From Zasmidium citrigriseum (Eukaryota; Ascomycota; Dothideomycetes; Mycosphaerellales; Mycosphaerellaceae): a stretch of 64,000 bases of DNA. A program made the translations under genes and the position numbers. Where the stretch lies: assembly GCA_002786025.1 (NCBI GenBank), contig NHNW01000054.1:124001-188000 (forward strand), given 5' to 3'. The notes beneath the pieces are model-generated. The model ran no database searches. It had not been told where the DNA came from and saw only the letters and a list, made by a program, of their open reading frames with translations. Below, piece by piece: positions 1 to 64,000 of this stretch; position 1 is the first letter of the stretch; every line of letters begins with the position of its first letter.

Positions 1-1066
1 CGATGGATGGCAGGACACCGCCTTCTACCCTGATCCGCAGGAGGCCAAGGCGAAGATGAAGGAGATTGGCCAATGGCTCAAGAGCGTCGAAACCAAGTCC
101 TTCGACCGAGTGCCACTGGAGGCAGAGCAGCTCGACGGCGACACCGTCATGGCGATCGAGAAGGCAGCCGACGCCCTCAACGCGACCGCGGCTAACACCC
201 AAGGCCGCAAGATTGGAGGCGTCCCGCGCGTCGCTCTCCTGAAACCATCAGACGCAGAGCAACGCACGCAACACCAGAAATTCCGCATCGGCCACCGCGT
301 CGTCTATGTCCTCGAAACCGGGCGCGTGCCAGTCGCCATGCGAGGTACCGTCGTAGGCATGACGCGGACTACTAGGAGTACTCTGCTCGACATCGTCTTC
401 GACAGCACCTTCATGAGCGGCACGACGCTCAACGAACGCTGCTCGGCTTTCCGCGGCAGCACCGTCCCCTCCAGCGCGGTTCTCAACCTGACGGAGAAGC
501 AAGTCGTCGCCATGTCGCAAGCTGCCAAAGACCGCGCGCCCAAATCGCAGTTCACTCCGATCCGAGGCGGTCACGCGGCTCTGGCCAGCGCGTACGGCAT
601 GCCGAGTGGTCCACAGCTCGTGCAGGCCGATACGCCGCCTCCACTGCGCAGTGGATGGCGCGGAGCCGTCCACGGACATGCCAACGGGACTCCTCGCGGG
701 AACGGCATGCGTGGACGCGGCGGTGGTTTGGGAAGCACGCAGCAACAGCAGTATGACCTCCCCATGCGCGGCGGCCGTGGAGGCCAGATGCACGGTGCAT
801 CACCAGGTTTCGTCCCACGAGGCGGCCGTGGTCGTGGTGGCGGTCCAAACCGCGGAGGATATACGGTCGTCGACAACAGCGATCCTACCGAGGGAGTTGT
901 GAGGAATAATCCTCAGTTCCGTCCGCAGAACTACAGTAACGTCCCTCCACCCGCTGACCTGAACCAGCGTGGAGGGCGCGGACGTGGCCGTGGTGGAGAT
1001 CGCGGTGTGCGCGGTGGAGGCCGCGGGAGAGGCGGTCGGGGCCGTGGTGAGGTGGCTGCCAGTTGA
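1..1066 (+). CDS. XRN1: 5'-3' exoribonuclease 1, C-terminal part (5' end outside window)
   Basis: Open from the first complete codon at position 2 to a TGA at 1064-1066, giving 354 residues of a protein that begins upstream of the window. XRN1 is the cytoplasmic 5'-3' exonuclease that degrades decapped mRNA. The visible part holds an SH3-like segment typical of the XRN1 C-terminal half (RIGHRVVYVLETGRVPVAMR at about residues 93-112), followed by the conserved hydrophobic stretch around DIVFDSTFMSGTTL. The last 170 residues are a low-complexity tail with many RGG and RGRGG repeats, an RNA-binding feature common at the C-terminus of ascomycete XRN1. The catalytic nuclease domain is not in the window, so activity cannot be judged. 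No intron is needed in the visible part. Confidence 0.88.
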   Translation, partial: DGWQDTAFYPDPQEAKAKMKEIGQWLKSVETKSFDRVPLEAEQLDGDTVMAIEKAADALNATAANTQGRKIGGVPRVALLKPSDAEQRTQHQKFRIGHRVVYVLETGRVPVAMRGTVVGMTRTTRSTLLDIVFDSTFMSGTTLNERCSAFRGSTVPSSAVLNLTEKQVVAMSQAAKDRAPKSQFTPIRGGHAALASAYGMPSGPQLVQADTPPPLRSGWRGAVHGHANGTPRGNGMRGRGGGLGSTQQQQYDLPMRGGRGGQMHGASPGFVPRGGRGRGGGPNRGGYTVVDNSDPTEGVVRNNPQFRPQNYSNVPPPADLNQRGGRGRGRGGDRGVRGGGRGRGGRGRGEVAAS

Positions 1067-4000
1067 GTGAGTAGCTCATCCTAGCAGCACCAGATACCCG
1101 GAAACCGGTATTGTTTCCAAGAGCTTGGAGATGGGATGGAACGAGGAGTGAACGAGTGGAGGATCCCGAATCCGAAGTCCGGAAAATCCTTGCCCTGCCT
1201 TACCTTACCTTCTGGGGTGCATACGTATGTCTGTTTCGCAGTCCGAGCCTCAAGCCTGAAACGGACATGATGATGCACATGGGCATGTCTGGATTGGGGA
1301 GGAACTCTTGTGGGTGGAGATAGGGTTGATCCTGTGGTAGATTAGGTTTCGAGGAGAGGTAGGCAGATGAATATGGAAGGAGAGTTGATGATGACGATGA
1401 GGGTTCACTATGTTTCTGCTTTATGCATTTGACAACCTATCTACTTCGCAGAAGTTGTGCTTGCTTCATGCAGGAGTATCGCTCGATGCTGTGCTTGCTG
1501 TTGACGGTTATGCGTTCTGTGCGTCGGACATGAAAGAAAACTGCTTGTCTACGCGGCCTTTTCATGCCGAAGACACGACACAGCTCGACCAGCGGAGCAG
1601 ATACTATCGACCCATATGAGTCGACACTTCAACAGAAGAAGGCCATGTGTGTTGGCAATGAGAAAAGTTCTTCCGATCAATGCGACCTTTCGATGCCTTC
1701 CATGGTTAATGGAAAGCACCCATCATCACAGGGAGTTGACAATCATCATCCCGCGGCTTTGCACCGACGAGAATCGCGGCCAATGGTCGTCTGCATGCCG
1801 AGACGGACGGACGAACCATTGGGGTCCGTCATGTATATGCAAATGCAATGCAAACATGAAACACATCTCCCATCTCCCTATTCACGGGAGAGAAGTGTTT
1901 CATATATCGACACATCCCTGAACTTACCACGTGAAAACATGAGGCCCGTGACACGACATGCCTGAGGCTGAAAGACGAGCGCCATTGGATCTTCAAGATC
2001 CCGCAGCTGTGCAGCGAGCTGGCGATTCGACCAAGTAGATGCAAGAAAGATTTCCTTTCCTTGGTTGAGGGCATCCTCCTCCGAGAGGCTGCATTAGTGA
2101 GCGGGAAGCACAGTGAAGGGGGAATTTGTGCCGATGCGGCGTGGATGATTTTCGCGAATTTCAAGCAGGACGATTGCGTTGCATTCTGGCTGCAAGCAAG
2201 AAGCAGGAGTGCATTTCTTTGTTCTTGGTCGTTTTCGTTGAAGGGGTGAAGTGCGCGGTGGCTTTCTTTACCTTCACGCTGCTGATGCACGCAGCGTAGG
2301 TGGCAAGCGACGGCGAGCTGCAGGAGGCACGGAGGGCGTGTGTTCGGCGCTGTTGGCTTGGAGAGAGTTTCGTTGGTCGATGGCGTGGCGAGCTTGTTCC
2401 TGTTGGTGGGCTTTGACGGCGATTGACTTCCGCTCTTCAATCGGAACGGAAAGTTCAATGCAAACTCGTGGTTGCGGTCTGACTGAATTGACTTCTTTGT
2501 CGCTGACTCTGGACGATCTGGTGACTCGTCGTCGACAATGGTAAGGATTGAGAAAAGGCAAGCTATCTTTGAGAGAGTTCAAAGTCAGCACTCAGCTTCG
2601 CAAGGACAGGATGCCTGGTCCAGGAGCAGGAGCAGAAGCTCGCTCCCACAGCTGTCAGGACTTTCCGAGTCGGGCAGAGAGATCGAAAATCATCGGCACA
2701 AGCGTGCTGTGCGTGCGTGCAGAACGCGCGACTTTTCGGCAGGCTGCAGATGCTGTGCGACCCTGTGGCTTATCAACGCCAGCTGGTGAAGATCTTTCTC
2801 CCGCGCGAGAGAAAGTTGGGAACGCAGTGATAGTTCAGCGCACCGGGCGAAGTCTGAAGATTCGGTGAGAGTTCCTGCGATATGTTCCAACCTCGGCGCG
2901 TGAAGTCGAAATAGAGTCTGAACGCGACCGGTTACGGGTGAGAGTTTGCTAAATCGGTGGTACGCCAACGGAAGAGCAACCGGCGGACTGAGGCCAGAAT
3001 ATGTATGTCTCAGTCAGTCACCACGTGTGGCCGTTGCGAGTGGACCAAAGGACAGCGACAAGACCTCCAAACGACACCGGGCCCGGACGAAGAGAGGCCG
3101 CGTGCAGATGGGTGCTCTCGTCGCTCGTGACGGTAGGGTAACATCGCGGTGAGAGAGTACATGTACGACGGGAGATGTAGTCAAGTACCTGTCTGTCGCC
3201 GGGCCGCTCGGAGGATTGAGGCGACCAGTCGCCGCATGTCTCGGTTTTGGTGCATGCCAGATGGGCAGCCAGCGGGTCGATTGTCGTCAGATCTGGAGAG
3301 GGTTGTTCGTGATGTTGGATGTATGCGGAGGGCAGCGGATACTTGGACGGCCAGGTTTCGTATACTTTTCGAGGGTTGGAAGCTGGGGTGGCATCTTGGC
3401 CGGAGGCAGCGGATGGAAGGCTTCTGGAAGGAAGCATGCGTCTTTTAGAGTTTGGCCCCTGTCGAAGGCGGTGCATTTGAAGAGGGAAGCTGCGATGCTG
3501 CGATATGCGCTGGTGGTACAGGCCGTCAGCAAGACCAAGACTGCGCTTTTTCGTGAGTCGCCGCCGCATCCGGTCTGTATATACTTATCGTCACACGAGG
3601 CCATGCGAAGTGTTTCGAGACTCGAGCTGGCCGTATTGATCTCCCTTGGCAGCTGCCATCACACGTTTCACACTGATTCCCACGGAAAGTACAACTGGCA
3701 TCGCGTGTTCGATGCGAGCAGGAGCGACCGGCAAGACGAGTCGCGACTGCTTCGTTGATTTGGATAGAGGCTGCCGAGAGAAGGAGCGATGGAGGAAGAG
3801 AGACTAGCGCCCGCAAAGGCTGTCTAAATCTGCTGCCGAACGCCGAGCCTGATTGGCCGTTGGGACGTTTGGGCTCGTGCACCTGCATCCATCCGCACCA
3901 ACAACGGACCGGCGAGCGAGGCCAGTCTGGTGTGCGTGCTCGCGCACTCAGCACTGTGAGTCTCGCGCGGTTTGCGGTAGTAGCAGCGCTACTGCGGCAG

Positions 4001-4654
4001 GAAGAGGCTGACGAGATTCAGCCAAGGCACAGCGAGACGCCCCATCACCACTCAAAATCCAACACGCAGCCACACCTGCACCCCCTGGCACCCTCGTCCT
4101 TGTCCTGGCCTGTCCTGCCCGTGTCGACTTGATCGTTGCACCAGCGTCTGCCCGGCCAGCTCCAACACCACCACCGCCGCCGTCGCCGTCCTGTCTGGCG
4201 GCGTCGTCATTGCTTGGTCTGTCACCAACTCCTGTACCACAACGACTGCTGCCCGGCGTCTCGCTGTCCGGCCGCCCCGTCATTGAGGGTGTGCAGCCTG
4301 CTGGCCGTTGGGGGCATATCAATGATTTATTGATCTATCTTCGATTGCCACGGACTGCGACCTGCTGTTTCGAAACTCTGCTCGTTCGATCGACGCTGGC
4401 ATTACGAGAGACGTGCTGGTACCGCCTGGTATCGGTCTCCGAGTCAGGTACAAAGCTCGCCAAGTTATCCCGGCCGCGCGCCGCACGCCTCCCTGGCCTT
4501 GCACAACTACTCCGTGGTCCCTGATATCGAGGCTTGCAGCGTCATTATCGCGTGCTACCCCTGCACATCCGGCCGACGCGCTCGGTTTCAACTTCTGTAG
4601 TAGCTGCCGGCCGGCGCATCTCTCCCTCTTTAGCGTCCACTGCTCCACCTGACC
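1067..4654. other. long gene-poor region
   Basis: About 3.6 kb between XRN1 and the next gene. I find no ORF with a recognisable domain on either strand; the longest frames (1829-2458 minus, 3018-3569 minus, 3216-3758 plus) overlap each other and have unstructured composition. A 6-bp inverted repeat (GGAAAC/GTTTCC, about 1099-1117) lies just after XRN1 and may belong to its 3' UTR. The last 600 bases are pyrimidine-rich with CCACC/CCGCC runs, which suits a long promoter plus 5' leader for the downstream gene. This is inference. Confidence 0.5.
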
Positions 4655-5866
4655 ATGGCCGCTTTTCATGCTGCCCGCCCCATGGAGGACTTTTTCATCA
4701 ATCCTACCTTCAACTTGGATGCTCCTCTGCACAGCTCAACCATGGCCGACGACAACCAGCTGTATACCGCAGCTGCCGCTCACAACGACGTCTACATGAT
4801 CAAGTCCAAGGGCAAGGCACCTTTGAAACCATCCGCTTCCATTGTCGATCTTGTCAACGAACCTGTCTTCTGGCATGCTTACACCTCTGATGAAGAAGTT
4901 GCTTCTCCCGTCGACGAAGACGACAACGACGCCGACGACGACTTTAGCTTGCACTCTGACGAGAGCATGGTCAGCATTGCCAGCAGTATTTCCTTCCCAG
5001 AACAGCTTGCAGCAGAGGCCTGCGCCAACGTTCAACAACAATGCAACCGGGCCCAAGCAGTCAAGATCCAAGCCGCTGGAAGGGCACGAGTTGTCTCATT
5101 ACCGAAGCCCATCACTATTCCTGCCAGGCGCAGCATCGTGAGACCAGCCAGTCCTGGAACTCCTTCGAAACGCCCCTCGCTACCACGACTTCGATCGACG
5201 GATGCTGTTGAGAGTACTCGCAGCAGTGAGGACAGTCGAAATACTCGCAACGATTCAATCAGCTCATCAAGTGTCAACTCACCAGCATCAACTGCACCAA
5301 GCTCGGTGGACGACAACGAGCCGATGGATCGACGACCGCAGATCAAACACCAACAAAGTTTCTCCCGACATGTGCCATTGATGGAAGCCGCAAAAGCCTT
5401 TTCGCCAAACTCGTCAGTACCGAACTCGCCCATGTTCCCGCAAGCCGGTGGATTTCCAAAGCGACAGAGTACCGCAATGAGCGATCGATCAGACACAGCA
5501 TCGATCTCAAACAGATCATCAATCCGTCGAATGACCAAGTTCTCCTCCGGTTTTGGCCTCAATAAGATTGGCAAGAACTTGAATGGAAGAGATTCGATGC
5601 ATGGGAGTGAACTGGAGAGTGTCAAGGAGCCCGAGCAAAACTACATTGCGCCAACCCGAGTGCCCGCCCGCACAACCAGCATGAAGCCGAAGATGGTCGC
5701 CAGAGCTGCCAACGAGCGCGCTCCTCCGATCACATTGCCACCTTTCCCGGACGAGGAACCATCGAACGAGTGGCCATTGAGGAGAGATTCCGGCGCAACA
5801 TCCTCTTCTGCGAGACCGAGGAGCTTTTCGACCAAGAAGCCCACCCACGTGGCCCGAATCTCATGA
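4655..5866 (+). CDS. conserved disordered protein, function unknown
   Basis: Intronless 403-residue frame starting at an ATG in good context (ACCATGG). The N-terminal 100 residues contain an acidic block (SDEEVASPVDEDDNDADDD, about 78-96) preceded by a short motif with FWHAY; the middle and C-terminus are Ser/Pro/Arg-rich and contain many potential phosphorylation sites (RRSIVRPASP, RPSLPRLRS, FPKRQSTAMSD). No signal peptide, membrane segment or catalytic domain is visible. A short stretch AQAVKIQAAGRARV resembles half of an IQ-type helix but is too weak to call. I take it for a phosphoprotein or scaffold of the kind common in filamentous ascomycetes; this is composition-based inference. A later in-frame ATG at 4682 is possible but the first has the better context. 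Confidence 0.72.
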   Translation: MAAFHAARPMEDFFINPTFNLDAPLHSSTMADDNQLYTAAAAHNDVYMIKSKGKAPLKPSASIVDLVNEPVFWHAYTSDEEVASPVDEDDNDADDDFSLHSDESMVSIASSISFPEQLAAEACANVQQQCNRAQAVKIQAAGRARVVSLPKPITIPARRSIVRPASPGTPSKRPSLPRLRSTDAVESTRSSEDSRNTRNDSISSSSVNSPASTAPSSVDDNEPMDRRPQIKHQQSFSRHVPLMEAAKAFSPNSSVPNSPMFPQAGGFPKRQSTAMSDRSDTASISNRSSIRRMTKFSSGFGLNKIGKNLNGRDSMHGSELESVKEPEQNYIAPTRVPARTTSMKPKMVARAANERAPPITLPPFPDEEPSNEWPLRRDSGATSSSARPRSFSTKKPTHVARIS

Positions 5867-7370
5867 AAAGTTAACCTCAACAACCTGTACATTTTGGCGG
5901 CACATGTTTCGAGTACTTCTAGCGGGCGTTGATCTTACCATTTTCTTTTGTCTTTTTGCCCGGCGAGGCCCGCGCACCCAACTACGAGATACCACGGACT
6001 GACACGAGGAGTTTATCGTGGCGAACTTATGATGATGACAGATTGTATGGAATGAAAATGTCGATTATTGCTATTACAGAGGACGTCTCTTGAGATTAAT
6101 GAGGAATCTTGGGATGATATTGGAAGGGCCTCTTTGAGAGGGGTGATCATTGACGGGATTGTGGAGGATGGAAGCATGAGATGGAGATGTACAATGCCAC
6201 GAAGCAGTCCTTCCACAGAGAAGGAGAAGAGTAGTCCTCAATGAATGAAGAGACGATAACCTATCACTGCACATCCTCTACATTCCCAATTGCAACACCA
6301 ATTCCATTGACACCTCCAATCTCCAACCTCCCACCGCTTATCGAACTTCCCGAAATCACCGAGACACATCCCCACGCTCCGCATTGAAGCCATACCAGGG
6401 CTACACAACTAGTGACGGCATTGGTGAGACATTATTCGCCATAAGCTGTCACCTCACCTCTACATACAAATGTGGTGTGGTGGTGAAGGATGACCGACGC
6501 TACTGCATGTCATGTTCAACCTACATCATGGCAAGCTGACTCGGTCTCCGGATGTTCGTTGATCGCGGTCCAAGCCTGTACGTATTGCGTGATGATCTCG
6601 GTGCGTGCGGGAGGAATTTACTCCGTGTGTGAGGGTATCGTGATTGATGGATTGGAAATGATGCTGTGTTACGTAGTAGAGGATGGATTGATAATGACGA
6701 TGCGGTGTTGAGAGAGGAGGTTGTGATAGGAGGTTGTGATGGGAGGTATCGGCCTAGTTTCTTCCCACCCACCACGGCAGGTCACGACCTCCGACTCTTA
6801 GGGCATCGGGTCACGGGACGGGGTGTGCGTGATTGCGTGTGATGATGTGGGGCTATACCGTCTCGCAAGGCCATCCTTGTACATGCCGACTTCACCGATG
6901 GCGAGGCGAGAGGGTACGTCATTTAGGGTGAGGTACGTGCTGATGTGGGTGAAGTGACAGGCATGTTTTTGGGAGAGGTTCGTTACATCCAAGGCGTGGG
7001 AGATCTGTGACGGATCGGAGGTGGATGTTCCCCCTTTTGGTGGAGGTTGAAGAGGGCTGTGATGAAAGGTGGTTGTTGACGTGGTTCGAATTGTTAGGAT
7101 GGTGGTTGTTTGAATGTGGCGATCATGATGTTGATGGGATGGGATGGGATGGGATGGGATTGTTGGTTCGTTGGTGTTTGATATTCAGTGATGGGTGTTT
7201 GCGATTGAGGCGTCTGAGTCGTGTGGCGTGCATCGTCGTCCAAGTTTTGACTCTTTGATCAGAGATCGAGAACGCTCCTTTCATGGTTCGAGCAAGATTC
7301 AGAGACAGGTGTCTCGATGAAGTCTTTTCGATTCGCCGATATCTTGCTTGGATGCATGAACTTCATTGCT
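5867..7370. other. intergenic, convergent 3' ends
   Basis: About 1.5 kb between the disordered-protein gene and the repeats downstream of YIH1. It holds short unconvincing frames only. A (GATGG)5 microsatellite lies at about 7134-7159 and is listed separately. Confidence 0.5.
7132..7160. repeat. (GATGG)n microsatellite
   Basis: Five consecutive GATGG units are seen directly. No function is evident. Confidence 0.85.
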
Positions 7371-7698
7371 GAGCCACAGCCGTGATCATGATAGTAGCCA
7401 AGGTCGCATTCCACTTGGCCAAACATCCAAGACGCTCACCTAGTCCCCTTCTTCTTCTTCTCGAGCCACGGCTGTGATCGTGACAATGGCCAAGATCGCA
7501 CTCAATCTTGACCAGAGACCAAGCACCCAAGGCTTTCTCATCACTCCTTTCTCTTCTTCTTGCCATGGTTCCTCCCAGATCAAGTCAGTCGTGAACGACA
7601 CAGCTGAGCCTGTAGCTTCATCGTGAATCTAGCCAAGGTCGCATTCAACCTTGGCCAAACACCCAAGACTCTCATCACTTCTTCCCCTTCTTCTTCCC
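7371..7698 (-). repeat. three imperfect tandem copies of the YIH1 3' end
   Basis: Three related units of about 90-100 bases lie at 7371-7460, 7463-7564 and 7604-7698. Each carries, in order on the plus strand, GAGCC..TG..TCRTGA, then GCCAAGGTCGCATTC-like sequence, CTTGGCCAAACAYCCAAG, CTCATCAC and a CTTCTTCTTC run. The third unit contains the real YIH1 stop codon and its Lys-rich C-terminal codons; the other two carry equivalent KKK-type codons followed by a stop-like triplet. The units therefore look like duplicated C-terminal codons plus 3' UTR. Each has an inverted repeat, perfect over 8 bp at 7632-7655 (GCCAAGGT/ACCTTGGC). Confidence 0.8.
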
Positions 7699-8550
7699 AT
7701 GATCCTTTCCATCCTCAGCCGGTCCAAAACCCCCCTTAACAACAGCATCCCTCGCACACTGATTGATAATGCGAAACCGATCCGGCCCCAGCTTAACCCC
7801 TCCATACCATCGACTCACAACCACCATCACGCCCCACACGTTCATCAACTCCAGGAGATGAAGCAGTCTCCCACCGGCAGCATCCTCACCATCATCATCG
7901 CAGTCCTGATACTGCACCCCATCATCCCTCCGAATTCTCCACGCAGTGATGTTATGCGTGGCCTTGGCGACTTTCTTATCCGTAGCCAGTAAATGCGAGA
8001 GGTAAGATTTCGCTTGTTCGACAGATTCCACCGGCGTCGCACGTGCTATGAACATTGACTTCTTCTCCGTGATGATTTCGGATAGTGTCCAAGGTGGCGG
8101 GTCGTTTAGTTCGTCCACGGGCTGCGCTTGGTCGTCAACGTATGTCCCGTACTGAGGGTGCGTGAATGGGTCCTGACCGTCTTCTTGAGTAGTTTGTTGG
8201 TCCTCGTCCTTTGAGCTGGCGTCCAGGCCGTGTTGCTGAAGCCTTTGGCCCAGTTCTTCGATGAGGTCGAAGATGCATGGTGCGCCGGGAGTGTAGATTT
8301 CTGAGAGAACGGTCCGGGCAAGGTCGACGATCGTATTGCCTGCGCCTTTGGCGATATTCTCGCCGACGGACTGCGTGCCAAGTATTGAGGGAGGCGCATC
8401 TGGATAGTCGTTTGGGAACTCGATCCGCAGCGATACCTCCGGTTGTGAGGGGAGAGAGAGGGCGAATATTCCTGAATCTACTGAGGAAAGTGTGTCGTCG
8501 CCGTAGATTGCGTTGATGGATGTCGCCTCATCTTGGAGTTCTTCCGACAT
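7675..8550 (-). CDS. YIH1: IMPACT/YIH1 family translation-stress regulator
   Basis: Intronless, 291 residues, starting at the ATG at 8548-8550. Residues about 1-105 form an RWD domain (SINAIYGDD near 11-19, then the FPNDYPDAPPSI loop at 45-56). Residues about 155-272 form the UPF0029/IMPACT domain, with EKKSMFIARATPV (162-174), DGEDAAGGRLLHLLE (220-234) and the signature RWYGGVKLGPDRF (247-259). The family binds GCN1 through its RWD domain and restrains activation of the eIF2-alpha kinase GCN2, so this is expected to be a cytosolic regulator of general amino acid control. The C-terminus is a Lys/Gly tail. It is divergent from PRP45 with 189 bases between start codons, and its 3' end has been tandemly copied downstream. 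Confidence 0.93.
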   Translation of the reverse strand: MSEELQDEATSINAIYGDDTLSSVDSGIFALSLPSQPEVSLRIEFPNDYPDAPPSILGTQSVGENIAKGAGNTIVDLARTVLSEIYTPGAPCIFDLIEELGQRLQQHGLDASSKDEDQQTTQEDGQDPFTHPQYGTYVDDQAQPVDELNDPPPWTLSEIITEKKSMFIARATPVESVEQAKSYLSHLLATDKKVAKATHNITAWRIRRDDGVQYQDCDDDGEDAAGGRLLHLLELMNVWGVMVVVSRWYGGVKLGPDRFRIINQCARDAVVKGGFGPAEDGKDHGKKKGKK

Positions 8551-8739
8551 GTCACGCTCATATATTTCGATGGACGATCACATGCTGGCGATAGATGATG
8601 GCTGGGCGGCGAAGAAGGAGCGAAGTGAATGTGGATCACTAGTGGCGGGTAGTCCCGCTCGGCTAGCGGAACTGAAGATTTGAGCATTCGAACCACCACT
8701 TCCGCTTCCACCACTTCATCTTTACCAACACTCACTAAT
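8551..8739. promoter_or_regulatory. divergent promoter YIH1/PRP45
   Basis: The 189 bases between two opposed start codons must serve both genes. No TATA box is apparent, as expected for housekeeping promoters. Confidence 0.6.
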
Positions 8740-10479
8740 ATGGCGCTCTCTGGATCCCGCACGTCGCTTTCCAGCGCGCTGCCGAAGCCGAAATATACCG
8801 GCGAAGATGAGGAGCTGCCGACGCATACCCAACAGAAAGGCCCGCGAGTCGTCGACGCACGCGAGCTCGAATCATCGCAGTTGGTCGTGAAGCGCTCCGG
8901 CCCACCGCCATACGGCCAGCGCACAGGATGGCGACCACGAAATGCGGAAGACTTCGGCGATGGAGGCGCCTTCCCGGAAGTGCCTGTCGCGCAGTACCCT
9001 CTGGATATGGGCCGCAAAGGCCAGCCTTCCTCCTCCAACGCACTAGCGCTGCAGGTGGATAACGAAGGTAAGGTCAAATACGATGCGATTGCGCGGAGAG
9101 GACACAGCGAAAACCGTATCATCCACGCCAGCTTCAAGGATCTCATCCCGCTACGGCAGAGGGCAGACGTGGGCGAGATTAGCTTGGAGAAGCCGAGCGA
9201 GGAAGAGGTGCAGGCGAGCAAGGAGAGGACACAGGCGGCTCTGCAGACTTTGGTCGATGGCACTCTCGCTGCGCAGAAACCAAAGAATGTCAAGGGAACG
9301 ACTAGGCCTGAGCCTACCTTTGTGCGATACACGCCCGCGAACCAGATGGGCGACAACAGCAAGAAGCAGGATAGGATCATGAAGATTGTGCAGAGACAGC
9401 AGGATCCTATGGAGCCGCCGAAACACAAGATCAAGAAGGTGCCCCGTGGACCTCCTTCCCCACCACCGCCTGTAATGCACTCCCCGCCTCGAAAGTTGAC
9501 CGCCGAAGATCAAGAAGCGTGGAGAATCCCGCCGCCGGTGTCGAATTGGAAGAATCCGAAGGGTTACACAGTCCCTCTGGACAAGAGATTGGCAGCAGAT
9601 GGTAGAGGACTGCAGGATGTCACGATCAATGACAAGTTTGCTCAATTTGCGGAGGCTCTGCACACTGCGGACAGACATGCACGAGAGGAGGTGCAGCAGA
9701 GACAACGTATGCAGCAGCGTCTTGCCGAAAAGGATAAGCTCGATAAGGAAGAGGAGCTGCGACGACTGGCGATGAAAGCGCGTGAGTCTGCGACGGCACA
9801 AAAAGAAGACTCTGGCCGGGGGCGGGCAAGGAGTGGGTCTGCGGATAGTAGATCGTCCTACTCCTCATATTCTTCGCGCTCCCGCAGTCGCGATTCTGGA
9901 GAGGACGCCGCCAGAGAGCGTGCGCGACAGCGTGCCGACGCCAAACGGGAGAATCGCCGTGAATTGGGGAAGAAGAACATGGGGCATGAGCGACGGATGC
10001 AGATGATGGCCCGGGAGCAGAATCGCGATGTCAGTGAAAAGGTAGCGCTTGGCCTCGCAAAGCCAACGCAGAGCAAGGAGGCCATGTACGATTCTCGACT
10101 CTTCAACCAGAGCTCTGGATTCGCCGCAGGATTCAACGAAGATCAGCCATACGATAAGCCGCTATTCGCGGAGCGCGATGCTTTGAATTCCATCTACCGA
10201 CCACAGGTGGGCGACGACGATGAGGATGATGGTGGTGAGACGTTGGAGAAGATTCAGGGGACGAAGAGATTCGAGGGACTTGGACGAGCGCCCAAGGAGG
10301 GCTTCAAGGGAACGGATACCGCTGAGCAGAGAAGTGGACCTGTGCAGTTCGAGCGTGACCGTGGCGATGATCCTTTTGGAGTGGAGAAGATGATTGATGA
10401 GGTGCAGAGGAACACAAAGAGAGCAGCGGAGGATGATGGTGGGGGCAAGAGCAAGAAGGCGAGGGTTGATGATGAGTAG
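8740..10479 (+). CDS. PRP45: pre-mRNA-processing protein 45 (SNW/SKIP family)
   Basis: Intronless, 579 residues. The same frame is open further upstream, but the first ATG is at 8740, followed by MALSGSRTSLSSALPKPKY, which fits the family N-terminus. The SNW domain is clear: SNWKNPKGYTVPLDKRLAAD starts at residue 268 and gives the family its name, followed by the LQDVTINDKFAQFAEAL segment and an Arg/Glu-rich helix. Upstream there is the conserved PPYGQRTGW and, around residue 135, RIIHASFKDLIPL. The protein is a core spliceosome component acting in catalytic activation and second-step splicing in the nucleus. The C-terminus has an RS-rich patch (SSYSSYSSRSRSRDSG) and a Lys/Arg end, consistent with nuclear localisation. 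It shares a promoter region with YIH1. Confidence 0.95.
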   Translation: MALSGSRTSLSSALPKPKYTGEDEELPTHTQQKGPRVVDARELESSQLVVKRSGPPPYGQRTGWRPRNAEDFGDGGAFPEVPVAQYPLDMGRKGQPSSSNALALQVDNEGKVKYDAIARRGHSENRIIHASFKDLIPLRQRADVGEISLEKPSEEEVQASKERTQAALQTLVDGTLAAQKPKNVKGTTRPEPTFVRYTPANQMGDNSKKQDRIMKIVQRQQDPMEPPKHKIKKVPRGPPSPPPPVMHSPPRKLTAEDQEAWRIPPPVSNWKNPKGYTVPLDKRLAADGRGLQDVTINDKFAQFAEALHTADRHAREEVQQRQRMQQRLAEKDKLDKEEELRRLAMKARESATAQKEDSGRGRARSGSADSRSSYSSYSSRSRSRDSGEDAARERARQRADAKRENRRELGKKNMGHERRMQMMAREQNRDVSEKVALGLAKPTQSKEAMYDSRLFNQSSGFAAGFNEDQPYDKPLFAERDALNSIYRPQVGDDDEDDGGETLEKIQGTKRFEGLGRAPKEGFKGTDTAEQRSGPVQFERDRGDDPFGVEKMIDEVQRNTKRAAEDDGGGKSKKARVDDE

Positions 10480-10706
10480 CGGTCGTGAAGTGGGAATATT
10501 TGGTAGAGTCTGTCGTTGGAGCGAGAATGAGAGTGAGTGAATGACGATTCTTATCCTTTCCTTCGTTCACTGGTATGTGAGACTCACTTGTGTTGTGCAC
10601 GGTTGGAGGTTGTTCTTTTGAAAAGCATCTCGCAGCGAGCAGGGAGTTGAACCTCGACAAACGCCGTCGCTCGTTTTGTTTCTCATTACTAGCAACAGGA
10701 AACATC

Positions 10707-11966
10707 ATGGCGCCTCCTTCGAAACGAACCGTCACCGTCCTCGAGGCGCACCCAACTACTCATACAGAATCTAGCGATGATTTTAGAGCCTCGACGACGG
10801 TGCGACCATCTTTGACATCTCCTCATACCGACAACACATCCTCGCCCTCGCCACCGCACACCCAGAAGACCCGACGCTCAACGAGACGAGGCCCTTCCTC
10901 GACCACTTCCACCTCCGCAATTCCTACCGATAGATCCTCATCCGCCACTCTAAGCTCTCAGACGAAGAAGACCCGCCGCTCAACTAGACATGGCTCGACA
11001 ACCACGCCTTACACGAGCAGCCTCACAGTGACAGAGTACACCAGCACAACGACCCTGTACACCCACAGACTCGCCACCTCGACCTCGACCACCACGCGAA
11101 GTCCCAGCGCCACGATCAGCATCTCAACTCCTGTCCCAAGCGAAACGATCTCCGGCTCCCCAATCCACAGAACCCCCTACCAAATCCCCGACCCACCCGT
11201 CTGGTTCCCGTTCCTTCTGGCCATATTCTTGGGGATCATGTTCGCTTTGGCGGTGGTGTTCTACTGTGTCAACTTCCCACCAACGGGAAGGCCGATCGTG
11301 GCGAGATGGAGGAGATGGAGGGATGGGTTGGCGAGGAAGAGGTATGGATATCGATATCAGAGGCTTCATGACGAGGAAGGGGCTGATGGGTTTGGGTTTA
11401 GGGATGGACCGGTACTCGAGTTGAGTGATCTCTCCAGGCCAAATGAGAAGGTGGCAGGATTCACCACTTCTGCGACTACGCCTGCGCCGCATAATACGCC
11501 TACTCTGTACTCCCGTCGGCGGAACGTGGAGAATCTGAGCGTCGATACGGCCGCCGCCACAGGTCTGGGAATCACTCTCCCAGGCACAGGCAATGAGATG
11601 CCCCGCCAGAAATCTTTCGACGAAACTCTCCTCCGTCCAGATCTCGACAAGCCTCGGCCCAAACCACCCAGGACTCCGGTCCTGCCGTTTCTCTCTTCCA
11701 GCCAGGAAGGGAGAAAAGGGTCTGCGGATCTTGAGGCGGGGTTGTTCAGGCCTTCGAGGAGAGCGGTTCAGGATGTAAGAGAGGGTGGTTCCGCCCCTCC
11801 GAGTCCAGGGATGAATCAGGTTCTGGAGATGGTGGGTGGCAGTGTGGAGTATGCGGCGGAGAAGATGTCAAGGTTTATGTGTGATCAGGTTAAAGGGGAT
11901 CCGGAGGAGGGTTTGCTTTTACCAGTGAGGGATTGTGAGAGGGAGGGGAGGGTGCAGGTGTGTTGA
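10707..11966 (+). CDS. single-pass membrane protein with Ser/Thr-rich ectodomain
   Basis: 419 residues from the ATG at 10707 (context AACATCATGG); an upstream in-frame extension lacks a better ATG. There is no N-terminal signal peptide. The first 165 residues are very rich in Ser, Thr and Pro, with two copies of a basic motif (QKTRRSTRRG and KKTRRSTRHG) about 40 residues apart, suggesting an internal duplication. One strong transmembrane helix lies at about residues 168-190 (WFPFLLAIFLGIMFALAVVF), followed by a basic stop-transfer stretch (RWRRWRDGLARKRYGYRY) that predicts a cytoplasmic C-terminal half. The topology resembles fungal wall-stress sensor-type proteins, but no WSC or other named domain is visible, so the function is not assigned. 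Confidence 0.72.
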   Translation: MAPPSKRTVTVLEAHPTTHTESSDDFRASTTVRPSLTSPHTDNTSSPSPPHTQKTRRSTRRGPSSTTSTSAIPTDRSSSATLSSQTKKTRRSTRHGSTTTPYTSSLTVTEYTSTTTLYTHRLATSTSTTTRSPSATISISTPVPSETISGSPIHRTPYQIPDPPVWFPFLLAIFLGIMFALAVVFYCVNFPPTGRPIVARWRRWRDGLARKRYGYRYQRLHDEEGADGFGFRDGPVLELSDLSRPNEKVAGFTTSATTPAPHNTPTLYSRRRNVENLSVDTAAATGLGITLPGTGNEMPRQKSFDETLLRPDLDKPRPKPPRTPVLPFLSSSQEGRKGSADLEAGLFRPSRRAVQDVREGGSAPPSPGMNQVLEMVGGSVEYAAEKMSRFMCDQVKGDPEEGLLLPVRDCEREGRVQVC

Positions 11967-12356
11967 GAGTTCTGAGGGTGTTGAGAGGTTGATTGTTGTA
12001 AAAGTGGATGGTTTTGTTGGCGTTGGTGTCGGTTGAATAACGATGAGTTGTTGGTGATGGTTGGAAAGGCTTGTGGTTCTTCTGGGATCTGTACAATGTC
12101 CCTGTTCAATCCGAGTCCTCTGTCCTTACCACACCTCTTCTTCCATGATTTCCCGATCCATTCTTCGAGGACATGGCCGCTGTCTTGCTGTAATAGTCTC
12201 GTTTCCCCCCCTCGGGATGCCTCTCATGTTCTACTTCGAACTCGGCTTATCCCAAATTCAAGCGTTTACTGTTTGCATGGCTCCTCCTTCTTGGGGCTTG
12301 ACCATCTTGAACATTTCGTGATATGTATCAGAATACTCTCTTCGCCTTCTTTCGTC
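11967..12356. other. convergent 3' intergenic region
   Basis: 390 bases between the converging 3' ends of the membrane-protein gene and the ankyrin gene. Nothing coding is seen. Confidence 0.5.
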
Positions 12357-12815
12357 TCACTCCTCAACCCCAAACAACCTCAACATATCCCCCCTCCTAA
12401 ACATCCTCGCCGCCTCAACAGCATTCGGCTGCCCAGCCTGCAAATCACACCCCCTCTCCACCAGCACCCTCACAACATCTTCATACCCCTTAAACACCGC
12501 CCCCGCAACCACACTCTGTCCGCGATCATTCAAAACATTCGCATCGGCGCCTTTGTCAAGCAACATGGTTGTGGTTTCGAGATGGCCGTGGTAGGCGGCC
12601 AGCATGAGGAGCGTGTCGCCTTTGTGGTTTGTGAGGTTTATGGGGATGCCGGCGGTTAGGTATTGCGAGAGGGGGGCTGTGGCGCCGGTGCGGGCGTAGT
12701 CGAAGAGTTTGGTGGCGAGGGCGAGGGCTTCTGGGGGGAGGGTTGGTTTGGTGGTGGGGTCTGAGGAGGAGGGTTGGGACTGTTGAGGGTCTTGGGGTTC
12801 TTGAGGGAGGCCCAT
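12357..12815 (-). CDS. small ankyrin-repeat protein
   Basis: Intronless, 152 residues, ATG at 12813-12815. After a Pro/Gln/Ser-rich N-terminus there are about three ankyrin repeats: one beginning near residue 35 (TKLFDYARTGATAPLSQYL), a canonical one around 64-94 (KGDTLLMLAAYHGHLETTTM, then LLDKGADANV), and a third with GQSVVAGAVFKGYEDVVRVL. A final capping segment mentions NAVEAARMF. The size and layout match the small ankyrin proteins of fungi related to S. pombe SPAC105.02c, whose role is not established to my knowledge. No membrane or targeting signal is seen, so it is likely a soluble protein-interaction module. Confidence 0.88.
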   Translation of the reverse strand: MGLPQEPQDPQQSQPSSSDPTTKPTLPPEALALATKLFDYARTGATAPLSQYLTAGIPINLTNHKGDTLLMLAAYHGHLETTTMLLDKGADANVLNDRGQSVVAGAVFKGYEDVVRVLVERGCDLQAGQPNAVEAARMFRRGDMLRLFGVEE

Positions 12816-12926
12816 GATCGTTGATATTGCTGCTTTGCTTGAATCTGTTAGAGTAAAGATGAGGAAAGACGTACGAGAGCTTCAAATGTTCATTGTGAGA
12901 GGTGGCGATGTCATCGAGGCATGAGG

Positions 12927-13220
12927 TCATCGCAGACATCTCCATCGAGTTTTGCCCTCAGCCTTACTGATTAGAACATCGTGCCTGAATACACTCAAGT
13001 TCGAGATAGACGCTGCGCACAGATGAGCAAGAACTGGGTGCTTCTCGATGAACGCTTGTGTTCTGAGAAAGGATCGTGTTGTCCCAGAAAGAGGTTCTTT
13101 CGTCACCGACTTTATGGTCCTCCGTATTTCACTCAGATGGACAACGTCTCTTCCACTCTTTGGATCCATCATGAGATAGAAGTGTCGAAGGAACATTTCA
13201 TCAAATCTGTCAACTCTCAT
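12927..13220 (-). CDS. short hypothetical ORF, doubtful
   Basis: 97 codons from an ATG at 13218-13220 to a stop at 12927. The composition looks protein-like (RFDEMFLRHFYLMMDPKSG near the start), but no domain is recognised and the opposite strand is also open. It lies just beyond the end of the HET/kinase gene on the same strand and could be a relic of it, a separate small gene, or chance. I would not rely on it without transcript evidence. Confidence 0.2.
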   Translation of the reverse strand: MRVDRFDEMFLRHFYLMMDPKSGRDVVHLSEIRRTIKSVTKEPLSGTTRSFLRTQAFIEKHPVLAHLCAASISNLSVFRHDVLISKAEGKTRWRCLR

Positions 13221-13336
13221 TAACCTAGTAAGAACGTATCCCCTGCGTATCTCCGGCCATCATCGTGCTATAACGAACATAGACGGAGTTCAAATGAGGC
13301 AAGAATTCAGGACTCCAGGCGATACGTCCAGCAGAG

Positions 13337-16300
13337 CTACCACAAATCAAACTCGCTGAAATCGCTCTCTCGCAAATTGCTCTGGACCGAGTACGTAAAG
13401 CAATCGTGTGGTGTCGAGGAGAGGTGTCCAAGAGTTAGTATCTGACCGAAAGCTCCTCCAATGAAGTGACGGAGTCCCTGGGATGGTGTTCTCGAAGTCG
13501 ATGGTGTGGTTGGATCACCGTCATTTCCTGGCGCCTCGACCATCATTGAGCTGCGTTCTCCAGAGTTGAGCATATCTGATGGTACCGGAAGATTGGCAGT
13601 CTTGATTTCCGTTAGGGATGGCTCTTGGTGGCAGGAGCACCCTCCATGACAAGTACATCGTGAGTGACGGGCTAAAGCACGGTGTATAAGTTCGACGGGG
13701 ATGAAGCCGAAATCTCCAACTTCAATGACATGACTCGACGGCTCTGCCGTAGCGTGTTGAGGGTGGATGGTGTCTTGAACCACTTCCGGCTTGTACAACG
13801 ATGCTGAATCTCGTGGGTGGCCATTACGGACTTCGCTCCACTCGGAACGATTGTTTTCTGCCGCGGGCATTGTTGGTCCCTTCTCAAATTTGCCTTGGGT
13901 TGGACAGTGTTGGTCTGGTAAGCTCGTTGGGATGAACTGCTTGCCAATGCTTTTCGTCTGATGCATCAGAGCTTGTGAAGTTTTCGAAGTCACTTTACGA
14001 AGTGAAGCATGACCTATGCGGGCCGTTGAAGACTGTTGGTGGCCAACTTGAGTCTTGTGTGAGTACTTGCGTGACTCTTGCAACAGTATTATCACTGTCG
14101 AGGATCGCGAGTCGCTTTGCTTTGTGACGGAGTGACACCCGGAGCTCGCCCCCAGAATAGTCACCGAGACAAAACGGTAGTGGATCATGACTACTGATCC
14201 AGAATGTCCGCTCAGTCGCAGTGGTTCGGGACCGCATGAGACGACTATGGCTGGACATCCATAGGATGATGTCTCACTCGTCTGATATGCCCAGGCATAT
14301 GAGAGGCTTGTGTACTGCATAGACTCGTTGCCGGACGTGAAGACGATGGAGTGGTGCGAGAATGTCGAAGATATGATCTTCAGCCAGAGCAACAGTATCC
14401 TGGTAAGACTGATTGTCTGAGATGCTTGCGTTGAAATGTTGTTCGCCAAACGGCTGATTCCCTTCTGTTTGAGTGCTACTTTCGACAGCCTTGATGTCTT
14501 TGAGTTGGCCGACTGTAGGAACAATGCACGAATATCGTGGGAGAAGGTACGTCTGAGTGGCATATCCGCATGCGAAGTACCGAGGAGGAGAGCATTCTTG
14601 ACTTGCTTTGCTGTCGGCCGCTTGTAGGGTATCTCATCCAACATTTGCCCAGTGATCTGGAGAATCTTCCTCTGGTAGGTTGAAGGTTTGCGATTGTCAA
14701 GCCGCTTGAGCCAGGAGCGCATGCCAGGTACATGTCGACTGTATACAGCATCGATCTCCCTGGATCTAGACTTGAAACCAAGGTGTTCGCTCAGACCACG
14801 AATGGTCTGTCCCAAGTCGACCGTGATCATCTCCAGAAAGACACACCCGAGCGAAAAGATATCAGCTTTTCGACCCCTTCTTTTCTTTTGAGCGACTTCT
14901 GGAGCGCAATATTTTGGAGTCATGAAACCCGGGCCGTGAGAATCGGATTCGTTCGCAGAGAAGTCGCGAGAGGTACCGAAATCTGAGAGAAGCACATCGT
15001 TTCCACTGATCAGGATGTTGGCCGGCTTGATATCTTTGTGGCGGCATGAAAGATCGTGCATGTATTCGACCGCAGATGCTAGTGACGAGAACCATCGTGA
15101 CAGGAACGGCAACTTTTCCTTCCATCGTTGTGCTGTACCAAGGAACTCACGCAGGTCACAGTCCGCGACTGGCAGCATGAGAATATTGAGTGACCGTCGT
15201 TGGACGTAGGCCGCTACGAATTTGGAGATATTCGGATGATCGAATTTTCGCTGGATCTCGATCTCTTGAAGGTACTTCGGCTGCATGGATCTGCCACCTC
15301 TTCGGCTGACACAGACCTTGCGAGCGTAGTTCTGCTGGGTGGACACGAGGCATACTTCATCCACGATGCCATAGGCGCCTTGGCCCAGGTTTTGCACGTG
15401 GGAGAACTGGAGTGTGGGGTTTCTGGTTCGAGCCCAATTCAGTACCGTCTTCAGATTCTTGTAGTCGCAAGTAAAGTGCCAAATGTGGTCCGGTGACGAA
15501 TCCAGCCCGACAAGAACGATGATGAGTGCTGCCTGCTGGTAGATCCAGTCCAGTTCCTCTCTGTACTCAGCTTTCTCGCACAGTCTATCGATCCAAAGAT
15601 ATTGATGGCCCATTTCTCGCGTGAGTTCCATGGCTCTTCTGAAGCATGTTGGAAGTGATTCGTGCCTCAAGATCCCTTGCGAATGCTCCGTGGAGCGAGT
15701 ATCTGAGATTTTATTCGTCTGTGGGCTTTCACAAGATGCCCAAGAGTATTCCAAGGCGAGGAATCTCGCCCCTGCCGGCGGTCGGACGAGCTCACGGCGC
15801 TTGACATCGATTAAGCAGCAGGGCGCGAGTCCTCTATCGCCCGCCATTACTCGCCTACGCGATGGGCCCGCTTTTGTTCTGGGAGAGCTTTCATCATTGT
15901 TGGTACGACTGCTGGTCGACTTGATCATGGCTCCAGCAGTCCTGCTTGAGGCAGACGCATTGTTGCCACTGGTTGAAGTGCTGTGGCCGCTACCGTTGTC
16001 GTCTTCCTCGTCTGGGTCGCGTGGAAAGTGCCGCAGTTGCCAAGTATCACTCTTGTCGTTCAAATGCTCCAAACAATGCTGGACGAACTCCTCCCAAGTC
16101 TCGAATGTACAGCTACAGGGCCCTTGCTCGCTTTCAAAGGGGCATCGATCCGGAACGAGGCCCTGATGCTCGATCTCGGAATGGTCCCTGATAGCATCAT
16201 GTTGTGACTGAGGCACGTTCTGGTGGACCTTGCGCAGGTGTTGGAACATCTTATCTCCCCTATGACAGATGAATGACTTGACATTTGGCTGGCGGCAGAG

Positions 16301-17262
16301 AACGCAGTGCCAGAAGTCTTGGGGGTATCTGTTCCTCAGATGTCGCTTCCAGGCGTCGAGGCCGTCTGTTGAGAAGTTACAGCCAACAGTACATGTGTAG
16401 CGCCGACCTGCAACGGCTTTTCGGGACTGAGCGTTTTCACAAGCTCGATCGTTGGCGGCTCTCCGTGAAGCGTACTCCTCGATTTCCGACAGTACTTGCT
16501 GGCTTGGCGAGCCGGCGATAACGAGATCGCTTTGTTGCTCGTTCCTGTCCTCGTGGATGTTTGTTGCTGGCAGGGGTAACGATAGATGCCTGCCGAACCA
16601 AGACCGGACACTATCGGCGCTGAGGTTCTCAAGGCCGGCGATGGACTGGACCTCCCGGTCACTGGGAGGCCGATTTTCTCGCTCGCATCGTCCCCGCCAG
16701 AATTCGAGGGTCTCTTGCTGAGGTTGTGTCAAAAGCGGCTCGTGACAATCAAGCATTTCCACATCCTGCATTTGACCGTCTTCAGCGTCGTAGGCATAGC
16801 CCGCCGGCCGGTGTAGGGACCCAGTGGCTTCCAATGGCTGGTTGGAAAGAGCACTAAAGTCATTGAATTGTTCTCCAGATTGCCATAGCGAGCTTCGAGT
16901 GTTCGAATTCTCAAGCGAGTCCATGGTACTGAATATCGCACCGCCACTTGTGTCATTGGTCGCATTGGTACTGTCACTGGTGTAGAAGTCGAAGTGGTGC
17001 TGAGAGAGCACCTCATCGCTCTCGGTCATAGCCATACAGGGCAAATGGTGATTCGAGACGATCTGGTGTGGTCAGCAGACTGCTGAGGGCAGGAAGACGA
17101 TGAACTCACGCAAGGCAGAGGATCAGCAACGTAGCGATTGCAGTTCGTACAGAAGAAGCCATGGGTCGGGGTATCCCAATCAAAGTCCAGCGCACGTCCT
17201 TTGCCCTTTCCGTTGCCGCTTGGAAAGCCATCGAACCCTGAAGGATCCGGAGCTTCTGACAT
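13337..17262 (-). CDS. homeodomain-like / C2H2 / HET-like / protein kinase multidomain protein
   Basis: Inferred CDS is complement(13337..17062, 17110..17262), 1292 residues. Exon 1 begins at the ATG at 17260-17262 and encodes 51 residues with FFCTNCNRY; a 47-nt intron (GTGAGT, GCTGACC branch, CACCAG) joins it in phase 0. Approximate layout: degenerate homeodomain 166-210 (FWRGRCERENRPPSD, then SVRSWFGRH); C2H2 fingers 274-331 and 357-384; a HET-like segment 461-572 (RFLALEYSWAS, then QYLWIDRLCEKAEYREELDW); a protein kinase domain 607-877. The kinase keeps a Gly loop (LGQGAYGIV), Lys633, an RHKDIKPAN catalytic loop (Asp728), DFG 745-747 and APE 771-773, so it should be active. The last 415 residues are Ser-rich with no recognised domain. 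HET domains mediate non-self recognition in fungi; the role of this fusion is unknown. Confidence 0.82.
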
Positions 17263-18314
17263 GGTCACCGCAGCAGTAGCTAACGCTGGCGTACAGCTAT
17301 GCCCTTTGGAACGTTAGCTGTGCGGTTACCCGGACAGCGGCGAGCCAGTGCGAGTAGCCGATGACAATCACCAATTCAGCACGTGGCATGAGCAATCGAG
17401 CAATGGAATGAAACTCGCAACGGTGTCTCATGATCGCAAGTCTGGGATGAGTCATTTTACACAGTTTCGATAGGGCGAAGTGGCCGCCAAAAGGGCCGCC
17501 AAAAGGGCGTCGAGGTTGCCTTGTTGCTGATCTGAGGTTGAAGGCAAGCCATGATTGGGTAGCCTCGAGAGACGACCGTCTCTCCGGGGGCAAGATTGGC
17601 AATATGTGTAAGTCTGATGACGTCCAAAGTCGAGGAAAAACTGGTTCTGCAAGTAGGTTGCCTTCTCGTCGCCCTTCACTACTGCAAGGCGCAGCGGGAG
17701 GCCGCCCCTTCGCCCTTCACAGTGGGCGGCCATGCGTCATGAGGCAGCGTACCATGCATCTCCAAGAGATGCGCAGTTGAAATTTGTGCCCACATGGTGA
17801 TGGAAGAGTGGTGTATAAACGGAATTGGTATTGCATGCGGTTGTGGTTGATATACTAGGAGAGTTGTGAAGAAGTGAGGTCGAAGAAGGTGGGGGCCGGG
17901 AAAGTAAAAGTGGGTCCTGCTGGAAAGTCTGTTTTGACCCCTTCTTTCCGCCTGTCCTGTCCTTCTTTTCCATCGCATGCCATCAAGAGATTGTATCGTC
18001 CTCGCGGTGCTGGCTGGAACCATCATCAGCTTCCAGGTCTAGCGAAGAGCGACATTGTCGTAACGGTCGACGACTCGCTTCTGCGGGATCGAGCTGTTGC
18101 GTCCATCGCTAACTTCGATCCCAGCATGAATCGCAAATCGCTGTCTCCTGAGCCAAGTCCTGGCAGAATGTCTCCCTTTCGCGATGAACGCTGCGCATTT
18201 GGGGAATCCGGCAACGATTCATTGTTGCGAGGTCTGTCTGAGCGCTGACATTGCCCAGCCAGCAGCGTGGCTGCCATTCGACAGAAAGCTCGTAGTACCC
18301 AGCCGAAGAATCGT
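17263..18314. other. intergenic region
   Basis: About 1.05 kb between the start of the HET/kinase gene and the 3' end of the GPI-protein gene on the same strand. Short frames occur on both strands but none has a domain or splice context I can support. A direct doublet GCCGCCAAAAGGG occurs near 17483-17508. Confidence 0.5.
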
Positions 18315-20701
18315 TCATCCGACTGTTGACACCACCACGATAGCGACAAGAACGAGTGACAGCAAGCCCTGGACCGTTGAAACGTTCCTCGGAGACGAGT
18401 TGCTGGACGAAGTTGATGAGGACGAAGCTGCTGTCGTTTGGCCAGTGGTTTCAGGCTCGGTTGGTTCGGTCGTGCTCGGTGTGAGTATCGACGTCAACGA
18501 CTCACTAGAGGCTGCTACGTTGACGCTGCTGGTCACGAGTCCAGATTGCTGAGTCTGTTGATCGAAAGCATCGCCGTTGCTTGCTGTGGTAGCAGCACTG
18601 GCCAATTCGCCAGATTGTCCTTCGGCGCCCATCGACGTCGCGGCTTCTGATCCAGAACCCTGCTCCGCGGAAACCGCAGTTCCGCTGGCAGTACTTGTGG
18701 TAACAGTGCCAATGTACTCGCCATCGGAATTGTAGCCCGGATAAGAGTTGCTGGAAGCAGGCTTCGTCGGCGATCCACTCTCGGCAACGGTCGGTTGCCC
18801 AGATGCACCGAAATAAGCTCCTTCTCCTGGTCCTCCAGTTCCAGACACGATATACCCGCCTCTGAGAGTTACACTGGAAGCTTGAGAATCGCCTGATCCT
18901 TCGCTGCTGTGCCCGAGAGATTCTATGCCAGCGTGATTCGAGGATCCTGCGCCCTGTTGGTGATCAGGAGATGTGTATCCCTCTGAGGATCCCTTGTGCC
19001 TATGGGAATCGTCATGATCTGTGGTGTCTTCAGAGGCATCAGATGTTTCAGAGCTCATCGGGGCAGCCATTTGGTGAGAGCCTTCAATCTGCGTATCGTC
19101 TGAACCCTCCTCTTGATGACTCGGCTGACCTCCAGAATTTGGTGATTGCTGGACAGAGTCGTGGTCCCCACTGCCCCCACTGCCAGGATTGACTTTGCTA
19201 CCACCATTGCCATCATTGTTGCTAGGTACACCAGGATACCAGGAGCCGGAGGCAGATCCCTCATGGTGGTGATGGGATGCCGGATCCTGCGGAGTCGCAG
19301 TCGGCTTCACAATCTGGCTCTGAGGACCTGAACCAGGAAGCCAAGTCGTCTGACTCTCCTGCGTCGGCAATGAAGGTGATGCAGTAGCCGTTACAGTTGC
19401 CATATCCGCTGTTCCACCGTCTTGCTTCCCCGGCAGCGTGGGCAGTGCCTCCGATGACACCTCCGTCAAAGCCAGCGGGGGATCGAACAATCCTTTATAC
19501 CAAAACGCACAGTCTTTGAACTGCGGCGCGAGATCCCGAATACCCGGCGGAATGGCCAGCTGAGGCCTGTACATGCCCTCATAGATAGTCTGACAGGACC
19601 ATCCATCATCATACCCGCGACAGGTGCTTTGTCCATTCCAGGCCGAGTAGGGGACGGGTTCATTGAAGTCGGCGTAAGAGACCGGATATCCAGTTTGGGT
19701 GGTGGTCTGATCAAAGAAATACTCCATGTGGTTCTGCGTATATCGTAGACTCAGAACGGACTCTGATGGCATGGCTAGGATTGCATTCGTGACGACAGGT
19801 CCGTGGGTGGAAGAGCAACGGTCTGATGCCCAGACAGAGGCGATCGAGATGTACGCGGTTCCAGATGTGAAGGTGTGTCCATTGACTACGGCGGTCTTCT
19901 GGCCAGGAACTGATTCGCCGTCTCCAGAATACCCATCGCCAGCGTAGGCTGTAATGACGGCTCCTGGGCCGTAGTGTGTTAAGCTGGCGAATGGCGTGCT
20001 TGCGCACATGTCCCGAGAAACTGTCGTTGGGACCGGAAAGTACACAAGCTGAACTCCCTCTAAAAGCAAAACGCAGAAGGTCAGTAGGTGTCTCAATCAG
20101 TTTCCGCAGTGGCCGCACCTCCAAAGATAGTACACTTGCCACATCCGTACATGGAGCTGTGGAATGCCGCCTGAGAAGAAGCGAAGGAAGAGTTCCAGCA
20201 TGGTGGCTGAAGAGGAGGTGCAGTGATCTGAGATGCGGGAGCCCCAAGCGAGCGAGAGTAATCGGCCCACAGAGGATCACAGTCAACAGGGCTGATACTG
20301 CAAGAAGGAGGTGTTATGAGAGGGCCCGAGATTTGTGTCTCCGTATATCGCTTGGTTGTTGGAGCGGCCGTCGTCACTGTCGATGTCCGAGTCGAGATTG
20401 GTATAGCTGGCGAGCTTTTGACCCTGGGTTTGCCATCGCAAAGTGTGCTTGCATCTTGGAAATATGTATAAACGCTCAAGCCGATTCCGTCGTAGGTGTA
20501 TGCGAGCGTGGTCGTGTATTTGTTCCGACTCGACTGGGCAGATGCCGCCGATGTGTAAGCCCAGTGTTCCAGAGCACAGCTACTCGCATACGCGGATCCA
20601 TTTCCACTCGCTGGTAAGGTGAAGGTCAAGTTGGCATATGGAGCCTGCGCAGCGACTGTGGTTCCAATGGCGAGCAGAGCGCTCGCCGGGATTCGTCTCA
20701 T
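18315..20701 (-). CDS. secreted, probably GPI-anchored Ser/Thr-rich surface protein
   Basis: Inferred CDS is complement(18315..20059, 20119..20701), 775 residues. The 59-nt intron has donor GTGCGG, branch TACTGACC and acceptor TTTTAG, joining in phase 1; without it the first frame stops within 20 codons. The N-terminus is a signal peptide (MRRIPASALLAIGTTVAAQ, cleavage probably after VAA). The first about 330 residues are a Cys-containing globular part with N-glycosylation sites; then comes a long Ser/Thr/Gly/His-rich stalk (for example SGSGDHDSVQQSPNSGGQ-like sequence), and the end is a hydrophobic tail (LLSLVLVAIVVVSTVG) after SSSNSSPRN, the pattern of a GPI-attachment signal. Cell-wall or plasma-membrane location is expected. 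No enzymatic domain is recognised. Confidence 0.82.
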
Positions 20702-21492
20702 GGCTGCATTGTCGTAGTAGGAAGATGTCGTTGGTGTTGTCGAAGGTCAGACATCTTTGCTTCAGGAGACACGAAAGATGCGCCACCATGATCTCAACCC
20801 ACTATAGCCTCCGCGGCGCAAAGAAACATTGACCAAAAAGCTTTGATGGTATTTGTAGGAGCCATTTGACGCTACGCGGCGCCGGCACGGGAGCAACCGC
20901 TTGATGCAGAAGATGGTCGCGATCTGATGATATTCTGTCTGCCACGTTTTCAAGTTGCTAATGAAGATGAAGATGATGCTTTCCAGGCGATGATGCATCA
21001 ACGTTCAGTAGAAATGTCTGGTGACATCTGTGTCTCCCTCAGGTACGACATGAGGTCTCGTCGGCCGGGCCGGATTACCCTTTCAAGCAGTGCTTGCAGC
21101 CTTGTGAAACCTTTCCTGAAGCAGCAAGTGCCTGAGTTTGGAGGCAGCATGAGGTCATACGCCGTTAAGACTGGACGCCTTGTCGTATCAGAGTACTTGG
21201 CATGGCCAAGTCTTTGCCATTGTCTTGTCTTCCACGTTCTGAGCGCTTCTTCAAGCAGCAGGGTGGCATGAGCAGTGGCATCGCAGCCTTGTCGGTCAGG
21301 AGAATTCTTTGTTGTCTTGATGCCATAATCGATCAGCTACGATACAAGGGACCGCTAATGCTGAGAGCGAGGACGCTAGATTCACGCTTTTGGTAACGAT
21401 ATACAGGCACAATAATAGTACACAAGCGTCTCCACGGTCTCTTCCCCAGACAACGCCATGTGGTCGAACTCCGACACTCTCAGCTCTTTTCA
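20702..21492. other. intergenic region
   Basis: About 790 bases serving as promoter of the upstream surface-protein gene and 3' flank of the next. Nothing coding is supported. Confidence 0.5.
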
Positions 21493-22055
21493 TCACATCC
21501 CCAGTGCGACAGCACCAAACAGCAGAAGTGCTTCACCAGCCACCAATGCTGGCGTCTTCGTAGCCATTGCAGCCCCAGTACTCGTCGGCGTCACAGCAAC
21601 ATACGATGTGCTGCTTCCGCCGAAGTAGGCCGGCGATACATATGATACTCCATACTTCGTTCCAGCAGCTTCAACCTTGCTAGTGTAATCGGACTCGGTC
21701 ACATGGATGGTCGTCGAGCATGATGCTACAGTACCAGTTCGATCGGATTCGAAGCTGGTTGCTGTGTTGGTCGCGAGAGCGTTGTTGTTGCCGATGCAGC
21801 AGTATGCCTGGCCGCTGTCCTTGTCCTGGTCGAGGGAGCCGGCACAGCAGTGCTGATCTCCATTGATGTATTGATTCAGAAACGCTGCCTGTCCACAGAT
21901 TCTGGCCGTAGCAGTCTTGGACTGCAAGAATGTGTTAGAGGGATCGAATGTAGGATCGAAGAAGCTCGTACCGTTGTGGCCGTTGCATCCGCGGCGCTTC
22001 CACACACAGAGAACAGAAGTGTGGCCAGAGCTGGTATGGTGATAGCTGAATACAT
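21493..22055 (-). CDS. small Cys-rich GPI-type secreted protein
   Basis: Inferred CDS is complement(21493..21921, 21972..22055), 170 residues. Exon 1 gives a signal peptide (MYSAITIPALATLLFSVCGS). The 50-nt intron has donor GTACGA, branch CTCTAAC and acceptor TTGCAG, phase 0, and exon 2 continues SKTATARICGQAAFLNQY. The mature part contains a cluster of cysteines (QHCCAG, AYCCIGNNN) and a C-terminal hydrophobic tail (PALVAGEALLLFGAVALGM) typical of GPI-anchor signals. A small extracellular, membrane- or wall-attached protein is therefore likely. The family is not recognised. Starting from the longer unspliced frame would lose the signal peptide, which supports the spliced model. Confidence 0.78.
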
Positions 22056-23133
22056 CGTGATGGCGGGCCGAGTTCAAGTGCTATTAAGGCTGCGGTGGGG
22101 GTTTGGGTTTGAGATTGAAGGTAACACGTTGTTGAAGGATTGGAGATGGACCACGCTGTATTTTCTTTCGCTGTCAAATGTGTGACGGATGCGGCCTTGT
22201 TATAACATTTTACATGGCCCTGGTACGATCGACAAGCTGAAGATTGATGATCGCGACGCCGTTACCAGCGCTGTGCTACTTGACTTCCTTGGGACTGGTA
22301 TAGACTTCAGCCACAGTTCTCGGTAAGCATTGATGTGCGATGCCGAATAAAATTGTCCGAGCGTTCACGCTAGGCACTCCGCATCACGAGCCAAATTTCA
22401 GATTTAGAAATTTCCACAGAGGGAAGGAGGTGACATCACAGCATTGCTTAGCATGAACGTTAAAGCAGCCCTGCAAGCTTGAAGACCCATCATCGAATGA
22501 GTAAGGCTTGCTAGTCTAAACATGTACGCTGGCACGTCTGTAAATGTGCTTCACTTGCTCAACTGCAGGTCGATCGCATGTGCGCCTTTGACGTAGCCAC
22601 CTTTCGAAACGGCAGTCTTGAGACCGGACATTCTCCCGCAACGTTGCCGTGACATTGGTGGCAGCAAAAAGACACCAAGAAGAAGTCAACGTATTGACTG
22701 CTGCTAAGTATTCATGCTCCGGTCGCCGGAACACCGGCGAACATGCATTTCCCATCGACGCAACCGACCTCGTGTAAGTTGCCCATATTGGTCTTGCCGG
22801 AAGGCAAATCTAATTGGAAGAAACTCCAGAAGCCGAACGGCCTGAATACGAAGTTGTTACCTGAGCAAACTCAGTGCTCAAGTACTGAAGCATTCGATGT
22901 GAGCTTACTGTGGTAGAACACGAGGTTGAGAACTCCGCGGCAGTAACGCAATGACGAGCGTAGGCTGTTGCAGATACTCGAAGGCCTATATATATGGGTG
23001 AGCCAAGTCGCTGAAAGAGCTTCATCTGCAACAAGCATTCACATCATCGACATCACCTCAAGCAAGAACACCAACGTTCGTTCCACACATCCAAGCCTCA
23101 GACCTCAAATACATTCATCTCAAAAACGCAACA
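22056..23133. other. divergent intergenic region
   Basis: About 1.1 kb between two divergently transcribed secreted-protein genes; nothing coding is supported. A TATA element near 22987 is listed separately. Confidence 0.5.
22987..22995 (+). promoter_or_regulatory. TATA box of the small secreted protein gene
   Basis: TATATATAT lies about 140 bases before the ATG at 23134, a normal distance for a regulated fungal promoter with a CA-rich leader (CAACATTCACATC-like sequence follows). Confidence 0.55.
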
Positions 23134-23562
23134 ATGCACAGCTCAATCATCACCACCCTGGCTCTCGCCCTCTCAGCCTCTCTCGTCAGCGCCGCACCAG
23201 CACCAGCAGAGGCAGCACCAGTCGCCTTCTTCAACGTCAAGAACTTCATCACCGTCTGCACCGGAAAAGGCACCCATCCCGACTGCGGAACAAGCTTCAG
23301 AGTCTCCTACCAAGGCTCGCAGGAGTACTACTGCTCGGTCAACGTGAAGGACACCGACTACGTCTACTGCGACAACCCAGGTCCCGAGGCCAGCATTGCC
23401 GCATACATCGATAAGGGCGCCAAGCATGGACATCCAGAGCGCACGTTGAAGCTCCGCTATCAGCTTGAGTTTGCCGGTCAGGAGCCACAGAACACGTATG
23501 GCTCGAAGGTCTTGAGCAAGCATCAGAAGACCGAGTTCAAGGTTGTTGCGGATACTGAGTAG
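23134..23562 (+). CDS. small secreted protein, effector-like
   Basis: Intronless, 142 residues. The N-terminus is a signal peptide (MHSSIITTLALALSASLVSA), followed by an Ala/Pro linker (APAPAEAAP) and a mature domain of about 110 residues with four cysteines (TVCTGKG, HPDCGTS, YYCSVN, YVYCDNPG) that could form two disulfides. The family is not recognised. Small size, secretion, paired cysteines and a TATA-type promoter are the general traits of fungal effectors and antimicrobial-like proteins, but nothing in the sequence shows a target. The leader before the ATG is A/C-rich and unstructured, typical of highly expressed secreted proteins. Confidence 0.82.
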   Translation: MHSSIITTLALALSASLVSAAPAPAEAAPVAFFNVKNFITVCTGKGTHPDCGTSFRVSYQGSQEYYCSVNVKDTDYVYCDNPGPEASIAAYIDKGAKHGHPERTLKLRYQLEFAGQEPQNTYGSKVLSKHQKTEFKVVADTE

Positions 23563-23810
23563 CTGCATAAAGATGTCAAGGTAGCACTCGGACAAGAAAG
23601 GAAGGGGAATACCAATGTCGATACTTGAGCCATCGTGGCAGCAGTGAGAAGATAGGGGCTCTTGGTTGTAGATAGAGTTAAGTTTTCCATCATGTCATAA
23701 TGCAATGATCGTTCTTGAAATGATCATACCATCTGCGGCGACTTTCCAACACATTATCGCAACCATTCAATACGTCACAAACATGTCCTCCGAACCTTCT
23801 TGAGCTCAAA

Positions 23811-24272
23811 TCATGCCAAGGCGTACAAGCATACCAGGACGCTTGGAGCATGTGTGAGTGCCAATCGCACGCTCTGTCTTTTGATCAACACCCGAAGTGC
23901 TCCCTCAACCTCTTCGGTCGATTTCGCGGCATCGATCTTCCTAGCCATCGAAAGAACGTATCCAGCTGTCGCCATTGCGCCGGCTTCGAAGGCAAGAACG
24001 GCGGCCATGGCGATTCGAGTCTTTTCAACGAGAAGCAAAGAGCATGCAGAGGTAACCCCGATCGATGCATGTATTGATAGATGGTACGGCGTAAGGAGTT
24101 TCACGAACGTCGGCATGTATTGTTGGAACGTGGTGATTGGTGTTGCCGTGTCGGCTGGTTTTTGCTGATATTTCGGGTTCGGTAGGAAGCCATAAAGCTG
24201 GATCAATTCATCGATGCCGTTGGCCAAGGATGCTGTTGCGAAGATGAGGGCAAGGAGTGTTGGGAGAGCCAT
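23811..24272 (-). CDS. small multi-pass membrane protein, unknown
   Basis: Intronless, 153 residues, ATG at 24270-24272. Hydrophobic segments are seen at about 1-19 (MALPTLLALIFATASLANG), 66-84, 87-108 (AMAAVLAFEAGAMATAGYV) and 136-152, suggesting three or four transmembrane helices; the first could instead be a signal peptide. The pattern resembles small DoxX-like fungal membrane proteins but no signature residue lets me assign the family. A TATATATAT element about 90 bases upstream supports this start. Its 3' end faces the small secreted protein gene with 248 bases between them. Confidence 0.65.
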   Translation of the reverse strand: MALPTLLALIFATASLANGIDELIQLYGFLPNPKYQQKPADTATPITTFQQYMPTFVKLLTPYHLSIHASIGVTSACSLLLVEKTRIAMAAVLAFEAGAMATAGYVLSMARKIDAAKSTEEVEGALRVLIKRQSVRLALTHAPSVLVCLYALA

Positions 24273-24357
24273 ATTTGGCGGTTCTCGTGGAATGTCTCTG
24301 GTTGCAAGTGAATAGTTGAGGCACTTGCCTTCCGTTAGTACTTATCTCCAGCTCGAG

Positions 24358-24367
24358 GTATATATAT
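24358..24367 (-). promoter_or_regulatory. TATA box of the small membrane protein gene
   Basis: TATATATATG lies about 90 bases upstream of the minus-strand start codon at 24272. Confidence 0.5.
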
Positions 24368-25524
24368 GTTGCCCGGAGGATGACATTGGAGCTGAAAGCT
24401 CAATCACCCTGGTAGGACCGATATCGTGGCTTGGGCTAAGGCTTTTCCGGACGCGCATGCCTCGCCATCTGAAGAACATCAGGATCAAAGTAGTCATTTC
24501 CCGTAGCACGGCGTTGTGTTTTGGCGTTTTCGTTAGTGCAGAATCGGCGTTTACTGCGGGCATAAGTACATGCCTCGTAGAGCGAATGTTGATTGGGCCA
24601 TCGTCATAGCTGTATACGAGCGACGGCAAGGTGCAAGAGGTGGCTTGTTTTCAATGGGGGAAATGCGTCGACATGCCCGACGGCAGCGGCAGTGAAATAT
24701 ACCGACGGCCGTCCAGATTCGAGAGGTGGTTCTCCAGCGCAATCTATCGAAAGACAATTTTTGATAGAAGCTGCGCATATTGGAGGCCTGATGTCGTCGT
24801 TTCGTCAGGATATCGATCCATGTCACGAGGAATGATTTTATGGTCCAAAAAGCAATCATCCCCATCCCCAGGCTTTTTCGTCAGGCTTCGAGGCTGGCCG
24901 GCAGATTTTGAAAATATGTTGAGGTATCAGCAGAATTCGCTTCTATCAGTAGCAGTGCAAGAGAGCCCAACTCCATGGCGAACAAAATTGATGATGATGA
25001 TGGTGATGGTGGGAAGGTTCCTGCCCCAAGCGAGCCCTCGCGAGCTGCAATCTCGCAGGCAAGGATTCTCGCCGGCAAATCTGCGGGATCATTTGGACCA
25101 CGTCTGAGAGTGAATGACCTGACCCTGTTATCAACATCTGAATTCACCCAACATCTTTTTCAAGAGCAGAGAACGCCAAGAAGAGGAAAACTGGTGATGT
25201 CGCACAAAAGAGCGTCTTCGGCATCAACTCCGTGCGAGATTTCGGCACCCAACTCACGCAGAAGTTTTGACAGAGAAGGTGCAAGCGAGATTTGACGACT
25301 CCTCCGTCTCGTTGGTCAGCAAATCAAGGACTACTACATATGACCTCGTAAATCGTATACGCAACTACTTCACCTTGACCTCGATATCAGCATCAGCTGG
25401 ACACGGAACATGAACGTCGCCGCTGACCACGATATTATTACTCTTGCTACCTCCACGACATAGCAAATCCCGTACATCTCCCCGTCCAAGACCAAGCCCG
25501 CGTACAAGAAAGAGTCAGTCCGCG
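24368..25524. other. intergenic, divergent promoter region
   Basis: About 1.15 kb upstream of the P450 gene. A short GATGAT/GGTGAT run lies at about 24988-25012. No gene is supported. Confidence 0.5.
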
Positions 25525-27236
25525 ATGGAGACACTGCTCGCCACCATCGCCAGAATCCCCACGCCCATCCTTATAGCGGCATCACCATTCCTGGCCATCG
25601 CCCTCGTCCTTACACTCACAAGAGCAATCACAACATGGAACTACTACTCCTCCCTCCGCCAATTCACAGACTCCCCCCACGGCGGCCAAAAAGTCGTAAC
25701 TCCACCTCAAATCCCCTGTACGTCCACCCTAAACCACCTCCTTATCTCACAGATATACTCACACAACTCCTATGTAAAGACACAATCCCCTGGCTCGGAA
25801 ACTCCCTCGACTTCCTCAAACCCTCCCCCGGAGCCTTCTGGACAACCCTCTTCACCTACCACCCCCGGTCAACAGGCGTCTGCACGCTCCTAATGGGCGG
25901 CCGCAAATCCCACATCCTCTTCTCCTCCACAACCGTCCAAGCCATGTTCAAAGCTAAAACCCCCAAACGCGACGCCTTCGACCTCGAACTCTACGACACA
26001 GTCTTCAAAATGTCCCCCGATCAGATCGCAGCCGTGACGGCGGGGAAACATATGGAGGAAGTCATGAATTCCAAGTATATGATTAACTTTGAGCGGGTGA
26101 ATGAATTGACCGAACACTTTTCGATATCGCTGGAGAGGGTCCTGGGGGAGGACGCCGAAGAAATGGTCAAGTTGGATGAAGTAGGCCTTTACGAATGGTT
26201 ACGAGATCGAATGTTCACAGCAAGTTGCTACGCCCTCCTCGGCGAAAAACTAAAAGAGATGTACCCCTCCTTCTGCTCCGACTTCTACGGTTTCGACAGC
26301 GAATTCCTCAAATTTTTCTTCCGCTTCCCGGCCTTCATGATCAAAGACGCCGTCGCCCGGCGAGAGAGGATCTTCGACAACCTGGAAAAATGGAGCAAGG
26401 AAATGCATCGGTTGAGTGGTGGGAAACCGATAGATCCTGAAGGACCGGCGTGGGAGCCGTTATTTGGGAGTCGATTGAATAGGGCGAGACATTTGGATTA
26501 TGCGGCGCGAGGGCTGAATTGGAGGTCTTCGGCGGCGTTGGATTTGGGGATTACGTTTGGGTTGTCGAGTAATGCTATTCCGGCGACGGGGTGGATGTTG
26601 TTTCATATTTTGGATCCGAAGAATCCCGCTTTGCTGGAGAGGATTCTGGCTGAGATCAAAACGTCGACAAAGGAAGACGGAAATCTGGACATCGCTACTC
26701 TCGTCGCTCAACCACTCTTGCAGAGTGTATGGACCGAGACGCTACGACTCTACACAGATGTCCTGGTAACAAGAAACCTCCCAGAGGATATCACCCTCCC
26801 CCTCGACGAATCAGGAAAACACCACGTCCTCTTCCGCGCAGGCGACAACGTCTTCGCCCCATCATTCCTCGGCCACCACGATTCAAACGTCTGGTCCACG
26901 GAAACAGCACCCTACGACGTCTTCGACGCAGACCGCTTCCTCGTAAAAGACCCAAGGACCGGTGAGGAGTCCTTCAGCATGAGCCGCACGACGGGCAAAT
27001 TCTTCCCTTTCGGCGGCGGTAAGACTATCTGTCCAGGCCGAATCTTCGCCAAGCAGGAAGCTCTGGGAGCGTTGGCGATGATTTTGTTGCGGTTTGATTT
27101 CGAGTTTAAGGGGTATGTTGATGCGGATAAGAAGCCTACGGAGAAATTTCCTGGGATGCCGAAGGCTTTTCCTGGCTCGGGGGCTTTGAGTCCAGGTGGC
27201 GATATGCGGGTGAAGATTCGGAGGAGGCAGTGGTGA
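25525..27236 (+). CDS. cytochrome P450, CYP7/CYP8-like
   Basis: Inferred CDS is join(25525..25717, 25780..27236), 549 residues. Exon 1 encodes a membrane anchor (about residues 12-32, TPILIAASPFLAIALVLTLT) and ends in PPQIP; a 62-nt intron (GTACGT..GTAAAG, phase 1) restores the family motif PPQIPYTIPWLGNSLDF. A nearer CACAG acceptor would make a 35-nt intron and miss this motif. The heme loop is FFPFGGGKTICPGRIFA with Cys482 as thiolate ligand; the K-helix ExxR is TETLRL. The I-helix region reads FGLSSNAIPATGWML, lacking the usual A/G-G-x-D/E-T-T and resembling the CYP7/CYP8 type. The enzyme is expected in the ER membrane; its substrate is unknown. It converges on a thioesterase gene 45 bases away. 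Confidence 0.9.
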
Positions 27237-27281
27237 AAGCACCTTCCAGATTCCGCGCCAGACGTGGAAGAATGGACCTCG

Positions 27282-27920
27282 TTACAACTTCCCTCCCTTC
27301 CCCTCCGTCTTCTTCGCACTAACCCACATCCCCACCGCCCCTCCATGCACAACACCCCCCTCCCCCTCCACAACGCCCTCAGCCCAAGCCTTCCTCCTCC
27401 CCTTTTCCACCCTAACATCCGTAACCCAACACCTCACCATCACCGTCCCCGGCGTGCGTACAGGAGCCTTATACGTAACATTAAGCTGCACAGTGAACAT
27501 AGGATTACTAACCGCCGTCTCCTGCAACGCCAAACCCACAGCCCCTCCCAACGAAGAGTCCAAAAGACAACTCAAAACGCCACCGTGCAGAATGTCGGGA
27601 TGGGCGTTGAGGTCCCCGCCGAAGGTGTAGAAGCGGCGGACTTCGGCTCTCTCGTTTTCGTCCTGGGGAAAGGTTAGGGGGTTGGGTGATTTTGACGGTC
27701 GGTAGAAAGATAGGAGTTCGGTTATGGTTTCGGGCGTGTTCCAGGTTTTGGCCATTAGGGTGTGCCCTTTGCCTTCGTGGGTTACGGCGCGGGACATGGG
27801 GACTACGTGGAAAGACGTGTCGTCGAGGGTTGGGCGGAGGAAGGGTTGCGAGGAGAAGTGGTCGAGGGTTGATTGGGGGAGTTTGGAGGAGGCCTTTCTT
27901 GGAGACTTGTAGGATGTCAT
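27282..27920 (-). CDS. hotdog-fold thioesterase (PaaI-like)
   Basis: Intronless, 212 residues from the ATG at 27918-27920. The hotdog core is seen in GGDLNAHPDILHGGVLSCLL followed by DSSLGGAVGLAL, with the HGG motif usual in PaaI/4HBT-type acyl-CoA thioesterases, and then the strand VQLNVTYKAPVRTPGTVMV. Such enzymes hydrolyse acyl-CoA or acyl-ACP thioesters. The N-terminal 60 residues lack a clear mitochondrial or peroxisomal signal. The frame remains open for 146 more codons upstream (to 28358), but that stretch has no recognisable domain, so I take it as 5' UTR. The gene ends 45 bases from the P450 stop codon on the opposite strand, so the two 3' UTRs very probably overlap. Confidence 0.87.
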   Translation of the reverse strand: MTSYKSPRKASSKLPQSTLDHFSSQPFLRPTLDDTSFHVVPMSRAVTHEGKGHTLMAKTWNTPETITELLSFYRPSKSPNPLTFPQDENERAEVRRFYTFGGDLNAHPDILHGGVLSCLLDSSLGGAVGLALQETAVSNPMFTVQLNVTYKAPVRTPGTVMVRCWVTDVRVEKGRRKAWAEGVVEGEGGVVHGGAVGMWVSAKKTEGKGGKL

Positions 27921-28449
27921 GTTCGTTGTGTTGATGTTGGCATTGAGTATGCTGGAGTCGACGTGCGTGGCGATCGCTGAAACGCAGCAAGCCCGAGTGC
28001 GAGAGCTTGACAAAACTTTTCGGGTTTGAGCTCGATACGAATCGGACACCGTATCGAGATCGTACGGAGTCGTGCAATTAGCTCTGATGAGATGAAAGTT
28101 GATGTTGAGAATCGAAATGTCGTCGACTCGAGCTGGAAGAGTGTCGTCGATCAAACTGCCGAGGTCGTCGGGCTGAGGTCCGTCCCACTTCGCTCTGCGA
28201 CAGTCGTTGAAGGCGGTACAACTTACCGCAAGTATGCTTGAAAGCTCATGAATAGTCTTCGCCTGAAGATCTGTGATAGACGTATAGCTGATGTTACAAA
28301 TGTACGAAATAAATCGAAGGCAAGCCCCAAATTTCAAACGAGCGAAAGATTTCGACATCTGAAAGAGTGTCTTGCAACCAGGCCGAACTCCAGCACCCGC
28401 AAGCCATTATCCCAATTGGCCAGCCACTCTTGTGCCGCCCTCAGAAGCT
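27921..28449. other. intergenic region
   Basis: Upstream of the thioesterase. Contains the open but uncharacterised 5' extension of its frame and the 3' flank of the next secreted-protein gene; nothing else supported. Confidence 0.45.
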
Positions 28450-28974
28450 CTACCACCAATTGTTTGGAGGAGGCGAGCAGTTGGCATCCGCATTAACAGG
28501 GTTGAAACTATCAAAGTTCAAGTTCCGAGCCGCACGCTGACAAGCTGCACCGAAACCATTGACATCCAGGCCAACATTGTTCTGGTCGTAGCACTGCAAT
28601 ACCAAGTCAGCCATGCTCCTCACCAAGTCTTCATCCCATCGAGAACTTACAGTCTTGTCCCACTCATCGAAGTAGAGGTTGCCCCAGATACGGGCCAACT
28701 GGTTGCAAGCCTCACGGCCGACGTCTTCGTCTTCCTGCTGGTTGGTGTTGCAGGTGCAGCCGACGCGGTAGTCGGTCGGTGGTTGTTGACGACCGCCCCA
28801 GCGACCGCCCCATGGTTGTGGGTTCCACTGGCGCGGGTGGAAGTTCTGGTAGCGGTTGCCGCCCCATTGAGCGACGGCGCTGTTGATGATTGTCAGTAGG
28901 GTATAGCGATGCGATGAGTTACAGAAGGCATACGAAGCCGCGAAGAAGAGGGCGGTAGCAGCGATGAGTTGCAT
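28450..28974 (-). CDS. small secreted Cys-rich protein with three exons
   Basis: Inferred CDS is complement(28450..28593, 28651..28879, 28934..28974), 137 residues. Exon 1 plus exon 2 give a signal peptide (MQLIAATALFFAASAVAQ). Intron 1 is 54 nt (GTATGC, CTACTGACA, CAACAG; phase 2). Intron 2 is 57 nt (GTAAGT, GCTGACTT, TTGCAG; phase 0); it has no in-frame stop and a length divisible by three, so retention would insert 19 residues. The mature protein begins with a Trp/Arg/Pro/Gly-rich region (QWNPQPWGGRWGGRQQPP) and then six cysteines (GCTCNT, EACNQ, KTCYD, AACQR, ANCSP). The family is not recognised; an extracellular effector-like or wall-associated role is inference from composition. Confidence 0.8.
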   Translation of the reverse strand: MQLIAATALFFAASYAFCNSSHRYTLLTIINSAVAQWGGNRYQNFHPRQWNPQPWGGRWGGRQQPPTDYRVGCTCNTNQQEDEDVGREACNQLARIWGNLYFDEWDKTVSSRWDEDLVRSMADLVLQCYDQNNVGLDVNGFGAACQRAARNLNFDSFNPVNADANCSPPPNNWW

Positions 28975-30045
28975 GTTGGCGTTAAAGGCGAGGCTTGACT
29001 TGCTGGTAGTTGGTGGTGCGAAAGGCTTCGATGCTTGTCTCTGAAGATGTCGACTGCACATGCCGTGGGTCGAGTGCAGATGCTTTTATACACTGCAGAC
29101 CCGGCTGCAGAGGGAATGATCTCACGCGGAAGCCTTGTCGGTTCTTCGATAGGCAAGCATTCGTCGCGTGGCACCCACGGCCGAGAACGACTTTAGCTTT
29201 CGTTCGCGCCCTTCATATCATTCAGTCCAGGTGTTGAACAAAGAGTATCCATATCTGCGGAGGGAGCGGATGGCTCTTGAGACACAGTCCTTCCCAGCTG
29301 GACGGGCAGCGAACTCTGGGCGCCCTTGGTCAAAGGTGGCACTGAATCATGACTTGCTGAGTGACCATATGTCAATTCGAGAAGAGGAAGGTTAGCCCTA
29401 GACTCTGCGTCAGTTCAAATGCCAAGCCCATGTTGATGGACACCAGGCTGGGCTTGAGTTTGTCGATCACTCGGACTCGCTCATGGCGACACTTGACGTC
29501 GGCCAGGAACACATGGCAATGCATGCCAAAGCCAGAAGATCAAGAACAAGCATTCCTGACGCCATTGACTCGTGGCAAGTCGTGAACAGTGACAGGCTAG
29601 CCGCATGGGAGACGGACTTTCCAGGCTGAAACACGCACATGGCAAGTGACCGGGTTGAGGCTGTGTCCTCAGTTTCGGAATCGGAAAGCCTTGGAAGGCG
29701 TTCAACACGGCACGATCAGAAAGGCGCTCGTACATCTCCAATGCTAGGGCTGGACTTTGTGGACACATGCGTCCAAGAACCGGTCACATCCGCGCCGGCA
29801 ATTCGCCGGTATGTCAGCAATTGATATCGAACCAGAAGGATCGCTCCTGGCAAGCATTGCGCCAAAGATAACGATTGATTCTGCCTGCGAGAAGGTCAAT
29901 TCCCATCATATGGCTTTCCCAGGTCCGTGCGAAAATCCATCTCAGTCGTACCCCCCTCGTGGCGATTGTGCTGAGGTTTGGGCAACTGAAAATGTTTGAT
30001 ACCGATCAAAGCGTATATTTACAAAGTTCGGGATTGTAGGTGTAT
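28975..30045. other. intergenic region
   Basis: About 1.07 kb between the secreted-protein promoter and the 3' end of the complex I subunit gene. No gene is supported on either strand. Confidence 0.5.
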
Positions 30046-30843
30046 CTATCGTTGTTCGTAAGGAGCTCCAGTAGCAGTCTGATACTGCGCTGTGGCGCCC
30101 GTCTTGGCTCCGGCACCTAAGTCAGCCGCGGGGATCTGTGCTGCGTTGCTCGTTGGCTCGAGGGGATACGAAGTCGAAGGAAGGCTTTCAAGGTGTTTGC
30201 GATGGTGCTCGTGCGCCTGCAAAGCGTGAGTACAGCATTACAAGCAGATTGCTTGGTCCAACTCACAAATGGCAGACCACAGTAGGTGCACCAGCAGATC
30301 TGTGGCTTGTCGACATTGATGAAGATTCTTGGGTGTCCCAATGGTCCACCTCCGCCGTCGCAAGACACAATACGCTCCTTCGTCCATGTCACGGGTTGCT
30401 GATGGATGAGCTCGATAGCAGCGAGAGGTCGTGGCTGGCGAATGGTCAGCCATTGAATCTCAATCCCTCCACAAACAGTATTTGGCGCCACCAAAGAACT
30501 CTGTCCTGTATATTCATACCTGATCTTCCATGATAGTCTGCTCGAATCGCGGGCCAACCATGGCCTTTGCCCGTGGCTGCTGGCTCCTGCTCCAAGTCTG
30601 GGCTCTGTTGGGGGCCTGCATTTGCCGCATCTCCTCCGCCTCGGCCTCATTCTCCACCAAAGTCTTATCTTGACCTTTGGACACGCTTGGGAGGGTATTG
30701 GTGCCGGAGACGGGGGAGCGGCGCTCCTGGGGGTTGGGGTTGTTGGCGGGCACGGGGTTGTCGGTCTGGGTGCTGTAGGACCGCACTGCGATTGTTCGGC
30801 GGGTAATGGCTGGCAACAGCCTGTGGGCGCTCCTCTGCAGCAT
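30046..30843 (-). CDS. NDUFS6: mitochondrial complex I zinc-binding subunit (NDUFS6 type)
   Basis: Inferred CDS is complement(30046..30216, 30267..30434, 30520..30843), 220 residues. The N-terminus is a mitochondrial presequence rich in Arg and Ser (MLQRSAHRLLPAITRRTIAV). Intron 1 is 85 nt (GTATGA, GGCTGACC, CGCCAG) and intron 2 is 50 nt (GTGAGT..TTGCAG), both phase 0. The diagnostic zinc-finger segment reads CDGGGGPLGHPRIFINVDKP and then QICWCTYCGLPF; Cys133, His142, Cys157 and Cys160 fit the four zinc ligands. After splicing, the His-rich AHEHHRKHLE follows the finger as in the family. The protein acts in the peripheral arm of NADH:ubiquinone oxidoreductase in the inner membrane. The long Gln/Pro-rich linker between presequence and finger is typical of fungal forms. 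Confidence 0.9.
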
Positions 30844-31104
30844 CGTGGCGGCGGTGTTGTGCGGTGGTGGAGGAGGTTGTCGTCGCCAATTGAAGTTCGT
30901 AATTGCTCGGCTTCTGAATGGATAGCTTGGGGTGTCCGTGCAGCGATCACGTGAAAGCGAGCGCTAGCGCGATATCTCTAAAGCAGAATCCACTCCTACC
31001 ATCGTTCATCTCCTTGTTTTCCTTCCGCGCGCAACATCTTAACCATCACTTCGCAAAGTCAATTGATACCTCAAAAGACACAGCACCCTTACTCATGGAT
31101 TCTC

Positions 31105-32432
31105 TCCAGTCAGGGTCAATCTGCACTGCCACCTGAAAGGGACTTCGATTGGCCTTCCGTCCGCCAAATGCCCTGAACAATGTTCCTCTACACTTCTGCC
31201 TCTTCGATCTGCCTCTACGCCCATGACGATGAGTATGGCCTTGCTTTGCACACGGCTGCAGTCTTGGGAAACTCAGACCTTCTCCGGCGTATATTGTCTG
31301 CAGACCTCGACGCGAACAAGCATGGTGGCATCTTCGACTATCCGATATACGCTGCAATCTGGGAAGGTAATCCTGCTGCTATCGAGGTACTGGCTGCCGC
31401 TGGTTTTAATGTTCACATTCGATCTTCTCGCAAAGGTTTGGCTTTGGGCTATGTATTTGTTGCTATCAGCCAGAACGTGTTCGGACACTGTTGCGACACG
31501 GCGCCGATCCAGACGCTTACTCCTCGGACACAGAGACGGTACTCGACGTTGCGATCACAAACGATCTCAAGGGCAACTGCGCCTCACTCTCTGTGCTCCT
31601 TGAACCAAGCCGCAAGATGAGCACCATGGTTGACCACTTCGTGGGAGCAGCGAGTAACGGAGAACTGGTCCTGAGTCTCCTTGGTCACGACACATAGGTT
31701 TACGTCCCGTCGGAGGCGTTCCTGGCCATCTTGCAAAGTAAGACGTTCATAAAAGATGAGTACGACGACCGTCGGAAAGCCTTGAGCTCAAAGCGAAGCC
31801 TTCTCTCGCCCCAAACATCCATCCGTCAAAACTGAAATGCTCACAGCCGCGAAGGGCCTGGAGGGCCTGGGGGCCTCCTTTCAACGACCAGTCCAGACAT
31901 GACGATCGCGGACGATGCCCTCGCCGACGTCCTCGCACAATGTCGCAAAGGGCTTCACTACGTTCTGGGAGGCTGTCAGAGGGCACTGAATGCTCTCGTC
32001 AACGCCCCACAGATCGGAATGGTGCCTTAACCATTCTGCACGACCGATTTGCCGAAGTGCTGTGCTACAAGGAAGTCGAGATTCTACTGGACGATGGCAT
32101 TTCGGTCGAGCTTTCTCTGTCTGCGTCGCGGAACATGACGCCCAGCGTACTGGAACGTGTGGGAGACACCAAAGCACCCAAAGGGAAGGGTCTTCCATAC
32201 GTCGACATGCTCAGCACTCCTGCTTCTGCGAAGACACGGCCTCCTCTGCGACAGTCGAAAGCTGCTGTACGCTTCTAGCAGCATCAGCAGGCTTGGACCC
32301 AGCTGTCGATCAGGTTCGCCCGCAACTTGCATGCGCATCCCGTTCCGTGCGGTCAACTAGAGGCTCTCAGCCTCAAAGGCACCATAGTTCGGACACTAGC
32401 GGGTACCTCACTCAGCGCTATACGGCCAGCTA
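31105..32432 (+). pseudogene. decayed ankyrin-repeat gene
   Basis: Ankyrin-like fragments lie in different frames on the plus strand. One is 31206-31440 (YGLALHTAAVLGNSDLLRRI, then FDYPIYAAIWEGNPAAIEVL). A shift follows, then 31470-31697 (ERVRTLLRHGADPDAY, then ETVLDVAITNDLKG) ending in a stop. A third is about 32010-32278 (TILHDRFAEVLCYKEVEILL). No plausible intron joins the first two in frame: the only acceptor-like site gives a 36-nt gap in the wrong phase. I therefore read it as a pseudogene, although an unusual intron or a sequence error cannot be excluded. It lies downstream of the NDUFS6 promoter and before the GH99-like gene. Confidence 0.55.
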
Positions 32433-32796
32433 AAGCAGGGTCTTTGTCTCTGAAGGTGTGGTGGCATCCAAATAGGGTATATGAAGCCGGAGCTTGAATC
32501 TGCTCCCTGCAGACCTCAAGACCACGGTTGGAACCTCTTTGATCCGTTGGTTTGCTGGCTGACATGACCGCAGAAGCGCCAGGAGAATACTGCCTAAGAC
32601 GAAGGACATCGTACTACCTGTCAGAGCCGGGAGCGCCAACATTGCATTAGTGAGCGGGTTGGATACGAATGAATACTCATCATCCGATGCATTGTACCTC
32701 CAGCCGGTCTTCGAGCGGCACGGGAGGCCTGCACTACAAAGAGCCGTGAACTTCGCCACGAAGATTTTTGAATACTTTCATCACTCAGTCGCAACC
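32433..32796. other. promoter region of the GH99-like gene
   Basis: 364 bases with no coding signal; presumed promoter and leader. Confidence 0.4.
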
Positions 32797-34316
32797 ATGA
32801 AGTCGCTCACTGGAACGATTCAATCTATAATGGCGCTGAGCTCAGCTGGCTTTGCTGTTGCAGCTGGTCATGCTCAGTTGAATGGAATGACAGTCTTTGG
32901 CTACCAGGCATGGTATGTCAATGCAGCCGATCAGAGCAGACGATCTGGGGGGCTAATGTGCTGGCTAGGTATCCCACTTGGGATCCAAACCACCAGCCTC
33001 ACGATCAGGTCCACAGCAACGACTTCAAATGGTTCAATCCCAACACTGGAACTCCGGGACCTCCGAATCCACCGAACAGCAATGGTCAGTCTTCACGTTG
33101 GCACACTGATTATGGACTCTGATGAGATGTAGTCCTGACTGATACCCTCCCTTATGTCGACGACTACCCACCAGAATGCTGGCAGAACACAAACTTCATC
33201 CTCGCCAACGGCTCTCACGCCCAGTTCTTCAACAGCTACTGCCCTGCTGTCATCGAGAAACACTTCCAGTACATGGTGAAGTACAGCATCGATGGGCTCT
33301 TCGTTCAGCGTTTCTTCGATGCGGCCACACCCTCGAATGACTACTACAATGCCACGCTTCAAGCTCTCCAGACGATCAAGCAGATGGCAGAGAAGTACGG
33401 AAAGTACTTTGCCGTCGAGTACGATCTCAGCGGCAAGACAGCAGACTGGGGTCCGGATCAGTACCTCACTATCTTGCAAAATGATTACAACAACGTCGTC
33501 AAGCCGCTATTTTCTAGTCCAAGCTACATCTACAATGGAAGCCGACCTGTCGTTGAGATCTGGGGAGTTGGCAGTGAGTATTAAAATCCCCACGAGGACG
33601 ATTGTGTGTGCTGACCTTTCCCCTCTACAGTCAACAACGGCACCGGCCCCGACGGTTCAAAATTCAAAGACATAATCCAACGCTTCCAAGCCGCCCCCGA
33701 AAACCCCTTCATAATCGCCGGCATCCCCCACGACTGGCTCAGCTACAAGACCAAAGATCCCAACAATTACTGGCCAGCCTTCCAGCAAGCCGACTGTCTC
33801 CAGCCGTGGCCAGTCGGAGCCTTCTCGTCGATCCCTGACTTCCAATCGGCGGTGCAGCACGAGCTTCTCCCCGGCAAGGCGCAGACAGACTCCTGGGGCA
33901 TCAAGTTCGGCGGTGCCTTCACACCGGGTGGATCGAGCAGGAATGCGAATACGAACGCGACGTATACGCCTCCTCTGCAGTCGAGATTTAATGGCACGTT
34001 CTATGAGGAGCAGTTGAAGACTTTTACGAATGGGACGATTAAGTCGTGGTTTAATTTTGGGGCTATGTTTGATGAGTATACTGAGGGTAAGTCGCTCTCG
34101 TGGTCGCTGTTCCTGAAGCAGTGAATGATACTAATGTTGGATTATTTAGGCACTCAAATCTTGCCCATGATCCAGTACAAGAATCTCCCGAAGAACCCGA
34201 ATCCGGGCTTTTTGGGTAGTGATGATGATAAGAGTCCTTTCTATTACATGCAGCTGTCCGGGCAGTATACGACGGCTTTCCATCGGACTTGGGGTCAACA
34301 GCCACTGTCTCATTAG
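32797..34316 (+). CDS. secreted glycoside hydrolase-like protein (GH99/'xylosidase-arabinosidase' type)
   Basis: Inferred CDS is join(32797..32912, 32969..33084, 33133..33573, 33631..34086, 34150..34316), 431 residues; introns are 56, 48, 57 and 63 nt with good GT/AG ends and branch points (for example CTGACC and ACTAATG). All joins keep frame; each frame alone is broken. The N-terminus is a signal peptide (about 1-25, IMALSSAGFAVAAGHA). Fold markers are FGYQAWYPTWDPN near the start, a variable loop ending DTLPYVDDYPPE, then HFQYMVKYSIDGLFVQRFFD and YFAVEYDLSGK, which match the (beta/alpha)8 fungal and bacterial family annotated as xylosidase/arabinosidase and related to GH99/GH71. N-glycosylation sites are frequent. 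It is probably extracellular and acts on polysaccharide; the exact substrate is not predictable. Confidence 0.82.
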
Positions 34317-34617
34317 AAGATGGAAAAAGTTCAGAGACTCGGACGTCGAGATACCAAATGAGCAACGAATGTGTAGCCAGTCCTCAATCTCTGGCATATT
34401 CAAAGATCTCACCAGTACACTTTTATACGTACGACGGTTAAGAGGAATATCAAAATCATGTCCCGAGTATGACATTCATGAACATTCGCTCCCTCCTCAA
34501 TGCCTCCCGCCAAGACACTAGCGCGCGACAGACCCCTGCAAGCGCGGGACTTCACTTCATGTGCACCTTCCTCTTCTTTCTCCCTCCCGCAAACACCAAC
34601 ATCAAATTCTCGCCAAC
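34317..34617. other. short intergenic region
   Basis: 301 bases between the hydrolase stop and the F-box start; the end is pyrimidine/CA-rich, as in a 5' leader. Nothing else is seen. Confidence 0.4.
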
Positions 34618-35856
34618 ATGGATGCGCCCGCCACCAGACTCCTGGACCTGCCGGCGGAGATGCTGGTGATGATAGCAGACCTTCTGGAGCGCGAAGACAT
34701 TCGAAGACTTCGATTAGCCCACAGCTTACTCGCGGCCGCAGCAGACGATGCCTTCGGCCGTTTATTCAGCACAACCAGTCAAATCCTCACGATGGAACGA
34801 CTGGGACGACTTGCAGATCTCACTGTGAAGCCGAACTGGGCGAGGAAGATGAGGAAAATCGAATTCTGCTCGCTGAATGTCGACCCCAAGAAACTGGGAC
34901 TCGAGCACGGATCCGCGAAGCATGGTACGCGGTCTGCAGCTCGCCGGGAGGAAGCACTTGAGTATCTCGTCGAAGAAAGTCGAAATTACGACAATATGGA
35001 AGACTGTCTCGCTGGTGTCTTTGAGAATTTGTCAGAAATAGACGCAGATGTGGATGTCACGCTCACTCGTCCTTATTCCGAAGCTGTACTATCTCAACAT
35101 TCTGGAGTACGACAGCTAATCGATCGGCATAAGATCCGTGCGAAAGACCTGACATTCGAAGGATCTTCGAAGGAAGTCATGTCATCGACCGATGATGCTG
35201 CCTTCCTTGTCATCATGAAGGCTTTGGTCGACGGTTGTTATCATCCCCGCAATCTCGACTTACTGATGTGCGAATTGAATATGTCGACATTCGAGACATT
35301 AATCGAGGAACGAGAAGGCGCTGCAGAGAGTTGGTCACGGTTGGGAATGCTTGAGCTGGGAGTCCGATGGACCGCTGAGGCGTCCGCTCTGGAATCTTTC
35401 TTCGACGAAATCGAAGACCTGCACGTTCTCGCCTTGAATCTCAAAGAGTCGCCCCGAACGCCTCTCTTGCAAGATCGGAATTCGGTCAGATGGCTGAGCA
35501 GCGCTACCTCTCACCTGTGTCTCGTATCGCTCACGTTGATGGACGCAAAAACAACATCGGCAGACCTCATCGCTTTCATCAACAGCCACTGCCTATTTAG
35601 CATCACTCTCTGCATGGTACATCTTCCTGCAGATGAATGCTGGTCCTCAATATTTCGAGCTCTCAAGGACAAATGCCCGCAACTCGACTATCTTTGTTTC
35701 GACGGCGTGACTGTCGGCTTCGGCGACCATGTCAAGATGTTTGTCGACACCTCATCAGATGAGGAGGAGCTCGAGGTCAATGGGGAGGAGAGCGTGGCCC
35801 AGAAACTGGAATTCTTGGCTACTTTCCCCGGATATGTGGATTTGTCATGGCTTTGA
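34618..35856 (+). CDS. F-box protein
   Basis: Intronless, 412 residues from the ATG at 34618 (context AACATGG). The N-terminal F-box is clear (RLLDLPAEMLVMIADLLERE at about 7-26, then DIRRLRLAHSLLAAAADDAF), which would bind SKP1 in an SCF ubiquitin ligase. The remainder has a weak leucine-rich pattern with short hydrophobic strands (LEDLHVLALN-like, LDYLCFDGVTVGF) suggesting a divergent LRR substrate-binding domain. The end is acidic (SSDEEELEVNGEE). The next gene on the same strand is a related F-box protein, so the pair probably arose by duplication. The substrate is unknown. Confidence 0.82.
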   Translation: MDAPATRLLDLPAEMLVMIADLLEREDIRRLRLAHSLLAAAADDAFGRLFSTTSQILTMERLGRLADLTVKPNWARKMRKIEFCSLNVDPKKLGLEHGSAKHGTRSAARREEALEYLVEESRNYDNMEDCLAGVFENLSEIDADVDVTLTRPYSEAVLSQHSGVRQLIDRHKIRAKDLTFEGSSKEVMSSTDDAAFLVIMKALVDGCYHPRNLDLLMCELNMSTFETLIEEREGAAESWSRLGMLELGVRWTAEASALESFFDEIEDLHVLALNLKESPRTPLLQDRNSVRWLSSATSHLCLVSLTLMDAKTTSADLIAFINSHCLFSITLCMVHLPADECWSSIFRALKDKCPQLDYLCFDGVTVGFGDHVKMFVDTSSDEEELEVNGEESVAQKLEFLATFPGYVDLSWL

Positions 35857-36416
35857 GGGATATGAGAGATGCGTTGGTTGCTTGCGAGGGGAATTTAGAA
35901 AATGGACAGAGAAGCGATCCGCTCGTTCTCAACCAATTTGAACGAGCGTCTACATTTGCCGATTGCTATGAATGCTGTATTGTCAGAGATCTGGCTCGGC
36001 CCTGTTTAGCAGCCTTGACAATGGCACGAACCGGTGAGATATGACACTACGAATATTTGGGCACCCACCTTCCTCGTTGTCTGCCTTCGTGCCTCTGTCT
36101 GGCTTGCCTTTCGGTAGACGATCGACAACGCTCAAGTTGCTGGCTATCTCCGCGTGTGCGTAGGCCGGCCATGCCATCGGTAGCAAGATTGGTAGTCGCT
36201 TCTCTTCAGCGTTGACGGGGATGCTCTTGCTTCTGCTCAGATGGCTACTGCTGCCTTTCTGTCCGTCACTTCCTCCACCTCACTCGCGACTGAACCTTGG
36301 ACACCTTCTCATCACATTTGCACTCGTCACGTCGCATATCCACCCTCGCATACGCTCCACCGATCATTCATCGTCGCATTCGTCAGACAGCCTGCGAGCA
36401 ACATATCGCTACAGCC
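35857..36416. other. intergenic region
   Basis: 560 bases between the two F-box genes; no coding signal. The last 150 bases are CA/TC-rich and suit a leader. Confidence 0.45.
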
Positions 36417-37762
36417 ATGTCACACTCACCCCTGGATGAGCTCCCTCCAGAGCTCAAACTAATCATCGCCGAGCTCGCCGAGCCAAGAGATCTTCTGTCT
36501 CTCCGCAAAGCGTCGCCCTTGTTCAAGGTGGCGTGCGAGGACAGATTTGCAGCGACCTTCTTCGTCAAACAGAGATTCATCGTGAGCAGAGGCAGGCTCT
36601 TACTGGTGACAACTACTGACCTTGGTAGTTCTCCCTTCCCGGACTCGAGAATCTTGCAGCCATGACCGAAAGACCTTATCTCACCAAGAGACTGGAGGAG
36701 GTGGAAATTCTCCACATTGATTTGAACATTCATTCCGTTTCTTGGCCCGGCCTGCAAGTCCCGGAGCAGCTTTGGTGGCAGGAAGTCGCTCAGCTGCTAA
36801 GAGACGATGGAGACGTACAGCAACTGTTTTTGTCGATGAAAAGGCTGTCGTGGCATCGCCACTACCCAGCGTTCAGGGTCGCTGCATACCAGAATCCCAC
36901 AGTCGCCGGACCAAGTTTGAATCCTAGAACCGGGACATTGATGACACCCATCGGAGACTTTGACATGCGGCGCAAGCTTGGGCTACAAGAGTCTCTCGAG
37001 ATGCGACCGGAACGGGGCCTGCATGGACGTCGTTGCCCTTGCCTTGCGAATCCCCGAGACGTTGACTGCGACAGACCCATCAACAGCCTCATTAAGGCTG
37101 CCACAATAGCGCAGTATTCTTTGAGAAAGCTCGATTTCTGCGGAGAAGAGGACAGAGGATCCTTGTCATCAAAAGCCTTCTCTGGCCTATGTTCCATGCC
37201 CACTTGGGGACTGAAGCACTCTTTCGAGAACGTGTCAAGTCTGTCACTGGCATTTTGGAGATCCGAGAAGAACATCAACATCCCTACGATCAAGGCATTT
37301 GCCAACGCGGCCTGCAACGTCACATCGTTGTCTCTAACTCGTCGGGTCAAAGGAGTACCGTACGTCTCCGTGACTGTCCATCAGCAACGACCTCCATGGA
37401 TTGTGACGGATCAACTTGGCCAGCTAGCTGAGTTGTTCCTCTACCACCGCCTGAAAAAGCTTGAGCTCAGCACATTTGAGGCCGACGACAGCCAATTTGC
37501 CAAGATCCTATTTGATCATCACACTACGCTGCACTCGCTGAACTTGAGGCAAAATATGATACAAAGCGATGGAACTTGGGGATCGATCTTGAGAGTGGTC
37601 GTGTCCTCACTGGATTTGCAGCATTTTCAATGCATCGGCATGAAAAAGGCTCCCTTCAGAACCTTCGTTTTCCAGGGGAATGAGGTCAACCTGCGTATTG
37701 AGGGACGGAACAACATCAAGGGGCAGGTCACGCAATTCATTCCGGTTTTGAATGGATTCTGA
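36417..37762 (+). CDS. F-box protein, paralogue of its neighbour
   Basis: Inferred CDS is join(36417..36581, 36629..37762), 432 residues. The 47-nt intron (GTGAGC, CTACTGACC, TGGTAG) is phase 0 and removes a stretch that would otherwise end the protein at 36665. The F-box is DELPPELKLIIAELAEPRDL followed by LSLRKASPLFKVACEDRF. After the F-box, FVKQRFIFSLPGLENLAAM and VEILHIDLN align with FSTTSQILTMERLGRLADL and IEFCSLNVD of the preceding F-box gene, supporting common origin; the neighbour has no intron there. The rest shows leucine-rich strands (HSLNLRQNMI, LDLQHFQCIGM) of a probable substrate-recognition domain. SCF ubiquitin ligase adaptor function is expected; the target is unknown. Confidence 0.8.
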
Positions 37763-38481
37763 GGCAGATAGCAGTGTGTACCCTTCGCTTGAACATTGCA
37801 AATCCCACTGATCTCCACGTGTGAGACAAGTATCAGGCCCACGATGACGGTAACACACCCTCGATTGTCAGAGGGTGCAGCGGAGAATGCTCTGCGCAAG
37901 GGGTTCTTAAATCAGGCATAGTAATGCCATACAAGCCCCGTGCACTACCACTTGACTCATTTCACAGCATACGGGCAGCCAAACCCCACCGCTCTCAGTA
38001 TTGAACTCAAGATCCAGACCGACGAGGAGGCACGTTCTATTCGAACTCAAACTTATGTCACTGGGGAAGTCTCTGCGCATGGTCTTGCAAACACTGTATT
38101 CATGCTTTGGTGTAGGTCTGCCTCCGTACTTTTTGCCAGTGGCGACCATCTTCGGTGCTCCCCCCAGCTCAGATTGTACGGATGGCAGACGCAATTCAGC
38201 CCCTTTGCATTCGCTCGTCATGCTTTCATTTTGAACATGTGTTGAGTAGCAGCGAGTGTTCTGTCAAGCACGTGCGCTCGGCTTAAGTCGCAAGCCGCTC
38301 ACGTCGACGTTCGCTCCTTCCCTCACAGATTTCACATGTCAGTCTTGGCGTTTAGCCGAACCTTAAAAGCTCTGCGAGCTCCTTCCCCTTGAATTTCTTC
38401 AACACCGCAACAAAACACTCTCTACAACCACAGCGTGGTGTTCACACAACATACATCACTCTCGATCCATCGGCAGCCACT
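37763..38481. other. intergenic region
   Basis: About 720 bases before the repeat-domain secreted protein. The end (CTACAACCACAGCG..CATACATCACTC) is a typical CA-rich leader. No gene is supported. Confidence 0.45.
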
Positions 38482-40460
38482 ATGGCCGTCCTTACCAAGC
38501 TCATCGCCATCGCTGGGGTGGCCATCACGGCCGTCACGGGTCTTCCAGCCGCTTCGGACGGCGTGGTCGTAAGTCATCTCATCACATCTGATACCCGAAG
38601 ACGATCTAATCATGCCAACAGAAGCGTCAGACGGATCTACCACCACCCTACTGCGCCCCTTGCCCACCAGAGCATCCATACTGCGCGTGCGAGCCGTCGG
38701 ACGTCCCACCAGAGACTCCACCGCCGCCGGTAGGTCGTCACATCACATGCCCAACCACGCAAGCCTACTGACCTCGACCAACAGAATGGTCAATCTGACC
38801 TCTCACCACCATTCTGCGCCCCATGCCCACCAGAGAACCCCGACTGCGAATGCGAGCCCTCCGGCATCCCACCATCCGTTCTTCCCCCACCACCTCCAGC
38901 CGCGCGCTCTCTCAACAACCACATCCTCCGCGACGACGGCTCCGAATCCAACCTCCAATGCTTCCCTGCCGTAGCTCCAGACTCCAGCGAGCCCTATGAG
39001 AAATTCGTGGTGCAATTCTGCCTGCGCTACGATAGCGTAAGAATTCCCTCCTACCCCATCGCCTTTAGACTGTTGACAACCCCTTCCAGGCAACCCTCTT
39101 CCGCAACACCGCCTTCTCCGAAACTTACGACTCCAAGACAACCTTCTCAGTCGTAAACTCCTTCTGCCCACAGAACTACCAGATGGACTACACGACATGC
39201 TGGGAGATGTTCTACCACATCACCATCAACCCTGGGGGCTGCTGGACCGAGTTGCACGATGGCGGGAATGAGTTCTACGGCGGCACGTATAGATTTGAGT
39301 GTGGGATTTACATGGTGTTGCCCATCTCGGAAGAGAAATCTCCAGCGACGGAGGAGCCAAAGGATCTCTCGCCATCCGTACAACCTCCAGTCGTCCGCTC
39401 GGTCGACTCCAGCGAGAACTCCACCGCCCTCACCGCCCTTGCCGACGAACTCCAATGCTTCCCCGCTCCAACAGAAGGCTCAAGCAGTCCCTACGAGAGA
39501 TTCGCAACAACCTTCTGCCTTCGCTACGACCACGTAAGTCCCCCTCCCTCCCCCCTTTCCCCAAACTCTCTAACACCCTCACTAGGCAACCCTCCTCCAA
39601 AACACCGCCTTCTCCGAAACCTACGAATGGCACGGCTACAAGACCGACTTCTCCATCGTCAACTCCTTCTGTCCGGACAGCGAATTTATCGAATACCCGA
39701 CCTGTTACGAGATCATGCGGACGATTGTCCATGGGTGCTGGATCGACAGCGACGACATCGGAAACAATTTCTATGGCGGGACGTATAGGACCGAGTGTGG
39801 GATTTATATGATTTTGCCTGTGTCGGAGGAAGATGGAGAGAAGGGTGAGTTGAGATGTGAGGAGACGGAGGGATGTACTGACTTTCTGATCAGAACCGGC
39901 CGTGAGATCGCTTGACAGCGCCGCCCGCGATGAACCGGACGGTATTCCACCATCCGTCATGCCTCCACCACCTCCAGCCACCCACTCCCCCAACACCACA
40001 ACCAGCGCCACGCTCTCAGGCAAACCCCTCTGCGTCCTCCCCGAATGGACCGACGACCAAGACCACTCCTGGTACTACGACCGCATCCAAGAATTCTGCG
40101 CACTAGCCAGCGGCGTAGGTCCCATCCCCATTCCCCCAGCCCACTTCTCCTCTCACTCCCTCGTCCTCCCAACCCCGTGATCTTCCCGGCCCCCGATCCC
40201 CCTATCCCACAAAGACTAACCTCCTCCTCTAGACAACCGTCTTCTACAACGAAGAGATCCACCAAATGTACGGCAAAAAGGACCCCTACCTCGTCTACTT
40301 CACGATCGGAAACCGGAATTGCCCTGCATTCGGCTGGAAGGTCGACGAAGCGGCCTGCGTGGAGACGTTCAATGAGATTTACGACTCGTGCGGCGGTGGG
40401 AACTATCATCCTACCGCCGTGGCGCAGGATGAGTGTGTCATGTGGGTGCTGCAGTCGTGA
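38482..40460 (+). CDS. secreted modular Cys-rich protein with three related domains
   Basis: Inferred CDS is join(38482..38568, 38622..38729, 38785..39036, 39090..39533, 39586..39844, 39894..40114, 40233..40460), 532 residues. Signal peptide is about 1-22 (LIAIAGVAITAVTGLPAA). Exons 2 and 3 start with related cassettes (QTDLPPPYCAPCPPEHPYC; QSDLSPPFCAPCPPENPDC). Three homologous domains follow: about 122-237 (LQCFP, FCLRYDS, ATLFRNTAFSETY, ECGIYMVLP), 268-380 (LQCFP, FCLRYDH, ATLLQNTAFSETY, ECGIYMILP) and 427-532 (PLCVLP, EFCALASG, TTVFYNEEIHQMY, ECVMWVL). In each domain a phase-0 intron falls at the same place, after the FC-containing helix. Pro-rich linkers (GIPPSVLPPPPPA, GIPPSVMPPPPPA) are also duplicated. 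Introns are 49-118 nt with normal splice signals. Function is unknown; an extracellular binding or effector role is inference. Confidence 0.8.
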
Positions 40461-40748
40461 GCGAGGAGTTCGATGATGCGGTTCCGGAGACTAGACCCGG
40501 GCGCTCGAGAATGAGCTGAAGAGGAAGCAAACATTCGATTTGTAGTCGGAATGAAATGCTTTCAATGGATACTGCCATAACTCATACTGTCTTTCTTTCC
40601 CTCTTCCCAACTCTTACCGAAACACCAAAACACCATGCTAATTCATGCACGCATACCCATACACCAAACCCTCACAAAACACCCACAAAACCCAGTGATA
40701 GTACAATACAACCCCGAATCTCCGACTCGTCCTCATCCCCCTTCATAA

Positions 40749-43700
40749 TCAAACACACTCCCACTCCGCAAAAACACACCACCGCGCACTCCGATCCGCA
40801 AGCACAAGCCCCCTCCAAACCCCCCTCTCCCCAATCTTAATAACCGTCTCCCACGTAGTCGTAAGTCCGCCCTCCTCCTCAACATTCCGACTCGTATGCT
40901 CCTGTTTCCGCGTCAAGCGGATAATTTTCTGACTGGGGGATTGGATCGCCAGCTTGGCGGGTTTCTGTTGCGCGGCTGTCATGCCACCGCCTTGGCTGGA
41001 GGAGTGGTCAGAGTATTGGCTACCGGTCTGCGAAGCGGAGACGGAGACCATGCTCATTGCGCTCGTGGGACGGATTAGGGGGTTGGGGGATTGAGGACGA
41101 GTGTTGTTGCCGGTGCCCCAGGTGTCGGGTGTGAAGCGGGAGAGGGAGGATGGGTGTTGGCGGACGCAGAAGACGAAGGTGTTGTTCATTGTTAGGCGGA
41201 AGCATTGCGGTTGGGCGACGTAGAGGTCGTGGCGCTGGGCGTGAGGGGTTGGGTGGCGGGTATGGAAGTCGTACGGCGGATTCTGGCCGGTATGCGAGAG
41301 TGGTAGAGCGAGGGCCATCGAGTGAGGGTTGTCTTTGATGGAGTGCATTAGACCACGCTTGCCGGCGTAGATCTTCAGCACACCGCGTCCTTCGTCGCCG
41401 GGGAGAAGAGCCTTGACGGTGAAGCGTTTCCGCCCACCGATCCACTCCGCTTGCGCAAAGGCCGACTTTGTCACAACCTCGCCACTCTCAAAGAAGTCAC
41501 CATCGGCATCCTGAGCGAAAGTCCTAGCCTCCGTCTCAGCAACACACTCAACGTCCTCGGGGACATTAATATGCAGATGAGCCATCTCTAGCTTCTCCAA
41601 GTACAGCATACTCGTGTCGAAGTTCGACATCTCGACGCCGTTCCTGAAGTACGCCGGACAAGCGCAAGGCAGCGCAATCAGGATCTCATGCTCCACCGGC
41701 GGCACAATGTGCTGCTGCTCCGGCAAGAGAGGAATATGCGTATAGCAAATCTCCATCGGCCTGGCGAGGAAGTACCACGACTCCGCAACTTGACTGCTGG
41801 CAGTACTGTATGCGCTTCTCTTCGGATGCGTAGGACTGGCAAGAGCACAGTCCATCATACGCCACTCTCCATCGACAATGACAGCATTCCACCAGTGGTT
41901 AGGTTGAGCCAAAGAGTCCAGATCCACGACTTCGCCAGGCCCCTTTAGATACCCGCGGACAATCTCTGCGTGCAGACCGACCGCCACACACATGTCTCGC
42001 ACGAGCAACGCGATCTCTTCACTGCAGCCACGCTTCGTCTGTATCGTCCGTCGGGTGTCAAGCTCGCCTTCGAAATCCTCTTCCCAGCGAATCCGCTCCG
42101 CGACCCAGGTGAAGATCGCACGCAGCCGTTGGACATCACTCCGATGAGGTCTGCAAACATAGCTCTGCGCCAACGACGTCGCACTGACCATCGGTGGCAC
42201 ATTCTGGATGAACCGCGTACTCTTGTCGACGAGCGCCAGATTCGGGAGATTGAAGTCAGTCGGCTCACTGACAGGCAGACCGTCAAGACTCTCGTCGCCC
42301 TCGACGATCTCATGAAGCTGATCGATTGGCCGCAACACCGGAAAGTCCAGCATCTCGCACCGTTCAGCCCTCTCGTCTCGTTCTCGCTGGCTAAGGGAAT
42401 TCGACCGGTTGATATCCCGACGAACCTGCATCCACTCGTTACCTCCACCAAGGCCCATGTCTCTCGCCGCTCCTCCAGGTGCAGTCATCGGCCTGGCGGC
42501 TGTTCCACCAGCAATGGCAGTAGGACCGTTACTGCCAAACATCTTCGTAGGGCTTCCCGAGCGACTCTCAGGACGGCCACCCGCGCGACTTCCTGGACGG
42601 CTCTGATTGCCAATAGTCGACCTCGCATTCGCAGCACCAGTTTTCGCGGTCGTCTTCGCAGTCGCAATCATTCGCTTGAAGAAACCACTCCTCTTCGCCG
42701 CCTGTGGCGAGCTGAGACCTCCAAGTATACCAGCAGATTCCATAGGGTCCTTGTTCCAGTCCGCAATAGGCGTGATGGGAATCTGATGTTGCGAGCTGTG
42801 ACTCTCGTGGTAACTCGGTCCAGATGCAGAGCTCTCACTAGCGACCATGCTCCTTGCGCTCGAATTCATGTCACCAACCGATTTACTATGAACATGATCC
42901 TTCCGCTCCCTCTGACTACCCAAGCCAAATTTCCGACGAGCTAAACTACCAGCACTCGTAGCGCTGAAGCCTCCCGCCGAATAGCCTGACATGATGCTAC
43001 GGCTGGTGAGTTGAGTGCTCGCGCTGCTCTGCGTCGCCGAAGAGTTCTCCGTGGAATTCGTCGCATTCGTCTTGGTGGTATACGTCCTATTAAGCCGTTC
43101 ACGACCAAGCTCGAAAGCCGACTTCCTATGTCGAAGCTGTGGGAGCTGAGGTTGCGTGGACTGAGGATGATTGCTGGAACCGCTGCTGGAGTGGCTGCTG
43201 GATGTTGTGGGCCGGGTTGAGTACTGTAGTCCTTTGAGCGGCGGCTGAGGTGGTTGTTCTGAGAATGATGGCATCTGTCGTAGTTGGTGCTCCATGCGTT
43301 GGACGTAGTTCTCGACGCTGTGAGGTCCATCTCTTGACGATGGTAATGAAGGCGTCTTGTTGCGCGGAATGCCGTATCCTTCATGGGCTGCGAATCCGAG
43401 CGATGACTGCGCTCTCTCTGGCTGTGCGAAACCCATAGCAGACTGTGCGCGTGATTGATCTCTGACCTCCTCAAACTCATCTGGCGACCACACATTCGAA
43501 GGCGTCTTCGATCTGGTGGGTACTGGAGGTGGCGATGACTGCTGCAAAGCACTCATATCCTCCAAAGACGTCATCACATCGTTCATTGCATTCCGCAATG
43601 GAGACGGTGTCATATGGCTTCCGTTGGGCGAAGGCGGTACGGGAGTGATAGTTCCACTTCTTCCATATCCAGGATGCATCATCTCCTCCGGTTGCGGCGA

Positions 43701-44591
43701 AGGTGCCCGGCTGACTTGGTAAGGCACCCGATGAGCCGGCGGCGGAGGTGGAGGTGATGAATCCGGTTCATCTTCAAAATCCGCTGGTGATTGCGGTCTC
43801 GAGTAGTATTGCTGTTGTTGGTAGGGATTAGGCGAGGGCTGCCTCGAAATAGGTAGCATCTGAGGATACGCTGACCCATCATGATACGTCGAAGGCAAAG
43901 GCGAATGCGGTCTCGAAGGCGCAGGTGAAGGCGCATATGACGGCTGCGGCGAAGGCGCTCGATACTGCGAATATCCAGGCGTAGGCGTAGGCGAGGCCGA
44001 AGGAGGAGCTCTAGGTGGTTGCGGACTTCTCGCACGACGAGTCCCTCCCCTCGGCGGCGGAGCCGGTATCCTAGGCGCGGTATCCTGAGGAATAATCGGC
44101 GCACCCGAAGCATGCTTCTTGATAGTCCCCGTCGGCGCCTGCGCAGTCTTCATACTAGAATACGGCCGAAACTTGCTCTTCTCCTTCTTCGCCTTCTCCA
44201 AATCGCTCTCCGGCGTGCCCTCTTTGCCCTTCACACTATCCAAACTATCGCGTTTTCCAAACTCTTCATACGCCTGATACGGCTTCCTGAACAACGACTT
44301 GCTTCGATTCGAATTATCATGCTTCGGCTTATAGTTCGTCGGCGTCGCATTGCGGCTATTCGGCGCGGGTTGGAATGATGCGTCGAGCACCTTGACGAAG
44401 TTCGAGGGAAACAGTCCCACAGCTCGCGGATCGCGTCGTAGTCGACCCATCCACCAGAGTCCATCGCCGGCGTTGAGCGCTTCGATCAAGTCGCCCTCGA
44501 TGAAGCCCAGGTCCTTCTTGGTCTCGCCGCCCCAGGAGAAGGTAGCCTGGACCCAGCAAGGGAAGCGCGGAAGGTCGTTGGGGACAGTCAT
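40749..44591 (-). CDS. CYK3: cytokinesis protein 3 (SH3 and transglutaminase-like domains)
   Basis: Intronless, 1280 residues, ATG at 44589-44591. An SH3 domain occupies about residues 8-70 (CWVQATFSWGGETKKDLGFI, WWMGRL, GLFPSNFVKVLD). A long Ser/Pro-rich disordered region follows (about 75-780). The transglutaminase-like domain is about 800-930: LRAIFTWVAERIRWEED, KRGCSEE with Cys856, NHWWNAV with His899 and MMDC with Asp914, so all three papain-like triad positions are occupied. CYK3 proteins act at the division site, coupling actomyosin ring closure to septum synthesis, usually with IQGAP, Hof1/Imp2-type and chitin synthase partners. The C-terminal 300 residues include a conserved beta-rich segment. 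Start and end are unambiguous. Confidence 0.92.
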   Translation of the reverse strand: MTVPNDLPRFPCWVQATFSWGGETKKDLGFIEGDLIEALNAGDGLWWMGRLRRDPRAVGLFPSNFVKVLDASFQPAPNSRNATPTNYKPKHDNSNRSKSLFRKPYQAYEEFGKRDSLDSVKGKEGTPESDLEKAKKEKSKFRPYSSMKTAQAPTGTIKKHASGAPIIPQDTAPRIPAPPPRGGTRRARSPQPPRAPPSASPTPTPGYSQYRAPSPQPSYAPSPAPSRPHSPLPSTYHDGSAYPQMLPISRQPSPNPYQQQQYYSRPQSPADFEDEPDSSPPPPPPAHRVPYQVSRAPSPQPEEMMHPGYGRSGTITPVPPSPNGSHMTPSPLRNAMNDVMTSLEDMSALQQSSPPPVPTRSKTPSNVWSPDEFEEVRDQSRAQSAMGFAQPERAQSSLGFAAHEGYGIPRNKTPSLPSSRDGPHSVENYVQRMEHQLRQMPSFSEQPPQPPLKGLQYSTRPTTSSSHSSSGSSNHPQSTQPQLPQLRHRKSAFELGRERLNRTYTTKTNATNSTENSSATQSSASTQLTSRSIMSGYSAGGFSATSAGSLARRKFGLGSQRERKDHVHSKSVGDMNSSARSMVASESSASGPSYHESHSSQHQIPITPIADWNKDPMESAGILGGLSSPQAAKRSGFFKRMIATAKTTAKTGAANARSTIGNQSRPGSRAGGRPESRSGSPTKMFGSNGPTAIAGGTAARPMTAPGGAARDMGLGGGNEWMQVRRDINRSNSLSQRERDERAERCEMLDFPVLRPIDQLHEIVEGDESLDGLPVSEPTDFNLPNLALVDKSTRFIQNVPPMVSATSLAQSYVCRPHRSDVQRLRAIFTWVAERIRWEEDFEGELDTRRTIQTKRGCSEEIALLVRDMCVAVGLHAEIVRGYLKGPGEVVDLDSLAQPNHWWNAVIVDGEWRMMDCALASPTHPKRSAYSTASSQVAESWYFLARPMEICYTHIPLLPEQQHIVPPVEHEILIALPCACPAYFRNGVEMSNFDTSMLYLEKLEMAHLHINVPEDVECVAETEARTFAQDADGDFFESGEVVTKSAFAQAEWIGGRKRFTVKALLPGDEGRGVLKIYAGKRGLMHSIKDNPHSMALALPLSHTGQNPPYDFHTRHPTPHAQRHDLYVAQPQCFRLTMNNTFVFCVRQHPSSLSRFTPDTWGTGNNTRPQSPNPLIRPTSAMSMVSVSASQTGSQYSDHSSSQGGGMTAAQQKPAKLAIQSPSQKIIRLTRKQEHTSRNVEEEGGLTTTWETVIKIGERGVWRGLVLADRSARWCVFAEWECV

Positions 44592-45418
44592 GTCGTCCCG
44601 TTGTCGCAGTTATGAAAGTGTAGGCAGCATGTCAGGATGTCTGAGCGGGTACGTTGGTTGAGGTGTTGTTCTCCGTGGGTCGTTGCTATGGCCGGCGCTA
44701 GCAGCGGTTGGAAACCAGGTTGTCGCGACGGCGCTGGGTAGCAATCGGCGCCAGGATAAGCCCAATCTTGATATCAATGGGATTGTGAATGCTGTAGTAA
44801 GCTTGGAAGGAGAGCACAGCAGGCGGCCTCGCGATGCGGCCGGATGAATCAATATCAAGGCGCTGGTTGCTGTGCGGCTGCTTTGTTTGTTGTGCGAAAT
44901 CGCGGGACCTGGCACTAGCGCCGCACTCTATTTCGGTCTGTTACAGCTTCAATTCGGCCCCATCTCCGCCCCCACCTCGAACCAAACCATTACTCCGCGA
45001 ACTATTTACGACTTCAGCATCATCTTGATCTCGCCGTCTCTTCAAGATCTGCTCAGCATACTGTCTCGTCAAGCTGGAGATATTCGACCTCGCTGGGAAT
45101 CTCCCATGACGTTTCCCAGAAGCCCTTGCTTTGGTCGCACCGCCATTGGACTCGAGTCGTGCAACCTATGCAACAACAATCTCGTTGCCATCATCAACAA
45201 GCACATACCCGACGGCTCGAGCATCTGGCGGTGAGATATCTGCTACCAGCGTCTGAGACCCAGACGATCTGCGAGACCTTCCAATCACTATCCAGAGGTA
45301 TGATCCGAGCCGGACCGGCCAAAGTTCTAATCTGTCGTTATCATACCATCTCTCTATCCTCATATATATCATAAACCCGAATCATCACATCAAAGAAGAC
45401 CCTCCCATCCCATCCCAT
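44592..45418. other. intergenic region
   Basis: About 830 bases between the CYK3 start and the aminotransferase 3' end; presumed CYK3 promoter. No gene is supported. Confidence 0.45.
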
Positions 45419-47357
45419 CTAACAAGGCCCAACAACCCTCGCAAGCTGCGCCATCCCCTCCTCCGTCTCCGCACTCTCACTATCTTCCTCCTCCAAAATC
45501 TTCTCAATAACCCCCTTATCCTTAATCCTCCAAAACGCACTAACCCCCTCCACCACTCTCTTCGCCACAGGCCCCAAATAATCCTCATCAATAGCCGCAA
45601 AACACAGTCGAAAATACCTCCACCCCCTCTCCTTCAAAATCTGCTCCGTGGGACTAAACATCGTCCCCGGCGCCACAAGAACCCGGTAAGGTTTCGTAGT
45701 CCAAAGCAGCCAAAGCGCCTTACTCAACCTCTCGGGAGATTTCTGATACGTGGAGAAAAGCGGGTGGGATTCGAAGTGAATGCGCAGCCAGAGGAACATC
45801 CCTCCGACGGGCCAGTCGAAAGAGAGCATTTGGGTCTTTTCGATCACGGACCATTCATCATCTTCTTCATCGGCGAGACTATTGCGACGCCCGGATTTGA
45901 CTTGATATTTCCCTGCGTCGAGGATACGCGCCATATGGTTCATACGACGCTCGTAATTCCCACGCAAACCCTCGACCCAGCGGACCCAGCCGTCGGCCTT
46001 CCAGCCTTCGCCGTTGGGAAGCGGGCCTTTGCCGTCTTTGACCTTCTTGTCGAGGCCGGAGTGGTTGGGTCCGAGGATGAGTTCGGCGATCATGGACTGA
46101 ACAAAACCAGAAGGCTGTTGTGTGGAAGTCTCCGTGATGCGGAGGATGCGTTCGATTAAGGCTGGTTGAGCCGAGATCCAACCCAATCTGCATCCCGGAG
46201 CGACGGTCTTCGAGAAGGTGTCCAGACGGATTACACGGCCTTCGCGATCGATGTTGATGGAGCTGGGGACCAGGCTGTCGAGGAATTTATATCCGCTGCT
46301 CTTCCAGCCCTCTGGACGAGGCTCGCCGTTGGCGAACATCTCGACGTCCGGGTTGAAAGAGACGTTTCCCTCCTCTGCAGTCGTGGTCGTGTTCATCGCC
46401 GTTGCAGTCGGGAACTGCAAATACCAATACGGATCATCCTCGACGATGATAACATCAAACTCGCAACAAATCTCATAAATCTCCTTCCGTCTCTCCAGCG
46501 AAAGGACCCCCGAAGTAGGATTCTGTCCCATCCTGCACCCCCTCGTCAGCATCACACCACCCCCCAAAAAACAAAGACAAGGATAACACTCACGTAACAG
46601 TATAAATCAACCTCGGCCTCCTCCCCCTCCTCCCATCCCACCCCTCAAGCACACTCCTCAAACCCCCCTCACCCCCCGCACACATCCCCTCATCATCAAT
46701 CCGCACCGGCACAACGCCCATCCCGCGGGGCCTCGCCGCCTGCACCGCATTCATATACGCAAACTCCTCCACGAGCAAATGCTCCTTATCCCTGACCCAA
46801 TCCTTCTCCTCGCTCCACTCGTTCGTCAACGCCTGCAAGACTTTCGAGAAGCCGTCGGTGTTGCCGCAGGTCAGGATTACCTCGGGACCACCTTTGTAGG
46901 GGCAGTTGGGGTGCATGTGTTGTTGGGTGAATTGCCGGATGAAGTAGTAGAGGGGTGGGTAGCCTTGGGCTTGGCCGTATTGCAACGCAGTATCCAGATC
47001 AATCTTCTTAATCGGGTTGGCCTGCTCAGAAGTGTGGGGGACGACGATGGCGTCGCTGTGGGGTTTCGCATCTTTCTTGCTATCCAACGATAACTTCTTC
47101 AGCTCGTCTGACGGTGGAGGATCAATCGGTTTGCTGGGCGTAGGCTCCCAGCGATCTGGTCGTGCGACTTTCGCCTCAAGAGTATCGAAGGGAAAGTAGC
47201 TGTTATTCGGTAATCCACCGGCCAGTTGTCCGATTCCAGGGATCTGGAAGTACTTATAAAAGGCCTTGATGGAGCTGGCCTGGCGGGACTTCGTCGCTCG
47301 GGAGAGATGGTGGGAGAGGTCTTTGGGAGGAGGGCGGCGGTCGTTGTCGTCGGCCAT
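45419..47357 (-). CDS. ARO8: aromatic amino acid aminotransferase (ARO8-like, class I PLP)
   Basis: Inferred CDS is complement(45419..46532, 46594..47357), 625 residues. The 61-nt intron (GTGAGT, GCTGACG, GTGCAG; phase 2) restores LIYTVTMGQNPTSGVLSLER, the conserved GQNPTG-type loop. PLP-binding Lys363 lies in LDTFSKTVAPGCRLGW. Other family marks are ALQYGQAQGYPPL, ILTCGNTDGFSKVL and VIIVEDDPYWYLQFP. The enzyme transfers amino groups between aromatic amino acids (or 2-aminoadipate/kynurenine) and 2-oxoacids in the cytosol, serving phenylalanine/tyrosine synthesis and breakdown. It is longer than yeast ARO8 because of inserted Lys/Ser/Pro segments around residues 75-115 and 385-460. Substrate choice within this family cannot be fixed from sequence. 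Confidence 0.88.
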
Positions 47358-48064
47358 TGTGATGGTGGTTTATCTCCAATGGCAAGGTCGATCAGAGAGG
47401 GTGTTCTAGGGATGTCGAGGAGGACAAAGAGAAGATGATGCCCCTCCTCCACAGAATCAAAGGTCGTTATCTCCATCGTCCGTCCACCTTACAAATCGGG
47501 CACTGGGGAACGCGCGCAAGGATCTGATGCCGCGTTCCGTTTCCACGCTGGAGCCAATCGCGGTCCCGTACACTTGGCCGAAGGGCGTGCCAATACATGT
47601 TTAATCATCATCGATTCTGTTTTATGCCGTTGCTCGGTGTTGAGGATAAGGAGTTCGGCATGGAAGATGGGTGTTGATTATGGCTGACATGGGGTTGTTG
47701 ATGGATGAGGTTGATTGTGCTACCACGGTTGTCCTGGTCATTCGATCGTACTCGTTTGGGTGAGACGGAGGCAGCTCCGTTGAAGCCAGACAATTTACCC
47801 GGACTTCACTTCACCTCTCCATCGACATCAACATCGTCTTGACATGGACTGATCAGTGACGATGTGTTTCAGACTGTCCTTTCATGGGCAACGACGACTC
47901 GAAAGAAATTCTCTGCCAACATTCAACCTTGAGACTTTTTCCGTTAGCTGGATGAATTCGACTCTGCTCCGCTCAGATTGGAAGATCAACTCGAGTGCCC
48001 AACTTTAACCCAGAGCCATTGAAGTACTTGCACCACTTTCAATCTTTGAAGACAGATACCGCGA
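47358..48064. other. intergenic region
   Basis: About 700 bases holding the aminotransferase promoter and permease 3' flank; no gene is supported. Confidence 0.45.
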
Positions 48065-50114
48065 TTAGGCAATCCCATCATCGGCCCTCCTAACCCCAAC
48101 CTCAACACCCACCTTTTCCCTGACCTCAACCTCCTCCCTCCCAACCCTCGCCCCATTAACATCATGCGTCGCATCATACTCCTCAGTCTCTTCCTTCGGA
48201 ACCTTCCTAAGCACATGCGTCTGCGCCCCATCACCCAGCACAACCAGTTCCTGTCTAACCACATACCCCTTCCACTTCGGCAGCCACAAAATCCAGACAA
48301 AATACCACAACGCGCAGACCAGCAAGATCCCAATCCCGACGACGATATATGTGCCGTACCAAAATGACACATCGCCCCCCGTCGCGCCTCCATCTGGTGG
48401 ATACCAGGGCATGATGATCAGGTAGAGTTGCACGGCGATGTTGAAGACCAGGACGATGTCCCACGCCCGAAACTCCGGCCTCGGAAGTCCAAGTCTCGAC
48501 CGGTGGTAGCGGAGGACATAAATCCCCACCGCCATCAACAGATTAAAGATCGAAGAAGGATAAATCTGCAAATCCGTAACAAAGTTGAACGCATCACCCG
48601 CCGGCGGTCCCAGGATCATAATCACCGTAAAAGCCCATTTCACCAGATACGGGCCAAGCGGTGTGCCAAAGGGCTTGGTCGATACCCAGAACTTGGTCCA
48701 GGGGAGGACTCCTTGCCGGCCGCATTCGCGCATCAGACGAGACTGGCCGAGGAGAACGGCGATCAGGTTCCCGAATGCGGAGAGGGCGATTAGGAAGTTG
48801 AGACCTCGTACGGCACCATGGCTTCCGAAGACTTTCGTGAAGAGGAGGCCGGCGGCGATGGTTTTGGCGGAGACGATTTCGGATTTGGGGATCGCGGCGA
48901 AGAAGGCGATGTTGGCGAGCATGTACCTGCGAGCATGTCAGCCATTGTCTTCCCGCGGTAGAGTCAGTATGTAAGCTCACAGAACAGCCACCACGGTAAC
49001 AGCCGCGAATGCGTTGTTGCGGAGAGTTTTGACAGGATTCTGCAATCACAGTCAGTCCTGCTCAGGGAGATCAAGTCTATTCAGGAGACCCACCTTAACC
49101 TCATTAACCACATTAAACGCATTCTCATACCCAGCATCTGCCCTCCACATCAGCAACACCCTCACCAAAACCTCCGCCGGCATACTCACAAGCGAAGATA
49201 ATCTTATACATCGCATTCGTAACCCCATAAGGCGTCGCCTCCCCCTCAAACGCACCCCTGAAATTGGTCCCCGGATCCTCAACCCTCGTATGCCCACCCA
49301 ACACAACTAACCCAACAATCCCGATAAACACCAACGTAGCCAACTTCACCGCCCCAATCCCATTGGAGATCCAATAACTCCCCCTCGTATGGAACACGAC
49401 CATCAAGACCGCGAGCGTGTAACACCCAATCGCCAACCCCTTCGTCTCCCAATTCTTCGCCTCATAGTCCCCGATAGCGAAGAGGTAGTTGGCCATGACG
49501 ACCGCATTTCCCGAGGAGAAAGATAAGATAACGGTTTGTATGGCAAATGTCGTCGGGAAGAAGTATCTCGGACGCGGGTATGCTTGTTCGAGGTAGGCGA
49601 CTTCGGAGCCGGAGCGCGAGGGGAAGTAGGCGGCGTATTCGAGGTAGACGGAGAGGGAGGAGAGGGAGGTTAGGAGGCCGAGGAACCAGAACTATCAAGC
49701 GGTCAGTGAATGCTAGTGGAAAGGCTGCGGTTGTTGGGGAGACTTACGATCAGGCTGAGACCCACAGACCCCGTCCCTGAAAGAATCGAACTTGCTACAC
49801 GTTCACCATCAGCACCGCACTCCCCAACACCCAATATCATTTGAAGTAGTATACTCACGAGTCGAAAATATCCCCGTCCCGACCATTTTACTCAGATTCA
49901 AAAACACAATCGTCACAGGTCCAACAGCGTAGCCCAGTGGCGATGTCGTCTCGACGGGAGCACCGCTGGCTTCTTGGTATCCGATGGGGGCATTGTTGCC
50001 GCCTTGTTGACCGACGTATTTGAGATCGCCGTCGGTGACTTGGACGTCGCCGCTTGCGGTTATGGAGGTGTTTCGAGGGGTGGGTTTGAAGCGGGATCTG
50101 AAGAGGGCGGACAT
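48065..50114 (-). CDS. MUP1-like amino acid permease (methionine type)
   Basis: Inferred CDS is complement(48065..48926, 48981..49039, 49094..49137, 49190..49691, 49748..49794, 49859..50114), 589 residues; five introns of 64, 56, 52, 54 and 54 nt, all with GT/AG ends and in correct phase. About 12 transmembrane helices of the APC superfamily are visible, starting with GPVTIVFLNLSKMVGTGIFS, a typical helix-1 substrate-binding motif. The family-specific SYAGYENAFNVVNEVK-type segment (here FAYAGYENAFNVVNEVK) appears only after splicing, and ILGPPAGDAFNFVTDLQIYP supports the MUP1 branch, which takes up methionine and cysteine. Plasma-membrane location is expected. The C-terminus is long, charged and likely cytosolic, a place where ubiquitin-dependent endocytosis is usually controlled. 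A TauD-type dioxygenase gene lies just upstream in the same orientation. Confidence 0.88.
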
Positions 50115-50595
50115 TGCTCAAGATAGGAGAGGGAGATGTGAATGCGAACACAACTTACCTTTGACAGTGTTTCGAGATATATAGACGGCATTGCCATGTG
50201 GTGGATTCGCTACACAAAGGTTGAGGAAAGTCGTCAAACCCTTGGCTGGATTTCACCATCGCACGCCATGTGGTGGCTCATGCACTGCAACGGGTCCAGG
50301 TAACCCAAGACGGTGGATCTCCATTGGCACATGGCCAATACCGCGTGCTATGCGGGTCTACATTGAATGCATGCCTTGTCCAAGTCGCTCGCGTGATGTA
50401 CGTTGAAAAGACGCAAGACGAATTCGATATTGGAAATCCACCGCAGGGAAGATACTGGCCTTGTTAGCGATGATGCACTTTCATACGTCGGTATATTGCA
50501 TTTTGAGGATGGCAGGAGTGGATGTTAGACGAAGTCGTTACACGACCTTATCAGAGCTGTGCATCTGCACAATCTGCTGTATACCCTGCAGCTCT
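50115..50595. other. permease promoter region
   Basis: 481 bases between the permease start and the dioxygenase stop. No gene is supported. Confidence 0.45.
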
Positions 50596-51976
50596 TCAGC
50601 TTTTACCTGCACTCGAGCTGCGAATCCTTGGCTCAAGAGGAAAGACGGTGTTCTCGGGCGTCACACCTTCATAGACGTGATCCCACCTCTGCTTCAGGGA
50701 TTCTGGAGTAGCCCACGCATTATCAGGATCTCGAAGCCAGAGCCGAATAAGGTGCCGCCTAAGACATCATCAGTAGCTTATCATAAGGACACTGCGCTTG
50801 AGAACTCACTGCTGCTCTGGAGTATCCTTGAATCCATCTCGAGCATGAAAGATACTCAGATTATTCACGAATTGAACATCGCCTTTCTTGAAGTCCAAAG
50901 ACACGGCATGCTGCTCAGCGAGGAAGTGCAGAGCATCCAGAGCCTCAGCCTGAGCCTCGGTGATGGGCGGGATGTTGGATGATCTTGGAAGCCCCCAGTA
51001 TCCAGTGAATGTCCGTCGGGCATATTGGATGATCATGCGCTCAGGACTGTTCTCCGTCTTCGGTGCATAGTGCAGCAATGGTCGGAGGGAGTATTGGTGG
51101 CCTTGGCCGCTGAAGCTGGGGAGAGAGAGTCAGCATGATAAAGACATGTTCAGGAGAGTCGAGCAAGTACTTCTCAGCAGCCCAAGGCTCCGCTAGCGTC
51201 CTGATCAAATCCTGCCTCGTCCTCGCCAACTCGTTATACACAGTCCAGGAGCTCGACAATTTACTCTCGCCACCTTCCGCCGCAGTCTCGAGACACGCCA
51301 AAGCGATGACATCTCCAGCATCCGTATGGAAGACCTGTTTATCGGTAGTATACGCTGGAGCCCCTATCTTGCTGGCATCCACGATCGCGCTCATGTCTTT
51401 GATGTGGTTCAGCACGACGTCTGCTGGCTTGCCGTTAAATTGGTGATCTTGACGGCCTCTGATTGAAGCTACGTGAGAAGCGACGCCGGCATAGATTATG
51501 ACGTTCTCTTCGCAGGTGTGCTTATGGAAGGGTAGACCTCGGAGAACTTTGAAGCCACGGCCGTGGTGAATGTCGAAGGAGATTTGTCGAAGGGCACCGT
51601 GCAGCTTGGGTAATGGGAATGTTTCTTGATTGATGTATCCCAGTGGTTTGTTCAGAGCTGGAAGATATCAGCATCTCATTCAAGGCCCTGGTTTGAGTGG
51701 CGAACATTGGAAATGCTTCAACGCTGCCTCGATCTCCTCAAGCTCGGGTTCGTTCAAGACGTAGGTGAAGTCATAGTTCTCGGCGATGTCTTTGCCATCC
51801 CATACAAGGTCAGACTTGAGTTTCTGGGGGAAGCCATCAGGGAGTTCGTTCTGAAGGTGAAGCTGCTCTGTCTCCTTTCGTCGAGCTACTCTTGCAAGGT
51901 ACTTGTCAAGATTGGGAGCATAGTCGATGTCAGGCTGGCCGAGAGGACCTGCACGAGCCACTTGAGATGTAGCCAT
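50596..51976 (-). CDS. TauD/TfdA-type Fe(II)/2-oxoglutarate dioxygenase
   Basis: Inferred CDS is complement(50596..50758, 50810..51115, 51171..51657, 51706..51976), 408 residues. Introns are 48, 55 and 51 nt; the first has a weaker donor (GTTCGC) but restores ALKHFQSLNKPLGYINQETF, and the last restores PEQQRHLIRLWLRDPDNAW. Iron ligands are His201 and Asp203 in VFHTDAGD and probably His343 in SIFHARDGF; a conserved Arg for 2-oxoglutarate lies in the RHLIRLWLR segment. Family members hydroxylate sulfonates, alkylsulfates or other small carboxylates, often releasing sulfite for sulfur supply; related fungal proteins also act in secondary metabolism. No targeting signal is obvious, so it is likely cytosolic. 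It is divergent from HTD2 and upstream of the MUP1-like permease. Confidence 0.88.
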
Positions 51977-52442
51977 GATGGATCAATCCAATGTCGATGA
52001 GTATGATGTTGCTGATGATGGAATCGAGCAGATATACATCTTGCTGTTACCCAATGGTAGCGCCATCGATGCAGCATCTCGCGTGACCGGGTGGAGATCT
52101 ATCGCCCCTGCCATTGTCTCTTGTTGAGAACACAGCACAGGGCTTCGTCAGCACGTCGGCATTCTTCATATCGGTGCAAGACATTTGTTGATCATCGTCT
52201 TCTCAACAAGTCACCGCCCTGAAGATAAGGACAATGACCGACGTCGCTGCCATGCTGGAGTCTACGCAGCCATTCCCGGGAATAAAGGGCTAGCTCGTCT
52301 CAGATGATGCCGTAAAATCTGGGGAAGGACCCTCGGGAGCTGTGCTTGCTCCGTCAACCGCAGCTGTAGAGCTACTATTAAACATGTCGATACCCACCAC
52401 TTCTTACCCTGCCTCTGCCAACGAGCAGCCGTGTCACCAGCC
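51977..52442. promoter_or_regulatory. divergent promoter TauD-type/HTD2
   Basis: 466 bases between opposed start codons. A CGATGG/CCATCG-type sequence near 52060-52070 is seen, but no operator can be named. Confidence 0.45.
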
Positions 52443-53588
52443 ATGGCGTCCGCAACAAGAACCATCCGAGCCCAATGGCTGAAATCCACCACCCTACGAA
52501 CACCAGTAATACAAGCACAATCAAGATGGTCCTCCTCCTTCGCCCACCTGCAAGAAGAGCTCCCAAAACGTGCAATCCAGCCAACCTTCGAAGACCTCTC
52601 CCCCCAAACCAGCTACCGTCTCGACATGACCCTCGCCGACTTCCTTCCCAGCACCAACCCCCCGCCGGTCCTCCCCCCAACCCGGCCAGCAAAAGACCTC
52701 CCCATCCCTCACCACCTCCTCTACTTCGAGCCCAGCAAACGCGCCTCCTCCATGCTCGCAGACGGCACAAACCCGGACCAATCCCCGGGCGAGCCCTTCG
52801 TTCGCAGGATGTGGGCCGGCGGCAGTGTCCTCTACAACAACGCCAACCCGCTCCTCCTCGACGGCTCCCGCGGCGTCTGCGCCGAGTTCATCCGCAACGT
52901 GACCCTCAAAGGCAAAGAAGGCGACGAGAAAGTCTTCGTCAGCATCGAGCGCCGTCTGGCGAAAGCCACCGAGGACGAAGTCTCCCGACTCGCGGCCGCG
53001 ACGAATGATGCCCAGGCGAAAACAGATCTTGATCATAGAGTCCGGCAGAGACTTTGGCGGGATAGCGATACGGATTTCGGCGAGACGTCTATACTTGAGA
53101 CGAGGAATATTGTCTTCATGCGTGCGAGGACGCCAGAGCAGGCGAAGGCTGATGCTGCGAAGACGGGGGGAAAGATTTTGAAACCGCAGTATACGCCGGA
53201 TTATACGCATACCATTACGCCGGATCCGAAATTGCTTTTCCGCTTCAGTGCTCTGACCTTCAATGCACACGCCATCCATCTGGATCCGCAATACTGCCGC
53301 GAGATTGAGGGACACCGAGACCTCTTGTTCCATGGTCCTATGTCGTTTACGTTCCTGGTAACATTGCTTCAGCAGCAGTTGGCCAAGCAGGGGAATGAGG
53401 TGGTCAAGAGTGTGGAGTATAGGAACGTCGCGCCATTATATTGCAATGAGCCGGTGAAGTTCTGCGGAACGAAGACGGGCGAGAATAAATGGGAGGTTTG
53501 GGCCGAGACGCCCGAGGGAGGCATTGCGGTGAAGGGGAGTGTTGGCACGGAGCAGGGGAGTATTGATAAGGCGAATCTTGGACAATGA
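52443..53588 (+). CDS. HTD2: mitochondrial 3-hydroxyacyl-thioester dehydratase (HTD2 type)
   Basis: Intronless, 381 residues from the ATG at 52443. The N-terminus is a mitochondrial presequence (MASATRTIRAQWLKSTTLRT). The protein has the double-hotdog/MaoC layout: an N-terminal half with RRMWAGGSVLYNNANPLLLD and a C-terminal half with FRFSALTFNAHAIHLDPQYC followed by REIEGHRDLLFHGPMS, where Asp and His of the hydratase-2 motif are present. It is expected to catalyse the dehydration step of mitochondrial type II fatty acid synthesis, which feeds lipoic acid production. Length and composition are normal for filamentous fungi. The gene shares a promoter region with the TauD-type gene and converges on the AVT transporter repeats. 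Confidence 0.9.
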   Translation: MASATRTIRAQWLKSTTLRTPVIQAQSRWSSSFAHLQEELPKRAIQPTFEDLSPQTSYRLDMTLADFLPSTNPPPVLPPTRPAKDLPIPHHLLYFEPSKRASSMLADGTNPDQSPGEPFVRRMWAGGSVLYNNANPLLLDGSRGVCAEFIRNVTLKGKEGDEKVFVSIERRLAKATEDEVSRLAAATNDAQAKTDLDHRVRQRLWRDSDTDFGETSILETRNIVFMRARTPEQAKADAAKTGGKILKPQYTPDYTHTITPDPKLLFRFSALTFNAHAIHLDPQYCREIEGHRDLLFHGPMSFTFLVTLLQQQLAKQGNEVVKSVEYRNVAPLYCNEPVKFCGTKTGENKWEVWAETPEGGIAVKGSVGTEQGSIDKANLGQ

Positions 53589-53782
53589 GGAAATGGAAAG
53601 ATCGCAGGAACGTCTTGAGATGTCTGTAAATCTCCTGTTTCCGCTCAAACTGGATTGTTGGCTATCTCCGGACACGTCCATGAGTCTAAGCTCTTGAAGG
53701 GCTTGCTAGACTCATGGGCTCTTGCAAAAAATCCGGGGATCTGGATCTGAGAGCATGGTTCTCGATCTCAATGCCGAGAACA

Positions 53783-54614
53783 CAATCAATGTACAGAAGA
53801 AAAACGATTACGCTTGAGCCCACCCATATCATATCACACTCTCTTTTGTTCTCGGCGGTATCAAAATATCAACAGCCAACCAACAACGTCTCGCCTGCTC
53901 GAAAAAGAAGCCACAAAACAAGACAGAGCCCTCTTCATCCATCTCGATCAAAATAGTTAGGACGTAGTTGGATTTTTTGTACAAAGAACAATTACGCTTG
54001 CTTGCATCCCACACATATCCCACACTTCTCATTATACTCGGTACTCGAAACACTGCACAGTCGACAAGGCTTCGGCGGAGAACATACAACCTTTCTTCCC
54101 TTTCTTCCAATCATCAACTCTCCAACAAATTAAGAGCCGTGCTCACGACCGCCAGCATCGAGCTCACGACGATCAAAGACCAATCCAGCACCAGCTTCTG
54201 CCTCCGACTCAACAGAGCAATCCCCAGCTTTCTCGAGAAGATTCGAGAGTGTGTCAAGGCGTCTAATAGCTTGGAGTCGCGTGCTCTCGTAGAGAGAGCT
54301 AGAGGGTAGGTTTCGATATGGAAGTGGTTGGATTTTGTGTACAATGTACAGAACAAGAAGAACGATTACGCTTTGCATCCCACCCATATCATATCACACT
54401 CTCTTCCGTTCTCTCTCGACGGTATCGAAACATCAACAGCCAACCAACAACGCCTCGCCTGCTTAAGAACAAGCCACAAAGCAAGAGAGAGAACGCTTCC
54501 CTCCCTTCTTTCACTTAAGACTCCAACATCTCCTTCGGCACAAAATTAAACGCCGTGCTAACCACCGCCAATATACTGCTGACCACTATTAGAGACCAGT
54601 CGATGGTCTTCTGC
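53783..54614 (-). repeat. tandem copies of the AVT transporter 3' end
   Basis: Three diverged units are visible. Unit 1 is about 53783-53925, unit 2 about 53963-54201 and unit 3 about 54322-54614; unit 3 includes the real last exon of the transporter. Shared marks on the plus strand include GGATTTTNTGTACAAWG, AACGATTACGCTT, CCCACCCATATCATATCACA, AACAGCCAACCAACAACG (units 1 and 3) and GCCGTGCT..ACC/GACCGCCA..GAGCT/TGCTGACCAC (units 2 and 3). Unit 2 carries a diverged but open copy of the terminal exon; unit 1 matches mainly 3' UTR. Confidence 0.75.
54114..54201 (-). other. duplicated terminal exon of the AVT transporter
   Basis: An 88-base segment on the minus strand starts right after an AG (GTCGGAG) and reads QKLVLDWSLIVVSSMLAVVS, then TALNLLES and a stop. 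The real last exon reads QKTIDWSLIVVSSILAVVST, then AFNFVPKEMLES and a stop. Both begin in the same phase, so the copy could in principle be spliced to the donor at 54729, giving a 668-residue form with a different last helix. Confidence 0.65.
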
Positions 54615-56648
54615 CTAATGGAAAGTCAGTAAATGTCTCATCTTCGCCACGGCCGTCTGAGCCGCGCTTTGCAGCACTGCCCTCTCGAAGCCTGCTGCAA
54701 ACCGGTGAGAGCGGGTGAGTTTAACGTACCTCTTACTAAGTTCCTTCCCAAAAAGCTTCAAATGAAACGCACAAGGCAGGATCAGACAGATCGTGAAACA
54801 CGCCACAGCTCCTAGGAGACTCATGATGGTGTCGAACTGCGGGATGAGGATGGCGAGGAGGACGAAAACGACGACGCAGACGATGCGGACGGTGATTTTC
54901 ATGATGCCGCGGGAGAAGCCTGAGAGGCCGTGGGTTGTTGGGGCGGAGCCCATGGCGCGGGCGTCGAGGCCGAGGAAGAGTTCCAATGTCGACACGATAG
55001 GTCTCGCGTTAAGGGGGATTTTCGTCAGGGGGATAATGGCCACGCAGACGACGATGAAGACCGAGATCCAAGTCGGGTATCCGTCCTGCGAGAGGATGTT
55101 CCTGGTGACTTCGTCTTTGACCCCGTCGCCGAACATGAGGAGACCTACGACGGCCATGAGGAGGTCGAGGGAGAAGGTGAAGGCGTAGGTGATGTTGACG
55201 CCGCGGCGGTATTTGTAGGGGTGGCGCATGTCGCGGTAGATGTTGGGGAAGACGCTGTGGCCGCCCCAGGGGGACATCAGGATGCCGAACGAGATGGGGA
55301 GGGTTAGCCAGTTGGATGGGAAGAGATAGGTTTTGGCGGGCTGGCGGAGGGATCCTGGAGTAGAGGGTTTGATCAAACCGTCGACGATCACGGCGAGCGT
55401 GATGCCGAAGCAGCAGAGGATGCCTAGGATGCTGGTGAAGGAGAGGTAGCGCAGAGGGACGAAGCTCAAGGGGATGAGGATTATGCTGCAGACGACTTTC
55501 CATTCGATGATGCCCCAGGGGATCAATGCGTCCAGAGAATCGGCGAAGAGGACCACCAGCGCCACACAAGCAGCCAGCAACTCCAAGCTGAAGAGGATCG
55601 AGGTGCCGATGCGAGCCCAGGGTCCGAAGGAGACGTAGGCCAGATCTGCAAAGGTGATGAGACTGCTATCCACATCCGCACATTTGGCCAGCAGTTTCGC
55701 CGTATAGCAGGTGGAGATTCCGGCAAAGAAGAAGAATATCAATCCTGGTATCCATCCAGCGTACCGCATTGCCAGTGGGAGTGCCAGCAGACCGACACCA
55801 ATCAAGACGTTGACGCTGTTGAAGATGGTTTGCGGAAGAGTCGATTGCCCGATTACCACATTGACCACCTTCCCGTCATCTTCCTCAACACGCTTGACAA
55901 TCAATGGCTCCCGTTCCTTATCAGGTGCCGTTGTGCCCTGCTGTTGTTGCTGGCGGAAGAGACGTCCAGCGTGTCGCATCGACGACTCATTCACTCGCGA
56001 GGACAACGATCCCCAGGTAGTTCCATAGCTTCCACCAAATGGTGATGCCAATGAAGGTTCCACCAAAAAGATGTTGTCGTCTGCATGTTGTTGCCGGGAC
56101 GTCGTCCTACTCAGCAACGGCTCCTGTTCTCGCAAAGATTCCGACAGCTGTTGGTCCTTGTCCTTCGTCCCTTGTCGTGAAAGTCTCGTTACAGTCGTAT
56201 CCGTATCGGCATCCTCAATAGCATCGTCTGAAACCGTCCTGTCCTGCGCTTCCAATTGCTGTCTGAGCAATGACCTGTGTGCCTTTGGTGTTCCTGACTC
56301 TTCGTCTCCATCTGCTTGTTGTTCCTCCCCATCATCGGCATATCGAAAGCTCTGGCGGACTGGCGTGACCTCATGAAATCCCACTGCACGCTGCCATGAT
56401 CTTGCAAAGTTGTCCAAGCTGTTCACACCCCCGGCATTCCTGATCGTATTGAAAGCTTGACTCATTGACGATCTCCTCCGCGGCGGTCTATCTCCACCTT
56501 GGTACGCGTATGGGTTCAAATGTTCTTCAGAAGGTCGCTGGTGTTCCTCGCTTTCGGCATTAAACTGCACGCTCGAATTGGTAGAATCCGCACGACCACG
56601 CTCGTAGGCGCCCCAGCTAGAGGGCAGCTGGCCGCGACTTGAAGGCAT
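54515..56648 (-). CDS. vacuolar amino acid transporter, AVT1-like
   Basis: Inferred CDS is complement(54515..54614, 54730..56648), 672 residues, starting at the ATG at 56646-56648. The 115-nt intron (GTACGT, TACTGAC, CCATTAG; phase 2) adds a last transmembrane helix (DWSLIVVSSILAVVSTAFNF); without it the protein would lack this helix and run into a non-family tail. The N-terminal about 270 residues are hydrophilic and Ser/Arg/Gln-rich, as in AVT1. The core starts at TLPQTIFNSVNVLIGVGLLA and has about ten further helices, including LMSPWGGHSVFPNIYRDM. The family exchanges amino acids for protons across the vacuolar membrane. It is divergent from eRF1. Confidence 0.88.
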
Positions 56649-57383
56649 TTCGATATGTCTTCTTCCAGCTCTTTCTAGCAATAGACTGCAGTGTCGTGAG
56701 GATGTGGGCGGGGTGGCTCGATGGTCAGCCGATGTATATCCACACTACTAGAGCTGTTGAAGCTCTCGGCTGGGGACCGCCTTGTTCATGGACACAGGCA
56801 GGTAGGTTGATGAGAGGAAGAAGACGAAGCTGCAACACACCGACTGATAGAGGGAGGGCTGTTTCAATAAAGGCAAAGCAGGTGGATCCCAGCTTCACGA
56901 AAATTATGGACAGGGAGCGCTGCACAGGTCTTATCGGCGTCGCGCATTGAGATAGCGATGTAAAGAAAATTGTGCCGTCTGCAAGCGAGCTGTTGGGCGG
57001 GCTGGTGGTCCCGCGGCCGTTGGCTGAAGGATTCAAATCAAAGACAACACCAGATGGGCACTGTATAGGACAATAGACGGTTTCTTGATCGTTACACAGG
57101 CAATGCTAGCAGGTGTTGATGGCTGTTCTCCGGGTCGGTGGTTGTCACGACTTTCAAGTAAGCCGGCGCCCGCAATTGTTTGGTCTCTTTCAATTCGCTG
57201 AAGTCGGATCGTGAGACCCACTTGCCGCCGCCAAAGGAGGGACCGAACTCGTGACGTATTTTCAACAGACACCACGCTACACCGCACACGATACTCTAGA
57301 CAAGTGACTCTCGATTGCACACAGATCCAGTCACCAGTTCGAGCTGGTGTGAAGGCGCATTTTGTGCCCAGTCAATCCGCGAG
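56649..57383. promoter_or_regulatory. divergent promoter AVT/eRF1
   Basis: About 735 bases between the AVT start and the eRF1 5' UTR intron. No separate gene is supported; no regulatory motif can be named. Confidence 0.45.
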
Positions 57384-57510
57384 GTGAGTATGACTCGTCC
57401 CCCGCTGCTGCACCTGCCCAGCCAGCCCGCTGCCGCTGCCGACCCTTCAAAATTTCCGCCGCAACCTCACCTCTTCCATCCCACTTGCTAACTCGCCTTT
57501 GTCCGCCCAG
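57384..57510 (+). other. probable 5' UTR intron of eRF1
   Basis: A good donor (GAG/GTGAGT) at 57384, branch TTGCTAACT and acceptor GTCCGCCCAG ending at 57510 bound a 127-nt segment just before the eRF1 start at 57541. It is seen in the sequence; splicing is inferred. Confidence 0.55.
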
Positions 57511-57540
57511 TGAGCGCTCTCCCGCTCCCCAACCGCAACC

Positions 57541-58848
57541 ATGTCGGCGCCCCAGGCCAACGACGCCGAGAAGAACATCGAGATATGGAAGGTCAAGAAG
57601 CTCATCAAGCGCCTCGAAGCCGCCCGCGGCAACGGCACCAGCATGATCAGCTTGATCATCCCGCCCAAGGACCAGGTCTCGCGCGCCGCGAAGATGTTGG
57701 CTGAAGAGTTCGGTACCGCCTCCAACATCAAGTCGCGTGTCAACCGCCTGTCCGTCCTGTCGGCCATCACCTCCACCCAGCAGCGATTGAAGCTGTACAG
57801 CAAGGTCCCGCCGAACGGCCTGGTCGTCTACTGTGGTGAAATCATCACCAGCGAGGGTAAAGAGAGGAAGATCAACATCGACTTTGAACCCTTCAAGCCG
57901 ATCAACACTTCGCTGTACCTCTGTGACAACAAGTTCCATACTGAGGCGCTTAGTGAGTTGCTCGAGTCGGATCAGAAGTTCGGCTTCATCATCATGGACG
58001 GTAACGGAGCTCTGTTCGGCACACTTTCTGGCAACACGAGAGATGTCCTGGCCAAGTTCAGCGTCGACTTACCCAAGAAGCACGGTCGTGGTGGTCAGTC
58101 TGCCCTGCGTTTCGCCCGTCTGCGAGAGGAGAAGCGCCACAACTACGTCCGAAAAGTTGCCGAGATGGCTGTTCAGAATTTCGTCACCAACGACAAGGTC
58201 AACGTGGCTGGTTTGATCCTGGCCGGAAGTGCCGACTTCAAGAACGATCTCAACCAGTCGGATTTGTTCGACCAGCGTCTCCAGGCCAAGGTCATTAAAG
58301 TTGTCGACGTCAGCTACGGTGGCGAGAACGGCTTCAACCAGGCCATTGAACTTGCAGCCGAGACTCTGTCCAACGTCAAGTTCATCCAAGAGAAGAAGCT
58401 GATCAATCAGTACTTCGACCACATCAGCCAGGACAGCGGAAAGGTCTGCTATGGTATTGAAGATACTCTCAAGGCTTTGGAAGCTGGTGCTGCTGAGACT
58501 TTGATCGTCTACGAGAATCTTGAGATGACCCGATGGCAGCTGAAGAGCAGCGAAGGCAGCGAAGTCATCTTGCACACGACAAAGGAGCAAGAACAGAATC
58601 GCGAGCTCTTCATGGACAAGGACACCGGCCAAGAGATGGAAATTATCGATTCCATGCCCTTCCTCGAGTGGCTGGCCGAGAAGTACCGCGATTTCGGCGC
58701 TACCTTGGAATTCGTTTCCGACCGGTCGTCCGAAGGCAACCAGTTCGTGCGCGGATTTGGTGGGATCGGCGCCATTCTCCGCTACAAGCTCAACTTTGAG
58801 CAGCTTAATGCCGATGATGACGACGAAGATGAGTTCTACGACGATTGA
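57541..58848 (+). CDS. SUP45: eukaryotic peptide chain release factor 1 (eRF1)
   Basis: Intronless in the coding part, 435 residues. Domain 1 has the stop-codon recognition NIKS motif (residues 62-65) and YLCDNKF (126-132). Domain 2 has the GGQ motif (184-186, in [11 protein letters not shown]) that triggers peptidyl-tRNA hydrolysis. Domain 3, which contacts eRF3, spans the last about 160 residues and ends with the usual acidic tail ([13 protein letters not shown]). The protein recognises all three stop codons in the ribosomal A site. The stop at 58846-58848 is TGA followed by CAA, and the frame stays open for 85 further codons up to a likely intron donor (see separate feature). A 5' UTR intron is likely. 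All expected residues are intact, so this is a functional housekeeping gene. Confidence 0.97.
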
Positions 58849-59187
58849 CAAATAGATGACCTCGCAGAGGGCGAGGCGCCACGCACGGAACGACCAGCAC
58901 CGGTATCTAATGGTGTCAAGGCGCCTCCCATGCAGCACGTCGAGGCGGCTGCAACTGCTACTGTCCCAGCAGTCAACGAGACAGGAGATGAAAAAGAAGC
59001 GGCGAAGGAGTCGAACGAGCCCAAGAAGAAGCCATTATCGTTCGCCAAGAAGGTCCTCGCCAAACAGAACTCAGTGACGACGATCGAACACAACCGACCA
59101 AAGGTAGGAAACATATAGACGTGATATGCAGTACATGAGCTGACAATGTAGATCTCTTCGCCATTGAAAGCAGGCATCACCGCCTGA
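58849..59187 (+). other. in-frame extension downstream of the eRF1 stop codon
   Basis: After the eRF1 TGA the same frame is open from CAA at 58849 through 85 codons to AAG at 59101-59103. A probable intron 59104-59151 follows (GTAGGA, GAGCTGACAATG, TGTAG), and 11 more codons lead to a TGA at 59185-59187. The peptide is Ala/Glu/Lys-rich and ends in a basic helix-like stretch (KKKPLSFAKKVLAKQ). Without splicing a stop comes at 59116. It might be a readthrough extension, a separate small ORF starting at Met (58930), or part of an alternative transcript. The 3' UTR intron alone would make the normal mRNA a possible nonsense-mediated decay target. Confidence 0.55.
59104..59151 (+). other. probable intron in eRF1 3' UTR
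   Basis: 48 nt with donor GTAGGA, branch AGCTGACA and acceptor AATGTAG, located 255 bases beyond the stop codon. Inferred from splice signals only. Confidence 0.55.
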
Positions 59188-59900
59188 GAACTGCCAGTGC
59201 GGGTGGAAGCGATGAGCGGCAAAATACTCGATCTGTACTGGAACGAGTAGGACTGATCGCGAAATCGTCCATTGCGCACAATAAGCAAAAGTAGTGATAC
59301 ACAGTATCACAAAACCGCATGCTTTCGGGATTTATGTTAGGTGCTTTGCGTTCAGTGGCTTCAAGGGATACGCTCCTTTAACAACATGCTTTGGTCGGTA
59401 TGCTGGAGTCGGAAACGGGATTCAGATTGGAAACATAGCTTGCTTCTTCAAATACAACACTGTCTCTACCTGCCGGCGAACCGTTGACCTGACTTGAACT
59501 CATGTGATGTTCGACACTTTCTTGGCGTTGGTTTGACCTCGGACGCCGAAAACGGCAGTCGCGGACTTCACTTGATGAAAACTTGGGACTTTGAATCATC
59601 TGACCATTGAACATCGCCGAGCACAGTACATGCATATCTCTCGCCCGACCGGCTGTTGACACGTGTTGGAGACTTCTTGTCCAGCGGAAACATTGTTGTG
59701 GTTCCTTTGTTGAATCGTCACCGACCTCTCTTCGGCGTTTCTCTGCAGCAGTCAATCCCGGCAACGGCCACGCGACATTGTACCTTGTTTGCTTGCAGCG
59801 ACAGCTCTGCACTCCTGAAGCTACCAAGCATGCGGTAGCACGAGAAATCAATTTAGTCTAGAAGTTCGCTTGCAACTTCGTACTGCCGCCATCAGTCATC
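59188..59900. other. intergenic region
   Basis: About 710 bases between the eRF1 3' region and prephenate dehydratase. No gene is supported. Confidence 0.45.
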
Positions 59901-61121
59901 ATGGGCGAGGATGAAAAGCCGGTGGTGGCTTTCTTGGGGCCGAAGGCATCTTATACACATCAGGTGAGTCTTTCACTGGACTCTTTTTGCTCTTCGGAAA
60001 ATTGGTGGACGAAAAGATCGTGAGGGAAAATGGCAAAAGAGCTTGGTCTTTCAGGGTCGGCGGAAATGGGAGGCATGGTTTGATGTTGCCATGGAGTCGT
60101 GGAGTCATTTTAGAAGCCCACATGCTAATCTGTGCTTCACCAGGCCACAGTCTCACAGTTTCCGGAGGCCAAGTTCGATGTGCAACCGCAGACGACAATC
60201 GAAGACGTCTTCTCCTCCGTCCAATCCCTTACCGCAGCGCACGGCATCGTCCCCTTCGAAAACTCCTCCAATGGCTCGGTGGTCTTCACCCTGGACCTCT
60301 TCGCCGACCTCCAAAACCGCTATCCCGACATCCTCGTCGAAGGAGAAATTTACTTACCTGTACGACACTGTCTCCTCGGGCACGCCCCGAAACCAGGCTC
60401 GCCGACGAAACGCACCGACCTCCCCTGGCGTCGCCTCGGTGCAGAGACTCCAGGAACCGTAACACCCACCCAGAAACACCCCGTCCCTGGAGCCCCGAAA
60501 ACAAAACCCTCCTCCGACATCAGCCATATCAAGAAATTATATTCTCACCCCCAAGCCTGGGGCCAATGCCACCTCTTCCTCAGCACCTACCTCAAAGGCA
60601 CCGAAAGACAAGACGTCTCCAGCACCTCCCGCGCCGCGGAACTCGTCGCACAGGACACCTCCGGGACCTCGGCGGCGATTTCGTCTAAGATAGCCGCGGA
60701 GATGAATGGCCTCGAAATTCTGGCAGAGGGGATAGAAGATAAAGAAGGGAATGCGACGAGGTTCTTCATCCTTCGACACTCTTCTTCCCCTTCACCGCTC
60801 CCACCTGCGCCGAGGGAGCCGGAGCCGCATCATCTTTACAAGACTTTAGTTTCGTTTACTGTCTCTCATGAGGAGCCTGGTGCGTTGGCGGATTCTCTGG
60901 CGGTGTTTAAGAAACATGGCTTGAATTTGACGAGTATTAATACGAGACCTAGTGGGGAGGCGGCGTGGCATTATGTGTTTTTTGTGGAGGTCAAGGGGAG
61001 GAAGTTGGGCGAAGGAGAGGGCGGCGCGGTGAATGAAGCGCTGAGGGAGTTGGGCGGGGTATGTCAGGGGTGGCGGTGGTTGGGGAGTTGGGAGAATCGG
61101 TTGGTTGGGGGTGGGAAATGA
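59901..61121 (+). CDS. PHA2: prephenate dehydratase
   Basis: Inferred CDS is join(59901..59963, 60144..61121), 346 residues. Exon 1 encodes the N-terminal nucleotide-sugar-like strand VAFLGPKASYTHQ; a 180-nt intron (GTGAGT, TGCTAATC, CACCAG; phase 0) joins it to ATVSQFPEAKF. The catalytic PDT domain spans about 8-235, with GIVPFENSSNGSV (prephenate binding) and the late TRFFIL motif (from NATRFFILRH) that carries the catalytic Thr-Arg-Phe. A C-terminal ACT domain follows (VSFTVSHEEPGALADSLAVF then NLTSINTRPS), which in this family mediates feedback inhibition by phenylalanine. The enzyme converts prephenate to phenylpyruvate in the cytosol. A Pro/Thr-rich insert at about 115-145 lengthens the fungal form. 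Confidence 0.93.
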
Positions 61122-61421
61122 GGGTTGATGATGGGAGAGAAGTGGAAAGGAGAGACCAAGGCGATGTGATGAGAGGCGAACAAGATCAGAGAAAAGAAAG
61201 ATTGACGATGATGTCGAACGCCATGTTGAATGCAATGTGGTATCTCTCCCTCTCTAAATCTTTATCAATTTTTCCACCCGCGAGAGCAGTGGTCCCAATC
61301 CGGCGTCCCATTTTGCCTTTTCATTGCCCATGTTAAACAGCGCCTTTTTCCGTCCAAGATCAAAACAAGACGCTCCCATACACCAGACATCCAACCGTCC
61401 TCACTGTAACTTTGTGTCTGT
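61122..61421. other. convergent 3' intergenic region
   Basis: 300 bases between the converging ends of PHA2 and the phosphoglycerate dehydrogenase gene; no coding signal. Confidence 0.45.
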
Positions 61422-62861
61422 CTAGTAGAGCACTCTGGTGCGAATCCTGCTGCCGAGATCCTCCAAGCTCTGGTACAGATCTTTAATCTCTGAAACATTC
61501 ACGTTGCTGATATCCGCCATGAGGTAGGCTACATCACCTCTGCTGTCCGTCATCTGCTTGTCGACGTTGTGGTCGCCAAGGACTTCGTTCACGCGGCGCA
61601 GCACACCGGGGACGTTCTTGTGGATGTAAATGACACGGACGTGGTTGGGCTCGTCCAGGGTAAGGGAACGGAGGGAGACTTCGGGCATGTTGACTGCGCC
61701 GGAGGTTGTGCCGAAGTTGACGTAGTTTGTGAGGGCTTCGGCGACTTCGACGCCAATGGCGGACTGGGCTTCTTCTGTTGAGCCACCGATGTGAGGGGTG
61801 AGGATGAGGTTGTTGAGGGCGCGGAGCTCGTCGCCCCAGGTGTTGAGCTGGGCGTTGAAGTGTTCACCGTTCTTGCCGGGTTCGTTGGGGTAGACATCGA
61901 GAGCCGCACCAGCGAGCTTCTTGGTCTGCATGGCGGAGATGAGGGCGGGGATGTCAACGACGCTGCCACGGGAGGCATTGAGGAGGTAGGCTCCGTTGCG
62001 CATCATGGCGATCTCCTTCGCGCCGATCATGTTCTTAGTCTCTTCGATCTCGGGGACGTGAAGAGTGACAAAGTCCGCGCTAGAGAGGAGTTCTTCCAGG
62101 GAACCCACTTGATGGGCAGTTCCCAGACCCATGAGGTTGACCACATCGTAGTAGATGACTCGCATGCCCATTGCCTCTGCAAGCACTGAAAGCTGTGCAC
62201 CGACATGTCCGTATCCTACAATACCCAATGTCTTTCCTCTTACTTCCCAGCAGCCATTCGAGACCTTGTTCCACACACCGTTGTGCATTTCCATGCTGCG
62301 GTCTGCCATTTGTCTTGCCAGCGTGATGATCTCTCCAATCATGAGCTCAGCCACAGAGCGGGAGTTGCTGAACGGCGAGTTAAAGACAGCGATACCATTC
62401 TCCGCGGCATATTGCAAGTCGACCTGGTTGGTACCAATGCAGAAGCATCCAATGACAATCAGGTTCTTCGCATGCTTGAGGACATTGGCAGAAAGCTGCG
62501 TCTTGGAACGAATGCCAATGACGTTCACATCCTGGATCTTCTCGATGAGCTGGTCTTCGGGGAGCGAGCTCTTGAGGGCTTCCACCTGGTAGCCCTGCTT
62601 CTTCAGAATGGCCTGTCCGGTCTGGTTGACGTTTTCTAGCAGCAGGACCTTGACATCTTGCGATTGGAATGGACGGAGCTGTTTTGCGCTGACTTTGGGT
62701 GGGCCGGCGTAGCTTTGTGTCTGGTGTGGGCTGTGGAAGGAGAGCTGAGGGCTGGTGGAGAGGGAGCCGGCGGGGTCATATCGCGAGTTGCTGACGGTCC
62801 TGGAGAGCGAGGCGTCGCCGTTGGCGGGGCGTTCGGGGATGTCGAGCGCTGCGGTGGGCAT
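61422..62861 (-). CDS. SER3: D-3-phosphoglycerate dehydrogenase
   Basis: Intronless, 479 residues, ATG at 62859-62861. Residues about 65-385 form the 2-hydroxyacid dehydrogenase domain: NAD-binding LGIVGYGHVGAQLSVLAEAM, substrate region IVIGCFCIGTNQVDL, and the catalytic residues Arg in LLNASRGSVVDI, Glu in VPEIEETKNMIG and His in LTPHIGGSTEEAQ. A C-terminal ACT domain (VRVIYIHKNVPGVLRRVNEV, then SRGDVAYLMADI) is the serine-binding regulatory module. The enzyme oxidises 3-phosphoglycerate to 3-phosphohydroxypyruvate, the first step of serine synthesis. The N-terminal 60 residues are Ser/Pro-rich and poorly conserved, as in fungal SER3/SER33. The absence of introns leaves no doubt about the frame. 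Confidence 0.95.
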   Translation of the reverse strand: MPTAALDIPERPANGDASLSRTVSNSRYDPAGSLSTSPQLSFHSPHQTQSYAGPPKVSAKQLRPFQSQDVKVLLLENVNQTGQAILKKQGYQVEALKSSLPEDQLIEKIQDVNVIGIRSKTQLSANVLKHAKNLIVIGCFCIGTNQVDLQYAAENGIAVFNSPFSNSRSVAELMIGEIITLARQMADRSMEMHNGVWNKVSNGCWEVRGKTLGIVGYGHVGAQLSVLAEAMGMRVIYYDVVNLMGLGTAHQVGSLEELLSSADFVTLHVPEIEETKNMIGAKEIAMMRNGAYLLNASRGSVVDIPALISAMQTKKLAGAALDVYPNEPGKNGEHFNAQLNTWGDELRALNNLILTPHIGGSTEEAQSAIGVEVAEALTNYVNFGTTSGAVNMPEVSLRSLTLDEPNHVRVIYIHKNVPGVLRRVNEVLGDHNVDKQMTDSRGDVAYLMADISNVNVSEIKDLYQSLEDLGSRIRTRVLY

Positions 62862-63485
62862 GTTGGCGGGTGGGAGAAGATTGGGGGTGAGAAGGAGAGA
62901 AGTGGGAGAGAGACGGGTATTTATTGCGGTGAGTTACGTGGAAGGTTGAGTTGGAAGTGGTGCCATTCCGCAAGAGTCATTCTGGTGCTTCGAAATCTTT
63001 GTTCGAACACCGAACCTCCCGCCGACGCCGCTCCACGTGAAACTCGGTTCCTGCGCATGACGCCATGTGCTAGGCCGCATTCGGCAGCGACGATGAGCTT
63101 AGCGCCTGCACATCATTCGGATCCGTTCACTTCATCTCTTCCTTCCTTCTCTTCCGTGCAACTGTGTCACCTCTTCGTGTAACTATTCGACGTGTGAATG
63201 GTCAGTTTTGACGAGACATTCAACACCGTCGCGTCGCGTCGCTCAGGAGACGAGAATGCAAGTTCCCGAGGACTTCTTTGTTAACCTTCAAGGTAGCGGG
63301 ACCCCTGTAGGGCTTCATCGTTTCCTCTACCCTCTCCTCTCTCTTCTCTACAAACGCCTCGAGCTTCCCTCTTAGTCAACGGCGAAGGACTGTCAAGTTT
63401 TCCTGACTACACAGCATCACATGTCGACATCTTGAGCCTCATTTACATCGATTGGACTCTCCTGGAAACATCGAGAGCGGCGGCA
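62862..63485. promoter_or_regulatory. divergent promoter region
   Basis: 624 bases between the SER3 start and the DUF6604 gene start. A pyrimidine-rich run ending CCTCTTAG at about 63375 could be a 5' UTR splice acceptor. No regulatory motif can be named. Confidence 0.4.
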
Positions 63486-64000
63486 ATGGCACCACACACT
63501 GGCTATCTCGACACGTACAAGGCTTACAAGGCTGGAACTACCAAGATAACGACATGGCTGGTCGAAAATGCTGAGCGATGTGGTACAGACCTGGGCTTAC
63601 CTGCCACTGCCGGTGCGAGCCAGAGCGGGTCAAAGAAAGCGAGCCCATCACAGTACCCCATACCGGTCAACAACTTCCCGAAGCTGGCCAGGAGCATCGC
63701 TGCCTCTACCAATCCAGTCATCCGAATACCCAATCATATAATCTCTCTGGTGAAGAGCGTCATCGGCCTGAGGAAGCAATTCACCCACCTGTTCGCAAAG
63801 TTCTCCAAGCGAAGAAACGCAGCTGCTCAAAAGGCCAAAGATGGTCATCAGCACATCATCTCGATCTTGGAAGATGTTCTCTCTATTCTTCGACCAGCTG
63901 AAGCGATCGACGATGCCGACGATAGCTTGACGAACATGTTCGCTATGCTTCACGTTGAAGAGACAACCTCAGAAGGCACGGCCCCTGCGAAACCAACCAA
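63486..64000 (+). CDS. DUF6604-type protein, N-terminal part (3' end outside window)
   Basis: Open from the ATG at 63486 to the window end, giving 171 complete codons with no stop. The start GYLDTYKAYKAGTTKITTWL matches the opening of the fungal DUF6604 domain, in which a YxxYKxxT motif is followed by WL and a helical region. Downstream there is a basic amphipathic stretch (LRKQFTHLFAKFSKRR) and HQHIISILEDVLSILRP, also usual in the family. Proteins of this type are often long and of unknown function; some carry ankyrin-type or other C-terminal domains, which would lie outside this window. No signal peptide or membrane helix is seen. The only ATG upstream in the 5' region (63199) leads to a stop within about 30 codons. 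Confidence 0.75.
   Translation, partial: MAPHTGYLDTYKAYKAGTTKITTWLVENAERCGTDLGLPATAGASQSGSKKASPSQYPIPVNNFPKLARSIAASTNPVIRIPNHIISLVKSVIGLRKQFTHLFAKFSKRRNAAAQKAKDGHQHIISILEDVLSILRPAEAIDDADDSLTNMFAMLHVEETTSEGTAPAKPT

Follow-up and report, generated by a model that had tools for sequence, protein, structure and literature searches.

The gene analysed here encodes eRF1, the factor that decodes stop codons, and its sequence raises the question of whether the eRF1 mRNA itself ends in a stop codon that is sometimes read as sense. The coding frame closes with TGA-CAA, remains open behind this stop, crosses a predicted intron and reaches a second TGA. "The window" denotes the whole stretch of DNA that was analysed (64,000 nt).

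The eRF1 gene, its stop codon and the frame behind it

The eRF1 coding sequence occupies positions 57541–58848 of the forward strand, including the TGA stop (58846–58848), is intronless and encodes 435 amino acids. All three domains (eRF1_1, eRF1_2 and eRF1_3) were matched in the ORF with Pfam, solved eRF1 structures were matched over residues 6–434 (PDB, E 6.7e-217), and the gene is the single eRF1 match in its own 44.4 Mb genome. The locus is thereby identified as the kind of gene on which an eRF1 readthrough/nonsense-mediated decay (NMD) circuit acts. A probable 5'UTR intron (57384–57510) lies just 5' of the start codon; its donor is GTGAGT, its branch site CTAAC and its acceptor, which was assigned by eye, CCCAG. 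Downstream, on the same strand, a prephenate dehydratase gene is found at 59901–61121, with Pfam matches to PDT and ACT on ORF 60132–61118 and a first exon assigned by eye from 59901. Models in which eRF1 and prephenate dehydratase are fused occur four times among the best 120 of 1409 relatives (P0002, P0064, P0081 and P0106); the order of the two genes is thus a recurrent one, and they are at times merged in annotation. Pattern matches in GTDB genomes (128) contained a single relative, the release factor of Candidatus Heimdallarchaeum endolithica (33% identity over residues 1–433 of the fungal eRF1), and those in IMG/VR (25) contained none.

The stop context TGA CAA ATA (58846–58854, forward strand) joins UGA-C to a hexamer of the form CAR-NBA and is, by its sequence, readthrough-prone as in an eRF1 circuit. 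Leakiness of UGA followed by C, as had been assumed in the initial annotation, agrees with the yeast reporters described in the excerpted part of PMC4446449. It had also been remarked there that CAA fits the tobamovirus-type signal CAR-YYA and that ATA breaks it; this is right, and CAA-ATA nonetheless fits the yeast consensus CAR-NBA. Hexamers of the types CAR-NBA and CAR-NNA placed 3' of the stop increase readthrough according to excerpts of PMC4446449 and PMC4973966, the latter of which states CAR-NBA for UAG, and CAA-AUA is not among the hexamers named for UGA reporters in the excerpts of the former. The stop context of SUP45 (yeast eRF1) serves as a control for efficient termination in the same excerpts of PMC4446449; a leaky eRF1 stop is therefore not general in fungi, and the feature is absent from budding yeast. 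The RNA 3' of the eRF1 stop gave nothing notable in structure (z −1.60 and −0.82; 15/200 and 41/200 shuffles folded equally well), and an Rfam search was without a match at the gathering score.

Behind the stop, the in-frame extension exon (58849–59103, forward strand) comprises 85 codons (QIDDLAEGE...HNRPK). It is followed on the same strand by a predicted 48-nt intron, GTAGGA...CTGACAATGTAG (59104–59151), with the elements GT...CTGAC...TAG, and then by the last 11 codons, ISSPLKAGITA, and the second stop (59152–59187; codons 59152–59184, TGA 59185–59187). Re-reading of the sequence and of its ORFs confirmed the whole arrangement as first annotated, from TGA-CAA and 85 open codons to the 48-nt intron and the TGA after 11 further codons. 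In such a circuit the 3'UTR intron is expected more than about 50 nt after the stop. Here the predicted intron, which belongs to the 3'UTR whenever translation ends at the first TGA, begins 255 nt past that TGA, is crossed by the in-frame extension and has a conserved donor place.

Among 20000 first-order Markov sequences modelled on the composition of the extension, 2197 contained an open run of 85 codons, as did 714 of 20000 modelled on the 3' region, and 7419 of the 59478 overlapping null frame-windows of the 64,000-nt stretch were open over the same length. One antisense frame over the extension is open too (minus-strand ORF 58836–59288). Openness of 85 codons alone is thus weak evidence (4–11% by chance), and the length of the extension by itself is not significant. 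Per codon, the extension had a coding score of 0.16; eRF1 scored 0.22, and the other two forward frames scored −0.07 and −0.11. The extension's value was reached by 292 of the 59478 null frame-windows. When limited to synonymous codon choice, the score of the extension was flat (0.01), so that the high coding score comes from the amino-acid make-up. The first half of the extension scored weakly (0.07 vs. 0.25), and its GC3 (0.60) lies below that of eRF1 (0.76). From the window by itself the case would be open; the extension is clearly more than chance because its protein is conserved in relatives.

Conservation of the extension peptide

A protein search with the extension that included short ORFs gave nine candidates, with four proteins at E ≤ 10. 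Identity to the extension was 84% for P0122 (70% of the query, E 2.9e-23), 90% for P0123 (66% of the query), 76% for P0124 (43% of the query) and 57% for P0125 (71% of the query, E 2.1e-6), all of which are metagenome ORFs. Two blocks are invariant in the alignment of these four proteins with the extension (5/5 sequences): the core SFAKKVLA (59038–59061, forward strand), preceded in the window by K-P-L, and NRPK at the exon end (59092–59103, forward strand), which abuts the intron donor. In each of P0122–P0125, NRPK is directly followed by V, exactly at the donor. Since V is encoded by GTN, the spelling of an unspliced donor, the place of the donor of the 48-nt intron is conserved; three of the four proteins continue with VSY, VSY and VRL, residues compatible with a donor GTRAGT or GTRCGT. 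That the four tails were called as separate ORFs suggests a stop or an intron in front of them; the contig of P0122 measures 798 bases, and its ORF may be cut. Loss of the downstream frame in relatives had been named at the outset as the result that would speak against the proposal. The alignments instead show the extension to be conserved as protein in related fungi (57–90% identity), and likewise, as read from protein, the place of the intron donor. None of 394 candidates reached E ≤ 1 when the search with the extension alone was limited to full-length eRF1 lengths, and a search for a second copy in the fungus's own genome returned a match at chance level (E 0.71).

More distant tails were compared with shuffled sequences. 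The tail of the Meristemomyces eRF1 (P0002) scored 22.3 bits, against 10.7 for the best of 5800 shuffles, and 23.6 bits in a test of 23 tails, against 11.3 for the best of 6900 shuffles (0/6900 as good). The tail of P0005, a protein filed under Quercus suber and placed among fungi on the tree, was weaker (1/6900 as good). Borderline values against their own shuffles were obtained for P0091 (6/300), P0043 (9/300) and P0063 (15/300); P0007 (158/300) and P0096 (37/300) did not rise above chance, and P0088 was without a reported match. Only P0002 and P0005 thus stand out from the 23 tails, and the idea of a deep homology of the tail reaching further than these two was dropped. By eye, NRPK or NKPK can be found in P0002, P0005, P0007 and P0043, and SSPLK or TSPLR in P0005, P0007 and P0043. 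P0007 (Saxophila) and P0043 (Extremus) share NKPK^VTSPLR with NRPK^ISSPLK of the window, which gives the common join K^[IV][ST]SPL[KR]; in P0005 the join follows NRPK and a stretch resembling an unspliced intron, after which VSSPLK is read. The likeness of the tails of P0007, P0043, P0088 and others rests on shared positions (NKPK^VTSPLR and LAE[GS]E) that were chosen by eye.

Stop and putative intron at the eRF1 end in relatives

When the query joined the extension to the last part of eRF1, 1409 proteins among 1887 candidates were obtained, and the tails of the best 120 of these 1409 relatives were read, 119 of which could be parsed (P0003, which lacks the anchor, was left out). Fifty of the 119 end in YDD-stop like the window, 41 read YDG, 2 read YSG and 26 have other ends. 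In all 42 of the 43 YDG/YSG tails that continue, the codons of the next residue can begin with A or G; the tails comprise 37 distinct sequences and are hence not all independent. This residue fits a GTR donor throughout, and many relatives therefore seem to carry an intron just ahead of the stop, whose donor would interrupt the last codon after its first base. Tails of P0052, P0053 and P0104 contain QID, which back-translates to CAG|ATTGAY, and the spliced end in these relatives would be GAY G^AT TGA Y, as deduced from the proteins. Transferred to the window (58843–58867, forward strand), the putative intron end of the relatives corresponds to GAC G^AT TGA, as judged from the back-translated tails and a donor scan, and CTCGCAG (58861–58867) aligns with the join YD^EGEAP of P0002. 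P0002 is one of six GenBank models among the best 120 of 1409 relatives (with P0007, P0021, P0022, P0088 and P0108) in which YD is joined to [EGV]-[GS]-E; the [GS]-E stretch aligns just past the window's stop, near CTCGCAG. These joins may be real alternative acceptors or the gene caller's bypass of the stop.

The eRF1 gene of the window is without the upstream intron of these relatives. On a tree of 65 of the proteins it lies closest to P0010 (97/89 support), a protein of a metagenome contig that also ends in YDD-stop; to read this end as absence of the intron presumes a gene caller that is blind to introns. In the donor scan of the window, no donor was found at the stop site. The initial annotation had offered an acceptor at the stop, used in a minor transcript, as its alternative. 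The tails indicate that in many relatives an intron ends there, but no credible donor accompanies it here, and UGA readthrough appears as the only evident route to the long form in the window's lineage.

Two further observations concern individual tails. The eRF1 proteins of two Terfezia species (P0050 and P0084) share the same 416 residues as far as NFEQL. Beyond these, the annotation of one gives YDGRHIF..., which looks like an unspliced intron, and that of the other YDD; the tail of P0050 may be an annotation error. In the place of YDD-stop-Q of the window, two metagenome proteins (P0075 and P0091) have YDDWQ, and both run into long tails; the W is either TGG, the stop having been lost, or TGA read as W under the gene caller's code.

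The proposed readthrough/NMD circuit and its alternatives

We consider it probable that the eRF1 mRNA carries a leaky UGA followed by a conserved, spliced extension, and that the two form a feedback of readthrough and NMD. Ribosomes would sometimes read UGA-CAA-AUA as sense. With plentiful eRF1, termination at the UGA would leave the 59104–59151 junction downstream, and the mRNA would be removed by NMD; with scarce eRF1, readthrough across the junction to the second stop would let the mRNA escape NMD, and eRF1 would rise. Readthrough, decay and dose response are proposed here by homology with the circuits of Neurospora crassa and plants. UPF1, UPF3 and Mago domains were found above the cut-off in the genome, so that the NMD and exon junction complex (EJC) factors called for by such a circuit are represented by these three. 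In Neurospora, mRNAs with spliced 3'UTR introns are degraded through EJC-dependent NMD, according to the published account as far as excerpted, and the role of 3'UTR introns as NMD triggers that had been cited from this organism is thereby upheld. A self-regulating loop, in which low eRF1 permits readthrough, had been suggested from the outset: its components stood up, in that tail and donor are conserved, the stop context fits and the NMD/EJC genes are present, whereas the loop itself is something we infer.

The long form could also be made by alternative splicing, an intron end near the stop being joined to a distal acceptor with excision of the stop. The 43 YDG/YSG tails among 119, with their GTR-compatible next residues, and the six YD-[GS]-E joins speak for such splicing in relatives, though all six may be artefacts of gene prediction. 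Within 400 nt the window offers just two in-phase GTs, GTGCTG and the poor GTGGGA, and splicing from GTGGGA would cost domain 3 its conserved end. A strong in-phase GTGAGT lies at 57953, 903 nt off, and would require an intron of that length, deleting most of eRF1. The sister P0010 likewise ends in YDD-stop, and splicing seems to us decidedly unlikely here. Loss of the relatives' upstream intron, and of the splicing route with it, would equally suit an extension that is the decaying relic of an ancestral long form, its stop now always terminating, and the flat synonymous codon score points the same way. Against a relic stand 85 open codons, intact splice sites, 84% and 90% identity with two metagenome ORFs and invariant blocks that persist at 57% identity, and we regard it as unlikely.

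A 62-codon ORF begins at the internal ATG at 58930, from which a separate small protein might be made through reinitiation or an own promoter; in relatives the tail was called as short ORFs of its own, and the coding signal is weak in the extension's first half. The Met at 58930 is, however, T in P0122 and V in P0125, P0124 begins further in, and the GenBank models P0002 and P0005 fuse the tail to eRF1, which makes this origin highly improbable. With no credible donor that removes the stop and an internal start that is not conserved, UGA readthrough is the likeliest route. Readthrough might serve a functional long isoform solely, with NMD uninvolved, and the conservation of the peptide does exceed what a bypass of NMD needs; the conserved donor of the 3'UTR intron and the precedents in Neurospora and plants argue against this, and we think it rather unlikely.

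Within the preferred reading of a readthrough/NMD feedback, the tail may have a role of its own. Bypass of NMD needs just an open frame, and the invariance of SFAKKVLA and NRPK at 57–90% identity suggests that the tail peptide itself matters. Tentatively, and with somewhat less than even confidence, we propose that long eRF1 is a functional isoform rather than a mere consequence of escape from NMD, with a docking peptide maintained by selection among these fungi. Two routes to the tail would replace one another between lineages: tandem acceptors around the stop where the upstream intron was kept, and UGA readthrough where it was lost. The fungus would then possess a release factor specific to low eRF1. 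The candidate docking peptide in this tentative proposal is K-[PG]-[LV]-SFAKKVLA, which is reminiscent of a PP1 RVxF site. K-P-L-S-F in the window and K-G-V-S-F in P0125 are candidate matches to the PP1-docking RVxF motif; the RVxF-like motif is absent from the Meristemomyces tail.

An eRF1 readthrough/NMD circuit is not new. Kurilla et al. 2020 (FEBS Lett 594:3504; cited via PMC10578600) claim in their title an autoregulation of the N. crassa eRF1 by readthrough and 3'UTR-intron NMD, and the idea that the fungal circuit was unreported was dropped on account of this title. The N. crassa erf1 circuit concerns, as in the window, the same gene of a filamentous ascomycete with readthrough and a 3'UTR intron; the likeness is drawn from the title. 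The plant circuit (Nyiko et al. 2017), described in the excerpts of PMC11062462 and PMC9293766, bears out the statement in the initial annotation that eRF1 autoregulation is established in plants. It resembles the window in readthrough of the eRF1 stop and in a 3'UTR intron distant from that stop, and differs in being a plant system, presumably of independent origin. In an excerpted plant Ribo-seq study, no footprints were found in the proven eRF1-1 readthrough case. Peroxisomal isoforms of fungal PGK and GAPDH arise through readthrough or alternative splicing (Freitag 2012; PMC3798809 and PMC4973966, in excerpt), and as apparently with the eRF1 tail, a mosaic of splicing and readthrough between lineages leads to the same C-terminal tail. 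Those tails carry a PTS1, whereas the eRF1 extension, in the gene for a termination factor, ends in ISSPLKAGITA without an SKL-like C-terminal PTS1; the UGA CU context given for peroxisomal readthrough isoforms in the excerpts of PMC4207609 is likewise not found at the eRF1 stop, which reads UGA CAA. Neither the conserved tail peptide nor the apparent intron/stop exchange was met with in the literature searched, the full text of Kurilla et al. 2020 excepted, and these two features may be new.

The locus would carry the eRF1 readthrough/NMD feedback reported for Neurospora into a further lineage of filamentous ascomycetes, where its anatomy is visible and the protein sequence conserved. The apparent exchange of intron and stop offers a natural comparison of the two ways, splicing and readthrough, in which the same protein end can be reached. 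If the tail is functional, a stop codon that gauges the factor by which it is read would also give rise to a separate product, made only while this factor is scarce, and if long eRF1 is indeed an isoform with a docking peptide, a release factor specific to low eRF1 would report on termination or tune it.
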